A stretch of DNA of 64,000 bases, from the NCBI RefSeq assembly GCF_011440375.1, contig NZ_JAAOIR010000002.1, positions 62,001 to 126,000 on the forward strand, given 5' to 3'. This DNA is from Halorubellus sp. JP-L1 (GTDB lineage: Archaea; Halobacteriota; Halobacteria; Halobacteriales; Natrialbaceae). Below are positions 1 through 64,000 of the stretch, in pieces (the first letter of the stretch is position 1; the number at the start of each line of letters is the position of its first letter). The position numbers were made by a program, and so were the translations under genes. The notes below the pieces were generated by a model that searched no databases, had not been told where the DNA came from, and saw only the letters and a list, made by a program, of their open reading frames with translations.

Positions 1-488
1 ACGAACGTGTCGGGGTCGAGGCCGCGCCGGAATCCGACGACGACGACGGAGACGACCGCGAACGTGAGCGCGAGCCCGGAGAGCACGCCGGCGACGAACG
101 CGATCGCGACGAGCCCCAGCAGGGACGCGGGATCGTCCCCGAGCAGGCGGAGGGCCGCGTACGTCGCGGTGGCGGCGAGCACGGAGACGAGGACGCCGTT
201 CGCGAGCGCCGCGGCGATGGCGCCCCGGAGCCGGTCGTCGTCGAGGTCGAACCGCGGTTCGAGCAGGCCCTGGTGGAGCCCGGTCGCGAGCCGCGCACCG
301 AGGCTCCCGTAGACGTTCCCGCGCGTCGCGAGGAGCGCGGGAACGAGCACGAGCAGGCCGGAAACGTCAGCGAGGTCGCTCCGCATCCCGCCCAGCACCG
401 CGCCCGCGAAGAGGCCGCCGACGACGCTCGCGGACATCGCCGGAAGCGCCTGTCGGTACGCGCTCGCGGCGACCTCGCGGACTGTCAT
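1..488 (-). CDS. MgtE/SLC41-type divalent cation transporter, membrane domain (partial)
   Basis: The gene starts at the ATG complementary to 486-488 and runs off the left edge, so only about 162 N-terminal residues are seen. It begins MTVREVAASAYRQALPAMSA and is highly hydrophobic, with about four membrane segments. The stretch VLVPALLATRGNVYGSLGAR matches the conserved N-rich segment of MgtE/SLC41 Mg2+ transporter membrane domains, where a Pro-x-Leu-x-x-x-Arg-Gly-Asn motif lines the pore. No cytoplasmic N or CBS domain precedes it, which fits the half-size archaeal SLC41-like proteins that work as pairs. The opposite-strand ORF here is a G+C shadow. The family call is good; the ion is inferred. 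Confidence 0.75.
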   Translation of the reverse strand, partial: MTVREVAASAYRQALPAMSASVVGGLFAGAVLGGMRSDLADVSGLLVLVPALLATRGNVYGSLGARLATGLHQGLLEPRFDLDDDRLRGAIAAALANGVLVSVLAATATYAALRLLGDDPASLLGLVAIAFVAGVLSGLALTFAVVSVVVVGFRRGLDPDTF

Positions 489-599
489 AGGCGACGGCAC
501 ACGCCCGCGCCCCTTGACGCTTCCCCAGGCCGCAATTCGCTTCGTCATCGCGACCCGGAAGCGACAGGTATTCCGAGCACGCGCCCCGAGTTGGCGTCG

Positions 600-1007
600 A
601 TGACTGACACGGCGACCGAGTCGACCGGCGAGGACGAGGCGACTGGTTCGGCCGATAGTGTCGACGGTGCGTGGGTCGCGGTGGAGGTGGCGTCGGTCGT
701 GACGGCGACGGTCGCGTTCGCGCTCTGGCTCGACGGGTCTCAGGCGGTCGCGGTCCCCGGCGGGTCGCTGTCGTCGTTCGATGCGGGCACGTTGTTCCTC
801 GCGCTCGGCGCGCTCGCCGCCGCCGGCAAGGCTCGACACCGCAGCCTCGACCTCCGGGCGATCGGGCACGTGATACTCGCCGTCGGCTTCGGCGTCGTCG
901 CCGGCTTCGGCTCGGTCGTCGTCGGCGGCGTCCTCACCGGTGCGACGATCGGGATCGTCGTCGCCGTCGCCGGCGCGAACCTCGTCGTACTCGACTTCTT
1001 CCGATAG
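600..1007 (+). CDS. Small four-helix membrane protein, uncharacterised
   Basis: 135 residues from ATG 600 (MTDTATESTGEDEATG...). An acidic cytoplasmic-looking leader of about 28 residues is followed by about four hydrophobic segments, the last rich in Gly and Val, ending VVLDFFR. I do not recognise a family. An in-frame extension upstream to 273 has Arg-rich shadow composition and is rejected. The last codons and the TAG stop form the first unit of a 32-bp tandem repeat that fills the space to the convergent S9 peptidase gene. Confidence 0.7.
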   Translation: MTDTATESTGEDEATGSADSVDGAWVAVEVASVVTATVAFALWLDGSQAVAVPGGSLSSFDAGTLFLALGALAAAGKARHRSLDLRAIGHVILAVGFGVVAGFGSVVVGGVLTGATIGIVVAVAGANLVVLDFFR

Positions 1008-1138
1008 CGCGGTCGCAGTATCTCGACTTCTTCCGATAGCGCGGTCGCAGTATCTCGACTTCTTCCGATAGCGCGGTCGCAGTATCTCGACTTCTTCCGA
1101 TAGCGCGGTCGCAGTATCTCGACTTCTTCCGATAGCGG
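989..1138. repeat. 32-bp tandem repeat, about 4.7 copies, over a stop codon
   Basis: Units begin at 989, 1021, 1053, 1085 and 1117 (the last partial). The core is tcgacttcttccgatagcgc, and copies 2-4 look identical. Unit 1 contains the last codons (Asp-Phe-Phe-Arg) and TAG stop (1005-1007) of the upstream gene, so the 3' end of that gene has been re-copied downstream. The array ends 8 bp before the stop of the convergent peptidase gene. There are no spacers, so it is not CRISPR. Confidence 0.95.
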
Positions 1139-1145
1139 CGGTGTC

Positions 1146-3299
1146 CTACATTGGTTCGTCCACGTCCTCGAACGCCGCGGAGTACCCCTGGAACCAGTCG
1201 CGGATGCGCTGGATGCGGTCGACGACGTGCCCGGGTTCGCCCGACCGCGAGAGTTCGTGGCCCTCGCGGGGATAGCGGACGAACCGCGTGGGCGTGCCGG
1301 CCTTTTGGAGGCCGCGGTGGAGGAGTTCCGCGCCCGCGGTCGGGACGCGGTAGTCGTCGTCGCTGTGGACGACGAGCGTCGGCGCCGTTATGTCGTCGGC
1401 GGCGAGCGCCGGCGAGTGCCGGTAGAGTAGTTCGGGGTCGTCGAACGGCGTGGTGCCGTAGTCGCCCTCGACGAGCATGTACGCGGCGTCCGTCGACCCG
1501 TAGAACGACACGAGGTCGTAGACGCCGCGCTGCGGGACGCCCGCGTCGAACCGGTCGGTGTGCGCGAGCAACCACGCCGTCATGTATCCGCCGAAGGAAC
1601 CGCCGGCGACGAACGTCTCCGTCTCGTCGACCGCGCTCCGCTCCTGGACGGCGTCGACGCCCGCGAGGACGTCCGCGGCCGTCACCGGCCCCCAGTCGCG
1701 CTCGATCGCGGCCTGGAATGACTGGCCGTAGCCGGTCGCGCCGCGCGGGTTGCACGCGAACACGCAGAACCCGGCGGCGGCGAGCGTCTGGAACTCGTGC
1801 CACATCGTTCCCGACGGCGTCCACGTGACGTGCGGGCCGCCGTGGACCTCGACGACCAGCGGCGCGGACTCGTCGGGGCCGAGTTCGGGCGGCGTGAACA
1901 GCCAGCCCTCGATCGTCGCGTCGCCGGCCGGTGCGCGGCCGCGGTCTGCCTCGGGTTCGAGGCGCAACTCGCGTTCGTCGCCGGCGGGGACGGCGACGGG
2001 TTCGGGCTGGACGACCGCGCGCTCGTCGAGGTACCCGTGGTTCAGCGTCGAGAGCCGCGTGGTCTCCGCGCCTCTCGGGGTCGCGGCGAAGACGTCCCCG
2101 GGGTGGTCCCACTCGCTGGCCGCGTACGCGAGCGCATCCCGGCCGACGTGGAAGCCGCTGCAGTGCGCGTCCGTACCGACGACCACCGACGGTGCCGCGT
2201 CCGGCGACGAATCGCTGCCCGCGGGTGCGACCGGGACGCGCCGGACGACGACGCTCCCCGTCTCCGGCGTCAGCACGTACACCGAGTCGTCGTTCGGCCC
2301 GAACTGGAGCGGGCTCTCGGCGTCGACGGTCCGGTCGAGACCGGCGGTCGGCACCCGGACGGCGTCGGTCTCGGGGTCGTAGACGTGCACCTCGGCCTGC
2401 CGGAGCGTATTCCCGCCGTCCGGCGAGGCGACGTACGCGACGCGGCCGTCCGCCGCAACCGCGATACGCGGCGCCCACGCGTCGTCGCGGACGAGCGTCC
2501 TCGCGTCGCCGTCGGGAGCGCGTCGCCGGAGCGCGAATTCGACGGTGTCGTCCGGGTCCGCGTCGGGATCCTCAGGGTCGCGAGCGCCGTAGTAGAGCGC
2601 GCCGTCGTCGCCCCACGCCGGCGCGGTGTGGTCGACGTCGCCGTCGGTGACGCGCTCGACGGCCCCCTCGCCGTCGCTCGCCCGGTCGTCGTCGAGGTCG
2701 ACGACGTAGACGTGCGAGCGCGCGCCGTCGTGGTACGACTGCGCGGCCCGGTAGACCGTCCGATCGATCACGCGCGGATCCGGCGACTCGCGCTCGTACC
2801 CGTCGCCGACGCCGCGGTCGTCGCCGCGCTCGCGCTCGCCTCCGGTCGTCGACTGCAGGAACGCGATCCGGTCGCCCCCGGGCCCCCACGCGAGCGCGGA
2901 TACGCCGCCGGGGACGCGCGTCACGCGCCGCGCCTCCCCGCCGTCGGTCGGGAGCACCCACACGTCCGGCGCGCCGTCGTCGCCGCGGTCGCTGACGAAC
3001 GCCAGCCGGTCGCCGCTCGGCGACCAGCGCGGGCACGCGTCCACGCCCGCCGCCGTGAACCGTCTCGGTTCCTCGCCGCCGAGCGGCACGACGAACACCG
3101 ACGCCTCGACGTCCTCGACCGCCGTCGTGTCGTCCTCTCCCTCGTCCTCCGCGAATGCGATCTCGTGCTCTCCACTCCCCCCGCTCCCGTCGGCGCGCGG
3201 CGTCGTCCGAACGAACGCGACCGCGTTGCCGTCTGGTGACACCCGCGGTTCGCTCGGCGTCGCCAGCGCCAGGTAGTCCTCGGCCTCGACAGTGTGCAT
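1146..3299 (-). CDS. S9 family serine peptidase (prolyl oligopeptidase / acylaminoacyl-peptidase type)
   Basis: 717 residues from the ATG at 3297-3299 (MHTVEAEDYLALATPSEPRV). An upstream in-frame start adds 16 non-conserved residues and is not preferred. The N-terminal two thirds carry WD40/PD40-type propeller repeats (VSPDGNAVAF, WSPSGDRLAFVSDR). The C-terminal alpha/beta-hydrolase domain has GGSFGGYM with nucleophile Ser568, HSDDDYRVP with catalytic Asp at about 649, and REGHEL with His681, so the triad is complete. No signal peptide is visible, so it is probably cytoplasmic and degrades short peptides. The substrate is unknown. It is convergent with the small membrane-protein gene at 600-1007. 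Confidence 0.93.
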   Translation of the reverse strand: MHTVEAEDYLALATPSEPRVSPDGNAVAFVRTTPRADGSGGSGEHEIAFAEDEGEDDTTAVEDVEASVFVVPLGGEEPRRFTAAGVDACPRWSPSGDRLAFVSDRGDDGAPDVWVLPTDGGEARRVTRVPGGVSALAWGPGGDRIAFLQSTTGGERERGDDRGVGDGYERESPDPRVIDRTVYRAAQSYHDGARSHVYVVDLDDDRASDGEGAVERVTDGDVDHTAPAWGDDGALYYGARDPEDPDADPDDTVEFALRRRAPDGDARTLVRDDAWAPRIAVAADGRVAYVASPDGGNTLRQAEVHVYDPETDAVRVPTAGLDRTVDAESPLQFGPNDDSVYVLTPETGSVVVRRVPVAPAGSDSSPDAAPSVVVGTDAHCSGFHVGRDALAYAASEWDHPGDVFAATPRGAETTRLSTLNHGYLDERAVVQPEPVAVPAGDERELRLEPEADRGRAPAGDATIEGWLFTPPELGPDESAPLVVEVHGGPHVTWTPSGTMWHEFQTLAAAGFCVFACNPRGATGYGQSFQAAIERDWGPVTAADVLAGVDAVQERSAVDETETFVAGGSFGGYMTAWLLAHTDRFDAGVPQRGVYDLVSFYGSTDAAYMLVEGDYGTTPFDDPELLYRHSPALAADDITAPTLVVHSDDDYRVPTAGAELLHRGLQKAGTPTRFVRYPREGHELSRSGEPGHVVDRIQRIRDWFQGYSAAFEDVDEPM

Positions 3300-3366
3300 G
3301 CCCGGGCGAACGCCCGGCACCCACAAGGCGGTTCGGACTCGCGACACCGACAGCTACCGACCCGGC

Positions 3367-3444
3367 GCAGTCGCTTCCGTCCTCGAATTCGAGCAGTCGA
3401 TTCAGTCCTCGATCTGGCGCAGTCGATTCAGTCCTCGAACTCGA
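3367..3444. repeat. 26-bp tandem repeat, 3 copies, over a stop codon
   Basis: Units start at 3367, 3393 and 3419 and share gcagtcgattcagtcctcga; the first has a few substitutions. The third unit contains the stop (complement of 3428-3430) and last codons of the YigZ-like gene, so the copies extend downstream of that gene, toward the start of the S9 peptidase gene. Confidence 0.9.
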
Positions 3445-4030
3445 CGCGGCCGCTCGTCGCGCTCCGCAGTCGGTCCCTGAGCGCGTCGGCGTCCGCGACC
3501 GGGACGCGCGCGTCGATCCGAACCCGCTCGCCGTACTCGGCGTCGAACTCGACGCCCTCGCTCTCGATTATCCCCCGAACCGTCCCGGAGTCGTCGTAGT
3601 CGACGACCGCCCGCACGCGCTCGTGGGGGCGTTCTTCGATCACGCCGGCGTCGTCGACGGCGTCCTTCACGGCCTTCGAGTACGAGCGCGCGAGTCCGCC
3701 GACGCCGAGGTTCGTCCCGCCGTAATAGCGCGTGACGACCACCGCGACGTTCTCCAGGTCGCGCTGGGCGAGGACGTTCAGCATCGGCTTCCCCGCGCTC
3801 CCCGTCGGTTCGCCGTCGTCGCTCGCGTACTCCCGGAGCGGGTCCGCGCGCACGCGATACGCGGGAACGTTGTGCGTCGCGTCCGCGTACTCCTCGCGGA
3901 TCGCGTCCACGAACGCCTCCGCGGCATCGACGCTCTCGACGGGTTTCGCGTGCCCGACGAACTCCGAGCCCTGCACCTCGAACGCCGCGCGGCCGCGGCC
4001 CGCTATCGTCTCGTAGGCGTCGTCGGTCAC
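3428..4030 (-). CDS. YigZ/IMPACT (UPF0029) family protein
   Basis: 200 residues. The N-terminal half shows the UPF0029/IMPACT signature: a conserved GSEF near the start, THNVPAYR, DDGEPTGSAGKPML, and VVVTRYYGGTNLGVGGLARSY in the loop typical of YigZ. The C-terminal part (from about residue 135) fits the second alpha/beta subdomain. Eukaryotic IMPACT regulates GCN2, but the archaeal and bacterial role is not established. Its start overlaps the stop of the upstream membrane-protein gene by 4 bp (4027-4030), indicating co-transcription and translational coupling. Confidence 0.92.
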   Translation of the reverse strand: MTDDAYETIAGRGRAAFEVQGSEFVGHAKPVESVDAAEAFVDAIREEYADATHNVPAYRVRADPLREYASDDGEPTGSAGKPMLNVLAQRDLENVAVVVTRYYGGTNLGVGGLARSYSKAVKDAVDDAGVIEERPHERVRAVVDYDDSGTVRGIIESEGVEFDAEYGERVRIDARVPVADADALRDRLRSATSGRVEFED

Positions 4031-4557
4031 GACTCCAGGCTCGCGTCGCTCTCCTCCGCCGACGCGGCGTCGGCACCGTCAGTCGACGCTGCGTCCTCGG
4101 TCGTCCGTTCGCCGTACAGGAGCGCGACGAGGACGACGAGCGCCGTCGCCTCGACGACCTTCGTCACGACGAGCCGCCAGTCCTCGAACAGGTGCGCGAA
4201 CAGCGTCGCGAGCGCCGACCCGTGCGCGTGTCCGGCGGTCTCCCACGCCGGCGCGATCAGGCCGCCGCCGGTGCGATGCCCGCCCATGAACACCCACCCG
4301 AGGAGGTAGGTGAGCATGAGGACGATGCCGAGCGCGTACACGTACTCGCGCCGCACGCCCCACGCCGCCAGTCCGACGCCCGCGAGCACCGCGAGCGACG
4401 ACAGCACGAACAGGACCTGGAGCGGGTCGATGAACGGCGTCCCCGCCTGCAGGTAGACGAACAGTCGCTGCCAGCCGATCCAGAGGTGGATCGCCGCGGT
4501 GACGAGCGCCAGCTGGAGCGCGGCGAACCGCAGCGCCGCGTCCACATTCTCGTCCAT
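4027..4557 (-). CDS. Four-helix integral membrane protein, uncharacterised
   Basis: 176 residues from ATG 4557. Hydrophobic segments lie at about 12-35, 45-68, 72-95 and 128-147. An acidic Ser/Ala/Asp tail ends DASLES. Two His (in MGGHRTGGG and AGHAHG) lie between helices 3 and 4. I do not recognise a characterised family. It overlaps the YigZ-like gene by 4 bp, so the two are probably one operon. Confidence 0.8.
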   Translation of the reverse strand: MDENVDAALRFAALQLALVTAAIHLWIGWQRLFVYLQAGTPFIDPLQVLFVLSSLAVLAGVGLAAWGVRREYVYALGIVLMLTYLLGWVFMGGHRTGGGLIAPAWETAGHAHGSALATLFAHLFEDWRLVVTKVVEATALVVLVALLYGERTTEDAASTDGADAASAEESDASLES

Positions 4558-4643
4558 ACGACCACGTCGGCGTTCGCGCTACCTCAACGCGTCGGTTCCG
4601 TAATCGAGCGGCGGAAGCGGGTCACGCCAACGCCGCCGGGCGA

Positions 4644-5147
4644 TTACTGGAACTCGAGCTTGCGGACGAACGAGAGGTCGCGGAGCTCGTTGATGAGACT
4701 CCCGGGGAGGTCGTGATCGGTGACGATGTGGAGTTTCGGTTCGTCCGTGAACTCGGGGTCCTCGCTGATGGTCTGGCGGATGGAGACGTCGTGCTCGGCG
4801 AGCAACCCGGTGACTTCGGCGACGATGCCGACGTCGTCGGCGTCGTGCACCGCGATGGAGAGTACCGTGAGGTCGAGCACGGGCGCGAGGTCCATGAGAC
4901 TCGGGACCTGCGAGATGTTCTGGAAGATGCGGCGAAGCTCCTCGTCCTCCAGGATGGCGCCGGTCGTCGAGTCCACGACTCGGCGGTCGACGCCGATCTC
5001 GCGTGCGATCCCCGTGTTCGGGATCTCGATGCCGCCCGAGACCACTCGCCCGTCGTCGTTCACGGAGAACCCGCGCTCGAGGAGCAGGCGGATGACGGCC
5101 TGCTGGGACGGGCTTCCCTCGAACTTCTCCATGATCTCGTCGAACAT
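4644..5147 (-). CDS. ACT-domain regulator of amino-acid metabolism
   Basis: 167 residues from the ATG at 5145-5147 (MFDEIMEKFEGSPSQQAVIR). Residues 1-75 look like a winged-helix region (SQQAVIRLLLERGFSVNDDG, then GIAREIGVDRRVVDSTT as recognition helix). Residues about 90-167 are an ACT domain (VLSIAVHDADDVGIVAEVTG, DVSIRQTISEDPEF, LHIVTDHDLPGSLINELR). This HTH plus ACT layout belongs to the archaeal ACT-domain transcriptional regulators, which sense an amino acid. The ligand and targets are not shown by the sequence. A much longer in-frame ORF upstream is shadow sequence. Confidence 0.88.
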   Translation of the reverse strand: MFDEIMEKFEGSPSQQAVIRLLLERGFSVNDDGRVVSGGIEIPNTGIAREIGVDRRVVDSTTGAILEDEELRRIFQNISQVPSLMDLAPVLDLTVLSIAVHDADDVGIVAEVTGLLAEHDVSIRQTISEDPEFTDEPKLHIVTDHDLPGSLINELRDLSFVRKLEFQ

Positions 5148-5336
5148 GCGGAAGTCATCGCAGGCGGACCGCTTCCCTCTTGGGGTCTCACGCCCCCACC
5201 AGAGCTGTTGCTGTGGCGCTCGTCTCTCGCCGTTCGACGACCGACAGCCGTGTTCTACCGCCAGTCCAAGCACCGACTGACCACGCCGGCCGCCGATAGA
5301 CCAAACCTCTAACACGTCTCTGGCCGATGCTCGCGC

Positions 5337-6164
5337 ATGCGCCGCCCCGTTCTCAGTGCAGTCGTCGCCCTCCTCGTCGGCATCGCTCACGCCGCGGTCG
5401 TCCTCGGCGTCGCGCTCGAGTACGGCTACGACGTCGGTCCCGCCGCCTACCCCGTCGCGGGCGTCCTCTGGCGGTACGGCGGCCTCGTCGCGCTCGGCAC
5501 GTTCGCGGCGTGGCTCGCGCTCGACGCACGTCTCGTCACGCCCGTCGTGCTCGTCGGCGCGCTCGCCGGCATCGCGCTCCACGCCGAACTCACGCCGCCC
5601 GCGCCCGTGTTCCGGGACGTCGCGGAACTGGAGCCGAGCATCGACGAGCCGACGGGGATCACCGTCGTCGAGAACGGCCTCCACCTCGTCAAGTACCTGA
5701 GCGCGTGGTACGTCTGGACCGCGGGTGCCGCGCTCGTCGGTGGCTGGGAGTCGATCGTCCGGAGTCGGGTCGCGTGGCTGAAGGCGCCAGCGCGCGCGTG
5801 GAACCCGCCCGCGACGACCAGGAGCGCGCTCCTCGTCGCCGGCGCGGCCGGGGCGGTCCACGCTGCCGCCTCGCTCGGGTTCGGGTTCGTTCAGGGCCTC
5901 AACGCGTCCCTCCCGTTGTGGCTCTGGATGGGCGTCGGTGCCGTCCTGCTGCTCGGCGTGCCAGCGTACCTCCTGGTTCGACGTGACCTCGCGACGCCGA
6001 CGGTCGTCGCCGCTCTCTTCTTCGTCAACAGCGTCCACTCCCAGCAGTACGGCGGGCCTGGCGACCCGCACGCCCTCTACCTGGCCGCGTGGTTCGTCTT
6101 CCTCGGTATCGCCCTCCTCCCGGGCGGCGTCGAGTACGGAATTCGACGACTTCGCTCGGCGTGA
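5337..6164 (+). CDS. Polytopic membrane protein, uncharacterised
   Basis: 275 residues from ATG 5337 (MRRPVLSAVVALLVGIAHAA). I count seven to eight hydrophobic segments. A longer soluble loop (about residues 85-115, DVAELEPSIDEPTGITVVEN) lies between helices 3 and 4. No transporter or enzyme motif is recognisable. It is convergent with hisB, with only 13 bp between stop codons, and divergent from the ACT regulator (190 bp shared upstream region). Confidence 0.78.
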   Translation: MRRPVLSAVVALLVGIAHAAVVLGVALEYGYDVGPAAYPVAGVLWRYGGLVALGTFAAWLALDARLVTPVVLVGALAGIALHAELTPPAPVFRDVAELEPSIDEPTGITVVENGLHLVKYLSAWYVWTAGAALVGGWESIVRSRVAWLKAPARAWNPPATTRSALLVAGAAGAVHAAASLGFGFVQGLNASLPLWLWMGVGAVLLLGVPAYLLVRRDLATPTVVAALFFVNSVHSQQYGGPGDPHALYLAAWFVFLGIALLPGGVEYGIRRLRSA

Positions 6165-6177
6165 GTTGCGTCGAGGT

Positions 6178-6765
6178 TCAGAGTTCGCCCTTCGTGCTCG
6201 GCGTGTCGCTGCGGCGGTCGTCGATTCTGGTGGCGTCGTCGAGCGTCCGCGCGAGCGCCTTGAACAGCGCCTCGATCTCGTGGTGCGCGTTCTCGCCGTC
6301 GACGTCGGCGTGGAGCGTGAGGTCGGCGTTCATTGCGAACGACCGCAGGAAGTGCTCGGCCATGTGACTGGTGAGGCCGCCGACGCGCTCCTGGCTGAAC
6401 GCGCCGTCGAACTCGAACAGCGGTCGGCCGGAGACGTCGACGACGACGCCGGCGACGGCCTCGTCGAGCGGGACCTTGCGGTCGGCGAACCGGCGGATGC
6501 CGCGCTTGTCGTCGAGCGCGTCCGCGAACGCCGACCCGAGGGTGATTGCGACGTCCTCGACGGTGTGGTGATCGTCGACCTCGAGGTCGCCGTCGCAGCG
6601 CACGGTCACGTCGAACAGGCCGTGCTTGGCGAACGACGCGAGCATGTGGTCGAGGAAGGCGATGCCGGTATCGACCTCGCTGTCGCCGTCGCCGTCGACG
6701 GCGACGGTCACTTCGACGTCCGTCTCCGCGGTCTCGCGGGCGACGGCGGCGGTTCGGTCGGTCAT
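6178..6765 (-). CDS. hisB: Imidazoleglycerol-phosphate dehydratase (histidine biosynthesis)
   Basis: 195 residues from the ATG at 6763-6765 ([20 protein letters not shown]); an upstream start adds 22 poorly conserved residues. It catalyses dehydration of imidazole glycerol phosphate to imidazole acetol phosphate. Both halves of the duplicated fold carry the metal-binding His/Glu clusters: [24 protein letters not shown], then [12 protein letters not shown] and [12 protein letters not shown]. The monofunctional length (about 195 aa) is typical of archaea; there is no phosphatase domain. hisA and hisI lie within 3.4 kb but as separate transcription units. Confidence 0.97.
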
Positions 6766-6944
6766 ACCTCGCCGTTGACGGGGCGGACCCATAGCGCTGA
6801 CGGGAGCGGCGAGGTCCGGTCGCGTCCGCATCGGGGTCGTCGTGTCGGACGCGGGGTCGGGTGTGTGGTGGCTGCGGCGAGAGGTAGTCCGGCGCGCGCA
6901 ACGACGCGCCGGCCGCCAGAGCCCCTCCGGAAACCTCGGCTTAC

Positions 6945-7135
6945 CCCCGAAGTACCAGAATACAAATCAGTTACTGAAGCAATCAGAAAATACTCGATAA
7001 CGGATTTTGGGGCGGTTCTAAAACGTCTAAAGATATCTAAGAGCTCTAAAAGAAACCGGTAAAACGGCGAATACTGGGTGAAACGTATCGAAAACAACCC
7101 AACCCTCGACCCGGTTTATTATGGTACAGGTTTAA
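6945..7135. other. A+T-rich intergenic patch in the hisB / small-membrane-protein upstream region
   Basis: Between divergent hisB (start 6765) and the gene at 7163, about 190 bp turn abruptly A+T-rich, with oligo-A runs (aatcagaaaatactcgataa; ctctaaaagaaaccggtaaa) in otherwise about 70% GC DNA. A TATA-like ttattatgg near 7114-7122 probably serves the 7163 gene. Overlapping ORFs on both strands lack a credible start or family. I regard the patch as non-coding: promoter DNA or a remnant of inserted DNA. Confidence 0.5.
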
Positions 7136-7162
7136 CGAGTGATTGCCGACGAGGTGTCCAAC

Positions 7163-7411
7163 ATGTCCACGTCAACCCCCTCCACTCCCGACGCGTCCCA
7201 CACCGGCCTTCGCTCCCGCGTTGGCCTCGAAACGCTCGCCGCACCAGTCCGCGCCACCTGCTTCTACGCGGCACTCGCGCTCCCCCTCGCGTACGTGCCT
7301 CTGCTCGTGTCCGGACTGGAAACGGTCTCCCAGACCGGCAACTTCTTCCTCCTGCTCGGTCTCCACGTCCTCGCACTCGCGCTCGGACACGGACACCAAC
7401 CCGGCGAGTAG
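7163..7411 (+). CDS. Small two-helix membrane protein
   Basis: 82 residues from ATG 7163 (MSTSTPSTPDASHTGLRSRV); an ORF start 24 bp earlier is possible but lacks support. Two hydrophobic segments, FYAALALPLAYVPLLVSG and NFFLLLGLHVLALALG, are joined by a short loop and followed by a His-rich tail (GHGHQPGE). No family is recognised. A TATA-like box lies about 45 bp upstream. The gene is followed by a 34-bp tandem array. Confidence 0.6.
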   Translation: MSTSTPSTPDASHTGLRSRVGLETLAAPVRATCFYAALALPLAYVPLLVSGLETVSQTGNFFLLLGLHVLALALGHGHQPGE

Positions 7412-7435
7412 CCCTCCAACCCTCACCCCCACCGA

Positions 7436-7590
7436 ACTCTCACACCCCAGATTCCCACCCGGCGGAAGTCCCACACCCCAGATCCCTGCACCCCCGCCGT
7501 ACTCCCACACCCCAGATTCCTACACCCCCGCCGTACTCCCACACCCCAGATTCCTACACCCCCGCCGTACTCCCACACCCAGATCCCCGA
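7436..7590. repeat. 34-bp tandem repeat, 4-5 copies, C-rich
   Basis: Near-identical units start at 7467, 7501 and 7535, with degenerate flanking copies at about 7436 and 7569. The core is cccacaccccagattcctac followed by acccccgccgt. The array starts about 25 bp after the stop of the 7163 gene and ends before the 3' end of convergent hisA. The strand bias is strong (C on plus, G on minus). There are no spacers, so it is not CRISPR. The rest of 7412-7763 shows no gene. Confidence 0.93.
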
Positions 7591-7763
7591 CGGCTCATTC
7601 TCCAGAACTTCGCGCCGCGTGTCTCGTACCTTCCGCCGACCGCTCCAACGTCGCCAGTCCCACTTCGGCGGGACGTGACCGTGGACGCCGCTCTCGTCCG
7701 TTCGAACATCGGTCCCTTCGAACGTCGCTTCTTCGCCGACGACGCCGTCGGTCAGCCGTCCGG

Positions 7764-8507
7764 TCAGTCCTCGCGGTCGGTCGCGAGTGCGTCGCGGGCG
7801 TCGGCGAGCGAGAACCGGCCCTCGTAGAGCGCGCTCCCGACGACCGTCGCCGCCGCACCAGCGTCGCGGAGCGCGAGCACGTCCTCGACGGACGCCACGC
7901 CGCCGCTCGCGATCACCGGCAGGTCGACCGCGGCCGCGAGCTCGCGGACCGGCTCCGTCGCCACGCCCTCCAGGCGTCCCTCGACGTCGACGTCGGTGAA
8001 GAGGATCGCGCACGCGCCGAGGTCGGCGTACCGCGTCGCCGCCTCGGCCGGGTCGAGGCCCGTCGACTCCGTCCAGCCCTCGACGACGACCTCGCCGTCC
8101 TTCGCGTCCAGACTCACCACGACCGACTCGGGATGCGTCTCGCTGATCTCGCCCACTATCTCGGGGTCCTGGACGGCCGCCGTCCCGAGGATGACGCGGT
8201 CGACGCCGCGGTCGAGGAGGTCGCGCGCGTCCGCCGCCGTCCGGATGCCGCCGCCGAGCTGGACGGGGACGTCCACGGCGTCGACGACGCGCTCGACCGC
8301 GTCCGCGTTCGCGCGCTCGCCCTCGAACGCGCCGTCGAGGTCGACGAGATGGAGGGTCTCCGCGCCCGCGTCAACCCACCGTCGAGCCGCGTCGACGGGG
8401 TCGCCGTACGTCGTCTCCGTGCCGCGCTCGCCCTGGACGAGCTGGACGACCTCGCCGTCCTGGACGTCGACTGCCGGCACCACCTCGAACTCGCTGAACG
8501 GTCGCAT
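7764..8507 (-). CDS. hisA: ProFAR isomerase (HisA)
   Basis: 247 residues from the ATG at 8505-8507 ([20 protein letters not shown]); an upstream start adds nine residues. This (beta/alpha)8 enzyme isomerises ProFAR to PRFAR in histidine synthesis. Catalytic Asp14 is in PAVDVQDG. The phosphate-binding loops are visible ([19 protein letters not shown]; later [16 protein letters not shown]). [14 protein letters not shown] is the standard second strand. HisA rather than HisF is favoured by VDVQDG and LVDLDGA. It is divergent from the ferredoxin gene. Confidence 0.96.
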
Positions 8508-8725
8508 ACGTTCCAGGCCGGGAGCGTCGCGCAAGAACCCACCGGAATCCGCGCCATCGCACCCGGGAGCACGCCCGTGTTCGTCGATCCCACTCGAGTC
8601 GCGCGTCTACGTCGCGAACCGCCACCGGACGGCGTCCTCGACCCTCGAACCGGCGAATTCGCGTCGTCGCGCGTGACTTTGCAAACAGCAAGGTCTTAGG
8701 GCCCCGAACGCGAACCCTCGCGTTG

Positions 8726-9115
8726 ATGCCCACGGTAGAATACCTCAACTACGAAACTCTCGACGACCAGGGCTGGGACATGGACGACGACGACCTCTTC
8801 GCGAAGGCCGAGGAGGCCGGACTCGACGACGAGGACTACGGCTCCCTCGAAGTCAACCAGGGCGAGTACATCCTCGAGGCCGCCGAGGCCCAGGGCTACG
8901 ACTGGCCGTTCTCGTGCCGCGCCGGTGCCTGCGCGAACTGCGCAGCCATCGTCACGGAGGGCGAGATCGACATGGACATGCAGCAGATCCTCAGCGACGA
9001 AGAGGTCGAAGAGAAGATGGTTCGCCTGACCTGCATCGGGTCGCCGGCCACAGACGAGGTCCAGATCGTCTACAACGCCAAGCACCTCGACTACCTCCAG
9101 AACCGCGTCATCTGA
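8726..9115 (+). CDS. fer: Halophilic plant-type 2Fe-2S ferredoxin
   Basis: 129 residues from ATG 8726 ([20 protein letters not shown]). The cluster ligands are Cys64, Cys69, Cys72 ([10 protein letters not shown]) and Cys103 (RLTCIG). The very acidic insertion in the first 40 residues ([20 protein letters not shown]) is the hallmark of haloarchaeal ferredoxins, which are the electron acceptor of 2-oxoacid:ferredoxin oxidoreductases in the cytoplasm. A TATA-like element (gtcttag) sits about 30 bp upstream, consistent with leaderless transcription. Confidence 0.97.
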
Positions 9116-9222
9116 AGGCAGCCCCTTCTTTGCGTCTTCTCGCGCGCCGTCAGCAACGACTTCGCGATCGCGTGGCGGGGTCGAGGGAAAGACCCATGGC
9201 GCGTCCGCGGTCAGGTTCGTCC

Positions 9223-9594
9223 ATGACCGACGCCGTCGATGTCGACTTCGGGGAGGATGGTCTCGTGCCGGCGGTTGCGCAGGATGCGGAGTCGGGCGAG
9301 GTCCTGATGCTGGCGTACGTCGACCGGGAGGCGCTGGATGCGACTCGCGAGACGGGGCTGGCGCACTATCATTCGCGGTCGCGCGACGAGCTCTGGCAGA
9401 AGGGCGGGAGTAGCGGGCACGTTCAGCGCGTCGCGGACGTGCGCGTGGACTGCGACGCGGACGCGCTGCTCTACCTCGTCGAGCAGGAGGGCGGGGCGTG
9501 TCACACGGGCTACGAGTCTTGTTTCCATCGGACGCTCGAGGGTGAGGTCGTGGGCGACCGTGCGTTCGACCCCGAGGACGTGTACGATGAGTGA
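9223..9594 (+). CDS. hisI: Phosphoribosyl-AMP cyclohydrolase
   Basis: 123 residues from ATG 9223 ([20 protein letters not shown]); an alternative in-frame ATG at 9196 would add nine residues. It opens the ring of PR-AMP in the third step of histidine synthesis. Family motifs present: [30 protein letters not shown], and the zinc-ligating [11 protein letters not shown]. There is no fused HisE pyrophosphohydrolase domain. Its stop overlaps the next gene by 8 bp, so the two are translationally coupled. Confidence 0.96.
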
Positions 9595-10729
9595 CGGCGC
9601 GGACCCCGCGGACGCGGGTGCGGCGGCGGCCCTGCGGGCGGCGGCGAGCGACCTGGAGGCGGCCGAGGCTGCGGTCGCGGACCACGGCGGTCGCGGGCAG
9701 CTGGCGGCGGTCGCGGAGGCGGTGCGGGCGGCCGAACGGAAGCTCGATGGGTACGAGGACCGCGCGACGGGCACGGGCGACTTCGAGGCGTACGTGGAGT
9801 TCCAGGAGGCGTTCGCGACGCTCGTCGAGGGCCTCGACGACGACCTGCCCGAGCGCGAGGCGTTCGAGGCGGCCCTGGAGTGTACGGAGAAGCGCCGGTT
9901 GAGCGAATCGGACTTCGACGCGGCGAGAGACGCGTTGTCGCCGGCACGCGAGCTGTCGTCGATCCGCGACCGGCTCCGGGAGGCGCGCGAGGCGTTCGAG
10001 GACGCGCGGCGTCGGGCGACCGACCGCTTGAGCGCGGTCGAGGACGGCATCGCGGCGCGCGAGCGACTCCTGGAGCTCGGCGACGCGGACCTGGACGCGC
10101 CCGTCGACGAACTCCGGCAGCCAGTGGAGGCGTACGACGACGCGGTGACGGACGCGTTCGCGCGGTACCGGCGGGAGCGGCCGGCGCGCGAGGTCCTGGA
10201 CGCACTGGCGACGGCGTCGGAGTACCCGCTCGTCGACGTGCGCTCGCCGCCGAGCGAACTGCTGTCGTACGTCCGCGAGCGCGACGCCGGCGAGCACACC
10301 CTTCCGGAACTCCTGGAGTACGCGGACTACTCGCGGTCGAAGCTCGAGCACTACGTCGACGACCCGAGCGCGCTCGCGACGGCGGTCGGGACGCGCCGGA
10401 CGTACCTCGACCGCCTCGACGGCTCGGGGTTCGCGGTCGGGTGGCCGCCGCCGGCGGCGGAGACGCTCAAGCACGTCACTCGCGAACTGCTCTCGGTCGT
10501 CACGGCGTTCGCGGACGAGACCGTCGCCGAGCGCCTGCGGGCGGTCCGCGAACTCGCGTGGCGCGAGGACTACGAGCGCCTGCGGACCGCAGCGGTGGCG
10601 CTCGACGAACTCGGCCCAGAGGAGCGCGACCGACTCGCCTCGGGTGCCGTCGAGGACGAACTCGACGCGCTCCGCGAGGAACGCGAGGACCTCCGGGCGG
10701 CGCTCGACGACACCGACGAGTTCGCGTGA
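9587..10729 (+). CDS. Long coiled-coil protein coupled to hisI, uncharacterised
   Basis: 380 residues from ATG 9587 ([20 protein letters not shown]), overlapping the hisI stop by 8 bp. It is almost entirely helical and rich in Ala, Glu and Arg, with heptad-like runs at about 15-180 and again near the C-terminus ([20 protein letters not shown]). There are no membrane segments or catalytic motif. It resembles the conserved haloarchaeal coiled-coil proteins of unknown function. Coupling to hisI is positional and does not establish a role in histidine synthesis. Confidence 0.85.
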
Positions 10730-10771
10730 GGAAGGCGTCGCGGCTTCGTCGCGGGCGGTGTCTGCGTGGTC

Positions 10772-12136
10772 TCAGGTGTCGTCGCGGGCGCCGGCGAGCG
10801 CGGAGACGACGAACTCCACGAGCTCGTTCGCGCGCTCGGCGCTGTGCGCTTCGGCGTAGACGCGCACGAGTGGTTCCGTGCCCGAGGGACGCGCGAGCAC
10901 CCACGCGTCGCCGTAGTCGAGTCGGTAGCCGTCGATCGTCGTCAGTTCGGCGTCGGCGTCGTCGGCGACGGCTTCGGCGGCGTCGAGCATCGCGTTCCGT
11001 TCGTCCTCGGTGTCGTACTCGAGGTTCCGGCGGACGTTGTGGTAGTCGCCGTACGGCGCGACGATCTCGCTGACTGGGCGGTCGGCGACGAGTTCGAGGA
11101 AGCGCGCGGCGACGTACGCGCCGTCGCGAGCCAGCCGGTAGTCGGGGAAGAAGATCCCGCCGTTGCCCTCGCCGGCGACGGGCACGTGCTCGCCGTCCGC
11201 GATGAGCTCCTCGATGCGCGTGATGATGTTCGTCGACCCGATCGGCGTCAGCTCGAGGGTCGCGCCGGTCTCGGCGGCGACGTCGACGAGGCGCTGACTG
11301 ACGTTCACGGCCGATACGGTGGTGTCGCCGGCGTCGAGCGTCGCGGCGGCGAGCGCGGCGAGCGTGGCGTCGCCCTCGACGTAGGTTCCGGATTCGTCGT
11401 AGAAGATGGCGCGGTCGGCGTCGCCGTCGTGCGCGATGCCGACGTCGGCGTCCGTCGCCCGCACGAGCCGCCCGAGGTCCTCGAGGTTCTCCGGGACGGG
11501 CTCGGGGTTCCGGCCGGGGAAGTGCCCGTCCGGCTGGGCGTTGACGGTGACGACCCTGCAGCCCAGTTCCCGGAAGAACTCGGGGCTCGTGAGCGCACCC
11601 GCGCCGTGCCCGGGGTCGAGCGCGACGGTGAGGTCGGCGTCGGCGATTCGCTGGCGGTCGACGGCCGCGAGCAGCTCGTCGACGTACCGGTCGCCGGCGT
11701 CGGCGACCCGCGTGACGTCCCCGACCTCGTCCCAGGTGGCGTCCGCGAACGACTCCCCGATGAGGACGTCCTCGACGCGCTCTAGGTCCTCGACCGCGAG
11801 TTCGACGCCGTCGGCGCCGACGAGCTTCACGCCGTTGTACTCCGGCGGGTTGTGGCTCGCGGTGACGACGACGACGGGGACGCCCTCGCGTTCGCTGTAC
11901 GCCTGTGCGGCCGGTGTCGGGACGACGCCGAGGCGGTCGACGTCGACGCCGACGCTCGCCAGGCCGCTGGCGGCGGCGTCGGCGAGCATGCGACCGGTCG
12001 CTCGCGTGTCCCGCGCGATGGCGACGCGGTCCGCGCGCCCGGCCGTGCCCGCGGCCTTCGCGACGCGCAGGACGAACTCGGGCGTCAGCTCCTCGTTGGC
12101 GACGCCTCGCGTCCCGCTCGAACCGAATACCTTCAT
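10772..12136 (-). CDS. glmM: Phosphoglucosamine mutase-type alpha-D-phosphohexomutase
   Basis: 454 residues, starting MKVFGSSGTRGVANEELTPE. It interconverts hexosamine or hexose 6- and 1-phosphates via a phosphoserine. All four domains are visible: the active-site serine loop TASHNP (Ser94), the metal loop AHDGDADRA, the sugar-binding loop GEGNGGIFFP, and the C-terminal phosphate-binding RPSGTEPLVRVY. The family also includes phosphomannomutases, so substrate preference is uncertain; SSGTRG and the length favour the archaeal GlmM group. The start is certain because the N-terminal GSSGTRG is complete. Confidence 0.93.
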   Translation of the reverse strand: MKVFGSSGTRGVANEELTPEFVLRVAKAAGTAGRADRVAIARDTRATGRMLADAAASGLASVGVDVDRLGVVPTPAAQAYSEREGVPVVVVTASHNPPEYNGVKLVGADGVELAVEDLERVEDVLIGESFADATWDEVGDVTRVADAGDRYVDELLAAVDRQRIADADLTVALDPGHGAGALTSPEFFRELGCRVVTVNAQPDGHFPGRNPEPVPENLEDLGRLVRATDADVGIAHDGDADRAIFYDESGTYVEGDATLAALAAATLDAGDTTVSAVNVSQRLVDVAAETGATLELTPIGSTNIITRIEELIADGEHVPVAGEGNGGIFFPDYRLARDGAYVAARFLELVADRPVSEIVAPYGDYHNVRRNLEYDTEDERNAMLDAAEAVADDADAELTTIDGYRLDYGDAWVLARPSGTEPLVRVYAEAHSAERANELVEFVVSALAGARDDT

Positions 12137-12323
12137 TCGTGTACGCTCTCGTCGGGGGTCGACTAAGGGATTCCGTTACTGTACGCGGCCGTGAACGACT
12201 CGCACGCGGAGACGGGTTCGGGCGACCACGTACGAGCGTCGCGAGCCACGCCGTCCGCGGCGACCCTGCGGTGGCGTGAACGGGGTCGGGGTTTGATACG
12301 GCGACGGAGCCAAGGCCCCGACG

Positions 12324-13148
12324 ATGAGCGCGGAGAAGGACATCGGGATCGACGAGAAGCGCGTGTACGACGGCGACGAGCGCGAGACGACCGTGTACGT
12401 CGCCGCGTCGACCGGCGTGGTCGCGGTGTCGGTCGTCGCGGAGCGCGTCGGCGGGTTCGAGCTCGCGGCGAAGGGGACGGCGGTGGACGTCGCGAGCGGC
12501 CCGGCGGGGGTCGCGGCGGCGACCGAGGAGGCGGTCTTGCTCGACGCCGGCGCCGGGTTCGAGCCGACTGGGTTCGGGGCTGCGTCGGCGGTGTCCGTCC
12601 ACGGCGAGGACGTCCTCGCGGCGGCCCCGGACGGGTCGGTCGCGCGACGCGTCGACGGCGACTGGCGGGACCTTGGCGCGGTCTCGGCGGTCAACGGCAT
12701 GGACGGCGACTTGCTCGCGACCGACGACGGCGTCTACCGCGCGCTCGACGATTCGCTCCGGCACTCGGGGCTGGCGTCGGCGGTCGACGTCGCCGCGTCG
12801 GGCGTGCCGCTGGCGGCGACCGACGAAGCGCTCTCCCAGCTCGGGAACGGCTGGATCGAGGTCCAGTCGGGCGCGTTCGCGTTCGTCGCGTCCGACCCGG
12901 GGGCGTCGGCGGGGACGCTCGGGCGAGCGCACGCCGGGACCGCGGACGTCCTGTACGCGCACCACCACGGCGAGTGGACGGCCGCGACGGACCTGGAGCG
13001 ACCGATCGTCGACGTCGCGTACGGCGACACGGTGTACGCGGTCTCGGCTGACGGCCGGTTCGCCGCGGAGGCACCGGACGGCTGGCGCCATCAGGAACTC
13101 GGCGTCACGGACGTCGCCGCAGCGACTGCACGAACCACGAGCGAGTGA
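12324..13148 (+). CDS. Beta-propeller-like protein of the HVO_0234 type
   Basis: 274 residues from ATG 12324 (MSAEKDIGIDEKRVYDGDER). Repeated strand-turn units of about 40 residues end in patterns such as GEDVLAAAPDGSVARRVDGD, DGDLLATDDGVYRAL and GDTVYAVSADGRFAAEAPDG, characteristic of a propeller. There is no signal peptide, so it is cytoplasmic. I recall a haloarchaeal family named after HVO_0234 with this appearance; that match is from memory. It precedes PRPP synthase on the same strand. Its last codons and stop are the first unit of a 37-bp tandem repeat. Confidence 0.8.
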   Translation: MSAEKDIGIDEKRVYDGDERETTVYVAASTGVVAVSVVAERVGGFELAAKGTAVDVASGPAGVAAATEEAVLLDAGAGFEPTGFGAASAVSVHGEDVLAAAPDGSVARRVDGDWRDLGAVSAVNGMDGDLLATDDGVYRALDDSLRHSGLASAVDVAASGVPLAATDEALSQLGNGWIEVQSGAFAFVASDPGASAGTLGRAHAGTADVLYAHHHGEWTAATDLERPIVDVAYGDTVYAVSADGRFAAEAPDGWRHQELGVTDVAAATARTTSE

Positions 13149-13226
13149 GGCCGCCGCAGCGACTGCACGAACCACGAGCGAGTGAGGCCGCTGCAGCGAC
13201 CGCCCGCACGACGAGCGAGTGACGGG
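13116..13226. repeat. 37-bp tandem repeat, 3 copies, over a stop codon
   Basis: Units start at 13116, 13153 and 13190. The shared core is gccgcagcgactgcacgaac followed by cacgagcgagtga. The third copy has several substitutions. Unit 1 contains the TGA stop (13146-13148) and last codons of the beta-propeller gene, and the same tga recurs in the two downstream copies. Confidence 0.94.
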
Positions 13227-13300
13227 GCGTCGCGACTTCTCGAATCGCGACGCCGGGCGTAACGAAAACGGATTTACGCACCCGCGGTCACCCCTCGAAC

Positions 13301-14149
13301 ATGATCTTCGGTGGGGCGAACTCCCAGTCGCTCGCGGCGGCGTTGGCGAGCGAACTCGACGACGAGCTGGCGCTCGTCGACTACGAGCGGTTCCCTGACG
13401 GCGAGTTGAAGACGAACGTCGGCGACGTCGACCCCGAGCGGGCGATCGTCGTGGGGTCGACGGTCGACAGCGACGCGCACGTTCGGTGCCTCCAGCTCCA
13501 GGACGCGGTCCGGGAGGCGGGCGCGAGCGAGGTCGTGACGGTCCTGCCGTACATGGGGTACGCGCGCCAGGACGAGGCGTTCGCGGTCGGCGACCCCGTG
13601 TCGGCGCGAGCGATGGCGCGCGCGATCTCGACGGGCGCGGACCGCGTGCTGACCGTGAACCCACACGAGACGGCGGTCTGCGAGTTCTTCGAGCCGACGG
13701 CGACCGCGGTCGACGCCGCCGCCGTGCTCGCCGAACCACTGCCCGACGACCTCGCTGACCCACTCTTCCTCGCGCCGGACGAGGGCGCGCGCGGGCTCGC
13801 GGGGACGGTGCGGGACGCGTACGGTCGCGGCGCCGTCGACCACTTCGTGAAGCAGCGCTTTAGCGGCGACGACGTGGAGGTGACGCCGAGCGACGCCGCG
13901 GTCGCGGGGCGGGACGTCGTCGTCGTCGACGACATCGTCGCCACCGGCACGACGATGAGCGAGTCGATCGCGGTACTGGGCGAGCGGTCGGCGGCGTCCG
14001 TGTCGGTCGCGACCGTCCACCCGCTGTTCGCGAGGAACGCCGTCACGAAACTCGAGCGCGCCGGTGTCGAACGCATCGTCGGCACTGACACCCTCGAGCG
14101 CCCCCAGAGCGTCGTCAGCGTCGCGCCCGCCATTTCGAATCACCTGTGA
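13301..14149 (+). CDS. prs: Ribose-phosphate pyrophosphokinase (PRPP synthase)
   Basis: 282 residues from ATG 13301 (MIFGGANSQSLAAALASELD). It makes PRPP from ribose 5-phosphate and ATP for histidine, purine and pyrimidine synthesis. Motifs: YERFPDGELKTNV, the ATP-binding flexible loop YMGYARQDEAF, the His-containing NPHETAVCEFF, and the PRPP-binding VVVVDDIVATGTTMSES. The length is typical of archaeal class III-like enzymes, shorter than bacterial ones. Three degenerate echoes of its final codons plus stop (cacctgtgag near 14141, 14173 and 14208) follow the gene. Confidence 0.96.
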   Translation: MIFGGANSQSLAAALASELDDELALVDYERFPDGELKTNVGDVDPERAIVVGSTVDSDAHVRCLQLQDAVREAGASEVVTVLPYMGYARQDEAFAVGDPVSARAMARAISTGADRVLTVNPHETAVCEFFEPTATAVDAAAVLAEPLPDDLADPLFLAPDEGARGLAGTVRDAYGRGAVDHFVKQRFSGDDVEVTPSDAAVAGRDVVVVDDIVATGTTMSESIAVLGERSAASVSVATVHPLFARNAVTKLERAGVERIVGTDTLERPQSVVSVAPAISNHL

Positions 14150-14310
14150 GGTGGACGCCCGCGATCGCGATTCGCCTGTGATGCGGGTCGCTTCGGGGAC
14201 CGCGAGCCACCTGTGAGCGCGTTTGGGTACGTGCAATTCGGTCACGCGGCCCAACGATTTATGAGGCCATCGCCGTACGGTATCGACAGTCAACCAGTAG
14301 AGCACGCAAC

Positions 14311-14847
14311 ATGCACGGAATCCTCCACAAGTCACTCAAGTCGTACGTCGCCGAGAACATGGGCGAGGACGTCTGGGACGACGTCCTCGACCGCGCGGAG
14401 ATCGACCCGAAGCTGTACCTGCCGGTGTCGCACTACCCGGACTCGGACCTGACCGACGCGCTGTCGGTGATCGCGGCGATGAGCGGGCACGACGAGCCCG
14501 CCGTCGAGCGGGACTTCGGGTCGTTCCTCGCGGACGACCTCCTGTCGACGTTCAAGGCGCACGTCCGCGACGACTGGTCGACGTTCGACCTCCTCGAGTC
14601 GCTCCCCACCATCTACGCCCAGATCGAGGCGCAGAACGAGGAGACGAACACGCCGGACGTCGCCACGAACCGCCTGGGCGCGGACGAGATGGTGCTCGAG
14701 TTCCGCTCCGAGCGGGACCTCTGTACGCTCGGCGAGGGCGTCGTCGTCGGCGTCGGCGAGGTGCTCGAGGACCCCTGCGAGGTCACGCAAGAGACGTGCG
14801 TGCGCGAGGGCGACGCGCACTGCGAGTTCCACGTCGAACGGGTCTGA
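14311..14847 (+). CDS. H-NOX/V4R-superfamily sensor-like protein
   Basis: 178 residues from ATG 14311. The start MHGILHKSLKSYVAENMGED resembles H-NOX (heme NO-binding) domains, and VLEFRSERDLCTLGEGVVVG aligns with the H-NOX YxSxR segment, here FxSxR. I see no His at the proximal heme-ligand position, so heme binding is doubtful. The C-terminus has three Cys in a V4R-like pattern (PCEVTQETCVREGDAHCEFH), and V4R shares the H-NOX fold. It is a single-domain cytoplasmic protein, probably a ligand- or redox-sensing partner of signalling proteins. It is convergent with the secreted metalloprotease gene, 11 bp apart. Confidence 0.75.
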   Translation: MHGILHKSLKSYVAENMGEDVWDDVLDRAEIDPKLYLPVSHYPDSDLTDALSVIAAMSGHDEPAVERDFGSFLADDLLSTFKAHVRDDWSTFDLLESLPTIYAQIEAQNEETNTPDVATNRLGADEMVLEFRSERDLCTLGEGVVVGVGEVLEDPCEVTQETCVREGDAHCEFHVERV

Positions 14848-14858
14848 GGCGTCGACTC

Positions 14859-17060
14859 TCACTGCAGTCCGCGTCGACCGGCGGCGACGACGAAGACGAC
14901 CGCGAGCACGCCGAGGGCGAGTGCCGCACCGAACCCGGGAACGGGGAGCGGCTCCGTCCCCGTCCCGCCGTCGCCAGTCGCTTCGCCACCGTCAGTCGCG
15001 TCGCCGTCGCTCGCGTCCCCGCCCGTGACCGTAACCGTGACCGTCGTGCCGCCGACGCTGATGGTGTGCTCGCCGGCGTCCGCGAACGACGTCGAATACG
15101 TTCGCGTCGCGCTCGACTCGGCGGGGACGAGGACCGTCTCGTTCGACAGCACCTCGCCGTCGACCGCGATCGGGAGCGTCACGCGACCCGGCACGCTGGC
15201 GTCGTTTCGCACCGAGACCGTGAACTCGACGCCTTCGTCGACCGTGGCCGTCTCGGGAGCGTCGACGGACGCGACCGTCGGCGTCGGCCGCTCGATGACG
15301 TCGACGGCGAGCGTGCGGTCGCCGACGACGACCTCGTACGACCCCGGGTCCGCGAACGTTCGCTCGAACGTCTCGGTCGTCGACGCGTCCGCGTCGAGCG
15401 TCCCGCTCCGCTCCTCGACGACCGCGCCGTCGACGGCGAGTGACGTCCGGTAGTCGCCGCGCTCCCAGCCGACGTTCGCGACCCGGAGGTCGACCGCGAG
15501 CGTCTCGCCGGCGGCCACCGTCACGGTCTCGTTGCCGAGCGTGCGGTCGCCGTAGACGCCCGACGCCGTCACGCCGCCCTCGTCGATCCGGTACTCGAAC
15601 ACCGCTGGGAGGTCGCCGAACGATCGCGCGTGCGTGGACTCGATCCACGTCTCCGCCGTCCGGTCGGTTCGCGTGAGCGACGCCGCGTAGTCGCGGGCAT
15701 CCGCCCCGGCGGCGTTCCCGACCGCGGCGAGCACGACGTCGTTCGATACCGACCCGTCGTGCTCGTTCAGCGTTCGGAACACCGACTGGAACGTCGCCGT
15801 CCGGTCGGTCGTCTCCCGCATGCGGCGGTCGATCCCGCCGACGGCGAGCGCGCCCTTCAGGTAGTTCGCGCCACCGCTCCACGTCTCCGGGAACGCGAGC
15901 ACGTCGTCGCCGTAGCGGTCGCGCTCGCCGCGCGCGAGGTGGTCGCGGAACCGCTCGTAGGTGACGTTCCGCTGCACGTAGGTGAGGAGTGCGGCGTAGT
16001 AGTCGGCGCTCGCCTCCGTCACCCATCGGCCGCTGTCGGTCGTCTCGAAGCCCTGTCTGGTGTGCACGTACTCGTGGAGCCAGACGTTCTCCGGCGAGTT
16101 CACGGGTGCGTCGGCGGCCACCCACGCGTCGTCGTTGCCGAACTGGAGACCGCCGACGCCCCAGTCCGCGGACGCGGGTGCGGCGATGACGGTTACGACT
16201 TCGCTGCGCTCGCCGACGCGCACCCGTTCGCTGGCGGCGACGAGCGACCCGAGGATGCTAGATGGCGTCGCGGAGAGCGACGCGCGGTCGGGGACGACGA
16301 GCTCGAAGCGCTCGCCGCGCCCGGTCGCCTCGTGGCGCGTGACCGGCCCGAAGTACGCCATCTCGCCGCCGGTCGCGCCCTCCCCGGCGACCGTCGTCTC
16401 CTTCGAGAGGGTCACGTCGCCCGCGCCCGTCCACTCCCAGCGCGTCCCGACCTGCGGGACTCGCGTGAGCGCCCACGGCCCCGGATCGAGGAACACGTAC
16501 CCCTCGTCGGCCGACGCCGACGGCGTCAGCGCGTCCGGCGGCGTCAGCGCGTCCGGCGGCGTCAGCGCGTCCGGCGGCGTCAGCGCGTCCGGCGGCGTCA
16601 GCGCGTCCGGCGGCGTCAGCGCGTCCGGCGGCGTCAGCGCGTCCGATGACGCCCCCATGCCCGACGGCGCCGCGGTGGCGTCGACGCTCCGACGGCCGCT
16701 CGCGGTCTCGTTCGCGTCCACGCGAAGCGTCAGCGACGGCGCGTCCGTCGACTCCGTCCACGCGTACGCTTTCGTCCCAGCGCGCTCGAACCCGTCGGTC
16801 GCCGTCACCGTCGACCGGGGCCCGATCGAGGTCTCCAGGCGCGATACCGACTCCGGGATGCGGTAGGTCACGACCGCCCGGATCGTCCCCGGTTCCTCGG
16901 GCGTCAGGTGGAGTTCGATGGTCCGCTCGATGGTCTCGTCCGCACTCCCGGCGCTGGCGGCTGGACTCGACGCGGTCGCGGACGGGACGGGTGCGCCCGC
17001 GGACGCGACCGCGGGGAGCGACACGACGACCAGCAGGACGAGCGTGACCCGGCGAAGCAC
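14859..17060 (-). CDS. Secreted gluzincin-like metalloprotease with CARDB domains and PGF-CTERM anchor
   Basis: 733 residues, GTG start (complement of 17058-17060) placing a Sec signal MLRRVTLVLLVVVSLPAVAS at the N-terminus. Residues about 135-178 hold seven DALTPP repeats. The zinc motif is HEYVH (His329, Glu330, His333), with WVTEASADYYA supplying a downstream Glu349, as in M1/M61-like gluzincins. Two CARDB-type beta domains follow (about 515-590 and 595-680). A low-complexity Asp/Gly/Thr linker leads to PVPGFGAALALGVLAVVFVV plus basic residues, a PGF-CTERM-like signal for archaeosortase processing and lipid attachment. It is predicted to act at the cell surface; the substrate is unknown. 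Confidence 0.88.
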   Translation of the reverse strand: MLRRVTLVLLVVVSLPAVASAGAPVPSATASSPAASAGSADETIERTIELHLTPEEPGTIRAVVTYRIPESVSRLETSIGPRSTVTATDGFERAGTKAYAWTESTDAPSLTLRVDANETASGRRSVDATAAPSGMGASSDALTPPDALTPPDALTPPDALTPPDALTPPDALTPPDALTPSASADEGYVFLDPGPWALTRVPQVGTRWEWTGAGDVTLSKETTVAGEGATGGEMAYFGPVTRHEATGRGERFELVVPDRASLSATPSSILGSLVAASERVRVGERSEVVTVIAAPASADWGVGGLQFGNDDAWVAADAPVNSPENVWLHEYVHTRQGFETTDSGRWVTEASADYYAALLTYVQRNVTYERFRDHLARGERDRYGDDVLAFPETWSGGANYLKGALAVGGIDRRMRETTDRTATFQSVFRTLNEHDGSVSNDVVLAAVGNAAGADARDYAASLTRTDRTAETWIESTHARSFGDLPAVFEYRIDEGGVTASGVYGDRTLGNETVTVAAGETLAVDLRVANVGWERGDYRTSLAVDGAVVEERSGTLDADASTTETFERTFADPGSYEVVVGDRTLAVDVIERPTPTVASVDAPETATVDEGVEFTVSVRNDASVPGRVTLPIAVDGEVLSNETVLVPAESSATRTYSTSFADAGEHTISVGGTTVTVTVTGGDASDGDATDGGEATGDGGTGTEPLPVPGFGAALALGVLAVVFVVAAGRRGLQ
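16522..16647. repeat. 18-bp in-frame tandem repeat, 7 copies (DALTPP)
   Basis: The unit ggcgtcagcgcgtccggc repeats every 18 bp from 16522 to 16647 with almost no divergence. On the minus strand it encodes Asp-Ala-Leu-Thr-Pro-Pro, seven times, between the N-terminal domain and the catalytic region of the secreted metalloprotease. Near-perfect nucleotide identity implies recent slippage. Copy number is likely variable between strains, changing linker length. Confidence 0.96.
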
Positions 17061-17172
17061 ACCACCAGTTGGGCTGGTCCCGAAAAGACTCTTGTCCCGA
17101 CCCGGTCACTCGTCGTCGGGAACGAGCGACCACCTGGTCACCGCGACGCGACGACGGACCGAGTGGTTCGAT

Positions 17173-20100
17173 TCAGGCTTCGGCTTCGGCGACCGGTTCG
17201 ACCGAGATGGTCACCGCGACGCCCTCGACGTCCCACTCGCGGGTGTGGCCGTCGACGTCGTCGGCGAACGTCCCGCGCGTCTCCTCGGCGACGAGATCGC
17301 GGTGCTCGTCGACGAGACCGGCGATGCGGTCGTCGGCGACGTCCACGGAGAGGTGGACGTGCTCGTCGACGTCGAGTTCGAGGTCCTTGCGCATCTCCTG
17401 AACGCGCCGGATGACCTCTCTGGCGTAGCCTTCGCTCTCGATGTCCTCGGTGAGCGTCGTGTCGACGTAGACGACGCCCTTCGTGTCGCCAGCGACGTCG
17501 AACGTCGACCCGGCGACGCCATCGGGCGTCTCCGTCTCGAATTCGACCATCGACTCGGCGACGTCGGGTTCGCCGACGGCGTCCCGGAGCGCGTCGAGGT
17601 CCGTCTCCCCGACGCGCACCTCGTTCAGTGCCTCCATGACCTCGCCGGCGCGGTCGCCGAACGCCGGCCCGAGTTCGCTCATGTCCGCGCGCGCCGAGTA
17701 CGCGAGCTCGCCCCACTGCTCCTCGGGCTCCACGAGCTCGATCTCGCGCGCGTTCAAGCGCTCGGCGAGGAGGTTCCGGTGGCGGTCGACGGCGTCGTAC
17801 GTCCGCTCGTCGTTCGGTGCGACCACGACCCTCGCGACCGGCCAGCGGAGCTTCCGGTCGGCCTGCTGGCGCGCGTTCGACCCGGATTCCTCGATGGCGC
17901 GCAGCAACTCGACGTCCGCCTCCAGTTCCTCGTCGACCCACGTCTCGTCGACCGCGGGCCAGTCCCGCATGTGGACGGTATCGAACCCGGTGTCGCCCGT
18001 GAGCGTCGCGTACATCTCGTCCGCGACGAACGGCGCGAACGGCGCCAGCAGCGCGACGACGTCGTGGAGGACCTCGTAGACGGTCGCGTACGCCGCCAGC
18101 TTGCTCTCGGAGGCGTCCTCCTCCCAGACGCGCTCGCGGATCGCCTGCACGTAGAACCGCGACACGTCCTCGACGACGAAGGAGAGGAGCGCGTCCAGGG
18201 CCTTGTCGGGACGGCGGTCCTCCCAGTGCTCGGTCATCTCCCGTTCGACGGACTGGAGGCGCGCGAGCACCCACTCGTCGACGAGGCGCGTGTCGAGGTT
18301 CACGAGGTCGTCGTCGCCCGGCACGAACCCGTCCATCTCCATGTACGGCAGCGGGAACCGGAAGACGTTCCAGAGGATGTTGAGGTCCCGCTGCATCTCG
18401 TCCATGCCGTCCCACGAGAACTTCATGTCGCTCCCCTGCGGGTTCTGGGAGAGGAGGAACCCGCGCATGGGGTCGACGCCGTACTCGTCGATGACCTCCT
18501 GCGGGTCGACGAGGATGCCCTTGGACTTGCTCATCGTGCGGCCGTCGGGCATAAGCGCCCACCCGTGCATGAGAACCTCCTCGTAGGGGATCTCGCCGAA
18601 CGCCGCGGTCCCCATCCCGAGCTGGCTCCAGAACCAGCCCCGTGTCTGGTCGTGGGCCTCCATGATGAGGTCCGCGGGCCAGAGTTCGTCGAACCGCGAG
18701 TCGTCCTCGGGGTAGTCGAGCGTCCCCCAGGAGGCGACCGAGGAGTCCAGCCAGACGTCGAACACGTCCGGCACTCGGGTCGCTTCCGCGCCGCAGCCCT
18801 CGCAGTCCATCGTCAGGTCGTCGACGGTCGGCTTGTGGAGGTCGACCGAATCGGGGTCGACGTCCTGGTGGACGCGGTCGGCGAGCGTCTCGCGCGTGTC
18901 GACGACGTTCAGGTGGTCGCAGTCGTCGCTGTCGCACGTCCAGATGGGGATGGGGATGCCCCAGTAGCGCTGCCGGGAGACGTTCCAGTCCGGCGACCCC
19001 TCGACGAAGTCCCGGAACCGGTTGTCCCGGGCGTCGCTCGGATGCCACTCCGAATCTTCGATGTTCGCGAGGAGCTCGTCCTTGATGTCGCTGACCGTGA
19101 TGAACCACTGGTCGGTGACGAGTCGGACGATGTCGGTGTCACAGCGCCAGCACTGCCCTTCGCCCTCGACGAGGTAGTTCTCGTCGTGCGCGAGCAGGAG
19201 GCCCTTCGCGTCGAGGTCCGTGATGACGTTCTCGTTCGCGTCCCGCACGAACTGGCCGGCGTACTTCCCGCCCGAGTCGCCGAAACGACCGTCGCTCTCG
19301 ACCGGACAGAAGATCTCCAGGTCGAGTTCGCGGCCGCGCTCGAAGTCCTCCTCGCCGTGCCCGGGCGCGGAGTGCACCATCCCGGACTTGTCGCTGGCGT
19401 CCGCGTACTCTGCGGTGTACACCTCGCCCGCGCCCTCGCCCTGGGCGTGCTCGGGGACCTCCTCGGGGAGCGGGTACTCGTAGGTCTTGCCGACGAGGTC
19501 GTCGCTCTCGACCGTCTCCAGGACCTCGTAGTCGTCGTAGCGCCCGGCCTTCAGGACCTCCTCGACCTGGCTCGCGGACACCCAGAGCACGTCGCTCTCC
19601 CCGTCTTTCTCGGCGCGGACCTTCGCGTACTCGGCGCCGTCCTCCACGGCGACGAACGTGTTCGCGGGGATCGTCCACGGCGTCGTCGTCCAGATGACGA
19701 GACTCCCCTCCTCGCCCACGAGCGGGAACTGCACGTAGATCGCGGGCTTGTGGACGTCGTGCCGCTCGACCTCGTTGTTCGCGATCGCGGTCTCGCAGCG
19801 CGGACACTGGTTGATGGAGCGCTGTCCTTGCTCGACGAGCCCGCGCTGGTGAGCCTTCTCGAACCCGAACCACGCCGCCTCCATGTACTCCGGATTCACC
19901 GTCTTGTAGGGATTCTCCCAGTCCATCCAGACGCCGAAGCTCTGGAAGTCCGACTGGAGCCCCTCGAGCTGGTCGTCCGCGAAGTCCTTGCACTCCTCGA
20001 TGAAGTTCTCGACGCCGAACTCCTCGATGTCCTTCTTGTTCTCGAACCCGAGGTTCTCCTCGACGCGCGTCTCGATGGGGAGCCCGTGCATGTCGTAGCC

Positions 20101-20355
20101 CGGGCGGTCCGTGACGTCGAACCCCTGCATCCGATAGTACCGGATGAACGCGTCCTTCAGGGTCTTGTTCCACGTCGTCCCCATGTGCGCCGCACCCGAC
20201 GTGTACGGCGGGCCGTCGACGAAGAAGAACGTCTCCTCGCCCTCGCGGTGCCGTCGGGTCTGCTCGTAGGCGTCGACCGCGTCCCAGTGCTCGAACACGC
20301 GGTCCTCGACCGCGTCGGGGTCGTACTGGTCCGCGACCTCCTCGAACCGTTCCAT
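17173..20355 (-). CDS. ileS: Isoleucyl-tRNA synthetase
   Basis: 1060 residues from the ATG complementary to 20353-20355. It charges tRNA-Ile. Class I signatures: FFVDGPPYTSGAAHMGTTWN with the HIGH-type motif (HMGT), and the KMSKS loop as GRTMSKSKGILVD near residue 605. The CP1 editing domain lies between (about 190-400). The RPGYDMHGLPIE motif is specific for IleRS. A zinc-like CDSDDCDHL and CEGCGAEATRVPDVFD precede the KMSKS region. The C-terminal anticodon-binding domain is present. Full length; no sign of a mupirocin-resistant bacterial type. Confidence 0.98.
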   Translation of the reverse strand: MERFEEVADQYDPDAVEDRVFEHWDAVDAYEQTRRHREGEETFFFVDGPPYTSGAAHMGTTWNKTLKDAFIRYYRMQGFDVTDRPGYDMHGLPIETRVEENLGFENKKDIEEFGVENFIEECKDFADDQLEGLQSDFQSFGVWMDWENPYKTVNPEYMEAAWFGFEKAHQRGLVEQGQRSINQCPRCETAIANNEVERHDVHKPAIYVQFPLVGEEGSLVIWTTTPWTIPANTFVAVEDGAEYAKVRAEKDGESDVLWVSASQVEEVLKAGRYDDYEVLETVESDDLVGKTYEYPLPEEVPEHAQGEGAGEVYTAEYADASDKSGMVHSAPGHGEEDFERGRELDLEIFCPVESDGRFGDSGGKYAGQFVRDANENVITDLDAKGLLLAHDENYLVEGEGQCWRCDTDIVRLVTDQWFITVSDIKDELLANIEDSEWHPSDARDNRFRDFVEGSPDWNVSRQRYWGIPIPIWTCDSDDCDHLNVVDTRETLADRVHQDVDPDSVDLHKPTVDDLTMDCEGCGAEATRVPDVFDVWLDSSVASWGTLDYPEDDSRFDELWPADLIMEAHDQTRGWFWSQLGMGTAAFGEIPYEEVLMHGWALMPDGRTMSKSKGILVDPQEVIDEYGVDPMRGFLLSQNPQGSDMKFSWDGMDEMQRDLNILWNVFRFPLPYMEMDGFVPGDDDLVNLDTRLVDEWVLARLQSVEREMTEHWEDRRPDKALDALLSFVVEDVSRFYVQAIRERVWEEDASESKLAAYATVYEVLHDVVALLAPFAPFVADEMYATLTGDTGFDTVHMRDWPAVDETWVDEELEADVELLRAIEESGSNARQQADRKLRWPVARVVVAPNDERTYDAVDRHRNLLAERLNAREIELVEPEEQWGELAYSARADMSELGPAFGDRAGEVMEALNEVRVGETDLDALRDAVGEPDVAESMVEFETETPDGVAGSTFDVAGDTKGVVYVDTTLTEDIESEGYAREVIRRVQEMRKDLELDVDEHVHLSVDVADDRIAGLVDEHRDLVAEETRGTFADDVDGHTREWDVEGVAVTISVEPVAEAEA

Positions 20356-20491
20356 ATCCGGTCCTAACTCCCTCCGTCACTAAAGGGGGTTCGGTCCTGC
20401 AGACGCCCGCAGTAGCCGGTGGCGGCGCTCGCGTCCGTCGATTTCGGCGACGAGCCGCGGCCGCTGGCCGTTCGGCGAACGCCGACGCGAC

Positions 20492-20743
20492 TCAGTCCAC
20501 GTCCTCGACGGCGAACTCGTAGCGCGTGCCGTCACTGAACACCGTCATCGTCGACCGCTCGCTCCCGCCGGCCTCCTCGCTCCCGTCGGCCTCCGCGTCG
20601 TCCGAACCGGCCGTCGTGGCCGCGCCCGACCCGTCTTCATCGCCGTCCTCGGGTCGCCGGAACACGCTGTGCTCGCCGCTGGCTGTCCTCCGTTCGTCGG
20701 CCGACGCGTCCCCCGACTCGTCGGCGAAGATGCTCGAACCCAT
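20492..20743 (-). CDS. Small acidic haloarchaeal protein, uncharacterised
   Basis: 83 residues (MGSSIFADESGDASADERRT). The first 65 residues are low-complexity and acidic, with many Asp, Glu, Ser and Ala, probably disordered. The end forms two short strands, MTVFSDGTRYEFAVEDVD. It lies 112 bp upstream of the HIT gene, divergently oriented. The function is unknown; the compact C-terminal motif and clean start make it a likely real gene. Confidence 0.6.
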   Translation of the reverse strand: MGSSIFADESGDASADERRTASGEHSVFRRPEDGDEDGSGAATTAGSDDAEADGSEEAGGSERSTMTVFSDGTRYEFAVEDVD

Positions 20744-20875
20744 TCCCGCTGACCGACACGATTCGGGGCACCGTTAGAAGGCTTCTGGCTGAATACCAAA
20801 GGCCAGCGCGCGGACGCCCCCTCGAACGCCCAGCCACGGGTAATCTTCATACGGACGCCGGGCGACGTCTCGAAC

Positions 20876-21304
20876 ATGAGCGAGGACTGCATCTTCTGTC
20901 AGATCGTCGCCGGAGACATCCCGAGTCGCAGCGTCTACGAGGACGACGACGCGTTCGCGTTCCTCGACGCGAACCCGATGGCGCCCGGGCACACGCTCGT
21001 CGTCCCGAAAGAACACCACGAGACGCTCGCCGATCTCCCCGAGGACGCCGGTGCGGCGGTGTTCGCCGCCCTCCACCGGCTGACGCCCGTCGTCGAGGAC
21101 GCCGTGGACGCGGACGCATCGACGGTCGCGTTCAACAACGGCGAAGCCGCCGGCCAGGAGGTCGGGCACGTCCACGGGCACATCATCCCGCGCTTCGACG
21201 GCGACGGCGGCGGCCCCGTCCACGCCGTCGCTGGCGCTCGCCCGGACCTCGACGACGACGAACTCGACGCCATCGCCGACCGCATCGCGAACGCCGCCGA
21301 CTGA
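20876..21304 (+). CDS. HIT-family nucleotide hydrolase/transferase
   Basis: 142 residues from ATG 20876 (MSEDCIFCQIVAGDIPSRSV). The zinc-type CIFC start, the FLDANPMAPGHTLVVPK strand and the catalytic histidine triad HVHGHIIP are all intact, with Hint-type spacing. HIT proteins hydrolyse AMP-lysine, AMP-NH2 or dinucleotide polyphosphates; the exact substrate is not evident. A TATA-like taatct sits about 30 bp upstream, suggesting a leaderless mRNA. Confidence 0.95.
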   Translation: MSEDCIFCQIVAGDIPSRSVYEDDDAFAFLDANPMAPGHTLVVPKEHHETLADLPEDAGAAVFAALHRLTPVVEDAVDADASTVAFNNGEAAGQEVGHVHGHIIPRFDGDGGGPVHAVAGARPDLDDDELDAIADRIANAAD

Positions 21305-21392
21305 CTCCTGTAGACGCTGTCGACTGACCGAACCCGCGTCGCCACGGGTTCGTTCCACGTCATTTATCCGCGAAAACGAACGAGGGTCGGGT

Positions 21393-22145
21393 ATGTCCAC
21401 GCCACAGGCCGTCGCCGTCGCCGGCGTCACCGGCGGTGCGGGAACGACCCGGCTCGCCGTCGAGACCGCCGCCGTGCTCGCCCGGGCCGGTCGCGACGTC
21501 GCCGTGTTCGACGCCGCGTTCGGGACGCAAGGGCTCGCCCAGTACGTCCCCGGTCGCGTCGACGTCGACGCCACCGCACTGCTCGCCGACGACGCCGTCG
21601 CGCCGAGCGACGGGTTCGTCGACCTGCCCGTCGACGCCGACGGCCGGGTCGCCGCCTGCCCTGCTCGCGCACCGTTCGCCGCGCTCGCCGCGGCGAAGAC
21701 GCCCGCCGCCGCCGAGCGGTTCGCGGACGTCCTCCGGGAGAGCGCGAGCGCGTTCGACCACGTCATCGTCGACACCCCGCCCGTCGCCGACAACCCGAGC
21801 GTCGCCGCCGTCGCCGCCGCCGACCGGACCGCGCTCGTCGCGCCCGCCACCCAGCGCGGCGCGGACGCCCTCCCACGACTCCGCGACCGCCTCGCGGACG
21901 TCGACGCCGCCACCGGCGGCGACCTCGTCGTCGCGAACCAAGCGCCCGACGCACACCCCGTCGACGCCGACGTGGACGTCCCCGCGAGCGACGCGACCGC
22001 CGTCGCCGACGCCCCGGTCTGCGACGGCACCGCGACGGGTGCGTTCCCCGCCGCCGTCCGCGACCTCGCCGAAGTCGCGTTCACCGTCGACCTCGACCTC
22101 GACCTGGAACCGACGGGCGTCGTCGCCCGATTCCGCGACGTCTAG
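21393..22145 (+). CDS. ParA/MinD-superfamily protein with degenerate P-loop
   Basis: 250 residues from ATG 21393. The fold signature is clear: strand-1 plus P-loop region VAVAGVTGGAGTTRLAVETA, then DVAVFDAAFGTQGLAQYVPG (switch I region) and FDHVIVDTPPVADNPSV (Walker B/switch II). However, both lysines of the deviant Walker A (KGGxGKT) are replaced (TGGAGTT), so ordinary ATP hydrolysis and dimerisation are questionable. A TATA box (catttatcc) lies about 28 bp upstream. It is followed closely by the membrane-protein gene at 22185. Confidence 0.85.
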   Translation: MSTPQAVAVAGVTGGAGTTRLAVETAAVLARAGRDVAVFDAAFGTQGLAQYVPGRVDVDATALLADDAVAPSDGFVDLPVDADGRVAACPARAPFAALAAAKTPAAAERFADVLRESASAFDHVIVDTPPVADNPSVAAVAAADRTALVAPATQRGADALPRLRDRLADVDAATGGDLVVANQAPDAHPVDADVDVPASDATAVADAPVCDGTATGAFPAAVRDLAEVAFTVDLDLDLEPTGVVARFRDV

Positions 22146-22184
22146 TCAGTAATTTAAAGGCTCGGTGCGCAAGCCTTCTCTACC

Positions 22185-22901
22185 ATGGCAGCAAGCGACC
22201 CGACCGTCGACCCCGACATGGGCGTCGGCGCCGTCCTCTCGACAGGCGTCTCGCTCGTCACCGACGACCTCCGGATCAGCGCGCTCCAGCTCGTGGGCGC
22301 GATCGTCTCGATGATACCCATCCTCGGCAGCCTCCTCCAGCTCGTCGTCAGCGGACTCGCCATCCAGTACGCCGACGAGACGCTCGGCAACCCCGACCCC
22401 GAGAGCTCGCTCGCGGTCAGAGCGATCATGGCGTTCCTCACCGGTATCGTCCTCTTCATCGCCCTCTTCTTCGGGTTCCTGCTGTTCGTCATTCCCGGCA
22501 TCTTCCTCTCCCTCAAGTTCTCGCTCGCCATTCCCGCGGTCTGGCTCGACGACATGGGCCCCATCGAGGCGCTCTCGGAGAGCTGGGCGCGGACCAGCGG
22601 CCACCTCGGCACCATCTTCCTCGTCGGCCTCGTCCTCTTCGGCCTCTCCACCGTGCTCCTCGCCCCCACCGCGTACGTCTTCGTGCCCTGGGAGTCGACC
22701 GATGCACTGCTCGCGTTCTCACAGGAGCCGCTCGCGGTCGCCTCCCCGCCGCTGTTCGCGATCGTGGCACTGCAGGCGGCGACGGTCGGCGCGCTCGGCG
22801 TCGCCGCGAACACGGTGATGTACCGGAGCTTCGCCGACCCCCTCGTGGACGACCCCGGGGCGGACGCGACCGACGAGTTCGAGACCGAGACCGAGTTCTA
22901 G
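22185..22901 (+). CDS. Polytopic membrane protein, GPDPase-membrane-domain-like
   Basis: 238 residues from ATG 22185, with a strong TATA-like taatttaaagg about 30 bp upstream. About five to six hydrophobic segments. The central FVIPGIFLSLKFSLAIPAVW and GPIEALSESWARTSGHLGTI pattern (Pro-Gly-Ile-x-Leu ... Ser-Glu-Ser-Trp) is typical of the membrane domain found in glycerophosphodiesterase-like and related DUF proteins. It ends in an acidic tail (DEFETETEF). The function is unknown, probably membrane organisation or lipid-related. Confidence 0.78.
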   Translation: MAASDPTVDPDMGVGAVLSTGVSLVTDDLRISALQLVGAIVSMIPILGSLLQLVVSGLAIQYADETLGNPDPESSLAVRAIMAFLTGIVLFIALFFGFLLFVIPGIFLSLKFSLAIPAVWLDDMGPIEALSESWARTSGHLGTIFLVGLVLFGLSTVLLAPTAYVFVPWESTDALLAFSQEPLAVASPPLFAIVALQAATVGALGVAANTVMYRSFADPLVDDPGADATDEFETETEF

Positions 22902-22932
22902 AACCGACCGCGGTCGCCGGCCGTGGCGGCGG

Positions 22933-23448
22933 TCACGCCCACTCGTCGGCGTCCGGCATCGTCGCGTCGAGCGCGTCGCGCTTCGCGACGCTCGCCGTCC
23001 GCTCGTTCTCCAGCGCGCCCTCAACGACGCCGCGGGCACCGTCGATGGGGTCGTGCGTCGCGAGGTACGTCGCGAGCGCGAACGCCGCGTCGCTGACGCC
23101 GAGCAGCCCGCGGGCGTCCGCTCGCGACACGCGACCCGAGAGATAGTCCTCGAGCACGCGTTCGCCGGTCGCAGTCACGGGCGACAGTCCCTCGAAGCCG
23201 AGCCGGTGGAGTGCCTTCGCGGCCGTGACGGGCGCGACGTCGGCGGCGTGTCCGGCAGCGTCGACGGCGGCCCCGCCGACGTACGCGTCCGCGACCGCGG
23301 CCGCGGTGGCGGGCTCGCAGGGGAGGTCGTCCGCGAACGCCTCGAGGCGCGCCGCGAGGTCGCGACCGGTAGCGTCGACGCTCGCCACGCCCCGCTCGTC
23401 CTGCTCGGTCGTCGTCGACACTCCCGCCGCGATCTCCGCCAGTCCCAT
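22933..23448 (-). CDS. HTH-like protein divergent from TFB, uncharacterised
   Basis: 171 residues from the ATG at 23446-23448 (MGLAEIAAGVSTTTEQDERG); the longer ORF would read through the promoter region. All-helical; the stretch APVTAAKALHRLGFEGLSPV followed by GRVSRADARGLLGVSDAAFA resembles helix-turn-helix units. It shares a 170-bp divergent promoter with the TFB gene. Its TATA-like box tttaaa (23473-23478) is 25-30 bp before the start. A perfect palindrome lies exactly between the two starts. A DNA-binding or regulatory role is inference. Confidence 0.72.
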   Translation of the reverse strand: MGLAEIAAGVSTTTEQDERGVASVDATGRDLAARLEAFADDLPCEPATAAAVADAYVGGAAVDAAGHAADVAPVTAAKALHRLGFEGLSPVTATGERVLEDYLSGRVSRADARGLLGVSDAAFALATYLATHDPIDGARGVVEGALENERTASVAKRDALDATMPDADEWA

Positions 23449-23519
23449 GACCTGACCTACGCGCCCACTGGTGTTTAAATCATGGGATGGTGGTTCGAAT
23501 GAAACATGCGCGCCGCGAG

Positions 23520-23546
23520 GGAACGTACCGGTGACCGGTACGTTCC
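23520..23546. promoter_or_regulatory. Perfect 27-bp palindrome midway between divergent starts (putative operator)
   Basis: The arms ggaacgtaccggt and accggtacgttcc flank a single central g at 23533; all 13 base pairs match. It lies 72 bp from the start of the HTH-like gene and 73 bp from the TFB start. Outer tgaaac (23500-23505) and gtttca (23564-23569) are also inverted around nearly the same centre. The TATA-like boxes are tttaaa at 23473 (minus) and gttaagtaa at 23587 (plus). It is best read as a dimer- or tetramer-binding operator controlling both genes. Confidence 0.8.
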
Positions 23547-23618
23547 ACGCACCGCCGTACTGCGTTTCACACCGATACCTCCTGTAGTTAAGTAAGGGTT
23601 CGCGGCGAACGTTCAGGT

Positions 23619-24488
23619 ATGGCAACGACCGCCTGCCCCGAGTGCGATGGCACCGTTCGACCGGACTGCGACGAATCCGTCTGTACGGACTGCGGCCTCG
23701 TCGTCGACACCGACCACGTCGACCGCGGCCCCGACTGGCGGAGCTTCGACGACGGCCCCGCCGACGGCAAACGGACGGGCGCGCCGCTGACGCGGTCGCG
23801 TCACGACCGCGGTCTGTCGACGACGATCGGTCACGGGTCGGAGACGCGACTCACGGGTCGGAAGCGCCGCCGCGTCGCGCGGATGCGTCGCGAGCACGCC
23901 AGGGCGCGCATCTCCACGAAGCGCGACCGGAATCAGGTGTACGCATTCACGGAGATCCGGCGGCTCGTCGGCGCGCTCTCGCTCCCGGACTCCATCCGCG
24001 ATCAGGCGTGCACGATCTTCGAGTCCGCTCAGGAGGAGGACCTCCTCCAGGGCCGCACCCTGGAGGGGTTCGCGGCCGCCGCGGTGTACGCGACGTGTCG
24101 CGTCCGGTCGCTCTCGCGGACCGTCGAGGCGCTCGTCGACGTCGCTCGCGCCGACGAGCGCGAGCTTCGCGTCGCCTACGACGCCCTGAACCGCGACCTC
24201 GGCCTCCCCACGGGTCCCGTCGATCCGCGCGAGTACCTGCCGCGGTACGCGAACGAACTCGACCTCGACCAATCGATCGAGGGTCGCGCGCACGACCTGG
24301 CGACGGCCGCGGTCGACTCCGGGCACGCGACCGGCCGGAACCCCAGCGGCGTCGCCGCCGGCTGCCTCTACCTCGCCGCGAGCGAAGCCGGCGCACCCTG
24401 CACGCAGGCCGAGGCGGCCGAGGCGGCCGACGTCTCCGCGGTCACGGTCCGGCACACCTACCAGGCGCTCGACGCGGAGACGAACTGA
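23619..24488 (+). CDS. tfb: Transcription initiation factor IIB (TFB)
   Basis: 289 residues from ATG 23619. The N-terminal zinc ribbon uses Cys6, Cys9, Cys22 and Cys25 (ACPECDG...VCTDCG). A B-finger/linker (HDRGLSTTIGHGSETRLTGR) and two cyclin-fold repeats follow (about 105-190 and 200-289; SLPDSIRDQACTIFESAQEE, NPSGVAAGCLYLAASEAGAP). TFB recruits RNA polymerase to TBP-bound promoters. Haloarchaea carry several TFB paralogues that give promoter selectivity, so this is one of a set. Slightly shorter than canonical TFB (about 320 aa), mainly in the linker. Confidence 0.96.
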   Translation: MATTACPECDGTVRPDCDESVCTDCGLVVDTDHVDRGPDWRSFDDGPADGKRTGAPLTRSRHDRGLSTTIGHGSETRLTGRKRRRVARMRREHARARISTKRDRNQVYAFTEIRRLVGALSLPDSIRDQACTIFESAQEEDLLQGRTLEGFAAAAVYATCRVRSLSRTVEALVDVARADERELRVAYDALNRDLGLPTGPVDPREYLPRYANELDLDQSIEGRAHDLATAAVDSGHATGRNPSGVAAGCLYLAASEAGAPCTQAEAAEAADVSAVTVRHTYQALDAETN

Positions 24489-24590
24489 TCGAGACGCTAA
24501 CTGCGAGAAGGGACGAAATACTGCGAGCCGAACGACTGACCGCCTGCGCGTTCGACGACTGACTTCCCGCGAGCTCGACCGGGTTGGTTC

Positions 24591-25295
24591 CTACTGATTC
24601 GATCGACGAGCCGCGGGTTCGGCTGCCGCACCGTCTTTCGCGCCGGCGGCGAGCACCCTAGCCGCTCTCGCGAACGCTGCGACTGCGTCGGCTTCGGGGT
24701 GCTCTCGTGCGGCCGGGCGACCGCGGGCCTGCGCGTTCGCGACCGCGTCCGACGCCGGCACCGTCACCGCCGGGGCGCCGAGCGCGCGAGCGAACCGGCT
24801 CGCGTCCATCCCCGCCGGTGCGCGGTTGACGACGACGCCCGCGAGGCCGGCGGAGAGTTCCCGGGCGAGCGCACGCGTCCGGACCGCTGCCGGGAGCGCG
24901 AACGCGGACGGTTCGACGACGAGGCCGACGCGGTCGGCGACCGCGAGTGCCACGCCGGCGTCCGCCGCCATCCCCGCCGGACAGTCTACGACGACGCGCC
25001 CGAACTCGCGCTCGACGACCCCAAGGGCGGGCGCGAGCGCACGGACGTCGCTCGCTCGCGCACCGGCGAGCGTTCGCCCGCACGCCAGCACGCGCACGCC
25101 GTCGACGTCGCGGACCGCCTCGAGCGGGCTCGCCCGGTCCGCGAGCACGTCGTGGAGGTCCGGGCCGCGGCCGCCGGGGAGGTCCGCCATCGCCAGGTCC
25201 GCGTCCACCACCACCGCCGACAGCGCGTCCGCGACGTTCAGCGCGACCGTCGACTTGCCGACGCCGCCCTTCCCGCCCGCGACCGCGAGGATCAC
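24591..25295 (-). CDS. MinD/ParA-family ATPase
   Basis: 234 residues from a GTG start (complement of 25293-25295), overlapping the preceding stop as GTGA. It has an intact deviant Walker A, GGKGGVGKST, at residues 7-16; VVVDADLAMADLPGGRGPDL (switch I); and FGRVVVDCPAGMAADAGVAL (Walker B). The C-terminus is short, ending AAEPAARRSNQ without an obvious amphipathic membrane-targeting helix. It is the last gene of the operon that starts with the VWA lipoprotein and MCM. A role in positioning of membrane or motility structures is family-level knowledge only. Confidence 0.93.
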   Translation of the reverse strand: MILAVAGGKGGVGKSTVALNVADALSAVVVDADLAMADLPGGRGPDLHDVLADRASPLEAVRDVDGVRVLACGRTLAGARASDVRALAPALGVVEREFGRVVVDCPAGMAADAGVALAVADRVGLVVEPSAFALPAAVRTRALARELSAGLAGVVVNRAPAGMDASRFARALGAPAVTVPASDAVANAQARGRPAAREHPEADAVAAFARAARVLAAGAKDGAAAEPAARRSNQ

Positions 25296-25744
25296 TCCAC
25301 CCGCCTCCCCCCGCCGTCGCCCGAGTTCGAGTCGAGTCGCGATTCGTCCCCTTTCTCGCGCGGCGTCGCCGCGAGCGGCGGCGCGAACGACCCGAGCGCC
25401 CTGACCACGCCGTCGACGTCGACCGAATCGGTCCCCGCTGATTCCACGAGCGGGTCGCTCTCGGCGATGCCACCACGCCCCTCGACGTCGACGAGCGCGA
25501 CGGACGCCGTCGCCGCCGGGGTCGCGAACCCGAGCCCGCGAGTCCTGCCGCCGGCGACGGTCACGGTGACGCCGTCGGCGTCCCAGCCCGCCTCGGGGAC
25601 GCCCCGGCGCCGCGGCGGCCACACCGCACCGTCGCAGTCGACGTCCAGTCGAACCCGTCGTCGCTCCGTCGACTCGTTCTCGACGACCACGTGCACGAAC
25701 GTCACGCCACCGCGGCGCGTCGAGCACTGCGTTGCGTTCACCAT
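25292..25744 (-). CDS. Conserved operon protein, uncharacterised
   Basis: 150 residues, starting MVNATQCSTRRGGVTFVHVV. It is mostly beta-strand-like for the first 100 residues (VRLDVDCDGAVWPP, GVTVTVAGGRTRGLGFATPA) and reads like a small Ig/CARDB-type domain, followed by an acidic disordered tail. Its stop overlaps the GTG start of the MinD gene by 4 bp, so the two proteins are coupled and may interact. No signal peptide. I do not recognise a named family. Confidence 0.8.
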   Translation of the reverse strand: MVNATQCSTRRGGVTFVHVVVENESTERRRVRLDVDCDGAVWPPRRRGVPEAGWDADGVTVTVAGGRTRGLGFATPAATASVALVDVEGRGGIAESDPLVESAGTDSVDVDGVVRALGSFAPPLAATPREKGDESRLDSNSGDGGGRRVE

Positions 25745-25778
25745 GCCCGCCTTCGCCGCTCCCTCCTGGATAAATGCC

Positions 25779-25850
25779 GCGTGCGTCGAGTCGTTTCACG
25801 GAGCGACGAACCGGCTGCGTGCGTCGAGTCGCCCTCACGGCGACGCGAGG
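25779..25850. repeat. 38-bp imperfect direct repeat (2 copies) over a stop codon
   Basis: gcgtgcgtcgagtcg followed by a tcacgg/gcgacg block occurs at 25779 and again at 25817. The second copy contains the stop (complement of 25835-25837) and last codons of the coiled-coil gene. The first copy lies in the 90-bp gap to the next operon gene, again a re-copied gene end. Confidence 0.8.
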
Positions 25851-26725
25851 AGCACTGGCGCGTCGAGCACGTCAGCGGCGTGCTCCGCGGACGCGAATCG
25901 GTCCACGCTCACGACGACCGGTGCACGCATCGACGCCACGCGCGCTATCGCGAGCGCCGCCGTCGCGTCCCCGCCAGCGAACGACCCCGGCTCCGCGCCG
26001 ACCACGGACGGGTCGCCGCCCGGGACCGTCGCGACCGCGTCCGCGAACGTCGCCCACATCGATCGCACGAGCGACTCGCGGACGGTCCGCTCCAGGCGCC
26101 CGACGCGATCCTCCAGCTCCAGGCGACGACTCCGTGCGTCCCGCGCTCGACGAGCGCGCTCGCGCTCGCGCTCCAGAGCCTGCTCGGCCGCCACCAGCTC
26201 CGTCTCCCGCTCGCTCGCCGTCGCCACCGCCGCCCGCAACCGCTCGCGCCCCACCGCCACGTCCGCGTCCACGTCCTCGCGGGCCTGCACCGCGCCGCGC
26301 GCCGCCGCCACGTCAGCCTGCACCGCCTCCGCCGCCTCGCGCGCCGCCGCCACGCGCTCGCGCGCTGCAGCGAGGTCGACGTCCGGCACCTCGACCGCCG
26401 CCAGGTCCGCGCGCGCCGCTGCGAGCGACGACGCCGCCGCGACCGAGACGTCCCGCGACCGCGCTGCCGCCGCGAGCGCGGGCCGAACGTCCACCGACGT
26501 CGACGGCCCCACAAGGCCGACGTGCTCGTGCACCGGACGTGGGTCCTCGCAGTACACGCTGACGGCACCGTCACTGTCGCAGTTGTTCTCGCGGTTACTG
26601 CCCGCGAGTCCGGCCGCGTCCGACCGCCGGATCGCCGCTGCCAGCGCCCCCGGCGAGACCTCGCGCTCTCGACAGTCGACCGCCCGCCCCTCGACGACGG
26701 CCCCGGTCCCGAACGTCGCCCTCAC
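25835..26725 (-). CDS. Coiled-coil operon protein, uncharacterised
   Basis: 296 residues (MRATFGTGAVVEGRAVDCRE). The N-terminal part contains SVYCEDPRPVHEHVGLVGP and looks globular. Residues about 75-200 form a long Ala/Glu/Arg coiled coil. The C-terminal part (AEPGSFAGGDATAALAIARV, then APVVVSVDRFASAEHAADVL) looks like an alpha/beta fold. Its start overlaps the previous gene stop by 4 bp (26722-26725). The structure suggests a scaffold or ATPase partner; no function is known to me. Confidence 0.82.
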   Translation of the reverse strand: MRATFGTGAVVEGRAVDCREREVSPGALAAAIRRSDAAGLAGSNRENNCDSDGAVSVYCEDPRPVHEHVGLVGPSTSVDVRPALAAAARSRDVSVAAASSLAAARADLAAVEVPDVDLAAARERVAAAREAAEAVQADVAAARGAVQAREDVDADVAVGRERLRAAVATASERETELVAAEQALERERERARRARDARSRRLELEDRVGRLERTVRESLVRSMWATFADAVATVPGGDPSVVGAEPGSFAGGDATAALAIARVASMRAPVVVSVDRFASAEHAADVLDAPVLLASP

Positions 26726-27066
26726 ACGTTTTGCTCTCGCAACCGCTCCTTCGACGGCAGGTCCCGACCCGCCGCGAACTTCGCGTACGGCGTCGACGCC
26801 GACTTCCGACGCTCGTAGGCTTCCGCCGCCGCGCGAGCCGACGCGACCGCGTCGGAGAACTCGTTCAACGGCTGCGTCCGCTCGACCTGCACGTCACCGC
26901 CGTGGCGCTCCCGCAACCGCAACCCGAGGAACGCACCGAACCCGGTCGCCTCGAACAGCGCCGCTCGCCCGAACCGACGCACCACCGCGTCCTCGTGCGT
27001 CCGGCACGCGTTCCGCAACGCCTGCCGCGCCGCACGCGAGAACGTCACGACCAGTATCACTACCAT
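26722..27066 (-). CDS. Conserved operon protein, uncharacterised
   Basis: 114 residues (MVVILVVTFSRAARQALRNA). A single hydrophobic start of about nine residues is followed by Arg-rich helices: TFSRAARQALRNACRTHEDA, then AALFEATGFGAFLGLRLRER. The C-terminal half contains FSDAVASARAAAEAYERRKS. It overlaps the downstream coiled-coil gene by 4 bp and lies 28 bp after the 93-aa gene. Compact conserved-looking sequence; function unknown. Confidence 0.8.
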   Translation of the reverse strand: MVVILVVTFSRAARQALRNACRTHEDAVVRRFGRAALFEATGFGAFLGLRLRERHGGDVQVERTQPLNEFSDAVASARAAAEAYERRKSASTPYAKFAAGRDLPSKERLREQNV

Positions 27067-27094
27067 TCACTAGAAAACCGACCGAACAAAAGAC

Positions 27095-27376
27095 CTACGT
27101 CACGCGCTCGACGTCCAACTGCCCGCCGGTGACGTCCACGAGTTCCCGAACGCGCTCGCGCGCCACCACCGCATTCTCGGCCACTACGACCACCCCGACC
27201 GCCGTCTCCGGCCCGTCGACCACCCGATACGGCGCCACACCCTCGCCCTCGAACGACGACACGTACGTCCGCAGCACGCCCTCGACGCGCCCCTCGAGCT
27301 CCGCGAACGAACACTCGCCGTCCTCGAACTCCCGGAGCGCAGTCTCCACGTTCCGGAGCGCCGAAATCCGATCCAT
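27095..27376 (-). CDS. Conserved small protein directly downstream of MCM, uncharacterised
   Basis: 93 residues (MDRISALRNVETALREFEDG). Its ATG directly follows the MCM stop (TAGATG). An N-terminal helical hairpin (ECSFAELEGRVEGVLRTYVS) precedes a small alpha/beta unit (ETAVGVVVVAENAVVARERV, then VTGGQLDVERVT). The immediate junction implies translation coupled to the replicative helicase. A replication role is suggested only by position. Confidence 0.83.
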   Translation of the reverse strand: MDRISALRNVETALREFEDGECSFAELEGRVEGVLRTYVSSFEGEGVAPYRVVDGPETAVGVVVVAENAVVARERVRELVDVTGGQLDVERVT

Positions 27377-30300
27377 CTACGTCGTCCGCAAGTGCTGTTT
27401 CTTGGGTTCGTACAGCTCGCCCTTCTGCTTCAACTTCTCTATCTCGTGCTCGGCCTTGCTCTCGTCCATCCCGATCTCGTCCGCCCGATCCATCACCACG
27501 TCCACGGGCGCCCCGTCGTCGTACTCCTCCTCGATGTCGCCGATCAACTGCTTGAGGTTCTTGATGCGGTCGCGCTGGGTCTTCGACTGCCCCGTCTCCA
27601 CCACGTCCGCGTCGAACTCCCCGGTCTCGGGGTCCACGCCGATGTCCTGCAGGCACGACCGCACGATGTCGATCACGCGCTCCGAGTCCGCCTCGTCGAC
27701 CGTATCCGACAACCGCACCCGCGCACTCGCCTCCGCCAACCGCACGATCGCCTCCAGCTGGCGCGCCGTCACCGGCACCGGCGAATCCTCGTCCTGTCCC
27801 TTCGACCGCAAGTCCACGTAGAAGTCCTCGATCGCCTGCCGCGCCTCGTCGGTCATCCGCGGATGACAGTTCTGCTTCGCGTACGCGATATACTTCCGCA
27901 TCAGCTCCGGATCGATGTCCGGGTCGACGTCCGCCGTCACGTCGTCGATCTCCTCGCTCGTCACGTCCACGTTCGTCATCTCCGTCCGCTGAGTCTCCAG
28001 CTCGCCCGCGTAGTTCGTGTTCAGGATGTGCTGGGCGAGGTTCCGGTCCTCCTCCTCGTCCGGCTGGTCCGTCACGGTGAAGATCAGGTCGAAGCGCGAA
28101 ATCAGCGCGGGCTCGAGGTCGATCTGCTCGCCGATCGGCTCGTACTGGTCGAACCGCCCGTACTTCGGGTTCGCCGCACCAAGCAGCGAACACCGCGACT
28201 TGAGGGTCGCGTTGATCCCCGCCTTCGACACCGAGATCTCCTGCTGCTCTAAGGCCTGGTGCATCGCCGACCGGTCGTCCGGCGCCATCTTGTCCAGCTC
28301 GTCCACCGCCGCAATCCCTCGGTCAGCTAATACGAGTGCACCGGCCTCCAGCGACCACTGCTGGCCGTCCCCGAAATCGTCGCGGACGGCGGCGGCCGTG
28401 TTGTGCGTGACGATGCCGTTCCCGACGAAGTTGTGCGTGTCGGGGACGGTGAGGTCGAACACTTCCTTCTCGCCGACGTCCTCGACGTCCGTGATGCGGT
28501 CCCACCGGAGGTCGGCTTCGACAGCTTCGCGGGTTGCGCGCTCTGCGTCGCCGACGTCGATGTCTTCGAGCATCGCTCGCGCTCGTTCTCGACTCGGGTT
28601 GTCGCCGCGCTCGACGTTCATGTGGTAGTCTCCCGCGACCGAACCGCCGTCGGCAGCGACGAGCACGTCACCGAGCGGCATCTTTTCGCCCCGACGCGTC
28701 GCGTCGTCGACGATCTCGTCGAGCGCCGCCTTCTTCTCCGAGATGGTGAACCCGATGGCGTCAGCGTAGCGCTCGATGTCCGAACCATACAGTTCGACGA
28801 AGTGCTGTACGTGCTTCGACCCGATCGTCTGCCCGTCCGCGAGTTCGTACGTGCCGCGACGGTCGCGTTCGCGGCGTCGCGCGCGAACGCCGTACGTTTC
28901 TAGCATCAACTGGACCTGTTCCGCGAGGGCCTTGCTGATGGTGGAGAGGAGGACGCTCGATCCGCCGTCGTCGCGAGCCGATACCGAGCCGTCGGCGTCC
29001 ATGAGTCCGCGGAGGAACGCGTCGGCGTGGGCCGCGGTCGTCAACTCGGGTGCGAGTTCGAGGTCGACCTTCGGCGTCTCCATCCCTGCGTTCGCGAAGA
29101 GGCGCGCTATCGTCGCACTGCACACGCGGATGCAGGGAACGCGGTCGTCTTGACGTTCGATCTCCGGGCGCTTGTCGAACTTCTCGTCGAAGATGTCTGC
29201 AGCACGCTCCAATAGGTCCTCGTCGCTGTTGGAGATGCGGACCATCCCTCGGTTCCCGTCCCGACGGTCCAGCGAGATGTCGCCGTCGCCGAACACGAGT
29301 CCGAGGAGGTACATGAGGTCCTCGTCGAACGTCGCCGGGACGGTGACGCTGTCGCCGTGACGGATCATGAGTCGGTCGAACGCGACGTCCTCGCGCGCCA
29401 TCTCGACCGCGTCGAGCATCGTCTCGAGCTTCTCGAGCGGAACATGACGGTTCCTGACCGAGTCGTAGACGAAGTCCTCGCTGAGTCCGAGTTCGGCCGC
29501 TGCCGCGCGGAGGTGACCGAACTCGTCGGCGAGTGCACTCCGCAGTCGCTCGACGGATTCGTCCGCGAGCTTCACCTTCTCCGAGGTCAGTTCGAGGAAC
29601 GCTCGGACTGGGACCTCGTTCCTGTCGAGGTCGTCGTACCGCGGGACGGCGACGTACTCTCCTGCCTCGATATCGGAGACCTGCGTCCACTCCAGTCCAT
29701 CGCGGCCGCACGTCAGAACGGGCGTGTTCACCGAGGCCTCTAGGGACTTCCCGTGCGCCGTCTCGACGCGTCGACACGGCTTCTCGGGCATCCGCCAGAC
29801 GTGCGACGACTCTCTCTCGACCATCTCCGTCGTGGTGTAGTCGAACGTCTGGAGTGGCACCGACTTCGGTGCGCTCGTGTCTTCGTCGACTGGCTTAGGG
29901 TGCTCGTCAATCGCGAGGTCTCGAACCCGTTGCAGCCCGGAAGATGTCTGTATTCTTGTGTCTCCAGTGACGCAAAGACCCGCAGAGCTGGAACCTTTAC
30001 CGGACGTATAGACGGACCGTGGTGCGACGTTCTTGATGTATGATAAGAGCTGCGACTTACCAGTACCCGGGTCGCCGATGAGGAGCATGTGGAGGTCGCC
30101 GCGGATGCGGGAGCCGTCGGGGAGGTGTTTGGTGACGCCGGAGAAGAGCTGGAGGATCATGGAGAGTTTCTCCTCGTCGTAGCCGTAGATGCTGGGGGCG
30201 ACGGAGGCGACCATCTTGTCGTAGATGTCTGGGTTGTTGGAGAGCTCGTAGATGGCTTCCTTGTCGGCGTCCGTGATCTCCATGTCCTCGAAGTCCTCTT

Positions 30301-31048
30301 CGTCGATGACGACGCTGACGCCGTCCATGTAGACGTCGAACACCGCGGACTTGTCCTGTTCGCTGCCCTGTTGTTCGAGGCGGAGGATGCCGGTGGCGGC
30401 GACGTGGTCGCCGGGGGTGACGTTCCCGGTGATGTCGTCCTCGATCTGGACGTCGATCGCCTGCGGTGTCTCGCCGCCCCGGAGGCCTTCGGGGGATTCC
30501 TGAACGCGGAGTTTCTGGGAGTCGACGAACTCGGACTGGTCGTAGTTGAGGCCGAAGGGACCCTGGCGTTCGCAGCCCTGGCACTCGTGGGGTTCCTGGA
30601 AGTCGCCGCCGGACTGGGGGATGCGGGTGAGGGTACCGCAGCGCTGGCACTCGAACGCCGCTTCCTGCATCTTCGGGCGGACGTCCGTCGCCTTGTTGAC
30701 GGTGCCGCGGACCGTGACGAGAGTGTTGACGTGGCGGGCGCGGATCTCCCGGATGTCCGTGGAGTCCGGGAGGGGGTCCATGCGGACGTGCGCCTGGCCG
30801 AGCTTGACGTCGACGGGGAGGTCGTAGAGGCGGAGGGCTTCTTCGGCGTACTTCTGGAGTTGCTCCGGTTGGTTCTCGTAGTCGTCGGCGAGATCGGGGT
30901 CGAAGCGGTAGAGGTCGTCGTAGTCGATGTACAGCGAGCGCTGGTCGGTGGGGTAGTTCTGCGCGAGCTTCCCGATTTCGTCGCGGTAGTACGTCCTGTA
31001 GAAGTCGAGGAACGCGTCGACGAGTTCGGAGTTGTCCCCTGCAGCCAT
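27377..31048 (-). CDS. mcm: Replicative DNA helicase MCM, interrupted by an intein
   Basis: 1223 residues; after removing a 525-residue intein the extein is 698 aa, the usual archaeal MCM length. Order: N-terminal domain A, OB fold with zinc-binding CQRCGTLTRIP...CQGC, AAA+ domain with Walker A GDPGTGKSQLLSY (about 329-341), Walker B ALVLADRGIAAVDELDKM after the intein, arginine-finger region LISRFDLIFTV, and a C-terminal winged helix. It forms the hexameric 3'-5' fork helicase. The start ATG overlaps the preceding VWA gene stop by 1 bp (TAATG), and the stop abuts the next ATG. Confidence 0.98.
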   Translation of the reverse strand: MAAGDNSELVDAFLDFYRTYYRDEIGKLAQNYPTDQRSLYIDYDDLYRFDPDLADDYENQPEQLQKYAEEALRLYDLPVDVKLGQAHVRMDPLPDSTDIREIRARHVNTLVTVRGTVNKATDVRPKMQEAAFECQRCGTLTRIPQSGGDFQEPHECQGCERQGPFGLNYDQSEFVDSQKLRVQESPEGLRGGETPQAIDVQIEDDITGNVTPGDHVAATGILRLEQQGSEQDKSAVFDVYMDGVSVVIDEEDFEDMEITDADKEAIYELSNNPDIYDKMVASVAPSIYGYDEEKLSMILQLFSGVTKHLPDGSRIRGDLHMLLIGDPGTGKSQLLSYIKNVAPRSVYTSGKGSSSAGLCVTGDTRIQTSSGLQRVRDLAIDEHPKPVDEDTSAPKSVPLQTFDYTTTEMVERESSHVWRMPEKPCRRVETAHGKSLEASVNTPVLTCGRDGLEWTQVSDIEAGEYVAVPRYDDLDRNEVPVRAFLELTSEKVKLADESVERLRSALADEFGHLRAAAAELGLSEDFVYDSVRNRHVPLEKLETMLDAVEMAREDVAFDRLMIRHGDSVTVPATFDEDLMYLLGLVFGDGDISLDRRDGNRGMVRISNSDEDLLERAADIFDEKFDKRPEIERQDDRVPCIRVCSATIARLFANAGMETPKVDLELAPELTTAAHADAFLRGLMDADGSVSARDDGGSSVLLSTISKALAEQVQLMLETYGVRARRRERDRRGTYELADGQTIGSKHVQHFVELYGSDIERYADAIGFTISEKKAALDEIVDDATRRGEKMPLGDVLVAADGGSVAGDYHMNVERGDNPSRERARAMLEDIDVGDAERATREAVEADLRWDRITDVEDVGEKEVFDLTVPDTHNFVGNGIVTHNTAAAVRDDFGDGQQWSLEAGALVLADRGIAAVDELDKMAPDDRSAMHQALEQQEISVSKAGINATLKSRCSLLGAANPKYGRFDQYEPIGEQIDLEPALISRFDLIFTVTDQPDEEEDRNLAQHILNTNYAGELETQRTEMTNVDVTSEEIDDVTADVDPDIDPELMRKYIAYAKQNCHPRMTDEARQAIEDFYVDLRSKGQDEDSPVPVTARQLEAIVRLAEASARVRLSDTVDEADSERVIDIVRSCLQDIGVDPETGEFDADVVETGQSKTQRDRIKNLKQLIGDIEEEYDDGAPVDVVMDRADEIGMDESKAEHEIEKLKQKGELYEPKKQHLRTT
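28400..29974 (-). other. MCM intein with LAGLIDADG homing endonuclease
   Basis: MCM residues 359-883. The splice start is Cys359 (SSSAGL|CVTGDTRIQTSSG). The end is VGNGIVTHN|T, so the +1 extein residue is Thr. Block B-like NTPVLT and block F-like VFDLTVPDTHNFVGNG are present, so self-splicing looks intact. Two DOD motifs, LLGLVFGDGDI and FLRGLMDADGSV, mark a complete LAGLIDADG endonuclease between them. The insertion lies in the AAA+ core between Walker A and Walker B, a usual site for MCM inteins. Confidence 0.96.
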
Positions 31049-32811
31049 TACACGCTCCTAGGTACGGGATGCTTCAAGAAGGTTCGCAAAGCCGGGTGGA
31101 AGTGATCGGGAGTCGCGATCGGGGACCCGGGGGTCCCGAGTGCGGCCGTGGCCGAACTGGTCGTTGCATTCGCGTCGGCGGCGGTCGTCGCGTTCGCGTC
31201 AGTGGAGGGGATGTCGTCAGTAGCGGTCGCGTTCGTCTCGTTCGTGCCGTGGGTGGCGAGCGTATCGAGGACGTCGCGTTCGCGCTGGAGGCGCTCGTCG
31301 CCGAGCGCTGCGGATTCGGCGACGAAGTGCGCGCGGAACTCGCGGATACGGTCGCGGTACGTCGCGGACACCCGGAGCGGTATCGAGGTCTGCTCCCACT
31401 CGCCAAGGGTGCGGTGCTCGATGCCGGCTGCTGGTGCGTCGACCTCGCCGTCGGTGGCGCGAGCGCGCTCGTGTGCCATCCAGTTCCGGAGGAGGTCGAC
31501 GTACTGGCCGAGGAGTACGGCCTTGCGGACGCCCGTGCTCTCGTAGTACGGCGCGTCTCTGGACGCGAATTCGACGGTTCGCGTGGTCTCGTGGCGCGTT
31601 CCGTCGCGGGTCTCGTAGCGCGCCGTCAGTGCCGGGCCGTCGTCGCTCGCGGTCGCGTTCTCGACGCGTTCCAGTTCGACGAGCACGACGCCGCCCTCGG
31701 TCTTCCCGTCCTCGGTCCGCGAGGGGAACAGCGTGTTCACGTGCAGGAGGTCGCCGCTGGAGGCGTTCGCGTTCGGGGAGCCGTACACGCGCTCGATCCG
31801 GTACGCGTCCGACTCCAGTTCGACGGAGAGGTCGAAGACGAGTGGCGTCACCATGTGCTCGAAGCCCTCGTTCATGCGCTCGGCGAACTGGTCGGGCGAG
31901 CGGACGACGTAGTGGTTCGCGCCCTCGACGCCGTTGACGGTCTCGACGAACCGCGCGTTGAAGTCGACGCCGACGCCGACGAACGTCGAGTACACGCCGG
32001 CGTCGGCGTTCGACGAGAGGCGTTCGCCGAGCGTCTGGCCGTCGGTCGTTCCCGTGTTCGGCATCGCGTCGGTGACGTACACGACGCGGGTCTCGTGCTC
32101 GGTCCGGTCGGGGTTCCGGTAGGGCTCCACCATGGACTCGGCGCTGCGCATGGCGTCGTCGAGGTTCGTGCTCCCGCCGGCGCGCAGGCCGTCGATCCGC
32201 TCCCGGACGGCGCCCATGTCGCGGTCGCCGACGCGACCCATCTCGACGACGGTCCGGGCCTCGTCGTCGTAGCCGACGACGCCGATCCGGTCGTCGTCGG
32301 TGAGGTGCGTGGTGAGCGTCCCGACGGCGTCGCGGGCGGCCGCCATCTTCGAGCGGTCGTCGTCCTCGACCGTCTTCCGCGTGCCGTCATCGTCGTAGTA
32401 GTACGAGCCGAAGCCGTCGCTCATCGACCCGGAGGTGTCGACGACGACGACGAGGTTCAGGGCCTTGCGTTCGAACTCGTCGGCGTCGATCCCGGAGTTC
32501 AGGCCGACGGTCACGTAGCGTTCGCGTTCGCCCGAGAGCGGGTCGCGCGTGACGGCGCGACTGTAGGACGGACAGAACGTGGCGTTGCACGGCCGGTTCT
32601 GACCGGTGTCGAAGTAGTGGTCGTGGTAGAGGCCTTCGGCGGTCAGGCTCGATGGCTGGGGGACGTAGCCTTCGTCGACGTTGTTCCGGAAGTCGTTGAC
32701 GTCCTGGGCGCCGCCGGCGGCGAGCCCCATGGATTCGCTGGAGCTTCCACCGATGCAGCCGGCGAGGACGACGAGGGCGGCGAGGGTCGTTGCGAGAGCG
32801 ATTCGACGCAT
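31048..32811 (-). CDS. VWA-domain lipoprotein
   Basis: 587 residues. Signal with lipobox MRRIALATTLAALVVLAGC (Cys19). The VWA domain starts near residue 119 with a complete MIDAS: DTSGSMS (Asp125, Ser127, Ser129), GGSTNLDDAM and VYVTDAMPN. About residues 340-460 are beta-rich; then a helical part and a Thr/Asn/Ala low-complexity tail with many N-glycosylation sequons (ATDDIPSTDANATTAADANA). It is exported and lipid-anchored, resembling bacterial YfbK-like VWA proteins. It heads the operon containing MCM, overlapping it by 1 bp, an odd partner for a surface protein. A TATA-like cttaat lies about 27 bp upstream. Confidence 0.9.
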   Translation of the reverse strand: MRRIALATTLAALVVLAGCIGGSSSESMGLAAGGAQDVNDFRNNVDEGYVPQPSSLTAEGLYHDHYFDTGQNRPCNATFCPSYSRAVTRDPLSGERERYVTVGLNSGIDADEFERKALNLVVVVDTSGSMSDGFGSYYYDDDGTRKTVEDDDRSKMAAARDAVGTLTTHLTDDDRIGVVGYDDEARTVVEMGRVGDRDMGAVRERIDGLRAGGSTNLDDAMRSAESMVEPYRNPDRTEHETRVVYVTDAMPNTGTTDGQTLGERLSSNADAGVYSTFVGVGVDFNARFVETVNGVEGANHYVVRSPDQFAERMNEGFEHMVTPLVFDLSVELESDAYRIERVYGSPNANASSGDLLHVNTLFPSRTEDGKTEGGVVLVELERVENATASDDGPALTARYETRDGTRHETTRTVEFASRDAPYYESTGVRKAVLLGQYVDLLRNWMAHERARATDGEVDAPAAGIEHRTLGEWEQTSIPLRVSATYRDRIREFRAHFVAESAALGDERLQRERDVLDTLATHGTNETNATATDDIPSTDANATTAADANATTSSATAALGTPGSPIATPDHFHPALRTFLKHPVPRSV

Positions 32812-32970
32812 ACGACCATGGTAACCGTTGGCACAGCATTAAGCAGTCGGATGAGTGAAACGACTCTTTCACCGAACGCGACCTTCGAGCGAGGACAGGA
32901 CCGCCGCGGCGGGGACTCTCCACCCGCGAGCGACCCAACCCTTATCTCTCGAACCGGAGAACGCTACCCC

Positions 32971-33363
32971 ATGACCGACCCCAGCATCGAAGTCGACGCC
33001 GGTCCGCACGCGCCCAACCAGACCTACCACTACTTCCGCGACGACGACACCGAAGAACTCCTCCAGACGCGCTTCGCCAGCCAGCTCCCCGTCCCCGAGG
33101 TCGGCGAAGTCGTCGAGTTCGGGAGCCTCCCCATCGACCGCTCCGACGGCGACGCCGAAGCACGCGGCGACCTCGACGTCGACGACCAGGCCTACGTCGT
33201 CCGCGAACGCTCCTACCAGTACGTCACGCCCGAGTTCCCCGCCGACGACCCCGCGAGCGACCAGGAGATCACCATCCTCGGCGTCAACCTCTACGTCGAA
33301 CCGTACGACGACGCAGACGACGGCGAGGACCGTGACGGCGACGTCGACGTCGCGGACGACTGA
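32971..33363 (+). CDS. Acidic conserved protein, uncharacterised
   Basis: 130 residues from ATG 32971 (MTDPSIEVDAGPHAPNQTYH). It is beta-rich with conserved-looking PVPEVGEVVEFGSLPIDR and DDQAYVVRERSYQYVTPEFP, ending in an acidic tail. No signal or membrane segment. A TATA-like cttatc is about 28 bp upstream; it is divergent from the VWA gene. The long upstream in-frame ORF is a shadow of the VWA gene. Function unknown. Confidence 0.75.
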   Translation: MTDPSIEVDAGPHAPNQTYHYFRDDDTEELLQTRFASQLPVPEVGEVVEFGSLPIDRSDGDAEARGDLDVDDQAYVVRERSYQYVTPEFPADDPASDQEITILGVNLYVEPYDDADDGEDRDGDVDVADD

Positions 33364-33461
33364 CCAAAGCCGCTCCGACGCCCGACCGGTCCGCCCCGAC
33401 GGTCCTCCGACCGTCCCCTGCCACCGAACCTTTACGACTCCGTCCGCATTGGTTCTAGTCG

Positions 33462-34853
33462 ATGGCCCCGACCGGGTCGCTCGACGTCCTCCTCGACCAC
33501 GCGCAGGACAAGATCGTGCTGGTCGACGAGGACGGCGTCGTCACGTACGCCAACGACGCGGTCAGACGCATCCTCGGCTACGAACCCGAGGACGTCGTCG
33601 GGACGAACGCGTTCGACTACATGCACCCGGAGGACGTCGACGAGGTCCGCGAGGGGTTCCGGCGGCTCGTCGACGCGGACGACCCCGCCGAGACCACGGC
33701 GACGTACCGGTTCGCGGCCGCGGACGGCTCGTGGGTCGCGCTCGAATCCCGGATGTCGAACTGCCGCGACGGCGACCTCGACGGGTACGTCGTGAGCTCG
33801 CGGGACGTCACCGACCGCATCGCCGCGGAACGCGACCAGCGCGAGACCAGCGCGCGCCTCCAGGAGCTCGCCGCCACCACGAGCGACGTCCTCTGGATGT
33901 TCAACGCCGACTGGAGCGAACTCCTCTTCGTCAATCCCGCGTACGAGGACGTCTACGGCGGCGACGTCGACGAGCTCCGCGCGAACCCCGGGTCGTTCCT
34001 CGACACCATCCACCCCGAGGACGTCCCGCGCGTCGAGGACGCGATGACGCGTCTCTCCGCCGGCGAATCCATGAACATGGAGTACCGCGTGAACGAGCAC
34101 GAGTCGTACACCGTCTGGGTGTGGGTGCAGGCCGAACCCATCCTCGAGGACGGCGACGTCGTCCGCATCACGGGCTTCTCGCGCGACGTCACCGACCGCC
34201 GGCGGCGCGAACGCCAACTGTACGTCATGGATACGCTCCTCCGGCACAACCTCCGGAACGACCTCACCGTCGTCCTCGGCGAAGCCGACCGCATCGCGAG
34301 CGAGCACCCCGCCGCGACCGACCGCACCGACGTCATCCGAGCGACCGCGAATGACCTCCTCGAGAGCGCCGAGAAGGGTCGGCGGATCGTCGAACGCATG
34401 GACGCCGACACCACCAAGCACCCCGTGGACGTCGCCGCGCTCGTCGAGCGTTGCGCTGCCGACGTCGCCGACCGCCACCCCGACGCAACCGTCCACTTCG
34501 ACGCCCCCGGGACCGCCACCGCGCGCTGTATCGACGGCATCGACGTCGCCGTCACCGAACTCCTCGAGAACGCCATCCAGCACAACGACGACCCCCACCC
34601 AGTCGTCGACGTCGCCGTCACCGAGCGCGCTGACGACGTCACCGTCACCGTCACCGACGACGCCACCCCCATCCCCGACGTCGAAGCGAACGTCCTCACC
34701 GGCCACCACGACATGACCGACGTCTACCACTCCAGCGGCCTCGGCCTCTGGCTCGTCTACTGGCTCGTCGAGCTATCGAACGGGAGCATCACTGTCGACT
34801 CAGGAGAGACTGGGAATCGTATTCAGGTTACGTTCGATCAAGTCAGCAAGTAA
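33462..34853 (+). CDS. PAS-PAS sensor histidine kinase
   Basis: 463 residues from ATG 33462. Two PAS domains (about 5-125 and 130-250; DEDGVVTYANDAVRRILGYE and TIHPEDVPRVEDAMTRLSAG) each end in the SRDVTDR linker. The H box is LLRHNLRND with His262. The N box is ELLENAIQHND, and the G box SSGLGLWLVYWLVEL. There is no membrane segment, so it is a cytoplasmic sensor, and no cognate receiver is nearby. The last 28 codons (after 34770) are less G+C-rich than the rest, and the stop lies 16 bp before the decayed IS element, so the C-terminus may have been altered by the island junction. Confidence 0.93.
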   Translation: MAPTGSLDVLLDHAQDKIVLVDEDGVVTYANDAVRRILGYEPEDVVGTNAFDYMHPEDVDEVREGFRRLVDADDPAETTATYRFAAADGSWVALESRMSNCRDGDLDGYVVSSRDVTDRIAAERDQRETSARLQELAATTSDVLWMFNADWSELLFVNPAYEDVYGGDVDELRANPGSFLDTIHPEDVPRVEDAMTRLSAGESMNMEYRVNEHESYTVWVWVQAEPILEDGDVVRITGFSRDVTDRRRRERQLYVMDTLLRHNLRNDLTVVLGEADRIASEHPAATDRTDVIRATANDLLESAEKGRRIVERMDADTTKHPVDVAALVERCAADVADRHPDATVHFDAPGTATARCIDGIDVAVTELLENAIQHNDDPHPVVDVAVTERADDVTVTVTDDATPIPDVEANVLTGHHDMTDVYHSSGLGLWLVYWLVELSNGSITVDSGETGNRIQVTFDQVSK

Positions 34854-34868
34854 ACCTTTGACGTGAAA

Positions 34869-35485
34869 GGCACTGTCTAGTTGAGCGATTTTGAGAAGCG
34901 AGGAAGTGATAGCGAGAGGTATACATGCAACTCGCAGACCTCCTCAGCGAAACGTTGGACGAGAGCCAATAAGACGTTTGGGAGAACGAGCGCACGCCGA
35001 CTCCCGTCCGGCGGTTCGGGGTGCGTCTCCATGGGCCAGGGCTGTCGATCAGGGAGACGGTTGCCATCCTGGAATTACTGGAGGTCCAACGCTCTCATGA
35101 CGCGGTCTGGCAGTAGGTACACCGGCTGGCCGACAGCGAGCCACAGCCGCCGACGGCGACGCCGTCGCGTGTCACCGTCGACGAGACCGCTATCCAAATC
35201 GGCACCGAATGGTACTAGCTGTCTGCGGCGATCGACCTTGATTCGCTGTATCTGCTGGATGTCGATGTATTCAGTCGTCACGGCACCGATCCAGAAGCGG
35301 GTTTCTGCAAAAACAATGGTTTCACACGTTCAAAATGCGGACTGCCTGCTTCCACACGAGTTGGGTTGGCAGTCTGCCGGCCGTCGCCGAATGGTGCCAG
35401 CAGTTCAAACGCTATTACAACTAGCATCGCCCAAATCAAGCGCTCGACGGCAACACGCCAGCCGAGGTGTGAACTATATAGTACC
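34869..35485 (+). mobile_element. Decayed IS6-family insertion sequence
   Basis: A left end ggcactgtctagttg (34869-34883) and a right end gaactatatagtacc (35471-35485) are imperfect inverted repeats (about 11 of 15 match). They frame a recognisable but broken IS6-type transposase reading frame. No target-site duplication is visible. It marks the left side of the A+T-rich island. Confidence 0.75.
34925..35472 (+). pseudogene. IS6-family transposase pseudogene
   Basis: Frame from ATG 34925 reads MQLADLLSETLDESQ, stop (34970), then DVWENERTPTPVRRFGVRLH, further in-frame stops after AVWQ and after IGTEWY, and the DDE-type segment VTVDETAIQIGTEWY and LLDVDVFSRHGTDPEAGF. An internal deletion with frameshift follows; the other frame continues KQWFHTFKMRTACFH and, after one more stop, HRPNQALDGNTPAEV and the terminal TGA. 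At least four nonsense changes plus the deletion make it non-functional. Confidence 0.88.
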
Positions 35486-35605
35486 CCTAATACTATCCTA
35501 TTTATCTACTGTAAGACTAATACTTTTCGCTCTTCTTGAAGGCTCCTGACTAACCTTGTAGAGCAACAAGTTTTTGATTCTATCGGCTCTTTTTGTATTT
35601 CACCG

Positions 35606-37957
35606 ATGGAATTCGGCAGTACGCTCCAACGTCAAATTGTAAGTATCAGCGATTCTAATCCGGAATTTGAAGCTAGCAGAATTGCTGATAAAGCCGATTG
35701 TTCTATCTCATATGTTTACGATATCCAAAACAAGTATCAAGACTTAATTGAAGAGGCTGATTCTATTGGTCCCAACCGAATTGGATTGTCTCTACATCAC
35801 CCAAACAAACTATTCATAAGCGAGGATTTGTCTGAAGATCTAGAACTCAATCTTGAAGAGACTCAAGTCACAGAATTCCAAATGGAAAATGGTGGTACTG
35901 AATCAGCTATACACTACGCGAAGACTTTAATGAAGTCCGACTTTGAAGCCGAAACTGAGCTTAGGGAACTTGCTTCTGTGTTTGCGCAGCTCGGCAGTGT
36001 AGACGGTTATGAAATTGGTACTAATAGCCTCCAGGCCTATTTTTCTGCTGACAAGAATAAATCAGCATTTGATAAGGAACATTTTGAACAGTATCTCGAA
36101 GATATTCGTGAAGAGTATCTCTCGAGACTGGAAAAAGCAGATGCTATTCTCGGAGCTGAGATCGCTGAACATGTTTTTGACTTATCGGTTGATGGTGAAA
36201 GCATCAACACTGAACGATACTTGCTGTCGTCGAATACTGCAGAAGAGTTTCTGTCTGCTGATTCATTCTGGATCCGTGAACTTTCTTCATATGATGGTTC
36301 GATTGAATCGGACTCGGAAATGTATGCCACGATGTGTCGTTCTCTAACGAATCATAGAGGCAACGAAATTGATGAAATAAAAGAACAAATATCTAATACT
36401 CAGTACTTCGCTCATGGTAGAAGATATCATCTGGGATACCAAACAGGCGTCGAATTAACGGCAGTAACTTCGACGGATTCCCATCTAATAGAGGTCGATC
36501 CCGATGAGATTGAATTCTTAACGGTAAAAACTACAATAGCAAAATCACAGGAAAACATTTCCATTGAAGAACTGTATGAGGTTTTGGATGGATTTACAGC
36601 TATTTCAGAATCCACGGGTGAAGAATATACCGCATATGTGACTAAACATGACTCTGCAGAACAAATTAATCTCCATTTAGCACCTGTGACTGTTGATATT
36701 TCTCTGGGGGAAAATGGGGTTTTCATCAATTACCCAGATACCCAGATGGGCGCTGATTTGAAGGAGGGAATATTTGAAGACATCAATCAAGAATTCGACT
36801 TAACCGAAGTGGACACGACACAATTAGAAATCGAACCCCGGAGTATTCATGGTGATTGGGTCTTTGACACTAATTCTATCTACCATAATATGGGTGAGAT
36901 CCCATCTAGTAATCTGCTCAACACTATCCTCCCCAATCCTTTCTTTTTTGGACAGACTGTAAGAATCCCGTGGACGGTAATTTATGAAATTAATAAGCAT
37001 AAGGACTCGGGTGGCCCATCGTCTACAGTTCAAGATCAAGGTCTCGTTAATCTGGAGACGCTCTCACTATTACAGGAACATGGATTTCTTGAATTTGAAG
37101 TAGAAAATATACCAAACTCTATAGATAGCCAAATAAAAGAATCAGATGTTGCGGATATGCATATCTTACAATTTGTTCAAGAGTGTGATGGTACTCTTGT
37201 GAGTGGTGATAAACGGCTTAGGAAACTGGCTGAACTGGCAGGAGTGCGTATCTTAGAGATTGAAAACCACTCTGCTGCTTCGCAAGTTCCAGACAAAATG
37301 GAGGAGATCTCGGATAGTGTTTTCTCTGAATTGGGGGAACACGGTTCAACCAAGCAAGAAATTCTCTCTATCGTAGAGTCAGCAATCCAATCTAAGGATC
37401 AGCAATCAACAATCTCTGTAAAAGATGAACAACTTGAAGACCCAGAAGCCTACCTCACGAGACTACTAGATAAGAAAGAACTCCTCCCAGTCCCTGCTTC
37501 GAATGATGAACTAACTTATAAACAATGTGGCGAGGTAGATGTAGTGGTCACGCCCAGTGCAGCGAAACAGATTAGCGATAATATCGTAAACGAGGGTGGT
37601 GATAAATACCTGCCAGAGAAAATTATCCATTCGATTGTTAAGAAAGTCGGAGACACCAATTATGACTTAGCGCATCTAAATTTTCACGCTCCTTTATCTT
37701 ACGTAATTGCGTTTCAATCGACTAGTATGGGTGGACTTAGTACTGAAGCTCGACAATTCTATAGATTGGGGAACTTAGAAAATGCTAGCTATACTACAGT
37801 TGAGGTAGAAGACAGCACTACGAGAGATGAAGAAATACACGACGCAGTTCTCGTTGCAAGAGAAAAAGAATACCCGGTTCTATGTACCGGTTTAGACCAT
37901 ACTCTTCAGCGAGTTGGTGGCCTACTGAATGTAAACGTTTGCGAATACGATAATTAA
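35606..37957 (+). CDS. Orphan multidomain PIN-nuclease protein on A+T-rich island
   Basis: 783 residues from ATG 35606; base composition is about 40% GC by eye against about 70% around it. Residues 14-50 look like a helix-turn-helix (FEASRIADKADCSISYVYDI). Residues 55-410 match nothing I know (mixed helical, then beta-rich). Residues about 415-555 form a PIN domain with all acidic positions: Asp421 (VFDTNSIY), Glu461 (TVIYEINKHK), Asp514/Asp517 (ESDVADMHIL) and Asp535 (TLVSGDKRLR). After an acidic linker, residues about 650-783 look like a second, degenerate PIN-like unit (VDVVVTPSAAKQISDNI ... HDAVLVAREKEYPVLCTGLD). Predicted cytoplasmic metal-dependent RNase. No antitoxin-like small gene lies beside it. 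The role is unknown. Confidence 0.85.
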   Translation: MEFGSTLQRQIVSISDSNPEFEASRIADKADCSISYVYDIQNKYQDLIEEADSIGPNRIGLSLHHPNKLFISEDLSEDLELNLEETQVTEFQMENGGTESAIHYAKTLMKSDFEAETELRELASVFAQLGSVDGYEIGTNSLQAYFSADKNKSAFDKEHFEQYLEDIREEYLSRLEKADAILGAEIAEHVFDLSVDGESINTERYLLSSNTAEEFLSADSFWIRELSSYDGSIESDSEMYATMCRSLTNHRGNEIDEIKEQISNTQYFAHGRRYHLGYQTGVELTAVTSTDSHLIEVDPDEIEFLTVKTTIAKSQENISIEELYEVLDGFTAISESTGEEYTAYVTKHDSAEQINLHLAPVTVDISLGENGVFINYPDTQMGADLKEGIFEDINQEFDLTEVDTTQLEIEPRSIHGDWVFDTNSIYHNMGEIPSSNLLNTILPNPFFFGQTVRIPWTVIYEINKHKDSGGPSSTVQDQGLVNLETLSLLQEHGFLEFEVENIPNSIDSQIKESDVADMHILQFVQECDGTLVSGDKRLRKLAELAGVRILEIENHSAASQVPDKMEEISDSVFSELGEHGSTKQEILSIVESAIQSKDQQSTISVKDEQLEDPEAYLTRLLDKKELLPVPASNDELTYKQCGEVDVVVTPSAAKQISDNIVNEGGDKYLPEKIIHSIVKKVGDTNYDLAHLNFHAPLSYVIAFQSTSMGGLSTEARQFYRLGNLENASYTTVEVEDSTTRDEEIHDAVLVAREKEYPVLCTGLDHTLQRVGGLLNVNVCEYDN

Positions 37958-38003
37958 AGAATCTCAGCTACCGTTTTTATTGGTGAAGTTCCATTCCCTT
38001 TCT

Positions 38004-38600
38004 TCAAAATCTGGTGGGAGGGGGTCGAGCTCTGGATTGCTCCGACTTTTTGCTTCCATATCTGTGATTATAGTCGCGTATTTCATAAATCCCTTGGCTC
38101 ACAACCAAAATCGATAATCGATAGGATTGAACGATGATTCTAAAAATTCTTGCTGGAATGAGCTGGGATTTCTGCATTTTTGCTTCTGACATCGAGTCAC
38201 TTATGTTCTCCTCACTTGGTGCAGCTAAATATGGCTCAATCGCATTGTTGGCGCTCCATCCGCCGAGTGCCATGACGATCCGTGGACTGAGGTTCTTCTG
38301 GATGAGGAGGTAGTTCGCTCAGCAGCGGCGGAAATCATGCGTACTCACTCGTCGGTAGTCCTTGTTGCCGGTCTCGCTGACCGCGCCCTCGGCGGCCTGT
38401 TCGATCCAGTACTGGACGATTTGCTTGTCCTTGTCGACAAGTGGGTCATCGTCCACGTTGTGCTGTTGGCAGTAGCGGCTCACCAGTGCCTTCAGCTCGC
38501 GTGGGAGCTACGTCTCGCGGTGTTTCCCGCTGTGGTACTCGCCCGTAGTGTCCTTCTCAGCGATGACCTCCAATATCACGAAAATGGACGTCACAGTATC
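38004..38600 (-). pseudogene. Tyrosine recombinase (integrase) pseudogene, C-terminal half
   Basis: The minus strand reads VTSIFVILEVIAEKDTTGEY, then GKHRET, stop (38508-38510), LPRELKALVSRYCQQ, and RRVSTHDFRRC, stop (38319-38321, TGG to TGA likely), ANYLLIQKNLSPRIVMALGG and WSANNAIEPYLAAPSEENIS. The catalytic box II His/Arg (HDFRR), the GGW position and the nucleophile Tyr (IEPYL) are recognisable as a haloarchaeal phage-type integrase. The N-terminal half is missing, and residues after the Tyr helix look like read-through. The remnant ends about 25 bp from the tRNA-Pro 3' end. Stretch 37958-38003 holds nothing recognisable. Confidence 0.88.
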
Positions 38601-38623
38601 CAATTACTCATTCCGGAAGAAGT

Positions 38624-38695
38624 GGGCTGGGCCAGATTTGAACTGGCGTCACAGGCTCCCAGGGCCCGAAGTATACCAGGCTAACCCACCAGCCC
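38624..38695 (-). tRNA. tRNA-Pro (anticodon probably UGG)
   Basis: The 72-nt minus-strand sequence folds as a cloverleaf: acceptor gggctgg/ccagccc, anticodon stem cgggc/gcctg around loop cctggga, and T arm gccag-ttcaaat-ctggc. The seven-base loop puts tgg at positions 34-36, that is Pro. Position 33 would be C instead of the usual U, which lowers certainty on the exact anticodon. CCA is not encoded and no intron is seen. The 3' end faces the island and the integrase remnant, the usual geometry of a tRNA attachment site. Confidence 0.88.
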
Positions 38696-38743
38696 TCGCT
38701 CTGTGGTTGGGTGGGTTTGGTGGTAAGGGTTTCGTTCGTGGGT

Positions 38744-40633
38744 TCACGCGGGTGGGGTGAGGCCCCAGAGGTGGTAGATGCCGAGTGTCGTCACAACGGC
38801 GAAGATGGCTTGGAGTGGGGTGCCGACGCGGAGGTAGTCGGTGAATTTGTAGCCGCCGGGGCCGTACACGAAGAGGTTGGTCTGGTAGCCGACGGGCGTC
38901 ATGAACGCGGTGGAGGCGGCGAACGTGACGGCGAGGATGAACGGGAACGCCCAGGCGTCGAGGGCGATGGCGGTTTCGGCGGCGACGGGGATCATGAGGA
39001 CGACGCTGGCGTTGTTGGAGATGACGTTGGTGAGGGCTGCGGTGACGACGTAGAACGCGCCGAGGAGCGCGATGGGTGGGATGAGGGTGGCGGATTGGAC
39101 GAGGGTGTCGGCGACGAGGGCGGCGCTCCCGCTGGATTCCATGGCGATGCCGAGGGGGATGACGCCGGCGAGGAGGACGATGACGTCCCACTGGACGGCG
39201 TCGTAGACTTCGCCGGGTTCGAGGCAACCTGTGAGGATCATGGCGAGTGCGCCGGCGAGGGCGCTGACGACGATGGGGAGGACGCCGGCGGCGGCGAACC
39301 CGACGACGCCGGCGACGATGGCGAGCGCGACCGGGATCCGAGCGGTCCGCCAGTCCTTGCGTTCGATCTCCTGGGCGACGATGAAGTCGCGGTTGGCGTC
39401 CATCCGTTCGATGGTCTCGGGCGTGCCCTGGACGAGGAGGGTGTCGCCGACGCGGAGGCGGACGTGGTCCATGCGGTTCCGGAAGAGTTCGTCGCCGCGG
39501 CGCAAGGCGAGGACGGTGGCGTCGTACCGCTGCCGGAAGCGGATGGAGGCGAGTGATTCGTTGACGAGCGCGCTCCCGGGCGCGATGACGACCTCGACGA
39601 GGTTCTCGCGTTCGTTCGCGATCTCGAGTTCGTCGTCGTCGACGACGACGTCGGGGACGAGGTCGAGGCCGTCGGCGTCCACGAGTTCGACGAGGGTGTC
39701 GCGGTCGGTGCGGACGGCGAACACGTCGCCCGCCTGGATGGTCTTCGGGCCGAGGGGTTCGAGGAACGTCTCGCCGTTCCGGATGAGTTGGACGAGGTCG
39801 ACGTCGAAGTCCGTCTCGACGAGGGCGTCGTGGACGGTCTGGCCGACGATCGGGGAGTCCTCGCGGACCTCGACTTCGGTGAGGTAGTCCGCGAGCTGGA
39901 ACTCTTCGGTGAGGTCGGCTTTCGGTGGGATGCGTTCGGGGAGGAGGCGAGTGCCGACGGTGTAGAAGTACGCGAAGCCGACGACGGTGACGATCGCGCC
40001 GAGGGCGGTGAACTCGAACATCGAGAAGCCGCCTTCGAGCCCGGCGAACACGGGGTCGTCGGGGACGTAGAGGGTGGCGGCGATCTCGCTGGCGAGGATG
40101 TTCGTGCTGGTCCCGATGAGTGTGAGGGTGCCGCCGAACATGGACGCGTAACTGAGGGGGATGAGGAGTTTGCTCGGGGAGGTATTGCCCTTGTGTGCGA
40201 GGTCGGTGACCATCGGGAGGAGGATGGCGACGGCGGCGGTGTTGTTGATGAAGCCGCTGATGGGGGCGACGACGCCCATGGTGACCCCGAGCTGGCGGTT
40301 CTCGTCGTCGCGCGTGAACGCGGCCATCTTCCGCCCGAGGATGGCGACGATCCCGGTGCGTTGGACGCCGTCGGAGAGGATGAACATCGCGAGGACGGTG
40401 ATCGTGGCGGTGCTCGCGAATCCGCTGATGCCTTCCTGTGGCGTGACGAGGACGACGGGGTCGGCGAGGAGGCCGAGGGTCGCGAGGTACTGGCTGCCTT
40501 CGGAGACGACGAGGAGGGCGACGAGGACGCCGAGGGCGGTGACGTCGACGGGGACGACTTCGGTCGCGAAGAGGACGAGCGCCGCCGCGATGACGAGGGA
40601 GACGACGGCGATCTCGGGCGTGAGGGCGACCAC
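38744..40633 (-). CDS. DASS/SLC13-type ion or anion transporter with two RCK_C domains
   Basis: 629 residues from a GTG start (complement of 40631-40633; no ATG upstream in frame). About 12 hydrophobic segments in two halves, with the CitMHS/SLC13 signatures GFINNTAAVAILLPMVTDLA and MFGGTLTLIGTSTNILASE in the first half and ALTNVISNNASVVLMIPVAA in the second. Between the halves (about residues 220-400) lie two RCK_C (TrkA-C) regulatory domains (VEVREDSPIVGQTVHDALVE; VEVVIAPGSALVNESLASIR). Substrate could be sulfate, dicarboxylate or another anion; Na+-coupled transport is inferred from family. The gene ends 49 bp before the tRNA-Pro. Confidence 0.92.
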   Translation of the reverse strand: MVALTPEIAVVSLVIAAALVLFATEVVPVDVTALGVLVALLVVSEGSQYLATLGLLADPVVLVTPQEGISGFASTATITVLAMFILSDGVQRTGIVAILGRKMAAFTRDDENRQLGVTMGVVAPISGFINNTAAVAILLPMVTDLAHKGNTSPSKLLIPLSYASMFGGTLTLIGTSTNILASEIAATLYVPDDPVFAGLEGGFSMFEFTALGAIVTVVGFAYFYTVGTRLLPERIPPKADLTEEFQLADYLTEVEVREDSPIVGQTVHDALVETDFDVDLVQLIRNGETFLEPLGPKTIQAGDVFAVRTDRDTLVELVDADGLDLVPDVVVDDDELEIANERENLVEVVIAPGSALVNESLASIRFRQRYDATVLALRRGDELFRNRMDHVRLRVGDTLLVQGTPETIERMDANRDFIVAQEIERKDWRTARIPVALAIVAGVVGFAAAGVLPIVVSALAGALAMILTGCLEPGEVYDAVQWDVIVLLAGVIPLGIAMESSGSAALVADTLVQSATLIPPIALLGAFYVVTAALTNVISNNASVVLMIPVAAETAIALDAWAFPFILAVTFAASTAFMTPVGYQTNLFVYGPGGYKFTDYLRVGTPLQAIFAVVTTLGIYHLWGLTPPA

Positions 40634-40759
40634 GAGCGTCTCGAGGGGTGTCGACGCCTAAAACCTAGGGACGCCGACGGGGACGAGAGCGGATTCGACC
40701 GGGTGCGGGACGTCGCTCGGGTGGCTTTCGGGCGAGAAGCGATGTCGCTCGGATCGATC

Positions 40760-41467
40760 TCAGTCGGGGAGGGCGTCGGCGATGTCGTCGTCACTGGCTT
40801 CGCTCGTGGCCTCGCGCTCGTGACCGGTGCCGTCGTCGCCGACGGCGTCGGCGACGTCGGCGTCGCTCGCGCGGTCGCTCCCGCTGGGGACGAGCGCGTC
40901 GAGTTCGACCTCTTCGTGCGTGGTCTCGTCGAACAGTTGTTCGAACGTGAGGCGGGTGCGTTGGGGGACGCGGTCGGGGTCGACGTGGACGTGCGTGGTC
41001 GCGCCGACGGCCGCGAGGCGGTTCGTGAGGACGTGGAAGAACTGGAAGACGTCTTCGTCGTCGTTGGCGGCGAGGAGGTCGCCGAGGCCGTCGATGCAGA
41101 CGCCGATCTGGTGGCCCTGGTCGTGCCAGGCTTGACAGAACTCGCTGATGCGCTGGCCGAGTCCGCGGAGGTCGGCGGTGCTGGTGACGTGGGCTTCGGC
41201 GAGCGGGTCGGTGTAGTCGGGGTCGCCGGCGTGGGCGCCGACGGTGTTGCCGACGACGACGACGCCGCGTTTCGCGGGCTGGCGGCCCATGCCGAGGGCG
41301 GTGAAGCCGACGCGCTCGGTGGGGTCGGCGGGGAACGTGACGAACAGTTCGGCGCGGTCGCTCGCTGGGGCGACGTTCATGAGGCCGTCGCAGTGTTCGC
41401 CGTCCTCGTCGTCGTGGGTCTCGTCGACGAGCAGGACGGCCTTCTCGGGTACGGTACGTTCTGTCAT
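40760..41467 (-). CDS. KaiC-like RecA-fold protein lacking a P-loop (copy 1)
   Basis: 235 residues from the ATG at 41465-41467 (MTERTVPEKAVLLVDETHDD). The core resembles KaiC/RecA strands: KAVLLVDET at the P-loop position without GxxxxGKT, AKRGVVVVGNTVG, and a Walker-B-like HQIGVCIDGLGDLLAANDDE followed by FQFFHVLTNRLAAVGATTHV. HVHVDPDRVPQRTRLTFEQL ends the fold; the tail is acidic and repetitive (ASDADVADAVGD, SEASDDDIADALPD). It is a paralogue of the next upstream gene. Such degenerate KaiC proteins are frequent in haloarchaea beside signalling genes; the role is not known. Confidence 0.82.
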   Translation of the reverse strand: MTERTVPEKAVLLVDETHDDEDGEHCDGLMNVAPASDRAELFVTFPADPTERVGFTALGMGRQPAKRGVVVVGNTVGAHAGDPDYTDPLAEAHVTSTADLRGLGQRISEFCQAWHDQGHQIGVCIDGLGDLLAANDDEDVFQFFHVLTNRLAAVGATTHVHVDPDRVPQRTRLTFEQLFDETTHEEVELDALVPSGSDRASDADVADAVGDDGTGHEREATSEASDDDIADALPD

Positions 41468-41642
41468 GGTGGCCCCTGGGTGACCGGTTGGTATCGATAC
41501 ACGTGCGAGGAAAGTAAAGGCCTTCCGGCCTCGAGCAACCCTATGCGGCAATTTCCGTTGGTTATCGGCGTGTTCGAGGGTTCGTGAATCCGGCCGGTCG
41601 GCGATAGCGACCGCGGATCGAGTCGGGTCGCGTCGAGTTCGC

Positions 41643-42383
41643 CTAGAGGCGGTCGGCGAGAGTCTGCTCGATGTCGTCGTCGGTCGCCTCCGTGACGTCG
41701 TCCGGGCGATCGTACGTGCCGCCGACGATCGAGTACGACGCCTCCTCGCTCCAGCCCTCGGCGAGCGCGGCGATGTCGTCGTCGGTCGCCTCAACGTAGT
41801 CGACGTCCATCGTCTCCGCCTGCGTCTCCCGGCCGACGGTCTCGTCGAAGATCGACTGGAAAGTCGCGACCGTCTGGTCGTCGTGCTCGCTCGGATCCAG
41901 GTGGAAGTGCGCGACCGCGTCCACGGACTCCAGTCGCTTCGTGAGAACGTGACAGAACTGAAAGACGACCTCGGGCGAGGTGTACTCGAGCAGCGCGGTG
42001 AGGGAGTCGAAGCAGACGACGATGTCGTAATCTTCGCCGTCCCAGCGCTGGCAGAACTCGCTGACGCTCGTCCCGAGCCGCTGGAGGTTCGTCGGGTCCG
42101 CGATGGCGTCCTGCGCGACCGCACCCGTGAACTCCGGGCCGCTACTCGCTGGGGCGGCCCCCGACCGCATCGTGTCGTCCACGGAGATCAGGCCCTTCGT
42201 CGCGGGCTGGGTGCGGCCGTGGTCGCCGAACCCGCGTTGCTCGGCGGACGCGTCGGGATAGGACACCGTCAGCTCCGCACGCCGGCCCGGATCGCCGCGG
42301 TCCAGGCAGCCCGTGCACGTCCGTGCGTCGTCCGTCGTGACGAGCACGTTGCAACTGTCGTCGTCGATCTCGATTTCGTTCAT
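41643..42383 (-). CDS. KaiC-like RecA-fold protein lacking a P-loop (copy 2)
   Basis: 246 residues (MNEIEIDDDSCNVLVTTDDA). Same architecture as copy 1: NVLVTTDDARTCTGCLDRG in place of a P-loop, PATKGLISVDDTMRSGAAPA, Walker-B-like YDIVVCFDSLTALLEYTSPE, and FQFCHVLTKRLESVDAVAHF. Extra Cys (CTGC) occur near the N-terminus. The tail repeats EATDDDIAALAEG and EATDDDIEQTLADRL. The two copies are 175 bp apart and diverged in sequence, so the duplication is old. No promoter feature stands out. Confidence 0.82.
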   Translation of the reverse strand: MNEIEIDDDSCNVLVTTDDARTCTGCLDRGDPGRRAELTVSYPDASAEQRGFGDHGRTQPATKGLISVDDTMRSGAAPASSGPEFTGAVAQDAIADPTNLQRLGTSVSEFCQRWDGEDYDIVVCFDSLTALLEYTSPEVVFQFCHVLTKRLESVDAVAHFHLDPSEHDDQTVATFQSIFDETVGRETQAETMDVDYVEATDDDIAALAEGWSEEASYSIVGGTYDRPDDVTEATDDDIEQTLADRL

Positions 42384-42520
42384 GATGCGGCCCCCCAGAC
42401 TGCGTTGATACGAGAATCGAGATGCGCTGACTTGATACTACTGGCCAGTAACACGTCTCGACGAAGATTCCCGAAGCTCGAACCGACGGTCCGTTCAGTT
42501 CCCAATGTCCGCTGGGGGTT

Positions 42521-44575
42521 TCAGAGTTCGGCGTCGGCGAGTTCGATGTCCGCGACGATCTCGTAGGGGTGTGCGTCCTTCCGGACGCCGTCGAGGATCG
42601 TGAACGCGTCCCCCGGCGACAGGAAGTGCGTGCAGATCACGCGCCCGATCGCCGTCGGCGAGAACCCCTCGACGAACTCGTACTCCAGCAGCTTCCCGAG
42701 CGCGTGCTTCGTCGGGATGTCCCCGAGCATGCGGTCGTTCAGCTTCTTCGCGTCCCGGCCGCCGACGGTGACGTTCGCGAGCGTCTCCTCGATCGCGCCG
42801 TCCTCGTCGTACGTCGTCAGGACGTCCTCCATCTCGCCCTTGAGGAGCTTGAACGCGACCTCGTCCTCCGTCATCTCCATCGAGTTGTGGTACGATGTAT
42901 CCGGCTCCACGAGCACGTACACCTTCCCGCGGTCGTGGTAGTCCGGTCGGCCCGCGCGCCCGAGCATCTGCTCGAACTCCTGCACCGACAGCCACTCGAT
43001 CCCCATCGCGAGCGTGTCGAAGATCACCTGGTTCGCGGGGAAGTCCACGCCCGCCGCGAGCGCCGCGGTCGTCACGACCGCCGCGAGGTCCTGGTTCCCG
43101 AACTTCCGCTCGACGGTCTTCCGTCGCCCGTAGTCCAGCCCGGCGTGATAGGGCGCCGACGAGTACTCGAGTTTCCGGCTGATCTCGTGACAGCGCCGCC
43201 GCGAGTTCGTGAAGATGATCGTCTGCCCGCGATAGCCCTTCGAGGACTCGCGGTCGAACTCGCGCTTTACGAGCCGGTTCTCGATCCGCGGCTTCTCCTT
43301 CCCGCTCGCGAACGTCACGTGGCGCTCGATCGGGACCGGTCGCTCCTCGAACTCGACGAGGTTCGCGCGCAGCCCCGTCGCGAGCTCGCGGGGGTTCCCG
43401 ACGGTCGCGGACAGGTACACCCACTGCGCGCCCCCGTACGACGACCGCTCCCGAGCGCGGTTCTCGCAGTAGTACTTCAGCCGCGAGATGAGGCCGTCGA
43501 GGCGATGCCCGCGCTCCTCCTCCTTGAGGGTGTGGACCTCGTCGATGACGACCGTCCCGATGTCCCCGAGGTCCTTCCCCGTCCGTAGTGCGTGGTCGAT
43601 GCCCTCGTACGTGCCGACGATGACGTCCGCGCCCGGATCGAATCGGTTCCCGTCGTCGTTGATCCGGCTCGCGCCGACGCGGATGGAGACGTCCACCATG
43701 TCACCGTAGCGGTCCTCGAAGTCCTCGTGCTTCTGGTTCGCGAGCGCGACCAGCGGCACGAGGAACAGCATCTTCCCCTTCCCGTTCAGCGCCCGGTCCA
43801 GTCCCGTCAGTTCGCCGACGAGCGTCTTCCCGGTCGCGGTCGCACTCACGACGAGCTGGTCCGTCCCCTCGAACAGTCCGCTCTCGACCGCGAGGCTCTG
43901 CACGGGCAGGAGCGTGTCGAACCGCCCCTCGAGGTGGTTCTGGATGCCCGGGTGGAGGTCGAGGGTGTCGACGCCGACGAGGTCGATGTCGTCGGTCGTC
44001 GCGGATATCTCGTCGAACTTCGTCAGGTCCGGGTCGAGCTCGCCCTCCAGGAGGTTCTTGATGCGCCCGAGGTCCCGGACGTCGACCATGAGGTCCTCGA
44101 GGCGGTCCTTCGCGTCGCGCGTGAACTCGCCGTGGAACGCCAGCTCCTGCTCGAGTTCCGCGCGAGCGCAGTCCGGACAGATCTCGTCCCGCCCGGCCTT
44201 GATCGCGGTGTCGCTCGTGATCGGCGAGTACCGGCCGTCGGTCGCGCAGTACCGGCACGTCCGGACGACCTTCGCGGAGAGCTGGTAGCCGTCCAGGAGC
44301 TCGCGGAGCTCGTCGCGCGCTCGCTGACTGGTCTGCTCGCTGATGCGGATGCGGTCGGCGCGACGCGCCAGGTCCACGAACTCGTCGGGCGACCGCGGCT
44401 CCTCGCTGGACCCGTCGACGACCCGGAACTTCCCGGGCCGCGGCCCGGCGTTGGTCTCCTTCGGGTCGAGCTTCCCGCGGAGCGCGCGCTCTCCACCGGA
44501 CTGGACGACGACGTCGTACCGGTCGCCGCGCTCGTGGAGGAACAGCGTGTCGACCCGCTGGACCTGCTTTGACAC
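42521..44575 (-). CDS. Ski2-like DEAD/DEAH-box helicase with N-terminal zinc region
   Basis: 684 residues (MSKQVQRVDTLFLHERGDRY). Residues 1-100 are a separate N-terminal domain. A zinc-binding CRYC...CPDC follows at about 107-140. The helicase core has LPVQSLAVESGLF (Q-like), Walker A SATATGKTL (about 243-251), VPLVALANQ (Ia), DEVH (about 342), LSATVGN (III), IIFTNSRRRCHEIS (IV), TTAALAAGVDFPANQVIFDT (V) and QMLGRAGRPDYHD (VI), the Ski2/Hel308-like order. It is predicted to unwind RNA or DNA in the cytoplasm. It is a sister of Hel308 and not Hel308 itself, judged from the zinc N-terminus and short C-terminus. Confidence 0.93.
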   Translation of the reverse strand: MSKQVQRVDTLFLHERGDRYDVVVQSGGERALRGKLDPKETNAGPRPGKFRVVDGSSEEPRSPDEFVDLARRADRIRISEQTSQRARDELRELLDGYQLSAKVVRTCRYCATDGRYSPITSDTAIKAGRDEICPDCARAELEQELAFHGEFTRDAKDRLEDLMVDVRDLGRIKNLLEGELDPDLTKFDEISATTDDIDLVGVDTLDLHPGIQNHLEGRFDTLLPVQSLAVESGLFEGTDQLVVSATATGKTLVGELTGLDRALNGKGKMLFLVPLVALANQKHEDFEDRYGDMVDVSIRVGASRINDDGNRFDPGADVIVGTYEGIDHALRTGKDLGDIGTVVIDEVHTLKEEERGHRLDGLISRLKYYCENRARERSSYGGAQWVYLSATVGNPRELATGLRANLVEFEERPVPIERHVTFASGKEKPRIENRLVKREFDRESSKGYRGQTIIFTNSRRRCHEISRKLEYSSAPYHAGLDYGRRKTVERKFGNQDLAAVVTTAALAAGVDFPANQVIFDTLAMGIEWLSVQEFEQMLGRAGRPDYHDRGKVYVLVEPDTSYHNSMEMTEDEVAFKLLKGEMEDVLTTYDEDGAIEETLANVTVGGRDAKKLNDRMLGDIPTKHALGKLLEYEFVEGFSPTAIGRVICTHFLSPGDAFTILDGVRKDAHPYEIVADIELADAEL

Positions 44576-44720
44576 GCCCGAGTGTACTGGACCGGGGTAT
44601 TTCAGGCTCTCGGAGTCGCGCTAGCGCCCGCCACGACCGCGCTCCCTCGACCGGTCACTGCAACCGGGTAGCGGAACACAAGACGTTTACCGAACTTGTT
44701 GGAACGATGGCGTACGAACG

Positions 44721-45734
44721 ATGCCGCCCTCCAGAAGAGCGCTCCTCCGCGCCACGGGCGCCCTCGCTGTCGGTACCGCGACCGCCAGCGCCGGCTGCCT
44801 GACGTTCGGTTCGTCCAGGGGGTTCGTCCTCCACACCGACGACGTCGACGGCGGACTCGCCAGTCCGTTCCTCGTCGACGACCCGACGGCGGTCCGCGCG
44901 GAGACGCGCATCGACTACGATACCGAGACGAAGCGCGAGTGGGTCGGGGAGCTGTTCGAGACCGGGAGCGTCACCGCGGTCCAGTGGCCGCTCGTCGAAC
45001 CGGACGCGTGGGGCGACGACGTCCGGCCACGACCAACCTACCTCCATCGCGACGACGCGTACCACGAGGTGACCACGGAGTCGACGCGCGACGTCGAGCG
45101 CGACCGCTGGCTGTTCGCGGTCGAGCGCACCGACGAGGACCCGCCGAGCGACGCCACCGTCGGCCGCGACCCCTTCGATTCGCTGTCCGACCGCGACCGC
45201 GAGGTGCTCCAGGCCGCACTCGACGCCGTCTACGCCGGCAACGACGGGTTCCTCGGCGAACCCGACATCGACGGGCTCCGCCCGGTCGAGTACCACCGGG
45301 ACGTGTCCGTCGAGGAGAGCGACCTCGTCCCCGAGCCGCCGTTCGAGTACGTCGAGTACTCGGAGGACACCTACCGCGTCGTCACCGAGCAGCGGACGGT
45401 GACGGTCCCCGAGCGCACGTTCGCCGTCGAGCGCGTCGCGTCGACGCGCGACGAACTCGAATCGTACGTCCACGACACCGTCCCCGACGCGCGATTCGAG
45501 GACCCGTCCGACGCCGCGCGCGAGGTGCTCGACGCGGCCGTCGACGACGAGGAGCACCAGCGGTACGAGGAGGAGCCGCCGCTCTCCGAGGGGCTCTCGA
45601 CGGTCGTCGACGCACTCGGCATCGGCGACGACCTCCGCCCGTTCGAGGCGTACGAGGAGCGCGTCGACTTCCGGTTCGCCGTCGCGTCCTACGACGGCGA
45701 CTGGTACCTGTTCAACCTCTACGTCGACCCCTGA
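44721..45734 (+). CDS. Tat-exported lipoprotein, uncharacterised
   Basis: 337 residues from ATG 44721. A twin-arginine leader with lipobox, PPSRRALLRATGALAVGTAT then ASAGC, predicts folded export and lipid anchoring. The mature part is acidic and alpha/beta with repeated blocks around REVLQAALDAVYAGND and REVLDAAVDDEEHQRY, suggesting an internal duplication. No catalytic motif is recognised. A TATA-like gtttacc is about 35 bp upstream. It is divergent from the helicase. Confidence 0.85.
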   Translation: MPPSRRALLRATGALAVGTATASAGCLTFGSSRGFVLHTDDVDGGLASPFLVDDPTAVRAETRIDYDTETKREWVGELFETGSVTAVQWPLVEPDAWGDDVRPRPTYLHRDDAYHEVTTESTRDVERDRWLFAVERTDEDPPSDATVGRDPFDSLSDRDREVLQAALDAVYAGNDGFLGEPDIDGLRPVEYHRDVSVEESDLVPEPPFEYVEYSEDTYRVVTEQRTVTVPERTFAVERVASTRDELESYVHDTVPDARFEDPSDAAREVLDAAVDDEEHQRYEEEPPLSEGLSTVVDALGIGDDLRPFEAYEERVDFRFAVASYDGDWYLFNLYVDP

Positions 45735-45825
45735 GTCGAGACTGGCGCGACCTGCGCGAGCGCGGCGAACGACGACCACGACTGCGCACGGTCGTCCGCC
45801 ACCGCGCCCGGACTCCGCGAGCGCG

Positions 45826-46224
45826 CTAGTCGACGAGTTCGATGGTGTCGTCGCCGTTCGGGACCACGCAGACGAACGCCCCCTGCTCGTCGCTCGCGTT
45901 CCGATACCAGTGCTCGGTGCCCGCCGGAATCAGGAGCGAATCCCCAGCCGACACCGCGTACTCTTCGCTCCCGATGCCGACCACGTACTCGCCCTCGAGC
46001 ACGTACTGCTCGTGCTCGACCGCGTTCGTGTGCCTGGGGACCTCGCTGCCGGGCGCGAGCGTGAACCGCCGCATCGCGAAGTTCGGTGCTCCGTCCGAGT
46101 CGTCCACGAGCACGCCCTTCTCCAGGCCGTCGGCCGCGTCCACGGGCTCGTAGGTCACGTCCTCGGCGCGTCGAACTACCGGCGTCGCCGCCGTCGGCTC
46201 CGCCGCTGCTGCGTCTTCGGTCAT
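45826..46224 (-). CDS. Cupin-domain protein
   Basis: 132 residues from the ATG at 46222-46224 (MTEDAAAAEPTAATPVVRRA); the longer ORF runs into repeat DNA. A single small cupin barrel: motif 1 PRHTNAVEHEQYVLEGEY carries His, His and Glu metal ligands, and motif 2 GDSLLIPAGTEHWYRN the final His. Such proteins are metal-dependent isomerases, dioxygenases or binding proteins; the specific reaction is not evident. Confidence 0.9.
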   Translation of the reverse strand: MTEDAAAAEPTAATPVVRRAEDVTYEPVDAADGLEKGVLVDDSDGAPNFAMRRFTLAPGSEVPRHTNAVEHEQYVLEGEYVVGIGSEEYAVSAGDSLLIPAGTEHWYRNASDEQGAFVCVVPNGDDTIELVD

Positions 46225-46281
46225 GCGAGACGGTACGCCGCGACCGCACTTCAAACCGCCCGGCGCGTGCACGCGCGACGA

Positions 46282-46422
46282 CCGAACGCTCGGGACGGCG
46301 TCCGAACGCTCGGGACGGCGTCCGAACGCCCGAGACGGCGTCCCGCCGTCGGACGCACCGTCGACCACCGATTCGAGACGATTCCACCGCTTCGACCACC
46401 GATTTAAGGCGATTCCACCGCT
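46282..46422. repeat. Two tandem arrays: 20-bp x3 and 31-bp x2, the latter carrying the promoter
   Basis: ccgaacgctcgggacggcgt repeats at 46282, 46302 and 46322 (third copy with two changes). Then tcgaccaccgattcgagacg plus attccaccgct at 46361 is repeated at 46392 as tcgaccaccgatttaaggcg plus attccaccgct. Only the second copy has tttaag, positioned about 28 bp before the ATG at 46433, the place of a leaderless TATA box. The arrays fill the space between the divergent cupin and site-2 protease genes. Confidence 0.92.
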
Positions 46423-46432
46423 ACGTCCTCGT

Positions 46433-47614
46433 ATGCGCAGTTACCGCATCGGGTCGCTGTTCGGTATCCCGATACAGTTGGACGTGACCTTCCTCCTCGT
46501 CCTCCCGCTGTTCGCGTACCTCATCGCGGGCCAGGTCGGGGAGACCGTGGGACTCGTCAACCAGCTCCCGCGGGTCGCCATCGACCCAGGCGCGCTCGAG
46601 ACCCAGAACGTCCGCTGGATCGTCGGAACGGCGGCAGCCGTCGGCCTGTTCGCGAGCGTCGTCCTCCACGAACTCGGGCACTCGCTGACCGCGATGCGGT
46701 TCGGGTACACGATCGACTCGATCACGCTCTGGATCTTCGGCGGTATCGCAGCGCTCTCGGAGATGCCCGAGGACTGGAAGCAAGAGCTCGCGGTCGCCAT
46801 CGCCGGCCCCATCGTCTCGCTCGGGCTCGGCGCGCTCGCGTACGTCGCCGTCGCGTTCGTCGTCCCGCAGTCGCTCGCTGCGGTCGCGTTCGTCGTCGCG
46901 TACCTCGCCGTCATGAACGTCGCCCTCGCGGTGTTCAACATGCTGCCGGGGTTCCCGATGGACGGCGGGCGCGTCCTCCGCGCACTTCTCGCCCGCACCC
47001 GGCCGTACGCGAAGGCCACCCAGATCGCCGCGACCGTCGGCAAGGGGTTCGCGGTCCTGCTCGGCCTGTTCGGCCTCCTCACGACGCAGTGGCTCATGAT
47101 CGGGATCGCGTTCTTCATCTACGTCGGCGCGAGCGGCGAGAGCCAGCAGGTCGTCATGAAGGAGGTGTTCGACGGCGTCACCGTCGCGGACGTCATGACG
47201 CCCCGCGACCGCCTGCACACCGTCACGCCCGAGACGAGCGTCGCCGACCTCGTCGAACGCATGTTCCGGGAGCGACACACGGGCTACCCGGTCCTCGACG
47301 ACGGCCACCTCGCCGGGATCGTCACGCTCGCCGACGCGAAGGACGTCCAGCCCGTCGAACGCGACGCGTACACCGTCGCGGACGTCATGTCGACCGACCT
47401 GAAAACGATCGAATCCAGGGCCGCCGCGATGGACGCCCTCCAGCAGATCCAGGGCGACGACGTCGGCCGGCTCCTCGTCGTCGACGGCGACGACCTCGTC
47501 GGACTCGTCTCGCGGACCGACCTCGTCACCGCGTTCAACGTCATCCAGGAGAGCGGGCGGCTCGCGAGCGGCAGTACCGAACCGGCGAACGACCCCGAGC
47601 GAGGCCTCGTCTAA
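46433..47614 (+). CDS. Site-2 protease (M50) with C-terminal CBS pair
   Basis: 393 residues from ATG 46433 (MRSYRIGSLFGIPIQLDVTF). Six membrane segments surround the zinc motif HELGH (His79, Glu80, His83) and the third ligand in NMLPGFPMDGGR (Asp177). The first CBS motif (VADVMTPRDRLHTVTPETSV) and the second (VADVMSTDLKTIESRAAAMD) follow from about residue 249 and probably bind adenine nucleotides to regulate activity. S2P homologues cleave transmembrane regulators within the membrane. The last codons and TAA are unit 1 of a 16-bp repeat. Confidence 0.94.
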   Translation: MRSYRIGSLFGIPIQLDVTFLLVLPLFAYLIAGQVGETVGLVNQLPRVAIDPGALETQNVRWIVGTAAAVGLFASVVLHELGHSLTAMRFGYTIDSITLWIFGGIAALSEMPEDWKQELAVAIAGPIVSLGLGALAYVAVAFVVPQSLAAVAFVVAYLAVMNVALAVFNMLPGFPMDGGRVLRALLARTRPYAKATQIAATVGKGFAVLLGLFGLLTTQWLMIGIAFFIYVGASGESQQVVMKEVFDGVTVADVMTPRDRLHTVTPETSVADLVERMFRERHTGYPVLDDGHLAGIVTLADAKDVQPVERDAYTVADVMSTDLKTIESRAAAMDALQQIQGDDVGRLLVVDGDDLVGLVSRTDLVTAFNVIQESGRLASGSTEPANDPERGLV

Positions 47615-47646
47615 GCGAGGCCTCGTCCGAGCGCGGCGTCGTCCGA
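47599..47646. repeat. 16-bp tandem repeat, 3 copies, over a stop codon
   Basis: gcgaggcctcgtctaa (47599), gcgaggcctcgtccga (47615) and gcgcggcgtcgtccga (47631), plus a partial fourth. The first copy ends exactly with the TAA stop of the site-2 protease gene; downstream copies have lost the stop by substitution. Confidence 0.9.
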
Positions 47647-47741
47647 GCGCGTCGATTGTCGAGGCGCTCCGGCCGTCACCGGCCGCCGGGCGACGCGTCC
47701 GTTCGACCGTCGAACGCGCGCCGATTGCCGGGGTCGCGTCG

Positions 47742-48374
47742 TCAGCGCTCGCACTCCGGCGGCGGCACCTCGAGGTCGGCGTCTCCGTCACCGAACCGGT
47801 CGACGGAGAAGTGCGCGACTGCGGCGAGTGCCGCCGCGAGAACCGTTATCGCGAGCGTCGCCACGCCGGTGTCGGGTAGCAGGCCGACGGCGACGAGACC
47901 CGCGGTCGCGACCGCGCCGGCCACGCCCCCGATGGCGTACGCCGCCCACGGCGCCGCGTCGTCCTCGCGCGAGATCGCGTGGTACGCGTCCACGACGGCG
48001 TCGTCGCGGAGCGACACTTCGCCGCCGCGGTCGTCGTACGCGACGATCCCTGCGTCGTCGAGCTTCGGCAGATGGAACTGGTGCAGGGAGTTCCGGACGC
48101 TCTTTCGCTCCCGGTAGTCCAGTTCCGTCGGCGCGACGCCGTGCTCCCAGCCCGCGACGTGCTCGGAGAGCGTCGACAGCGACACGGGCTCTCCGGGCTG
48201 CTGGGCGAGGTGGTGCAGGACGAAGCGCCGTCGCTGGTTCGCGAGCAGCTCGAACAGTTCGTCGTCGCTCGGTCCCTCGGGTGTCTCGTCTTCGGTTCCG
48301 TCCACGTCCGTCTGCCGTGCGTCAGACGCCGTGGTGGAGTCGACTCCCCCCGTCTTCGGTTGTGCTTTACTCAT
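47742..48374 (-). CDS. Membrane-anchored winged-helix regulator (DUF7344-like), copy 1
   Basis: 210 residues from the ATG at 48372-48374 (MSKAQPKTGGVDSTTASDAR). A winged helix at about 38-120 (DELFELLANQRRRFVLHHLA, LSTLSEHVAGWEHG, SVRNSLHQFHLPKLDDAGIV) is followed by two hydrophobic segments (AAYAIGGVAGAVATAGLVAV; VATLAITVLAAALAAVAHF). The ANQRRRFVLHHL helix is typical of the haloarchaeal DUF7344 family. It is the divergent paralogue of the gene at 48843 and flanks the exported-protein cassette; control of that cassette is inferred. Confidence 0.88.
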   Translation of the reverse strand: MSKAQPKTGGVDSTTASDARQTDVDGTEDETPEGPSDDELFELLANQRRRFVLHHLAQQPGEPVSLSTLSEHVAGWEHGVAPTELDYRERKSVRNSLHQFHLPKLDDAGIVAYDDRGGEVSLRDDAVVDAYHAISREDDAAPWAAYAIGGVAGAVATAGLVAVGLLPDTGVATLAITVLAAALAAVAHFSVDRFGDGDADLEVPPPECER

Positions 48375-48434
48375 CGTGTCCCCCCGGACGAGTATAGAAA
48401 CCACGACCCACGCCCTTAGTTGTGCTACTTTATC

Positions 48435-48447
48435 ATGCAAGTTGCAT
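48435..48447. promoter_or_regulatory. 13-bp palindrome upstream of the HTH gene
   Basis: atgcaa-g-ttgcat is a perfect inverted repeat in the comparatively A+T-rich start of the 468-bp space between the divergent HTH genes, 61-73 bp upstream of the minus-strand start. A TATA-like tata occurs near 48393. The remainder (48450-48842) shows no gene; a run of cgaccacgaccacgaccacg lies near 48800. Confidence 0.45.
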
Positions 48448-48842
48448 ATGTCATGACTCGCATACTACTCAGATACAGTCGCTTGACGACGCGTAAACGA
48501 CGATTTTGGTCCGATTCCCGACTTCGAAACCGGTCCTCGTTCCGGTGAACGACCGGAACCGCCACGCACTCGCGGCGCACGGCGCTTCCCGCAACGTGCA
48601 CTCTCGTCGGATTGGAAGGAGGTGCCTGTGGTTTCGAGAGCCGTCATTGCGGTCGCGACCGTCGACGCGCCCGCATCCGATTGCAGTGCATAACAACGTG
48701 GAACGAACCCGTAGTCGATCGTGAACCCCCACCTATCGAGGGTGTCGACGACACCGACCGATCGGCGCCGGGGAACGCGGTCGGCCGACCGCGACGACCA
48801 CGACCACGACCACGACCACGACGAACGCATCCACCTCGACGC

Positions 48843-49436
48843 ATGAGCACGACACAGGACAGCACCACCACGACGCAGACGCCGCTCGGCGCGAGCGACG
48901 CCGACGCGCCGACACGCGACGAACTGTTCCACGTCCTCCGGAACCGCCGCCGTCGGTACGCGATCCACCACCTCAAGCGCGCGAACGAGCCAGTCGACGT
49001 CGGCGACCTCGCGACGCAGGTCGCGGCCTGGGAGAACGACGTCCCGACGGAGGCCGTCACGTCCAAGCAACGCCGCCGCGTGTACAACGCACTCCAGCAG
49101 ACGCACGTCCCCGAGCTGGACGACACCGGCCTCGTCGAGACCGAGCGCCGCGAGGTCGAACTCACCGAGCGCGCCGCGGACCTCGACGTCTACCTCGAGC
49201 TCGTCGACGGCCGGGACATCCCCTGGAGCGAGTACTACCTCGGCGTGGGCGCGCTCGGCGCGGCCGTCACGGCCGTCACCGCGCTGAACGTCGGGCCGTT
49301 CGCGGCGATTCCGGACGTCGGCGCGGCCGCGTTCCTCGCGGTCGCTATGCTCGTGTCCGCGTGCGCGAACTACTACTATCAGGGCGCGAACCGCCTCGGC
49401 GAGCGGGAGAAACCGCCGGAACTGCGGGGTGAGTGA
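48843..49436 (+). CDS. Membrane-anchored winged-helix regulator (DUF7344-like), copy 2
   Basis: 197 residues from ATG 48843 (MSTTQDSTTTTQTPLGASDA). The winged helix covers about 25-115 (RDELFHVLRNRRRRYAIHHL, DVGDLATQVAAWENDVPTEA, RRRVYNALQQTHVPELDDTG). Two hydrophobic segments follow (GVGALGAAVTAVTALNVGPF; AAAFLAVAMLVSACANYYY). The gene is 3 bp from the next exported-protein gene, so it is co-transcribed with the cassette. Paralogue of the divergent 47742 gene. Confidence 0.88.
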   Translation: MSTTQDSTTTTQTPLGASDADAPTRDELFHVLRNRRRRYAIHHLKRANEPVDVGDLATQVAAWENDVPTEAVTSKQRRRVYNALQQTHVPELDDTGLVETERREVELTERAADLDVYLELVDGRDIPWSEYYLGVGALGAAVTAVTALNVGPFAAIPDVGAAAFLAVAMLVSACANYYYQGANRLGEREKPPELRGE

Positions 49437-49439
49437 TCG

Positions 49440-50039
49440 ATGCACCGCCGAATTCTCGTGACGGCGCTACTCGCCGTCTCGGTGTCGGCGCTTCTCGTCC
49501 CGACCGGCGGATTCAGTTCGACGTCGATGGACCGCGGGGTCGCGATCTCGGTCGCCGACCACGAGGACGCCGTCGTCGCCATCTGGGACCCCGGCGGTCC
49601 CTCGGCGGAACCGCCGCGGAACCCCGGCGAGAAACCCGTCCGGTCCGCGGACGACGACGTGACCGTCCTCGTCGTACAGAACCGCTTCCCCGACCACACG
49701 CTCGACGTTCGCCTGACCGACCGCGCGGGTAGCGCCGTCGACGTCAGCGGGGGCGTCGCCGACGTTCGACCGGGAGCGGTCGTTGACGTCACCACTGCCG
49801 TCGACTGCAACGGCGTCCGGGGCCGCGTCACCGTCCCGCTCGAACTGACCGTGGTCTCAGCGGACGGCGCGGTCGCCGGCACCGTCGACTACACTGCGAG
49901 CGTCGTCTGCGCCGGCCAGCCGAGCGACGCCAGCGCCTCGGGGAACGCGACTGCTTCGGGGAACGCGACTGCTTCGGGGAACGCGACGGCCTCGGGGAAC
50001 GCAACGGCGACGAACGCCACCCGATCGAGCGTACCGTAG
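49440..50039 (+). CDS. Exported protein with SGNATA repeats
   Basis: 199 residues from ATG 49440. Sec-type signal MHRRILVTALLAVSVSALLV. The sequence after it, FSSTSMDRGVAISVADHEDA, parallels the start of the two DUF1102-like proteins downstream (NVERGMSVDVTDD). An Ig-like beta region follows (VTVLVVQNRFPDHTLDVRLT; GRVTVPLELTVVSADGAV). It ends in four SGNATA repeats, each with an N-glycosylation sequon, encoded by an 18-bp tandem repeat. Probably a cell-surface component of the same structure as its neighbours. Confidence 0.82.
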   Translation: MHRRILVTALLAVSVSALLVPTGGFSSTSMDRGVAISVADHEDAVVAIWDPGGPSAEPPRNPGEKPVRSADDDVTVLVVQNRFPDHTLDVRLTDRAGSAVDVSGGVADVRPGAVVDVTTAVDCNGVRGRVTVPLELTVVSADGAVAGTVDYTASVVCAGQPSDASASGNATASGNATASGNATASGNATATNATRSSVP

Positions 50040-50551
50040 CGTCCAGCGTACGAGGGTCACGCCCGCTTGCCACACTCGTTCTCGCCGTCGGTCCCGGGAC
50101 GTCTGGATCCCGCATCGACCGGGCTTCGTCAGTCGCAGCACCGACTCTCGTCGCACCGTCCGCGGTCGCCGAACCGTCCGCGGTCGCTGCACCGGCAGCG
50201 TTCGCTGCACCGTTCGCGGTCGCTGCACCCACCGCGACCCGTCGCTCCGGACGCGCGGACAGCGACCGATCGGCAACCGCGCTGTCGACGCGCAGTTCAC
50301 ACCTCGACCAATCCCGCGACGCCTCTACCGGTCTACGAGAATCAGCCGGAAGATACTGCCTACGCCATCGAATGACGCCATTCCGCGACCAAATGCGCCC
50401 CCTGCACGTCCACTGGCTCCCCCAGCGGACCCCTCAGTCGGTTCATGTAAACGTGGGTACGGGTCCCGGGGTATAGCAAGCGCGTCACCGACTCGACGCT
50501 CGGGGGACCCGGGGGGACGTCGGCGACGCGCGACGACCAGGTGACACAACC
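50040..50551. other. Non-coding spacer with degenerate short repeats
   Basis: About 510 bp inside the cassette without a credible gene. From about 50150 to 50232, copies of ccgttcgcggtcgctgcacc and variants repeat with 12-24 bp spacing. They follow the SGNATA gene end. The last 150 bp, before 50552, are non-repetitive and should hold the promoter of the DUF1102-like genes. Confidence 0.6.
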
Positions 50552-51079
50552 ATGGAACGACGCAAGTTCATGATCGGTGTCGGATCGCTCGCCGCAGGCT
50601 CTGCGGCTGCAATGGGAACCGGTGCGTTCAACTTCGCGAACGTCGAGCGCGGAATGAGCGTCGACGTCACGGACGACGGCAGCGCGTTCCTCTCGCTTCA
50701 AGACACGAGCCCCTACGCGGATGGCTCCGGGAACCAGCTGGGGCTCACGTTCGACGACGACGCGGGCGTGGGCGGCACGGGTGTCAACGAGAACTCGGAC
50801 TACTCGTTCACCGGCGTCTTCGGGATTCGGAACCGTGGTTCGCAGTCCGTCGGCGTCTGGATCAACGACAACGACTCGAGCGACGCCGTCGAGTTCTACG
50901 GTGCTGGCAGCAGCAACAATACGGACTTCAGCACGTCCATCGAAGGATCCGGGAACGCGTACGCGATCGATCCCGGCGAGACCGTCTACGTCAACGTCGT
51001 CATCCTCCTGCGGAACAACGACTACTCGGACCTGCCGGACACGATCAACGTCGTGGCCGACGCCTCCGCAGGGAACTGA
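50552..51079 (+). CDS. DUF1102/TasA-like exported protein, copy 1
   Basis: 175 residues from ATG 50552. Leader MERRKFMIGVGSLAAGSAAA has a twin-Arg start. The mature N-terminus GAFNFANVERGMSVDVTDDG and the following strand AFLSLQD are characteristic of DUF1102 proteins, which have the TasA/camelysin jelly-roll type. Beta-rich throughout (FTGVFGIRNRGSQSVGVWIN, GETVYVNVVILLRNNDYSDL). A SipW-type signal peptidase is two genes downstream, the same pairing as bacterial TasA and SipW. A role as fibre or pilus subunit is inferred. Confidence 0.85.
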   Translation: MERRKFMIGVGSLAAGSAAAMGTGAFNFANVERGMSVDVTDDGSAFLSLQDTSPYADGSGNQLGLTFDDDAGVGGTGVNENSDYSFTGVFGIRNRGSQSVGVWINDNDSSDAVEFYGAGSSNNTDFSTSIEGSGNAYAIDPGETVYVNVVILLRNNDYSDLPDTINVVADASAGN

Positions 51080-51106
51080 TCGCGGGACCATCCACCACTT
51101 CCAACA

Positions 51107-51691
51107 ATGAGACGGCGTCGCTTCGTAACTGCTCTCGGCTCGCTTGCCGGCGCGAGTAGCCTCGCGATCGGCTCCGGGGCGTTCAACTTCGCGAACGTCG
51201 AGCGGAGCGTCTCCGTCGCGGTGGCGGACGACCGCAACGCGTTCCTGAAGCTCACCCAGCGCGGGAGCGGCGAACGCTCGGACGTCGACGGCGTCCCTGA
51301 CACGATCGACTTCGCCATCCCCGGCGAGGACGAAGACGAGTACCCGTCCGGCAACCCGACCGACCCCGAGGGCCTCGGCGAGGACTCGATCTACCGGTTC
51401 GGCGAGGACGCTGGCCACGACGAGACCGGACTGTTCGGCGTCACCAACCAGGGGACCGACCCCGTCGAGGTGTACAGCACTCAGGCGCCGCCGACTACCG
51501 ACGTCCCGAGGGTCACGATGTACGACGTCGAGTCCGGCGACCTGTTGACCGAGAGCAGCCCGTCCGACCCGCTGGGGGTCGGCGAACAGTTGCTCTGTGG
51601 CATCGAACTCGACACGCACGGCGTCGACGCCCGATCCGACGCGTACGAGCTGTCGCTCGTCATCAACGCCCGCGTTCCGGGCAACAGCTAG
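51107..51691 (+). CDS. DUF1102/TasA-like exported protein, copy 2
   Basis: 194 residues from ATG 51107. Leader MRRRRFVTALGSLAGASSLA, then GAFNFANVERSVSVAVADDR, nearly identical over the junction to copy 1. The body is beta-rich with an acidic Pro-rich insertion (EDEDEYPSGNPTDPEGLGED) and DETGLFGVTNQGTDPVEVYS, matching the FGIRNRGSQSVGVW region of copy 1. It lies 27 bp after copy 1. The two may form major and minor subunits of one filament. Confidence 0.85.
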   Translation: MRRRRFVTALGSLAGASSLAIGSGAFNFANVERSVSVAVADDRNAFLKLTQRGSGERSDVDGVPDTIDFAIPGEDEDEYPSGNPTDPEGLGEDSIYRFGEDAGHDETGLFGVTNQGTDPVEVYSTQAPPTTDVPRVTMYDVESGDLLTESSPSDPLGVGEQLLCGIELDTHGVDARSDAYELSLVINARVPGNS

Positions 51692-51812
51692 CGAGGAGAG
51701 GGAGCTCTCGCGTCGCGTTCCGTCGTGCGTCTTCCACCCGAACGAGAAGGTCTCGCCTTCGAGGCCGTATTCGGCCAATACATACGGTGATACGTCGGGA
51801 TTGTTGCTTTCG

Positions 51813-52964
51813 ATGGACGCGAAGCGACTGGTGGCCTGGAGCGTCGAGGCGGTCGCCGTCGTCGTCCTCCTCTCGCTCGTCGTCGGCGGGATCGTCGGCC
51901 AGCCGGTGCTGCTCGGATACGTTGAGACGGGGAGCATGAGTCCGACGCTCGACGCCGGCGACGGGTTCGTCGCGGTCCCGCAGGCGATAGCGGGGTCGGT
52001 CGACGAGGGCGACGTCGTGACGTTCCGCGCGAAGGAACTCCACGGCGGCGGGCTGACGACGCACCGCGTCGTCGAGGAGACCCCGCGTGGGTACGTGACG
52101 AGGGGGGACGCGAACCCGTTCACGGACCAGGACGGCGCGGAGCCGCTCGTGAAGGAGCCACAGGTCGTCGCGCAGGCTCTCCAGGTGAACGGGCGAGTCG
52201 TCGCGATCCCGCACCTCGGGACGGCGGTCGAGACTGCGAGCGCCGCCGTCGGCGCCGTGCAGGCGTGGATCGCGCGCCTGACCGGGTCGGAGTCGCTGCT
52301 CGGGACGCAGGGCGTCGCGTACCTCGTGTTCGCAGCGAGCGCGCTCGTGTACGCGTTCGACGTCTTCGTCGGCGGCGGCTCCGGGCGGTCCGTCGGGCGG
52401 TCGAGGGCGCGCGGGGACGGCGTCAGCGCTCGCCTCGTCGTACTCGCGCTCGTCGCGGTCGTCGTCGCGTCAGCGACCGCGGCGATGGTCGTCCCCAGCG
52501 GCGTCCACGAGCACGGCGTCGTGAGCGCGGAGACGGACGGACCCGGCCCGGGCGTGATTCCCGCCGGCGAGCGCGAGAACGCGACGGTCGCGCTCGGGAA
52601 CGGCGGGTTCGTCCCGACGCACGTCTTCCTCGAGCCGGCGTCGGAGGGGGTGTCGGTGACGCCCGAGCGAACGACGCTGGACGCGCGCTCGCAGACGAAC
52701 GCCACGGTCATCTTCGCGGCACCGCCGGAGACGGGCTACTATCGGCGGTACGTCGCCGAGTACCGCTACCTCGCGGTGTTGCCGCGGTCGACGGTCGCGA
52801 CGATGCACGCGGTCCACCCCTGGCTTCCCGTCGTCGTCGTCGACGCGCTGCTCGGCGCGTCGTTCTACGCGCTCGCCAGCGCGCTCGTCGGACGCGGCCG
52901 CGTCCGGTCGCAGTCGCGGGACGCGCCGACGAACGCAACGCGACTGCTGAACCGACTGACCTGA
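51813..52964 (+). CDS. SipW-type signal peptidase I with C-terminal ectodomain
   Basis: 383 residues from ATG 51813 (MDAKRLVAWSVEAVAVVVLL). Signal peptidase core: ETGSMSPTLDAGD with nucleophile Ser41, and GGLTTHRVVEE with His84 replacing the bacterial Lys (archaeal/ER/SipW Ser-His type); DGDANPF-like box TRGDANPFTDQD. After a second helix (about 160-180) and a third (about 200-220) comes a beta-rich ectodomain (ERENATVALGNGGFVPTHVF; TLDARSQTNATVIFAAPPET) and a final helix. It is twice the usual size. It presumably processes the adjacent exported proteins. Confidence 0.93.
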   Translation: MDAKRLVAWSVEAVAVVVLLSLVVGGIVGQPVLLGYVETGSMSPTLDAGDGFVAVPQAIAGSVDEGDVVTFRAKELHGGGLTTHRVVEETPRGYVTRGDANPFTDQDGAEPLVKEPQVVAQALQVNGRVVAIPHLGTAVETASAAVGAVQAWIARLTGSESLLGTQGVAYLVFAASALVYAFDVFVGGGSGRSVGRSRARGDGVSARLVVLALVAVVVASATAAMVVPSGVHEHGVVSAETDGPGPGVIPAGERENATVALGNGGFVPTHVFLEPASEGVSVTPERTTLDARSQTNATVIFAAPPETGYYRRYVAEYRYLAVLPRSTVATMHAVHPWLPVVVVDALLGASFYALASALVGRGRVRSQSRDAPTNATRLLNRLT

Positions 52965-53004
52965 ACCGATTGACCCGAACCGATTGACCCGAACCGACTG
53001 ACCC
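52949..53004. repeat. 14-bp tandem repeat, 4 copies, over a stop codon
   Basis: gaaccgactgacct, gaaccgattgaccc, gaaccgattgaccc and gaaccgactgaccc in direct succession from 52949, then a decayed gaatcg. The TGA stop of the signal peptidase gene (52962-52964) spans the junction of units 1 and 2. The array fills most of the 88-bp gap to the DUF5305-like gene. Confidence 0.95.
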
Positions 53005-53052
53005 GAATCGAATCATGATCTCGAACGTCGACGTCGTCCGGTGGTCGAACGC

Positions 53053-54396
53053 ATGAACGAGCGAATACTCCGCGCGAGAGCCGTGCTGTCGTCGCACGCG
53101 ACCGTCGTGGTCGTCGCGTTGCTGGCCGTCGCGGCCGTCGGTGGCGTGCTCGCGTACGACGCACACGCCGATCCCGGTACCAGAGCGGTCGAGCGCTCGG
53201 TCGACGAGTGGCGTCTCGACGGACAGTTCCAGCACGGCGCGCGCGTCACCGCGACCGGTGCGGGCACGCCGTTCGAGCCGAACTCGACCGTGGAGAACCG
53301 CGAGGTGTACTTCGAGCGCGTGATGCCCGTGCTCTCCGGGGAGTTCGTGCTCGCGTACGACGGGACCGGTCCCGTGCGACTCCACCTCGACCGGCGGTTC
53401 GTCGTCGAGAGCGTCGCGTCCGACGCCGGGAGCGACGCGGAGACGGTGTACTGGCGACGGAACCGGTCGCTGGGGTCGGCGACGACGTCGGTCGCTCCCG
53501 GCGAGCGCGCGACCGCGGCGTTCGCGGTGAACGTCAGCGACGCCCATCGCGAGGCGCGGAACGTGAGCGAGCGCCTGGAGTCGCCCGGCGAGATCCGGAC
53601 GCGGATCGTCGTCGACGTCGAGGCGTCGCGGGGGAGCGAGGGAGCGCCGAACCGGACGGTCTCGTTCGCGCTGCCGATCGAGTCCGAGCGCGGCGTCTAC
53701 CGCGTCGGCGACGGCTCGGGGACCGAACGGTTCAATCGAACGGAGACGGCGACGGTCCCCGCGGAGCCGGGGCCGCTCCGGTCGACCGTCGGCCCGCTCG
53801 CGCTCCTCGTGGGACTCGCCGGCGTCGTCGGCGTCGGTCTCGCACGCCGCCGCGGCCACCTCGAGCTCTCGACGGTCGAGCGCGAGTGGCTCCGGTATCG
53901 AACCCGCGTCGCGGAGTACGACGAGTGGATCAGCGAGGGACGCGTCCCGGACGACGCACTCGACCGGCCGGCGGTCGTCCTCGACGCGCTCGACGCGCTC
54001 GTCGACGTCGCGATCGATACCGACGAGCGCGTCCTCCACGACGTCGACCGGGGCTCGTATCACGTCCTCGACGACGACGTCCGGTACGTCTACGAGACGC
54101 CAGAGCGTCCGTGGCCGGACACCGATGCCGAGGCGGCCAGCGACGCCGACCAGGCCGTCGACGACGCGCTCGCGTCCGGGGATGGATCGACGGGGGAGAT
54201 TTCGGCCGTGGACGACGTCGACTCGGCTGCCCTGCCCTTCGGCGACGAGGACGCACGAGACCCCGACGCGGTCCTCGACGACGGCATCCCAGGCGTCGAC
54301 GTGATGGCTGTCGAAGAGAACGATTCGGGCGCAGACGCGGAGGAACCCACCGTCGCGGACGGCGAGGAGACCGCCGCCGTGGACGGCGAGGACTGA
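53053..54396 (+). CDS. DUF5305-like membrane protein
   Basis: 447 residues from ATG 53053 (MNERILRARAVLSSHATVVV); an in-frame GTG at 53041 is possible. Helix 1 at about 17-38 (TVVVVALLAVAAVGGVLAYD), a large extracytoplasmic beta-rich domain (about 40-240, with VSEPxLxG-like strands and N-glycosylation sequons), helix 2 at about 255-275 (VGPLALLVGLAGVVGVGLAR), then a cytoplasmic tail with EYDEWISEGRVPDDALDRPA, typical of DUF5305. The C-terminus is a long acidic disordered tail. This family regularly accompanies SipW/TasA-like genes in archaea. Confidence 0.87.
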   Translation: MNERILRARAVLSSHATVVVVALLAVAAVGGVLAYDAHADPGTRAVERSVDEWRLDGQFQHGARVTATGAGTPFEPNSTVENREVYFERVMPVLSGEFVLAYDGTGPVRLHLDRRFVVESVASDAGSDAETVYWRRNRSLGSATTSVAPGERATAAFAVNVSDAHREARNVSERLESPGEIRTRIVVDVEASRGSEGAPNRTVSFALPIESERGVYRVGDGSGTERFNRTETATVPAEPGPLRSTVGPLALLVGLAGVVGVGLARRRGHLELSTVEREWLRYRTRVAEYDEWISEGRVPDDALDRPAVVLDALDALVDVAIDTDERVLHDVDRGSYHVLDDDVRYVYETPERPWPDTDAEAASDADQAVDDALASGDGSTGEISAVDDVDSAALPFGDEDARDPDAVLDDGIPGVDVMAVEENDSGADAEEPTVADGEETAAVDGED

Positions 54397-54459
54397 CGCC
54401 CCGCCGGTCGCGCAGGCGGTTCAGTAACCCCTTTAGGCGACGGCGGGGAAGCGGTGGGT

Positions 54460-56211
54460 ATGTTCCTGACACTCCGGTCGGCGGTCGAGGACGCGCTCGC
54501 GGGGGCGCTCGCGGACCTCGGCTATCCGACCGACGACCTCGGCATCGAGGAACCGCCGGAAGACGTCGACGCCGTGCTCGCCTCGAGCGTCGCGTTCCGA
54601 CTGGCGAGCGAAGCCGGCGCGCCGCCGCCGCAGGTCGCCGCGGAGGTCGCGGAGGCCATCGACGTCGACGCCATCGAGTACGTGTCGGCGGTGACGACGC
54701 AGGGCCCGTACGTGAACTTCGTGCCGAGCGACGCGTACGACGCGGCGACGCTCTCGGCCGGCCAGGACGACGAGTACGGGCGGCTCGAGGACACCGGCGA
54801 GTCCGTGGTCGTCGAGCACACGAGCGCGAACCCGAGCGGCCCCATCCACGTCGGGCGCGCACGCAACCCGATCCTCGGTGACGCGGTCGCGAACGTCCTC
54901 GACTTCGCGGGCCACGACGTCTCCCGCCACTACTACGTGAACGACGCGGGCCGCCAGATGGCGGTGTTCACGTGGGCGTACGAGACGTTCGACGAGGCAG
55001 ACCTCGACTCGGAGCCCGAGCGCGACCGCATCGAGTACGACCTCGTCCGGTACTACCGGAAGGGGAACGCGTTCCTCGAAGAGGGCCCCGAGGACGCCGT
55101 CGAGGAAGCCGAGGCGGAGGTCGCGGCGATCATGCAGGGACTGGACGACGGCGACGAAGCCACGCACGAGCGCGTCACCGAGGTCGTCGACCAGATGCTC
55201 GACGGGATGACCGAGTGCCTCGCGCGCTTGCCCGCGGAGTTCGACGAGTTCGTGAAGGAGACGCAGTTCACGTTCGACGGGAGCGTCGACGACGTCGTCG
55301 CCGAACTCAAGGAGATGGAGGAGGCGGTGTACGAGGAGGACGCCTGGCAACTGGACCTCTCCGCGCACGGGATCGAGAAGAACTTCGTGTTCCTGCGTAG
55401 CGACGGCACGAGCCTGTACGCGACCCGGGACCTCGCGCACCACGAGTGGAAGTTCGAGAACTACGACCGCGCGGTCACGGTGCTGGGCGAGGATCACGCG
55501 CTCCAGGCCGACCAGCTCACGACCACGCTCGACCTCCTGGGGAACGACGTCTCCCAGCTCGAGCAAGTCGTGTACTCGTACGTGAACCTCCCCGGTGGCG
55601 CGTCGATGTCGACGCGCGCCGGCACCGGCATCGACCTCGACGACCTGCTGGACGAGGCGATCGAGCGCGCCCGCGGCGAGGTCGAGGACCGCATGGGCGA
55701 CCGCATCCGCGGCGACGGACTCACCGAGGCCGACGTCGACCGCATCGCGCGCCAGGTCGGGATCGGCGCGGTCCGCTACGACATCGTCTCGAAGCAGCCG
55801 ACGAAGGCGATCACGTTCGAGTTCGAGCGCGCGCTCGACTTCGAGGCCCAGAGCGCGCCGTACGTCCAGTACGTCCACGCTCGCGCCTGCGGCATCCTCG
55901 ACGAGGTCGACGACGTCCCCGAGTTCGACGCGAGCGCGCTCGAACGCGAGGAAGCGCGCGACCTCGTCCGAACGATCGCGCGGTTCCCGGCGGTCGTCGA
56001 GGAGGCCGCCGAGTCGCTCGAACCGCACGTCGTCGCGACGTACACGCGCGAGTTCGCGGAGGCGTTCAACGCCTTCTACCGCGAGTGCCCGGTGCTCAGC
56101 GAGGACGACCCGGAGACGCGCGCCGCCCGCGTCGCGCTCGTCGCCGCCTCGCGTCACACCGTCGCGAACGCGCTCGGTCTACTCGGCGTCGCCGCACCGG
56201 ACTCGATGTAG
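54460..56211 (+). CDS. argS: Arginyl-tRNA synthetase
   Basis: 583 residues from the ATG at 54460 ([20 protein letters not shown]); an ORF start at GTG 54454 adds two residues. It charges tRNA-Arg. The N-terminal Add-1 domain covers about 1-105. The class I HIGH-type motif is in [17 protein letters not shown]. The KMSKS region is reduced to [20 protein letters not shown], as is usual in ArgRS. The C-terminal anticodon-binding domain has the DALR-type end [20 protein letters not shown]. Full length. Confidence 0.97.
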
Positions 56212-56290
56212 TCGACGGTCGCCTCGTCGCTCTTCACCCTTTACTCGACGCTCGTGCTGTGCGTCCGACGGTCGCCTCGTCGAGCAACCG

Positions 56291-56434
56291 CTAGAACGGG
56301 ACCGGTGCGATGACGCCCGATGCCCCACCTACGAGGTCGCCGCCGACGAAGTAGACGGCGGCGGCGCCGACGCCGATGACGAGCACCAGGAAGAGGAGTA
56401 TCCACGAGAGCGGAATCGAGTTGTCGTCTGCCAT
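56291..56434 (-). CDS. 47-residue single-span membrane peptide
   Basis: ATG complement of 56432-56434, stop complement of 56291-56293. MADDNSIPLSWILLFLVLVI continues into GVGAAAVYFVGGDL and ends GVIAPVPF. There is a short acidic N-terminus, one clear membrane helix of about 22 residues, then a Gly-rich end. It is bounded by argS (convergent) and sits alone. The short length and clean hydrophobic profile resemble small haloarchaeal membrane proteins. No family known to me; coding status is moderately supported. Confidence 0.55.
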   Translation of the reverse strand: MADDNSIPLSWILLFLVLVIGVGAAAVYFVGGDLVGGASGVIAPVPF

Positions 56435-56537
56435 GTCTACTCATTGCAACGTCAGATGCCATAGACGTTTCCGTTCGCTACCTCCGGCGCGCGTGGCGAG
56501 TGGTCGCGACCTCGCTCGCGTCTCGTCGGAGTCAGCC

Positions 56538-56569
56538 GTCGAGGAACTCGGGCGTCGAGGAAATCAGGC
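56538..56569. repeat. 16-bp direct repeat, 2 copies, over a stop codon
   Basis: gtcgaggaactcgggc (56538-56553) is followed by gtcgaggaaatcaggc (56554-56569). The second copy contains the stop (complement of 56564-56566) of the MinD gene; the first lies downstream. A short third echo (gtcgtcggg) precedes it inside the coding region. Confidence 0.75.
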
Positions 56570-57571
56570 GTCGTCGGGCCGCCCGCCGTCGGTGGCCGCG
56601 TCCGACGACGTCGCGATGCGTTCCGCGAGCGCGCTCTCGACGCGGTCGTCGTCCGCGTTCTCCGGTTCGTAGTCCGCTTCCGCGTCCGGGATGTCGACGC
56701 CGTCGTCGCCGTCGACCTCGCTGATCGCGCTCGACACGTCGTCCGCGGACGCCGCGTCGCTCGCGTCCACGGCGTCGTCCGCCGAGGCGTCCGCGTCGGC
56801 GGGCGTGGATTCGCCGCCGTCGTCCGCCTTCGCGCCGAAGCGCGGGTGGTCGTCGTCGTCGGCCTGCCCGAGCAGTCGCGCGGCTAGGTAGCGGTACGCG
56901 CGCGCCGCCGGCGACTTCGGCTCGTGGACGACCAGCGGCGTCCCCGCGTGCACGCTCTCGCGGACCTTCGGGTCCTCCGGCACCGCCACCAGGAGCTCGC
57001 TCCCGATCTGCTCTGTGACGTCCTCGGGCGACACGGGGTCCTCGGGTCGCGTCCGCGTCACGACGACGCCACCGACGCTCCCGCCGGCGCGCCCGACGAG
57101 GTCCACGGTCTTCTTCGCGTCCTGGACCGCCGCCGGCTCCGTCGTCGACACCAGGAGCGTCGCGTCCGCGAGCCCGAGCGGGAGCACCGTCTCGTGACTG
57201 ACGCCCGCGCCCACGTCGAGGAGGACGTAGTCGAAGCGCTCGCGGAGGTCCGCCACCACCGACGTGAGTTCCTCCGTGGCGACGTCCGCGTACCCCGAGA
57301 GCTCCACGCCGCTGGGGATCGCCCAGATGCCGTTCGCGAGCTCGTACGTCGCCTGCTCGACGGTCGCGGTCCCACCGAGGACGTCGTGCAGCGACGTGCC
57401 GTCGGCGTCCAGACTCACGAACCCGGCGAGGTTCGCCATGCCGAGGTCCACGTCGACGATGACGACGCGATTGCCGACGCCAGCCAGTGCCGTGCCCAGG
57501 TTCACCGTCGTCGTCGTCTTCCCGACGCCACCCTTCCCACTCGCGATGGCGTACACCGTCTCCTGACTCAT
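56564..57571 (-). CDS. MinD-family ATPase with acidic C-terminal tail
   Basis: 335 residues (MSQETVYAIASGKGGVGKTT). Intact deviant Walker A SGKGGVGKTTTTVNLGTALA; switch I VVIVDVDLGMANLAGFVSLD; Walker B FDYVLLDVGAGVSHETVLPL. The ATPase ends near residue 230; about 100 residues of Asp/Ala/Ser-rich disordered tail follow (DADASADDAVDASDAASADD). This architecture matches the MinD proteins of haloarchaea that position motility and chemosensory structures rather than FtsZ. It is divergent from the secreted acidic protein at 57877. Confidence 0.94.
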   Translation of the reverse strand: MSQETVYAIASGKGGVGKTTTTVNLGTALAGVGNRVVIVDVDLGMANLAGFVSLDADGTSLHDVLGGTATVEQATYELANGIWAIPSGVELSGYADVATEELTSVVADLRERFDYVLLDVGAGVSHETVLPLGLADATLLVSTTEPAAVQDAKKTVDLVGRAGGSVGGVVVTRTRPEDPVSPEDVTEQIGSELLVAVPEDPKVRESVHAGTPLVVHEPKSPAARAYRYLAARLLGQADDDDHPRFGAKADDGGESTPADADASADDAVDASDAASADDVSSAISEVDGDDGVDIPDAEADYEPENADDDRVESALAERIATSSDAATDGGRPDDA

Positions 57572-57705
57572 TACGAGTCGATACAGTGCTGGCGGAGTAA
57601 TAAATGGTGGTTCGCGTGCTCGTGGAATGAGAGCACGACGTGTGGGTCGCGGTATCGGGGCCCGTCGACCGCGGGCGGGGTCGGGGGATCGTCGCGGTGA
57701 CGTTC

Positions 57706-57795
57706 GTTCACTCCATTCAGGAGCGTTCAGTCGACGCCCACTCGTGCTCGTTCACGCTCGTTCAGACCGTTCAGAACTGCGAAGAACCGGTTCAG
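57706..57795. promoter_or_regulatory. Phased array of gttca motifs upstream of secreted-protein gene
   Basis: gttca(g/c) occurs at 57706, 57725, 57750, 57760, 57769 and 57790, with attcag at 57715. Most steps are 9-10 bp or about two or more helical turns, so the motifs face one side of the helix. The array lies about 80-170 bp before the ATG at 57877 and 135-225 bp before the divergent MinD start at 57571. The rest of 57572-57876 shows no gene; a TATA-like aagtatcc is near 57839. Confidence 0.5.
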
Positions 57796-57876
57796 AGGCC
57801 TTGAAACGGTCGAACGGAGTGCAACGGCTTGCCCCCTTCAAGTATCCAGGTGGCCTCTACTCGAGTGCAACGAACC

Positions 57877-58575
57877 ATGAAATCGACGCAACTACTCGCG
57901 GCCGTCCTCGCCGTGCTCCTCGTGGGCGCGGGAGCGGTCGCGGCCACGCCCGCCGCATCGACGCAGGGACAGACGATCGTCGACGACGACCCCGCCGCGA
58001 ACGAATCCGACGGCGCGGGCGCGAGCGATAGCGCGCCCGCAGACGGTCACGCTGACGACGACCGCGCCGACGACGACGCGGCGAACGACTCCGACGACGA
58101 CGCGGCGTCCGCGGCCGCCGGCGCAGCAGCCGACGCTCGCGCCGATGCGGCAGCGGACCGCTCGCTCCCCGAGCAGGCCAGCGACACCGCCAAGACCGTC
58201 CAGTCCACGATCGCCGACTGGTTCGGCGCGAACGAGAGCGAGCGCGACGGCGACTCCCTCGGCGACGCCATCTCCTCCGTGATCGGCGGCGACGAGGAGG
58301 CGTCCGCGAACGCGAGCGCGGACGCAGACGCTGAAGCGAGCGCGAATGCCAGCGACGACGAGGAAGCGTCCGCGAACGCGGACGCGGGCGCTAGCGTCGA
58401 CGCCGGTGCGAATGCCGGTGCAGGCGGTAGCGTCGACGCCGGTGCAGGCGGTAGCGTCGACGCCGGTGCGAACGCGAGCGCGACCGGCCAGCAGCAGGCC
58501 AGCGAGAACGCGAACGAGAACGGCGTCGTGAACGCCGTCGTCTCGTTCTTCACGAGCGGCGACGCGGACGCGTGA
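57877..58575 (+). CDS. Secreted low-complexity acidic protein
   Basis: 232 residues from ATG 57877 (MKSTQLLAAVLAVLLVGAGA). Sec signal of about 25 residues. The mature protein is rich in Asp, Ala, Asn and Gly, with runs such as DDDRADDDAANDSDDDAASA and in-frame repeats SVDAGAGGSVDAGANAS near the C-terminus. One amphipathic helix (SDTAKTVQSTIADWFGANES) breaks the low-complexity region. The last residues VVNAVVSFFTSGDADA are more hydrophobic. A disordered surface protein is likely; function unknown. Confidence 0.72.
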   Translation: MKSTQLLAAVLAVLLVGAGAVAATPAASTQGQTIVDDDPAANESDGAGASDSAPADGHADDDRADDDAANDSDDDAASAAAGAAADARADAAADRSLPEQASDTAKTVQSTIADWFGANESERDGDSLGDAISSVIGGDEEASANASADADAEASANASDDEEASANADAGASVDAGANAGAGGSVDAGAGGSVDAGANASATGQQQASENANENGVVNAVVSFFTSGDADA

Positions 58576-58752
58576 CGACCGACGACTCGCGCGACGCGCT
58601 CGGAATCGAACCGTAACTGGACTTCTTTCTTCGCGAACGCCACTCCCGACCCGATTGCGACAGCGCCCGCGTAGACGGCCGCGAGCGGGGCCGTGCGACC
58701 GTCTCGCGGACAAGGAACAGTTACTTACGCGCAGGTCGGTGATTTATACCCA

Positions 58753-59994
58753 ATGAGTCAGCAAAGCGAGGAGGAACAGTCCGACCGGAAGAAGTACGAG
58801 TTCCAGAAGGTCATCGAGGACCTCCAGTCCCACGAGGGATCAGGGACACAGCTCGTCACCATCTACGTTCCGGAGGACAGACGCATCTCCGACGTCGTCG
58901 CGCACATCACGCAGGAGCACAGCGAAGCGTCGAACATCAAGTCCAAGCAGACCCGGACGGCGGTCCAGGACGCTCTCTCCTCTCTCAAGGCGCGCCTGAA
59001 GTACTACGACACGCCGCCGGAGAACGGGATGGTGCTGTTCTCGGGCGCGATCGACTCTGGCGGCGGCCAGACGGACATGAAGACCGAAGTGCTGGAGTCG
59101 CCGCCCCAGCCCGTCGAGTCGTTCCGCTATCACTGCGACAGCGAGTTCCTCACCGAGCCTCTGGAGCACATGCTCGCGGACAAGGGCCTGTACGGGCTCG
59201 TCGTGCTCGACCGACGGGAGGCGAACGTCGGATGGCTTCGCGGGAAGCGCGTCGAGCCCGTGAAGTCAGCGAGTTCGCTCGTCCCCGGGAAACAGCGCAA
59301 GGGCGGCCAGTCCGCCCAGCGGTTCGCACGCCTCCGCCTGGAAGCGATCGACAACTTCTACCAGGAGGTCGCGGAGATGGCGAACGAGCTGTTCGTCCCG
59401 AAGCGCCACGAACTCGACGGCGTGCTCGTCGGCGGCCCCTCGCCGACGAAGGACGAGTTCCTCGACGGCGACTACCTCCACCACGAACTCCAGGATTCAG
59501 TGCTCGGGAAGTTCGACGTCGCGTACACGGACGAGTCCGGGCTCTACGACCTCGTCGACGCCGCGGACGAGGTGCTCGCGGACGCGGAGATCATGGAGGA
59601 CAAGGAGCTCATGCAGCGGTTCTTCAAGCAACTCCACGACGGGAACAAGGCGACGTACGGGTTCGAGCCGACGCGCCAGAACCTCGTCATGGGCTCCGTC
59701 GAATCCCTCCTCATCAGCGAGGACCTCCGGCAGGACGTCGCGATCTACGACTGCGGGGACGTCGAGGAGTACGAAACGTTCGACGCCCGCAAGAGCCCGC
59801 CGAGTCACGAGTGCGAGGACGGCACGGAAGCGGAACTCGAGGAGCGCGATGACGTCATCGAGTTCCTGATGGGGATCGCCGACCAGCGCGGCACCGACAC
59901 GAAGTTCATCTCCACGGACTTCGAGAAAGGCGAACAGCTCCTGAACGCGTTCGGCGGCATCGCCGGCTTGCTCCGGTACGAAACCGGCGTCTGA
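58753..59994 (+). CDS. prf1: Peptide chain release factor aRF1
   Basis: 413 residues from ATG 58753 (MSQQSEEEQSDRKKYEFQKV). It decodes all three stop codons. Domain 1 holds NIKS at residues 61-64; domain 2 the catalytic GGQ loop at 184-186 (GKQRKGGQSAQRFARLRLEA); domain 3 contains SSLLI/DLRQDVAIYDC and the C-terminal part near ECEDGTEAELEERD. Full length for archaeal RF1. A TATA-like gttactta sits about 30 bp before the start. Confidence 0.98.
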   Translation: MSQQSEEEQSDRKKYEFQKVIEDLQSHEGSGTQLVTIYVPEDRRISDVVAHITQEHSEASNIKSKQTRTAVQDALSSLKARLKYYDTPPENGMVLFSGAIDSGGGQTDMKTEVLESPPQPVESFRYHCDSEFLTEPLEHMLADKGLYGLVVLDRREANVGWLRGKRVEPVKSASSLVPGKQRKGGQSAQRFARLRLEAIDNFYQEVAEMANELFVPKRHELDGVLVGGPSPTKDEFLDGDYLHHELQDSVLGKFDVAYTDESGLYDLVDAADEVLADAEIMEDKELMQRFFKQLHDGNKATYGFEPTRQNLVMGSVESLLISEDLRQDVAIYDCGDVEEYETFDARKSPPSHECEDGTEAELEERDDVIEFLMGIADQRGTDTKFISTDFEKGEQLLNAFGGIAGLLRYETGV

Positions 59995-60058
59995 GACCGC
60001 CGCGATAGTCGAACGTCTCGACGCTGACGCACTCGCAGACCCCCAGGTTGCGCCGACG

Positions 60059-60454
60059 TCACTCCATCAACTGCTCGAGCTGGTGGCGGCGTCGACCGAT
60101 CGCGACCCGCGGCTGGAGCGACGACTCGCCCTCCAGGTCCTCGAGGACGAGCATCGCGTCCACGCCGTCCGCGGCCAGCTCCTCGACGAGCGTCTCGATG
60201 TTCGACCGATTCAACGCGAGCGACGACAGCATCCCCACCACGAGCGCCATCCGCACGCCGTTCGTCCCGCTCGGGAACGACTCCACGACGTCCTCGAACC
60301 GCACCTCCTCGGCAGCCTGCGCGTTCGCCGGATCCGCTGCCGACACCGTCAGGCACTGCGTGCAGATCGTCGCCGCGTCACCGGGCGCGTACTCGCGCAG
60401 GTCCTCGGGCACCTCGAACGCGGTCACGTCACCACGACACTCTGAGCATTGCAT
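60059..60454 (-). CDS. Small zinc-ribbon protein (DUF6276-like)
   Basis: 131 residues from ATG 60454 (MQCSECRGDVTAFEVPEDLR). Two CxxC pairs, CSEC at 3-6 and CTQC at about 31-34, make a zinc ribbon. The remaining 95 residues are helical with GTNGVRMALVVGMLSSLALN and ETLVEELAADGVDAMLVLED. The pattern agrees with a conserved haloarchaeal family (DUF6276, name from memory). It is convergent with prf1, with 64 bp between. Function unknown. Confidence 0.85.
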   Translation of the reverse strand: MQCSECRGDVTAFEVPEDLREYAPGDAATICTQCLTVSAADPANAQAAEEVRFEDVVESFPSGTNGVRMALVVGMLSSLALNRSNIETLVEELAADGVDAMLVLEDLEGESSLQPRVAIGRRRHQLEQLME

Positions 60455-60552
60455 AACCCACCCGACACGCCCGACCGCCTAAAAACTACTCGCGTTCGAC
60501 TGGGAACCCTCGCGGCGATTCGCGCCGTCATCGCTCACCGAGAGGCGGGAAC

Positions 60553-60572
60553 AGTCGGGGGTGCCCCCGACT
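60553..60572. terminator. Perfect 9-bp hairpin at the end of the first LVIVD gene
   Basis: agtcggggg-tg-cccccgact is a perfect inverted repeat with a 2-nt loop, overlapping the TAG stop of the LVIVD gene at its upstream edge. The stem is almost all G-C. Position at the 3' end of a three-gene run suggests a termination or mRNA-stability element; no T-run follows, so this is tentative. Confidence 0.4.
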
Positions 60573-61857
60573 ATCGTCCTCCGGGGCCGTCGTGCGCCCC
60601 CGTGTCACCGCCGTCGAAGCCCGGAGGACGTCGTTTCCCGCGATCCTCGTGGAGGAACACGAGGCCGCCGCCAATGTCGCTCGCGACCGTGAACCCGCGA
60701 GCGTCGACGGCCGTCCAGAACGACGACCCGTCGGGGTCGTACTCGTAGGTCTTCTCTGGATTGGTGGGGTCAGTGACGTCGTAGACGCGCGCACCGGCGT
60801 CGTACCACGACGTGTAGAGTCGATTCGCCGTCACGTCGAAGTTGTGCGACGTATCGGGGAAGATGCCGTCGTTGCGGTCTTCGGCCTCGATGGTCGCGAC
60901 CTGGCGGGGGTCGTCGAAGTCGGTGACGTCGAACACGCTGATGCCGCCGGATTCGCCGGCGTACGTCTCCGCCCCGATGTAGACGTGGTCGCCGTCGGGC
61001 GACGGCTGGACGTAGTGCGCGTTCCCGGGCGAGCCGAAGACTCGCGCCCAGGGATCGCCGTCCATGCCCATGTCGGCGTTCTCCGTCTGACCGAACCAGC
61101 TCACTTCTACCGGGTCGGTGGGGTCGCTCACGTCGAGGACGCGACAGCCGGCGTCCCAGTACGCCAGGTAGGCGTAGTCGCCCTGCGCGTACACGTCGTG
61201 AACGAAGTTCGTCACCGAGTCGAGTTCGGGGTGGACGTCCTCGAGCACCCACCGGGAGAGTTCGGTGGGGTCGGTGGGGTCGCTCACGTCCACGATGATG
61301 AGCGCGCTCTCGTCGAACGGCGCTTCCTTGCAGACGTAGAGGACGTCGTCGACGAGGTGGGCGTTGTGGACGCCCTCGGGAAGCACCTGGAACGTGCTCA
61401 GGTACTGCGGGCTGGTGGGGTCGCTGACGTCGTAGAGGTGCGTCCCGATCTGTGCGTCGGGGTCTACGTCCGGTTCCTCGCCCGGACCGTGGTCGTGTTC
61501 GGCGCCCTGCGTGCTGACCGCGAGCAGGTCGCCGTCGACCTTCACGTCCGCGATGCCGGTCCCGGGCGCGTGCCAGTCCCCGACGAGTTCGGGCCGGTTC
61601 GGGTTCCGCCAGTCGACGACCGCGAAGCCGTCGCCCGTGGCGACGTACGCCCACGTCTTCTCTGTGACGACCTCCTGGGCGCCGTCGACGGCGACTTCGC
61701 TGAACAGGCGGAGGGTGTCGTCCTTCCCGCGGCCGTTGCCGTTGTCATTGCCGTTCCCCGGTGGGCTAGCGCTCGCCAGCCCGGAGAGGCCGCCGGCCGC
61801 GAGCAGCCCGGTCGTCTTGAGTGCTGTTCGTCTCGTGTAGTTCGCAGAGTCGTCCAT
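60571..61857 (-). CDS. Tat-exported LVIVD-repeat beta-propeller protein (1)
   Basis: 428 residues (MDDSANYTRRTALKTTGLLA). Tat leader TRRTALKTTGLLAAGG. Six or more LVIVD repeats: LYDVSDPTSPQYLSTF, IIVDVSDPTDPTELSRW, CRVLDVSDPTDPVEVSW, ISVFDVTDFDDPRQVATI, ARVYDVTDPTNPEKTYEY. Conserved His motifs between blades (GNAHYVQPSPDGDHVYIGAE; DTSHNFDVTANRLYTSWYDA) recur in all three neighbours. Surface or secreted; ligand unknown. The C-terminus FDGGDTGAHDGPGGR is low-complexity. Confidence 0.9.
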   Translation of the reverse strand: MDDSANYTRRTALKTTGLLAAGGLSGLASASPPGNGNDNGNGRGKDDTLRLFSEVAVDGAQEVVTEKTWAYVATGDGFAVVDWRNPNRPELVGDWHAPGTGIADVKVDGDLLAVSTQGAEHDHGPGEEPDVDPDAQIGTHLYDVSDPTSPQYLSTFQVLPEGVHNAHLVDDVLYVCKEAPFDESALIIVDVSDPTDPTELSRWVLEDVHPELDSVTNFVHDVYAQGDYAYLAYWDAGCRVLDVSDPTDPVEVSWFGQTENADMGMDGDPWARVFGSPGNAHYVQPSPDGDHVYIGAETYAGESGGISVFDVTDFDDPRQVATIEAEDRNDGIFPDTSHNFDVTANRLYTSWYDAGARVYDVTDPTNPEKTYEYDPDGSSFWTAVDARGFTVASDIGGGLVFLHEDRGKRRPPGFDGGDTGAHDGPGGR

Positions 61858-61912
61858 TATTCTGATTCATCGAAAGGGGTGGTTGGCGAACGATGCGGGT
61901 GGCTCGCGTCGC

Positions 61913-63151
61913 TTACTTCATTCCCGGCGAGTCCGGGCGACCGGAGCCGTCGAAGCCGGGCGACCCCGCCCGACCGCGGTCCTTGTGGAGGAACACGAGG
62001 CCGCCGCCGATGTCGGCGCCGACGGTGAAGCTACGGGCGGCCTCCGCGCCCCAGAACGACGTGTCGTCGGTGTGGTAGCCGGAAATCGTCTCGGGATTCG
62101 ACGGGTCGGTGACGTCGTGGACCGTCACGCCGCCGTCGTACCACGACGCGTGCAGGCGGTTCGCGGTGACGTCGAAGTTGTGCGACGTGCGGAACCCGTC
62201 GACGTCCGGCGGGTCGATCCGCGCGAGTTCCTGCGGGTCGTCGTAGTCCGAGACGTCGAAGATCTTGATACCGCCGTAGTCGTCGTTGTCCGGGTTCTCG
62301 ACGAAGTTACCGGGGAACGTCTCTGCGCCGACGTACACCAGGTCGCCGCCGGGCGACGGCTGGACGTAGTGCGCGTTCCCGGGTGCCGTGAGATAGCGTT
62401 CGGCCGTGTAGCCGTCGGCGTCCGCCCCGGGGGCCTCCCCGAACTGCGTAACTAGCTGCGGGTCGGTGGGGTCGCTCACGTCGGCGACGACCGTCCCGGC
62501 GTCCCAGAACGCCTGGTAGAGCAGGTCGTCCTGCACGTAGACGTCGTGGCAGGGGTTGACGCCGCCCGTGGCGAACTCGGGGAAGTCGTCCTTGAGCCGG
62601 TACTCGCCGACGACCTCCGGGTCGCTGGGGTCGTTCACGTCGACGATGGTCGTTCGCGCTTCGCTGAACGCGGCGTCGCCGGACTCGTTGACCGTGAGGT
62701 ACGCGTAGCCGTCCGCGAGGAAGTTGTTGTGGATGTGGTGGCCGACGTCCACGAACCCGATCTCGGTCGGGTCGGTGGGGTCGCTCACGTCGACGAGCGT
62801 GATGCCCGGGCCGCCGTTGCTCGCGAGACTGACGAGGTCGCCCTCGACTTTTGCGTCGAGGATGCCTCCCGCGGGGGCGTCGGCGGTCATCGACCCGACG
62901 AGTTCGGGCCGGTTCGGGTTCTGCCAGTCGACGACGCCGAGACCGTCGCCGGTCGCGACGTACGCGTACGTCCCCTGCGTGGAGACCTCTGCAGTGCCGC
63001 CGACGGCGACCTCGCTGAAGAGACGGAGGGAGTCGTCCGTCCCGCGGCCGTTGCCGTTCCCTGGCGGACTGGCGCTCCCGACGCCCGCGACTCCGGCAAG
63101 ACCGAGCGCGCCAGTCGCCTTCAGGAACTCGCGTCTCTCGGGCAGCCGCAT
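61913..63151 (-). CDS. Tat-exported LVIVD-repeat beta-propeller protein (2)
   Basis: 412 residues from the ATG at 63149-63151 (MRLPERREFLKATGALGLAG). Tat leader ERREFLKATGALG. The LVIVD repeats and the GNAHYVQPSPGGDLVYVGAE and TSHNFDVTANRLHASWYDGG segments are collinear with protein 1, and both mature parts begin with ASPPGNGN and DDxLRLFSEVAV, so the pair arose by tandem duplication. It lies 55 bp upstream of protein 1 and starts 2 bp after the stop of protein 3. Confidence 0.9.
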   Translation of the reverse strand: MRLPERREFLKATGALGLAGVAGVGSASPPGNGNGRGTDDSLRLFSEVAVGGTAEVSTQGTYAYVATGDGLGVVDWQNPNRPELVGSMTADAPAGGILDAKVEGDLVSLASNGGPGITLVDVSDPTDPTEIGFVDVGHHIHNNFLADGYAYLTVNESGDAAFSEARTTIVDVNDPSDPEVVGEYRLKDDFPEFATGGVNPCHDVYVQDDLLYQAFWDAGTVVADVSDPTDPQLVTQFGEAPGADADGYTAERYLTAPGNAHYVQPSPGGDLVYVGAETFPGNFVENPDNDDYGGIKIFDVSDYDDPQELARIDPPDVDGFRTSHNFDVTANRLHASWYDGGVTVHDVTDPSNPETISGYHTDDTSFWGAEAARSFTVGADIGGGLVFLHKDRGRAGSPGFDGSGRPDSPGMK

Positions 63152-63153
63152 CG

Positions 63154-64000
63154 TCACTTCCCACCCTTGCCGCCGTTGCCGCCGTTGCCGCCCTTCGCGG
63201 CGGCGGGCGTGACCTTGAACACGTAGATCCCGGTCTGCATGTCGCTGGTCACGACGAGGTCGCGCTCCTCGCTGTAGTTCGCGCCCCACGCCATCGGGGC
63301 CTCGCCGACGAAGCCGGCGCCGTCTGCCTGGTCGGCCATGTCGTCGGTCGCGTACCGGTCGGTCGGCGTCGGGTCGGTCGGGTCGGAGATGTCGTAGACG
63401 ACCGTTCCTTCGTGGTAGTCGCCGCTGACGAGCAGCGAGTTGTTCCCTTTCGAGATGACCTGGTGGTTGTGGGTCGTCCAGTCGAACGCGTCCAGTGGGT
63501 CGTCCATCACCTGTGCGTTCGGCGAGTACGTGAAGCCCACGTGCTCGGGGTCGGCGACGGATCCGTCGCCCCAGCCGATGTCGAAGATGTGCTTGCCGCC
63601 AGGGTATCCGAACCCGATCTCGTCGCCGACGACGACGAGGTCGCGGTCGGGGTCGTGGCTCGCGTAGTGACAACTGGAGAATCCGGGTTCGCCGTTCTCG
63701 AGGCGCTCCTCGGAGTAGTCCGGTAGTCCCTCGTAGCTGAACTTGCCGGCCACGGTCGGCGAGAGCGGGTCGCTGATGTCCATCGCGACGTAGCCGTCGA
63801 AGCCGCCGCCGATGAACGCGCAGTGGAGGAGGTCGCGCTCGGTGTCGACGACCATGTCGTGGCAGTCGCCGTGCGGTTCGGGGCTGACGACGTCGCCGCC
63901 GGTGACGTCGGTCGGGTCGCTGGTGTCCCAGACGCCGACGCCGTCGTGTTCGGTCGTGTAGAGCACGTCGCCCTCGGGGTGTGCTTCGACGTTGTGCGTC
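63154..64000 (-). CDS. LVIVD-repeat beta-propeller protein (3), partial
   Basis: The open frame continues to the right edge (…THNVEAHPEGDVLYTTEHDG…), so the start lies outside the window; about 282 residues are visible. Repeats: VGVWDTSDPTDVTGGD, VAMDISDPLSPTVAGK, TVVYDISDPTDPTPTD. Like its neighbours it has His-rich signatures (PHGDCHDMVVDT; FDWTTHNHQVISKGNNSLLV). It ends in a Gly/Lys tail GGNGGNGGKGGK. The stop is 2 bp before the ATG of protein 2: one operon. Confidence 0.88.
   Translation of the reverse strand, partial: THNVEAHPEGDVLYTTEHDGVGVWDTSDPTDVTGGDVVSPEPHGDCHDMVVDTERDLLHCAFIGGGFDGYVAMDISDPLSPTVAGKFSYEGLPDYSEERLENGEPGFSSCHYASHDPDRDLVVVGDEIGFGYPGGKHIFDIGWGDGSVADPEHVGFTYSPNAQVMDDPLDAFDWTTHNHQVISKGNNSLLVSGDYHEGTVVYDISDPTDPTPTDRYATDDMADQADGAGFVGEAPMAWGANYSEERDLVVTSDMQTGIYVFKVTPAAAKGGNGGNGGKGGK

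Follow-up and report, generated by a model that had tools for sequence, protein, structure and literature searches.

An intact gene for an HTH-PIN-PIN-like protein in a haloarchaeal mobile-element scar: a candidate single-gene RNase effector

In the 64,000 bp stretch of the Halorubellus sp. JP-L1 genome analysed here (the window; positions 62,001–126,000 of contig NZ_JAAOIR010000002.1), one long gene has stayed open between mobile-element genes that are broken. This raises the question of what the gene encodes, and whether its product serves the host, the element that carried it or nothing at all.

An open gene in an element scar beside tRNA-Pro

The gene (35606–37957, + strand) starts with ATG, has no internal stop codons and encodes a 783 aa protein, in which an N-terminal helix-turn-helix (HTH), a middle region, a PIN domain, a linker and a degenerate, dead PIN follow one another. 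A frame of 783 codons is not expected by chance: when the AT-rich stretch was simulated 500 times with a Markov model, the longest ORF reached 222 codons at most (median 87). The GC content of the gene is 41%, compared with 69% for the haloarchaeal chromosome, and across 35.5–38 kb GC drops sharply from about 0.69 to 0.40, with surroundings at 0.65–0.70. A preliminary description of the locus as an uninterrupted 2.35 kb gene of foreign composition is therefore borne out on both counts, as is its account of decayed mobile-element genes on either side. To the left is a broken transposase gene (34925–35293, + strand) that contains in-frame stops and is 40% identical to a transposase-like frame in another locus, L051. 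To the right, a tyrosine integrase gene survives as a C-terminal remnant (approximately 38172–38507, − strand), with one in-frame stop inside it and a second just upstream, which matches positions 101–168 of the Pfam Phage_integrase profile with an E value of 8e-5, below the curated cut-off. A specific kinship between this remnant and the integrases found near two of the homologues described below was rejected on comparison.

The integrase remnant is followed by a tRNA-Pro (TGG) gene (38622–38695, − strand). In a sister genome, G239, both flanks are kept, with a histidine kinase gene on one side and tRNA-Pro and a transporter gene on the other, and the segment that includes the 35606–37957 gene is absent. 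Homology to G239 restarts at window position 38614, eight bases past the 3′ end of tRNA-Pro. As the integrase and transposase genes are broken, a tRNA-Pro gene lies alongside and the segment is missing from G239, we conclude that the 35606–37957 gene is cargo left in an element scar, and that the element carrying it probably integrated at tRNA-Pro. The left border of the island was searched for a direct repeat matching the 3′ end of tRNA-Pro, with none found, so the left end is not fixed by an att copy. The site beside tRNA-Pro is variable, as G239 holds other genes there. One resembles a metallo-beta-lactamase gene and the other is small, at 97 aa (identified by eye; L062 3849–5818); they take the place of the AT-rich island between the histidine kinase gene and tRNA-Pro. 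Elsewhere in the window, the MCM helicase gene (27377–31048, − strand) has a long in-frame insertion that resembles an intein, and the MCM of G239 (L062 10231–13743) is comparably long at 1170 aa.

Domain architecture of the 783 aa protein

The first PIN domain, PIN1, spans residues 412–556 (36839–37273, + strand). When the whole protein was searched against Pfam, nothing was convincing besides PIN_4, which matched residues 418–549 (E 2.4e-6; 28.3 bits against a curated cut-off of 21.9). With a profile match above cut-off and conserved acidic active-site residues, PIN1 belongs to the PIN superfamily. The four acidic residues D421, E461, D517 and D535 are unchanged in all six members of the family identified here; D514, which had also been put forward as part of the acidic set, is His in one homologue. 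Also invariant in 6/6 are T422, N423, Y426, H427, P455 and W456, and further along N463, K464, H465, D467, A516 and M518. Conservation is highest in PIN1 (38.6% mean identity) and lowest in the middle region and linker (21–23%). A nuclease site that is fixed amid fast-diverging surroundings is what would be expected of a conflict effector, though it is not proof of one. Structure prediction had been named as a check for PIN folds, and when residues 408–783 were folded alone the low-confidence model returned the PIN domain 3i8o as its top Foldseek match (E 3.3e-4), followed by the PIN domains of SMG6 and AF0591. Mean pLDDT was 46.6 for the whole-protein model and 47.9 for that of residues 408–783 (four sequences as input), and interpretable structural matches of these models were confined to the PIN1 and HTH parts. 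From its superfamily, PIN1 is predicted to cut RNA.

The identity of the second unit, PIN2 (residues 632–783; 37499–37954, + strand), rests on a profile comparison and on the order of secondary structure elements. Comparison of the PIN1 and PIN2 profiles gave an hhalign score of 27.5, against no more than 15.1 in 100 column shuffles, with a probability of 45% that would be insufficient by itself to prove the relationship, and the order of strands and helices is the same in both in the low-confidence model. The position of the first catalytic Asp is occupied by Thr or Ser in 6/6 homologues; the Glu is kept in one member and replaced by Ala in four and by Arg in another. Because the catalytic Asp is replaced in all six and the Glu in five, in a segment with a PIN1-like profile and strand order, we refer to PIN2 as a dead PIN. 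The preliminary description had recognized a PIN-like segment at the C-terminus but made it too short and took it to lack its first strand. A first-strand segment (VDVVVTPSA, approximately residues 644–652; modelled strand 645–648) is present, and the real loss is of the catalytic Asp and, in most members, the Glu.

Residues 1–55 (35606–35770, + strand) resemble an HTH of the Lrp/AsnC type, in keeping with the HTH-like N-terminus first described. The model is at its most confident in residues 3–54 (pLDDT 67–85), which match Lrp-type HTHs with VIA-align Z scores of 5–6.6, where values below 8 are not decisive; a Pfam search with residues 1–55 alone returned no match. Matches to the first 50 positions of the family profile also include many small HTH proteins of haloarchaea. 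One small HTH protein akin to the family N-terminus (L015 9035–9987) is followed directly by a gene that resembles an Mrr-type restriction endonuclease (by eye), which suggests that the HTH of the family is a reused module. The middle region, residues 56–411 (35771–36838, + strand), is fast-evolving (21.7–22.8% mean pairwise identity) and of unknown fold, with no family match in profile searches. A likeness of residues 262–412 to TBP repeats, an idea that arose from predicted secondary structure, scored 7.1 in hhalign, against a maximum of 11.5 in 40 column shuffles. In the model and alignment, residues 557–631 (37274–37498, + strand) are a variable helical linker. Sequence, profile comparison and the low-confidence models thus agree on the order originally proposed: HTH, unknown middle, active-looking PIN and degenerate second PIN.

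Homologues and their neighbourhoods

A search of 391 Halobacteria genomes and members of three families identified six full-length members, namely the window protein and those of Natrinema altunense AJ2, which is in the same taxonomic family as the host of the haloarchaeal window, Halomarina oriensis, Haloferax sulfurifontis and the genomes G334 and G438. Many further short haloarchaeal matches to the profile were HTH-only and were excluded from the count. The window protein is 22–32% identical to its five homologues, and pairwise identities among all six are 21.5–37.9%. The term orphan, used previously, thus suits the locus but not the protein. The family is rare in Halobacteria and each member is found in a different setting. 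There was no further member in 375 sampled genomes of the phylum, and no homologue in viral contigs or in phage and plasmid collections. In all six hosts the GC content of the gene is below that of its flanks. PIN proteins of 807–809 aa from G317 and G273 resemble the window protein in length and in the position of the PIN domain, and the PIN domains are related (hhalign probability 93.6%), but these proteins were rejected as family members as they have no significant local similarity to it outside that domain. They form a second family of PIN proteins (L013 8448–10871 and L014 9201–11630; 59% mutual identity), and one of the two genes is near QatC-like and Avs1b-like genes.

Inspection of the predicted genes revealed no partner gene conserved across the six loci. 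In G438, the homologue lies between BrxC and PglX, on the opposite strand, within a complete-looking BREX cluster. Matches to PADLOC models in this cluster are BrxA, BrxC, BrxB, BrxC, PglX, PglZ and BrxHII, a composition that we take to be that of type 5 BREX, and the 104 kb contig that carries it also includes an Orc/Cdc6 gene and a ParA-like gene (the latter by eye). Also in this cluster, a 181 aa gene (L050 3317–3862) that lies between PglX and PglZ had no PADLOC or Pfam match. In Haloferax sulfurifontis, the homologue is found in a defence island between an McrBC-like pair and a DUF1156 methylase (HmaB-like) with a TmtA-like HNH protein, and a DSR1-like fragment is further upstream. In G334, it is approximately 1 kb from a PDC-S27 ATPase, a candidate defence gene. 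No defence genes were recognized beside the gene in the remaining three loci, those of the window, Natrinema and Halomarina. The Halomarina homologue adjoins a tyrosine integrase gene and that of Natrinema follows small winged-helix genes, and small HTH genes are neighbours in both. The single-gene accessory or defence role suggested at the outset accordingly gains from the settings of three homologues and from the lack of a conserved partner, but not from the other three loci, and the argument from context draws on these six neighbourhoods by themselves. Just one of the six members (G438) is encoded with BREX core genes, and the window copy is not a BREX component. As the window's host has no PglZ, the protein cannot depend on BREX in that host.

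Known systems and possible roles

PIN domains also work in ordinary RNA processing. The catalytic residues of VapC toxins are like those of PIN1, but VapC is a single domain of 130–150 aa with a separate VapB antitoxin, whereas the window protein has 783 aa and two PIN-like units, and no gene for a VapB-type antitoxin is found next to the window copy or is common to the six loci. The contrast with VapC in size and domain order that had been drawn earlier is therefore upheld. None of the six members matched a PADLOC-DB 2.0.0 profile, candidate systems included, at E values up to 10. The closest parallels are in the literature. DS-3, predicted by DefensePredictor, is a validated one-protein defence system with a split PIN (PMC13092281); like the window protein it is a single protein with a PIN nuclease, no antitoxin and proposed auto-inhibition. 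As described, however, DS-3 has one PIN split between the two ends of the protein (PMC13092281), and this sets it apart from the window protein, which has an N-terminal HTH and a contiguous PIN1 followed by a dead PIN. PIN endoribonucleases are reported to be uncommon auxiliary effectors in BREX loci (PMC12839542), and are PIN nucleases inside a BREX locus as the G438 homologue is; the HTH-PIN-PIN architecture seems to be absent from that account, and five of the six members here are outside BREX. PDC-S70 is a mostly archaeal single-gene candidate with a PIN (PMC12988326), and so is like the window gene in being a single archaeal gene for a PIN nuclease. It is set apart by the 0/6 matches to PADLOC-DB, which may not include a PDC-S70 model. 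Hence, the general kind is known, and the HTH-PIN-PIN architecture and the family appear to be undescribed in the libraries and open-access literature searched.

We put it at about an even chance that the gene, one that circulates in a haloarchaeal low-GC pool of mobile and defence genes, codes for a PIN endoribonuclease that is self-contained, normally kept inactive and most likely active against viruses as a backup or an abortive effector. A stand-alone antiviral effector is suggested because two or three of the five relatives are among defence genes, one of them in BREX. The observations that support it are the identity of the domains, the conserved active site, the degeneracy of PIN2, the sparse distribution, the homologue contexts, the lack of a conserved partner gene, the low GC of every copy relative to its flanks and the published PIN effectors of BREX loci and DS-3. 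What weighs against it is the small size of the family (six members), three of them with no recognized defence neighbours, together with the lack of PADLOC matches, the low confidence of the structure models and the use of PIN domains in ordinary RNA processing. PIN is also the fold of VapC toxins, and the gene might instead be a one-gene toxin-antitoxin module, in which PIN1 supplies the toxin, repressor and antitoxin are built in as the HTH and dead PIN, and the whole is kept because it stabilizes an integrated element or plasmid. Integrase genes adjoin the window and Halomarina copies, and the Orc/Cdc6 and ParA-like genes on the G438 contig would also fit. However, the protein far exceeds VapC in length, no antitoxin gene accompanies it, and defence accounts better for a position inside BREX and among restriction genes. 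The two roles do overlap, and we consider an addiction module of this kind unlikely.

Somewhat less probable still is a role in the mobile element's own regulation or RNA processing, as an HTH-directed nuclease that acts on the element's transcripts or on competing elements and not in host defence. The combination of an HTH and a nuclease in one protein, the association with integrases and the small HTH genes near two homologues are consistent with this, but viral contigs, phages and plasmids lack homologues and the six loci share no element genes. Finally, the window copy may be a functionless gene that was stranded too recently to have decayed, given that every neighbour in the island is broken and no defence partner is nearby, and the closest homologue, at 32% identity, is too distant for dN/dS. 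Yet no stop interrupts the 783 codons of the window copy, and it retains every residue that does not vary among the other homologues, so that this seems improbable.

If the protein is an antiviral effector, the HTH may bind nucleic acid, either its own promoter or invading DNA, and the middle region, the dead PIN or both may restrain the enzyme and react to infection. PIN1 would then cleave RNA via a divalent-metal site formed by its four invariant acidic residues. Autoinhibition is proposed because an active PIN RNase with no antitoxin would otherwise be toxic; we infer the trigger and the antiviral outcome of this putative effector. The dead PIN might be a structural or inhibitory partner of PIN1, with the two paired within one chain in place of the VapC homodimer. 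More tentatively, and with the balance against it, the protein could be a one-gene archaeal immune effector in which the active and dead PINs form an intramolecular pseudo-dimer and infection is sensed via the HTH or middle region, acting on its own or stepping in when BREX or restriction is blocked. The catalogue of immune effectors in archaea is a poor one. If this proposal is correct, the family would represent an RNase effector that is encoded by one gene and carries its own dead twin, which is an unusual antitoxin-free way to restrain a PIN nuclease, and would provide a concrete candidate for a backup effector within an archaeal BREX cluster.

Follow-up and report, generated by a model that had tools for sequence, protein, structure and literature searches.

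Positions 47742–54396 of the window, by which is meant the whole 64,000-nt stretch of Halorubellus sp. JP-L1 DNA analysed here, hold genes for two DUF7344 winged-helix proteins, three exported pilin-like proteins, an S26 signal peptidase, and a DUF5305 protein (Table 1). All seven open reading frames reported in the initial annotation of this DNA are present where it placed them; the two regulators, however, do not flank the operon as had been described, since they are arranged back to back, on opposite strands, 5′ of it. The 512-bp region presumed to carry the pilin-gene promoter was also considered as the seat of a hidden gene, and contains no subunit-like reading frame in any of six frames read by eye.

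Table 1. Features of the cassette, in window coordinates
Feature	Position	Strand	Basis
P0001, DUF7344 winged-helix protein, two C-terminal TM helices, second regulator (start codon uncertain; alternatives 48404 or 48440)	47742..48374	-	PF24035, 100.6 bits (cut-off 27.8)
Candidate operator GTTCCGGT-N5-ACCGGAAC	48539..48559	.	Divergent promoter region between P0001 and P0002
P0002, DUF7344 winged-helix protein, two C-terminal TM helices, cassette regulator	48843..49436	+	PF24035, 95.6 bits (cut-off 27.8)
P0003, exported pilin-like partner of regulator, Asn/Ala/Ser/Gly-rich tail	49440..50039	+	
Presumed pilin-gene promoter region, 512 bp	50040..50551	.	Six-frame translation read by eye
P0004, Tat-type tafi-type pilin, candidate main subunit	50552..51079	+	9p0a match
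P0005, second Tat-type tafi-type subunit	51107..51691	+	P0004 and 9p0a similarity
S26 archaeal signal peptidase, second exported weakly Ig-like domain between TM segments	51813..52964	+	
DUF5305 membrane protein, two hydrophobic segments, acidic C-terminal tail (start 53041, 53053 or 53056)	53053..54396	+	PF17231, 168.8 bits (cut-off 29)

P0001 and P0002 are 36% identical over 183 aa, both match DUF7344, and both carry two C-terminal hydrophobic segments, in agreement with their earlier description as paralogous regulators with C-terminal membrane helices; both sequence and model support the predicted placement in the membrane. In the AlphaFold2 model of P0002 (pLDDT 84), a helix-turn-helix with its wing spans residues 25–112 and is followed by helices at 128–148 and 158–182, and the best VIA match of this model is RosR (6qfd_B, Z 9.8). 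The regulator of the Salinigranum salinum cassette (L185) shares 71.6% identity with P0002 across 169 aa.

The haloarchaeal Tat-fimbriae (tafi), published in 2025 (Galeva et al. 2025 iScience 28:111793), provide the nearest partner for P0004. A single-sequence search of PDB sequences matches it to 9p0a, the solved pilin structure from Natrinema sp. J7-2, at E 4.8e-8, and a profile of 69 rows gives a full-length match at E 1.1e-34. The P0004 model ranks 9p0a_C first in VIA (Z 9.5, rmsd 3.1, 118 aligned), its Z exceeding that of the next row by 1.6; 7ueg (Z 7.3) and 7pnb (Z 6.7) also match, as do folds of the FimA, MSP, and ciliary Ig types, which reach Z 6–7.9 with the same model. TasA does not figure among the 50 rows shown for the fold comparison. 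Foldseek assigns modest E-values (1.3e-4 and 4.4e-3), the former belonging to the top match, archaeal bundling pili (7ueg), a likeness that the initial annotation had anticipated. P0004 also matches DUF1102 (24.3 bits, cut-off 22.2).

The three exported proteins are unequally alike: P0005 aligns with P0004 at 40% identity over 123 aa and matches 9p0a weakly at its N terminus (E 0.0049, residues 1–64), and P0003 aligns with P0004 over 26 residues only (E 0.023) and weakly with TafC (20.4 bits, cut-off 410). Same-position genes are found elsewhere for P0005 in Halorussus aquaticus (L150; 54% identity over 191 aa) and for P0003 in the S. salinum cassette (43.5% identity over 154 aa). The P0003 gene begins 4 bases past the P0002 stop.

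A twin-arginine signature, overlooked earlier, was recognised by eye at the starts of P0004 (MERRKF, RR at residues 3–4) and P0005 (MRRRRF, RR within residues 2–5); the P0003 start, MHRRILV, has no clear Tat motif. Because sequences were selected for RR when alignment A2 was made, the invariance of RR there proves nothing. Of the 215 residues of the 9p0a pilin, 188 are modelled; if the model is unbroken to the C terminus, the mature chain would start at the F of GTGA|FSSVEADR. The corresponding start of P0004 would be F26, which precedes VERG (residues 31–34), and therefore the (N)VERG sequences to which mature starts had been assigned are probably not such starts.

By sequence, P0004 and P0005 are placed in the tafi superfamily. 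Their scores stand below the cut-offs both for TafA (NF052520; 23.2 and 21.5 bits, respectively, cut-off 190) and for TafE (NF052522; 65.4 and 29.5 bits, cut-off 155), and no protein in the Halorubellus sp. JP-L1 genome scores above either. A 9p0a-like gene, L118:7503-8030, likewise stays below the TafE cut-off, at 140.1. Because these cut-offs are missed, the proteins are named tafi-type here and not TafA/TafE orthologues.

The peptidase reaches 54.0 bits with the archaeal signal peptidase I model TIGR02228 (cut-off 51.85), and Ser41, His84, and Asp99, which we take to be the catalytic residues of an S26 peptidase, are invariant in 12/12 aligned sequences. Both the signal peptidase and the DUF5305-like protein of the initial annotation are confirmed. 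The second exported domain of the peptidase matches the Ig-like Cep192_D3 below cut-off in one of 12 members (E 0.0013) and Ig_VWA7 weakly in three of 12; fusion to a PapD-like chaperone is an idea that these weak matches might accommodate. The peptidase also occurs on 12 plasmid records, at less than 60% identity in every case.

A survey anchored on the peptidase yielded 80 named loci, 68 of them with full flanks. Within these 68, a subunit gene is always present (an RR subunit in 61), DUF5305 occurs in 63 and membrane DUF7344 in 58, and 50 combine DUF5305, DUF7344, and an RR subunit; the chance expectation, from 28 DUF7344 domain matches in 3.76 Mb of genome, is around 0.07 such domains per 10 kb. 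An exported pilin-like partner is encoded directly behind the DUF7344 gene in 45/68. A strict tafi sample, eight loci chosen from 22–23 genomes above the TafA/TafE cut-offs, shows S26 in eight, membrane DUF7344 in seven, and DUF5305 in five. The gene set is thus not a product of chance, as it recurs in other haloarchaea. This recurrence makes the proposal of a complete unit plausible, but one or two further genes of many relatives (about 280 and 380–520 aa) are missing from the window.

The palindrome TTCAAG-N5-CTTGAA is nearly unique per genome in relatives, and of 30 exact sites examined genome-wide there, 25 adjoin a subunit gene, an association that is new as far as the literature searched reaches. 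That literature, which excluded the tafi and bundling-pili papers, yielded no paper on DUF7344/DUF5305, nor any on DUF1102, on tafi in Halohasta, or on TasA with SipW in haloarchaea. At least 10 of the 12 palindrome positions are matched in 20/58 DUF7344/subunit intergenic regions versus 3/432 control regions, the cassette regions being the longer (mean 425 versus 248 bases). When the 180 distinct orderings of the TTCAAG letters are compared as half-sites, TTCAAG is found in 20/58 regions and the next best in eight. Since the motif was picked out from a list of early regions, only the 29 later ones (L163 on) are held-out; here the count is 7/29 against 3/432 controls (Fisher p 2e-7, the related genomes not being independent), and TTCAAG (seven) is tied with ATTGAC (seven), which may be the site of another lineage.

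The exact TTCAAG palindrome is absent from the window's own cassette; in the Halorubellus sp. JP-L1 genome it lies ahead of a type IV pilin gene. Between P0001 and P0002 is a divergent sequence of the same geometry, with 8-bp arms and N5, of which this is the only exact copy in the genome. Dinucleotide shuffles reach such a palindrome in 26/2000 cases at spacer 5 and in 163/2000 at any spacer from 3 to 8. By itself it is weak, hardly above chance, and given the absence of the exact TTCAAG palindrome it is designated only a candidate operator.

The cassette most likely builds a thin surface filament of the tafi type. The broader explanation, in which a tafi-type surface filament is made from Tat-exported subunits under membrane-tethered DUF7344 control, is held with good, if incomplete, confidence. 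The gene set, the homology to the tafi pilin, the predicted folds, the conserved catalytic residues, the neighbourhood, and the palindrome at tafi-type promoters of relatives are demonstrated, and from these we infer filament formation. The surface-filament unit predicted in the initial annotation is strengthened by P0004 being a relative, in sequence and fold, of a solved tafi pilin. P0004 and P0005 would fold in the cytoplasm and exit via the Tat pathway, whereupon cleavage by the S26 peptidase behind GTGA would free an N-terminal strand to dock, by donor-strand exchange, into the next subunit's groove, with DUF5305 as a putative membrane assembly or anchoring partner. P0002, together with its paralogue P0001, would act as a membrane-tethered one-component regulator and bind the N5-spaced palindrome in cassette promoters, and P0003, co-encoded with P0002, may report on export or assembly. 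It is conceivable, albeit doubtful, that membrane DUF7344 proteins form a dedicated haloarchaeal family of regulators that monitor the export or assembly of pili in the membrane, each paired with an exported pilin-like partner and acting from the membrane on a 17-bp palindrome nearly unique in the genome. Such a palindrome would read TTCAAG-AC-N-GT-CTTGAA in one family, with other half-sites in other lineages, and would mark tafi-type and some type IV pilin promoters.

The initial annotation placed the cassette with TasA and SipW, and a true bacterial-type TasA/CalY–SipW biofilm fibre system would share its logic, a dedicated S26 peptidase beside exported beta-rich subunits. Donor-strand fibres are formed by TasA as well as by archaeal bundling pili (PMC9674648). 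That membership is nevertheless not borne out and the system is very improbable here: the TasA/camelysin family Peptidase_M73 (PF12389) has 0 matches in the whole genome, with a positive Bacillus subtilis control; the SipW-signal model TIGR04088 finds nothing in P0003–P0005, although it does match other haloarchaeal proteins; the peptidase scores 38.4 bits against SipW (NF046067, cut-off 190); and the tafi pilin is the best partner in both sequence and fold. It is also unlikely, if less so, that the exported proteins form no filament and, despite a pilin fold, reside at the cell surface or bound to the S-layer. Ig-like exported proteins are common, and the larger genes of many relatives are missing here, but a filament is favoured by the profile, which matches a solved pilus subunit over its full length, and by the subunit genes that stand beside the peptidase in every full-flank locus of the peptidase-anchored survey.

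A more serious competitor, though still not the favoured one, concerns control: the DUF7344 proteins may be mere neighbours, with another factor binding the palindrome and controlling the cassette. The family is large, as its 28 matches in the genome attest, its lower-scoring members sit elsewhere (3/20 near a subunit gene), and 15 of the 25 subunit-gene palindrome sites have no DUF7344 gene inside the 3-kb locus. Against this, among the membrane DUF7344 genes fetched, 17 of the 20 with the best scores lie beside a subunit gene, most peptidase-anchored loci include DUF7344 (58/68), and the geometry of the palindrome is that of the ArnR boxes TCGAC-N5-GTCGA of Sulfolobus acidocaldarius (PMC6396743).

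Tafi are a newly described pilus type, and the data supply a conserved parts list, made up of the dedicated peptidase, DUF5305, and the membrane regulator with its exported partner, together with a specific DNA site, which render assembly and membrane-based control testable in culturable haloarchaea. If DUF7344 proteins do act on surface filaments, they would join the Sulfolobus regulators as a second membrane-tethered family, found outside that genus and sharing the N5 geometry of its sites. Control of appendages from the membrane would then seem to be widespread among archaea.

Among known systems, tafi share with the cassette Tat-type signals, a homologous pilin, and the same fold, and strict-Taf-gene loci have the same peptidase (8/8) and a membrane DUF7344 gene nearby (7/8); the cassette differs in being without the large TafC-like gene, in its inverted regulator unit, and in its added second regulator. 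The archaeal bundling pilus protein AbpA of Pyrobaculum calidifontis (7ueg) resembles P0004 in fold (Z 7.3), but PDB sequence searches return no match between them. TasA-SipW-TapA of B. subtilis likewise combines an exported beta-rich subunit with a dedicated S26 peptidase, whereas the cassette has twin-arginine signals, no PF12389, no SipW signal type, and a sub-cut-off SipW score. As for regulation, ArnR possesses HAMP and sensor domains and controls type IV filaments; DUF7344 proteins pass almost directly from wing to membrane (in P0002, only residues 113–127 separate the final wing element from TM helix 1), and P0001 and P0002 give no Pfam match to a HAMP or sensor domain at E up to 1. ArnR/ArnR1 are, like the DUF7344 pair, paralogues with an N-terminal HTH and two C-terminal TM helices, associated with surface appendage genes and a palindromic box of N5 spacing (PMC6396743). 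The DUF7344 regulators are not ArnR members but would be ArnR-like in their working.

The probable filament system encoded in the window belongs to a pilus type that is already known. When P0004, an exported pilin-like subunit with a twin-arginine (RR) signal, is compared alone with all solved structures, its single clear relative by sequence is the 9p0a pilin (E 4.8e-8; title: Structure of Natrinema sp. J7-2 Tafi pilus), which a profile of 69 P0004 relatives finds among solved structures at E 1.1e-34. The AlphaFold2 model of P0004 (pLDDT 83.3, pTM 0.74) also has 9p0a as its best VIA match (Z 9.5, rmsd 3.1, 118 residues). Next come a ciliary protein (7.9), FimA (7.5), and archaeal bundling pili (7.3), with Sulfolobus threads lower in the list (Z 6.7); Foldseek places the bundling pili first (1.3e-4) and 9p0a second (4.4e-3). 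Fold comparison thus puts P0004 among the donor-strand fibres, with sequence indicating the tafi (Tat-fimbria) branch. The initial annotation had proposed an archaeal surface fibre, a broad reading with which the 9p0a relationship agrees in both sequence and fold; its TasA/SipW name should be replaced by tafi-type. In the P0004 model, pLDDT falls below 50 at residues 15–30 and the first strand spans 34–40, which would be consistent with, though no proof of, a free N-terminal strand.

P0004 scores 65.4 bits against the NCBIfam TafE model and 24.3 bits against Pfam DUF1102, the N terminus of the neighbouring RR subunit P0005 scores 29.5 bits against TafE, and P0003, the exported pilin-like protein behind regulator P0002, matches TafC weakly (20.4 bits). 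The Taf models stand for genes of Tat-fimbriae, which are surface structures of haloarchaea (Galeva and colleagues, iScience 2025, as cited in PMC12687288). Searches of the genome with the TafE and TafA models gave no match over either cut-off (155 and 190 bits, respectively). Across 292 genomes of the class, TafE matches at E ≤0.001 occur in 226 and exceed the cut-off in 23, the corresponding numbers for TafA being 219 and 22. A gene whose N terminus is almost letter-for-letter that of 9p0a also falls below the TafE cut-off (140.1 of 155), and thus these cut-offs mark a group narrower than the pilus type.

The arrangement described by the initial annotation largely stands: two DUF7344 regulators, exported proteins, an S26 signal peptidase, and a DUF5305 protein are all present. 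The regulator genes P0001 (minus strand) and P0002 (plus) lie back to back, the latter followed on the plus strand by P0003, a 512-bp gap, P0004, P0005, the peptidase, and the DUF5305 gene. The next gene downstream, presumably resembling an arginyl-tRNA synthetase gene, starts a separate unit. In the peptidase, a second exported domain gives weak Ig/PapD-like matches; a fused chaperone, if true, would be a striking assembly solution. The haloarchaeal assembly to which the window belongs comprises 3.76 Mb in five contigs, and G+C is approximately 70% over most of the window. Values of 0.57 and 0.41, compared with roughly 0.70 on either side, mark one stretch that is perhaps an acquired island.

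Coordinates of the cassettes and related loci
Location	Feature	Content
Window 34001-38000	Low-G+C stretch
Window 47742-54396	Cassette	P0001 to DUF5305 gene
Window 51813-52964	S26 signal peptidase
Window 54460	Gene next downstream of cassette
G000 C1:552000-570000 (L042:5054-9788)	Second own-genome cassette, same parts	DUF5305, S26 peptidase, RR pilin, divergent DUF7344-TM + partner
L047 (G000 C4:332000-341202):3832-7490	Reduced third own-genome cluster	Subunit-like gene, shorter S26 (346 aa), DUF5305
L270, C1:89581-90716	Own genome's only exact TTCAAG-N5-CTTGAA (C1:89581)	Site 156 bp 5' of type IV pilin-like gene, a second such gene after it; chemotaxis-like genes just before the site
L044:6379-8160	DUF7344-TM gene	Immediately 5' of a gene pair whose first member has a type IV pilin-like N terminus
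L043:9468-18935	Three DUF7344-TM genes; perhaps an exopolysaccharide locus	Adjoining epimerase-, aminotransferase-, and acetyltransferase-like genes
L250:8194-9060 and L258:7274-9627 (two other genomes)	DUF7344-TM pairs	Adjoining SipW-type-signal proteins, one with a VWA domain

No DUF7344 gene was seen at the reduced third cluster. Peptidase alignment (best 80 of 317 relatives) yielded 80 named loci, and the 68 with full flanks were scored using profiles together with a custom-written gene caller. A subunit gene is present in all 68, and one bearing RR in 61, an approximate count given the rough start calls; DUF5305 occurs in 63 and a membrane DUF7344 gene in 58 (divergent in 55), with DUF5305, DUF7344, and an RR subunit found jointly in 50. 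The common order has a partner and DUF7344 on one strand and, divergently, one to three pilins, then the peptidase and DUF5305; a subunit-like gene lies directly behind the DUF7344 gene in 45 of the 68, and many loci carry a 380–520-aa subunit-like gene and a 280-aa gene between pilins and peptidase. At the eight strict TafA/TafE loci fetched (L110–L117), the peptidase is found in 8/8, membrane DUF7344 in 7/8, and DUF5305 in 5/8.

Among five loci compared, the nearest relatives of the window cassette are split: P0002 and P0003 are closest to those of Salinigranum salinum L185 (71.6% and 43.5%), P0005 and the peptidase to those of Halorussus aquaticus L150 (54% and 59%), and P0004 to that of Halorubrum lipolyticum L187 (57%). 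Relative to L185, the window regulator and its partner are inverted, reading toward the pilins, and a second, divergent regulator (P0001) is added.

The most useful addition would be the hypothesised pairing of these regulators with a palindrome, a candidate operator. TTCAAG-N5-CTTGAA (≤2 mismatches) occurs in 20 of 58 DUF7344/subunit intergenic regions vs 3 of 432 other regions, and in 7 of 29 held-out regions; at spacers 3, 4, 6, and 7, the same arms give 2, 0, 0, and 1 instead of 20. Perfect palindromes with 6-bp arms reach about twice the control density at odd spacers and show no excess at even ones. The middle five bases are biased (A-C-N-G-T), making the element a 17-bp palindrome. Genome-wide, among 117 genomes of the family, 36 exact sites lie in 35 genomes, and the pattern read backwards gives 22. 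A subunit gene lies within 1.5 kb of 25 of the 30 exact sites with a locus (10 of these 25 also being near a DUF7344 gene); the remaining five comprise three within long ORFs, one lacking any recognised gene nearby, and one that precedes a type IV pilin-like gene. The exact element is absent from the window cassette. Between its two regulator genes lies GTTCCGGT-N5-ACCGGAAC, the sole exact copy in the genome. Of 2000 shuffles, 26 reach it at spacer 5, and 163 do so when every spacer from 3 to 8 is allowed. DUF7344 proteins may bind palindromes of the TTCAAG type or that of the window.

Of 40 DUF7344 matches fetched from other genomes, a subunit gene adjoins 17 of the 20 best-scoring vs 3 of the 20 lower-scoring, a ranking partly built in by a search profile made from cassette members. 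The window's own genome encodes eight membrane-type DUF7344 proteins: three at two fibre cassettes and, with gene names read from sequence, three near sugar-nucleotide-type genes, one preceding two type IV pilin-like genes, and one without an evident surface gene. The neighbours of the DUF7344 pairs at L250 and L258 score 39.6, 31.7, and 28.9 bits against TIGR04088 (cut-off 19).

The P0002 model (pLDDT 84.0) contains a helix-turn-helix with wing (25–112) and long helices at 128–148 and 158–182; only a short loop joins its two membrane helices, so there is no large outer sensor. VIA places RosR, a regulator from haloarchaea (6qfd), first at Z 9.8, level with others, in a list made up mostly of winged-helix regulators, and Foldseek gave weak matches only (E ≥0.1). 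Transcription regulators bound to the membrane are found widely among archaea (PMC10269533). The nearest working parallel to the window DUF7344 proteins is provided by ArnR and ArnR1 of Sulfolobus—paralogous membrane-bound helix-turn-helix proteins with two C-terminal transmembrane segments that control surface filaments, acting on TCGAC-N5-GTCGA boxes (PMC6396743).
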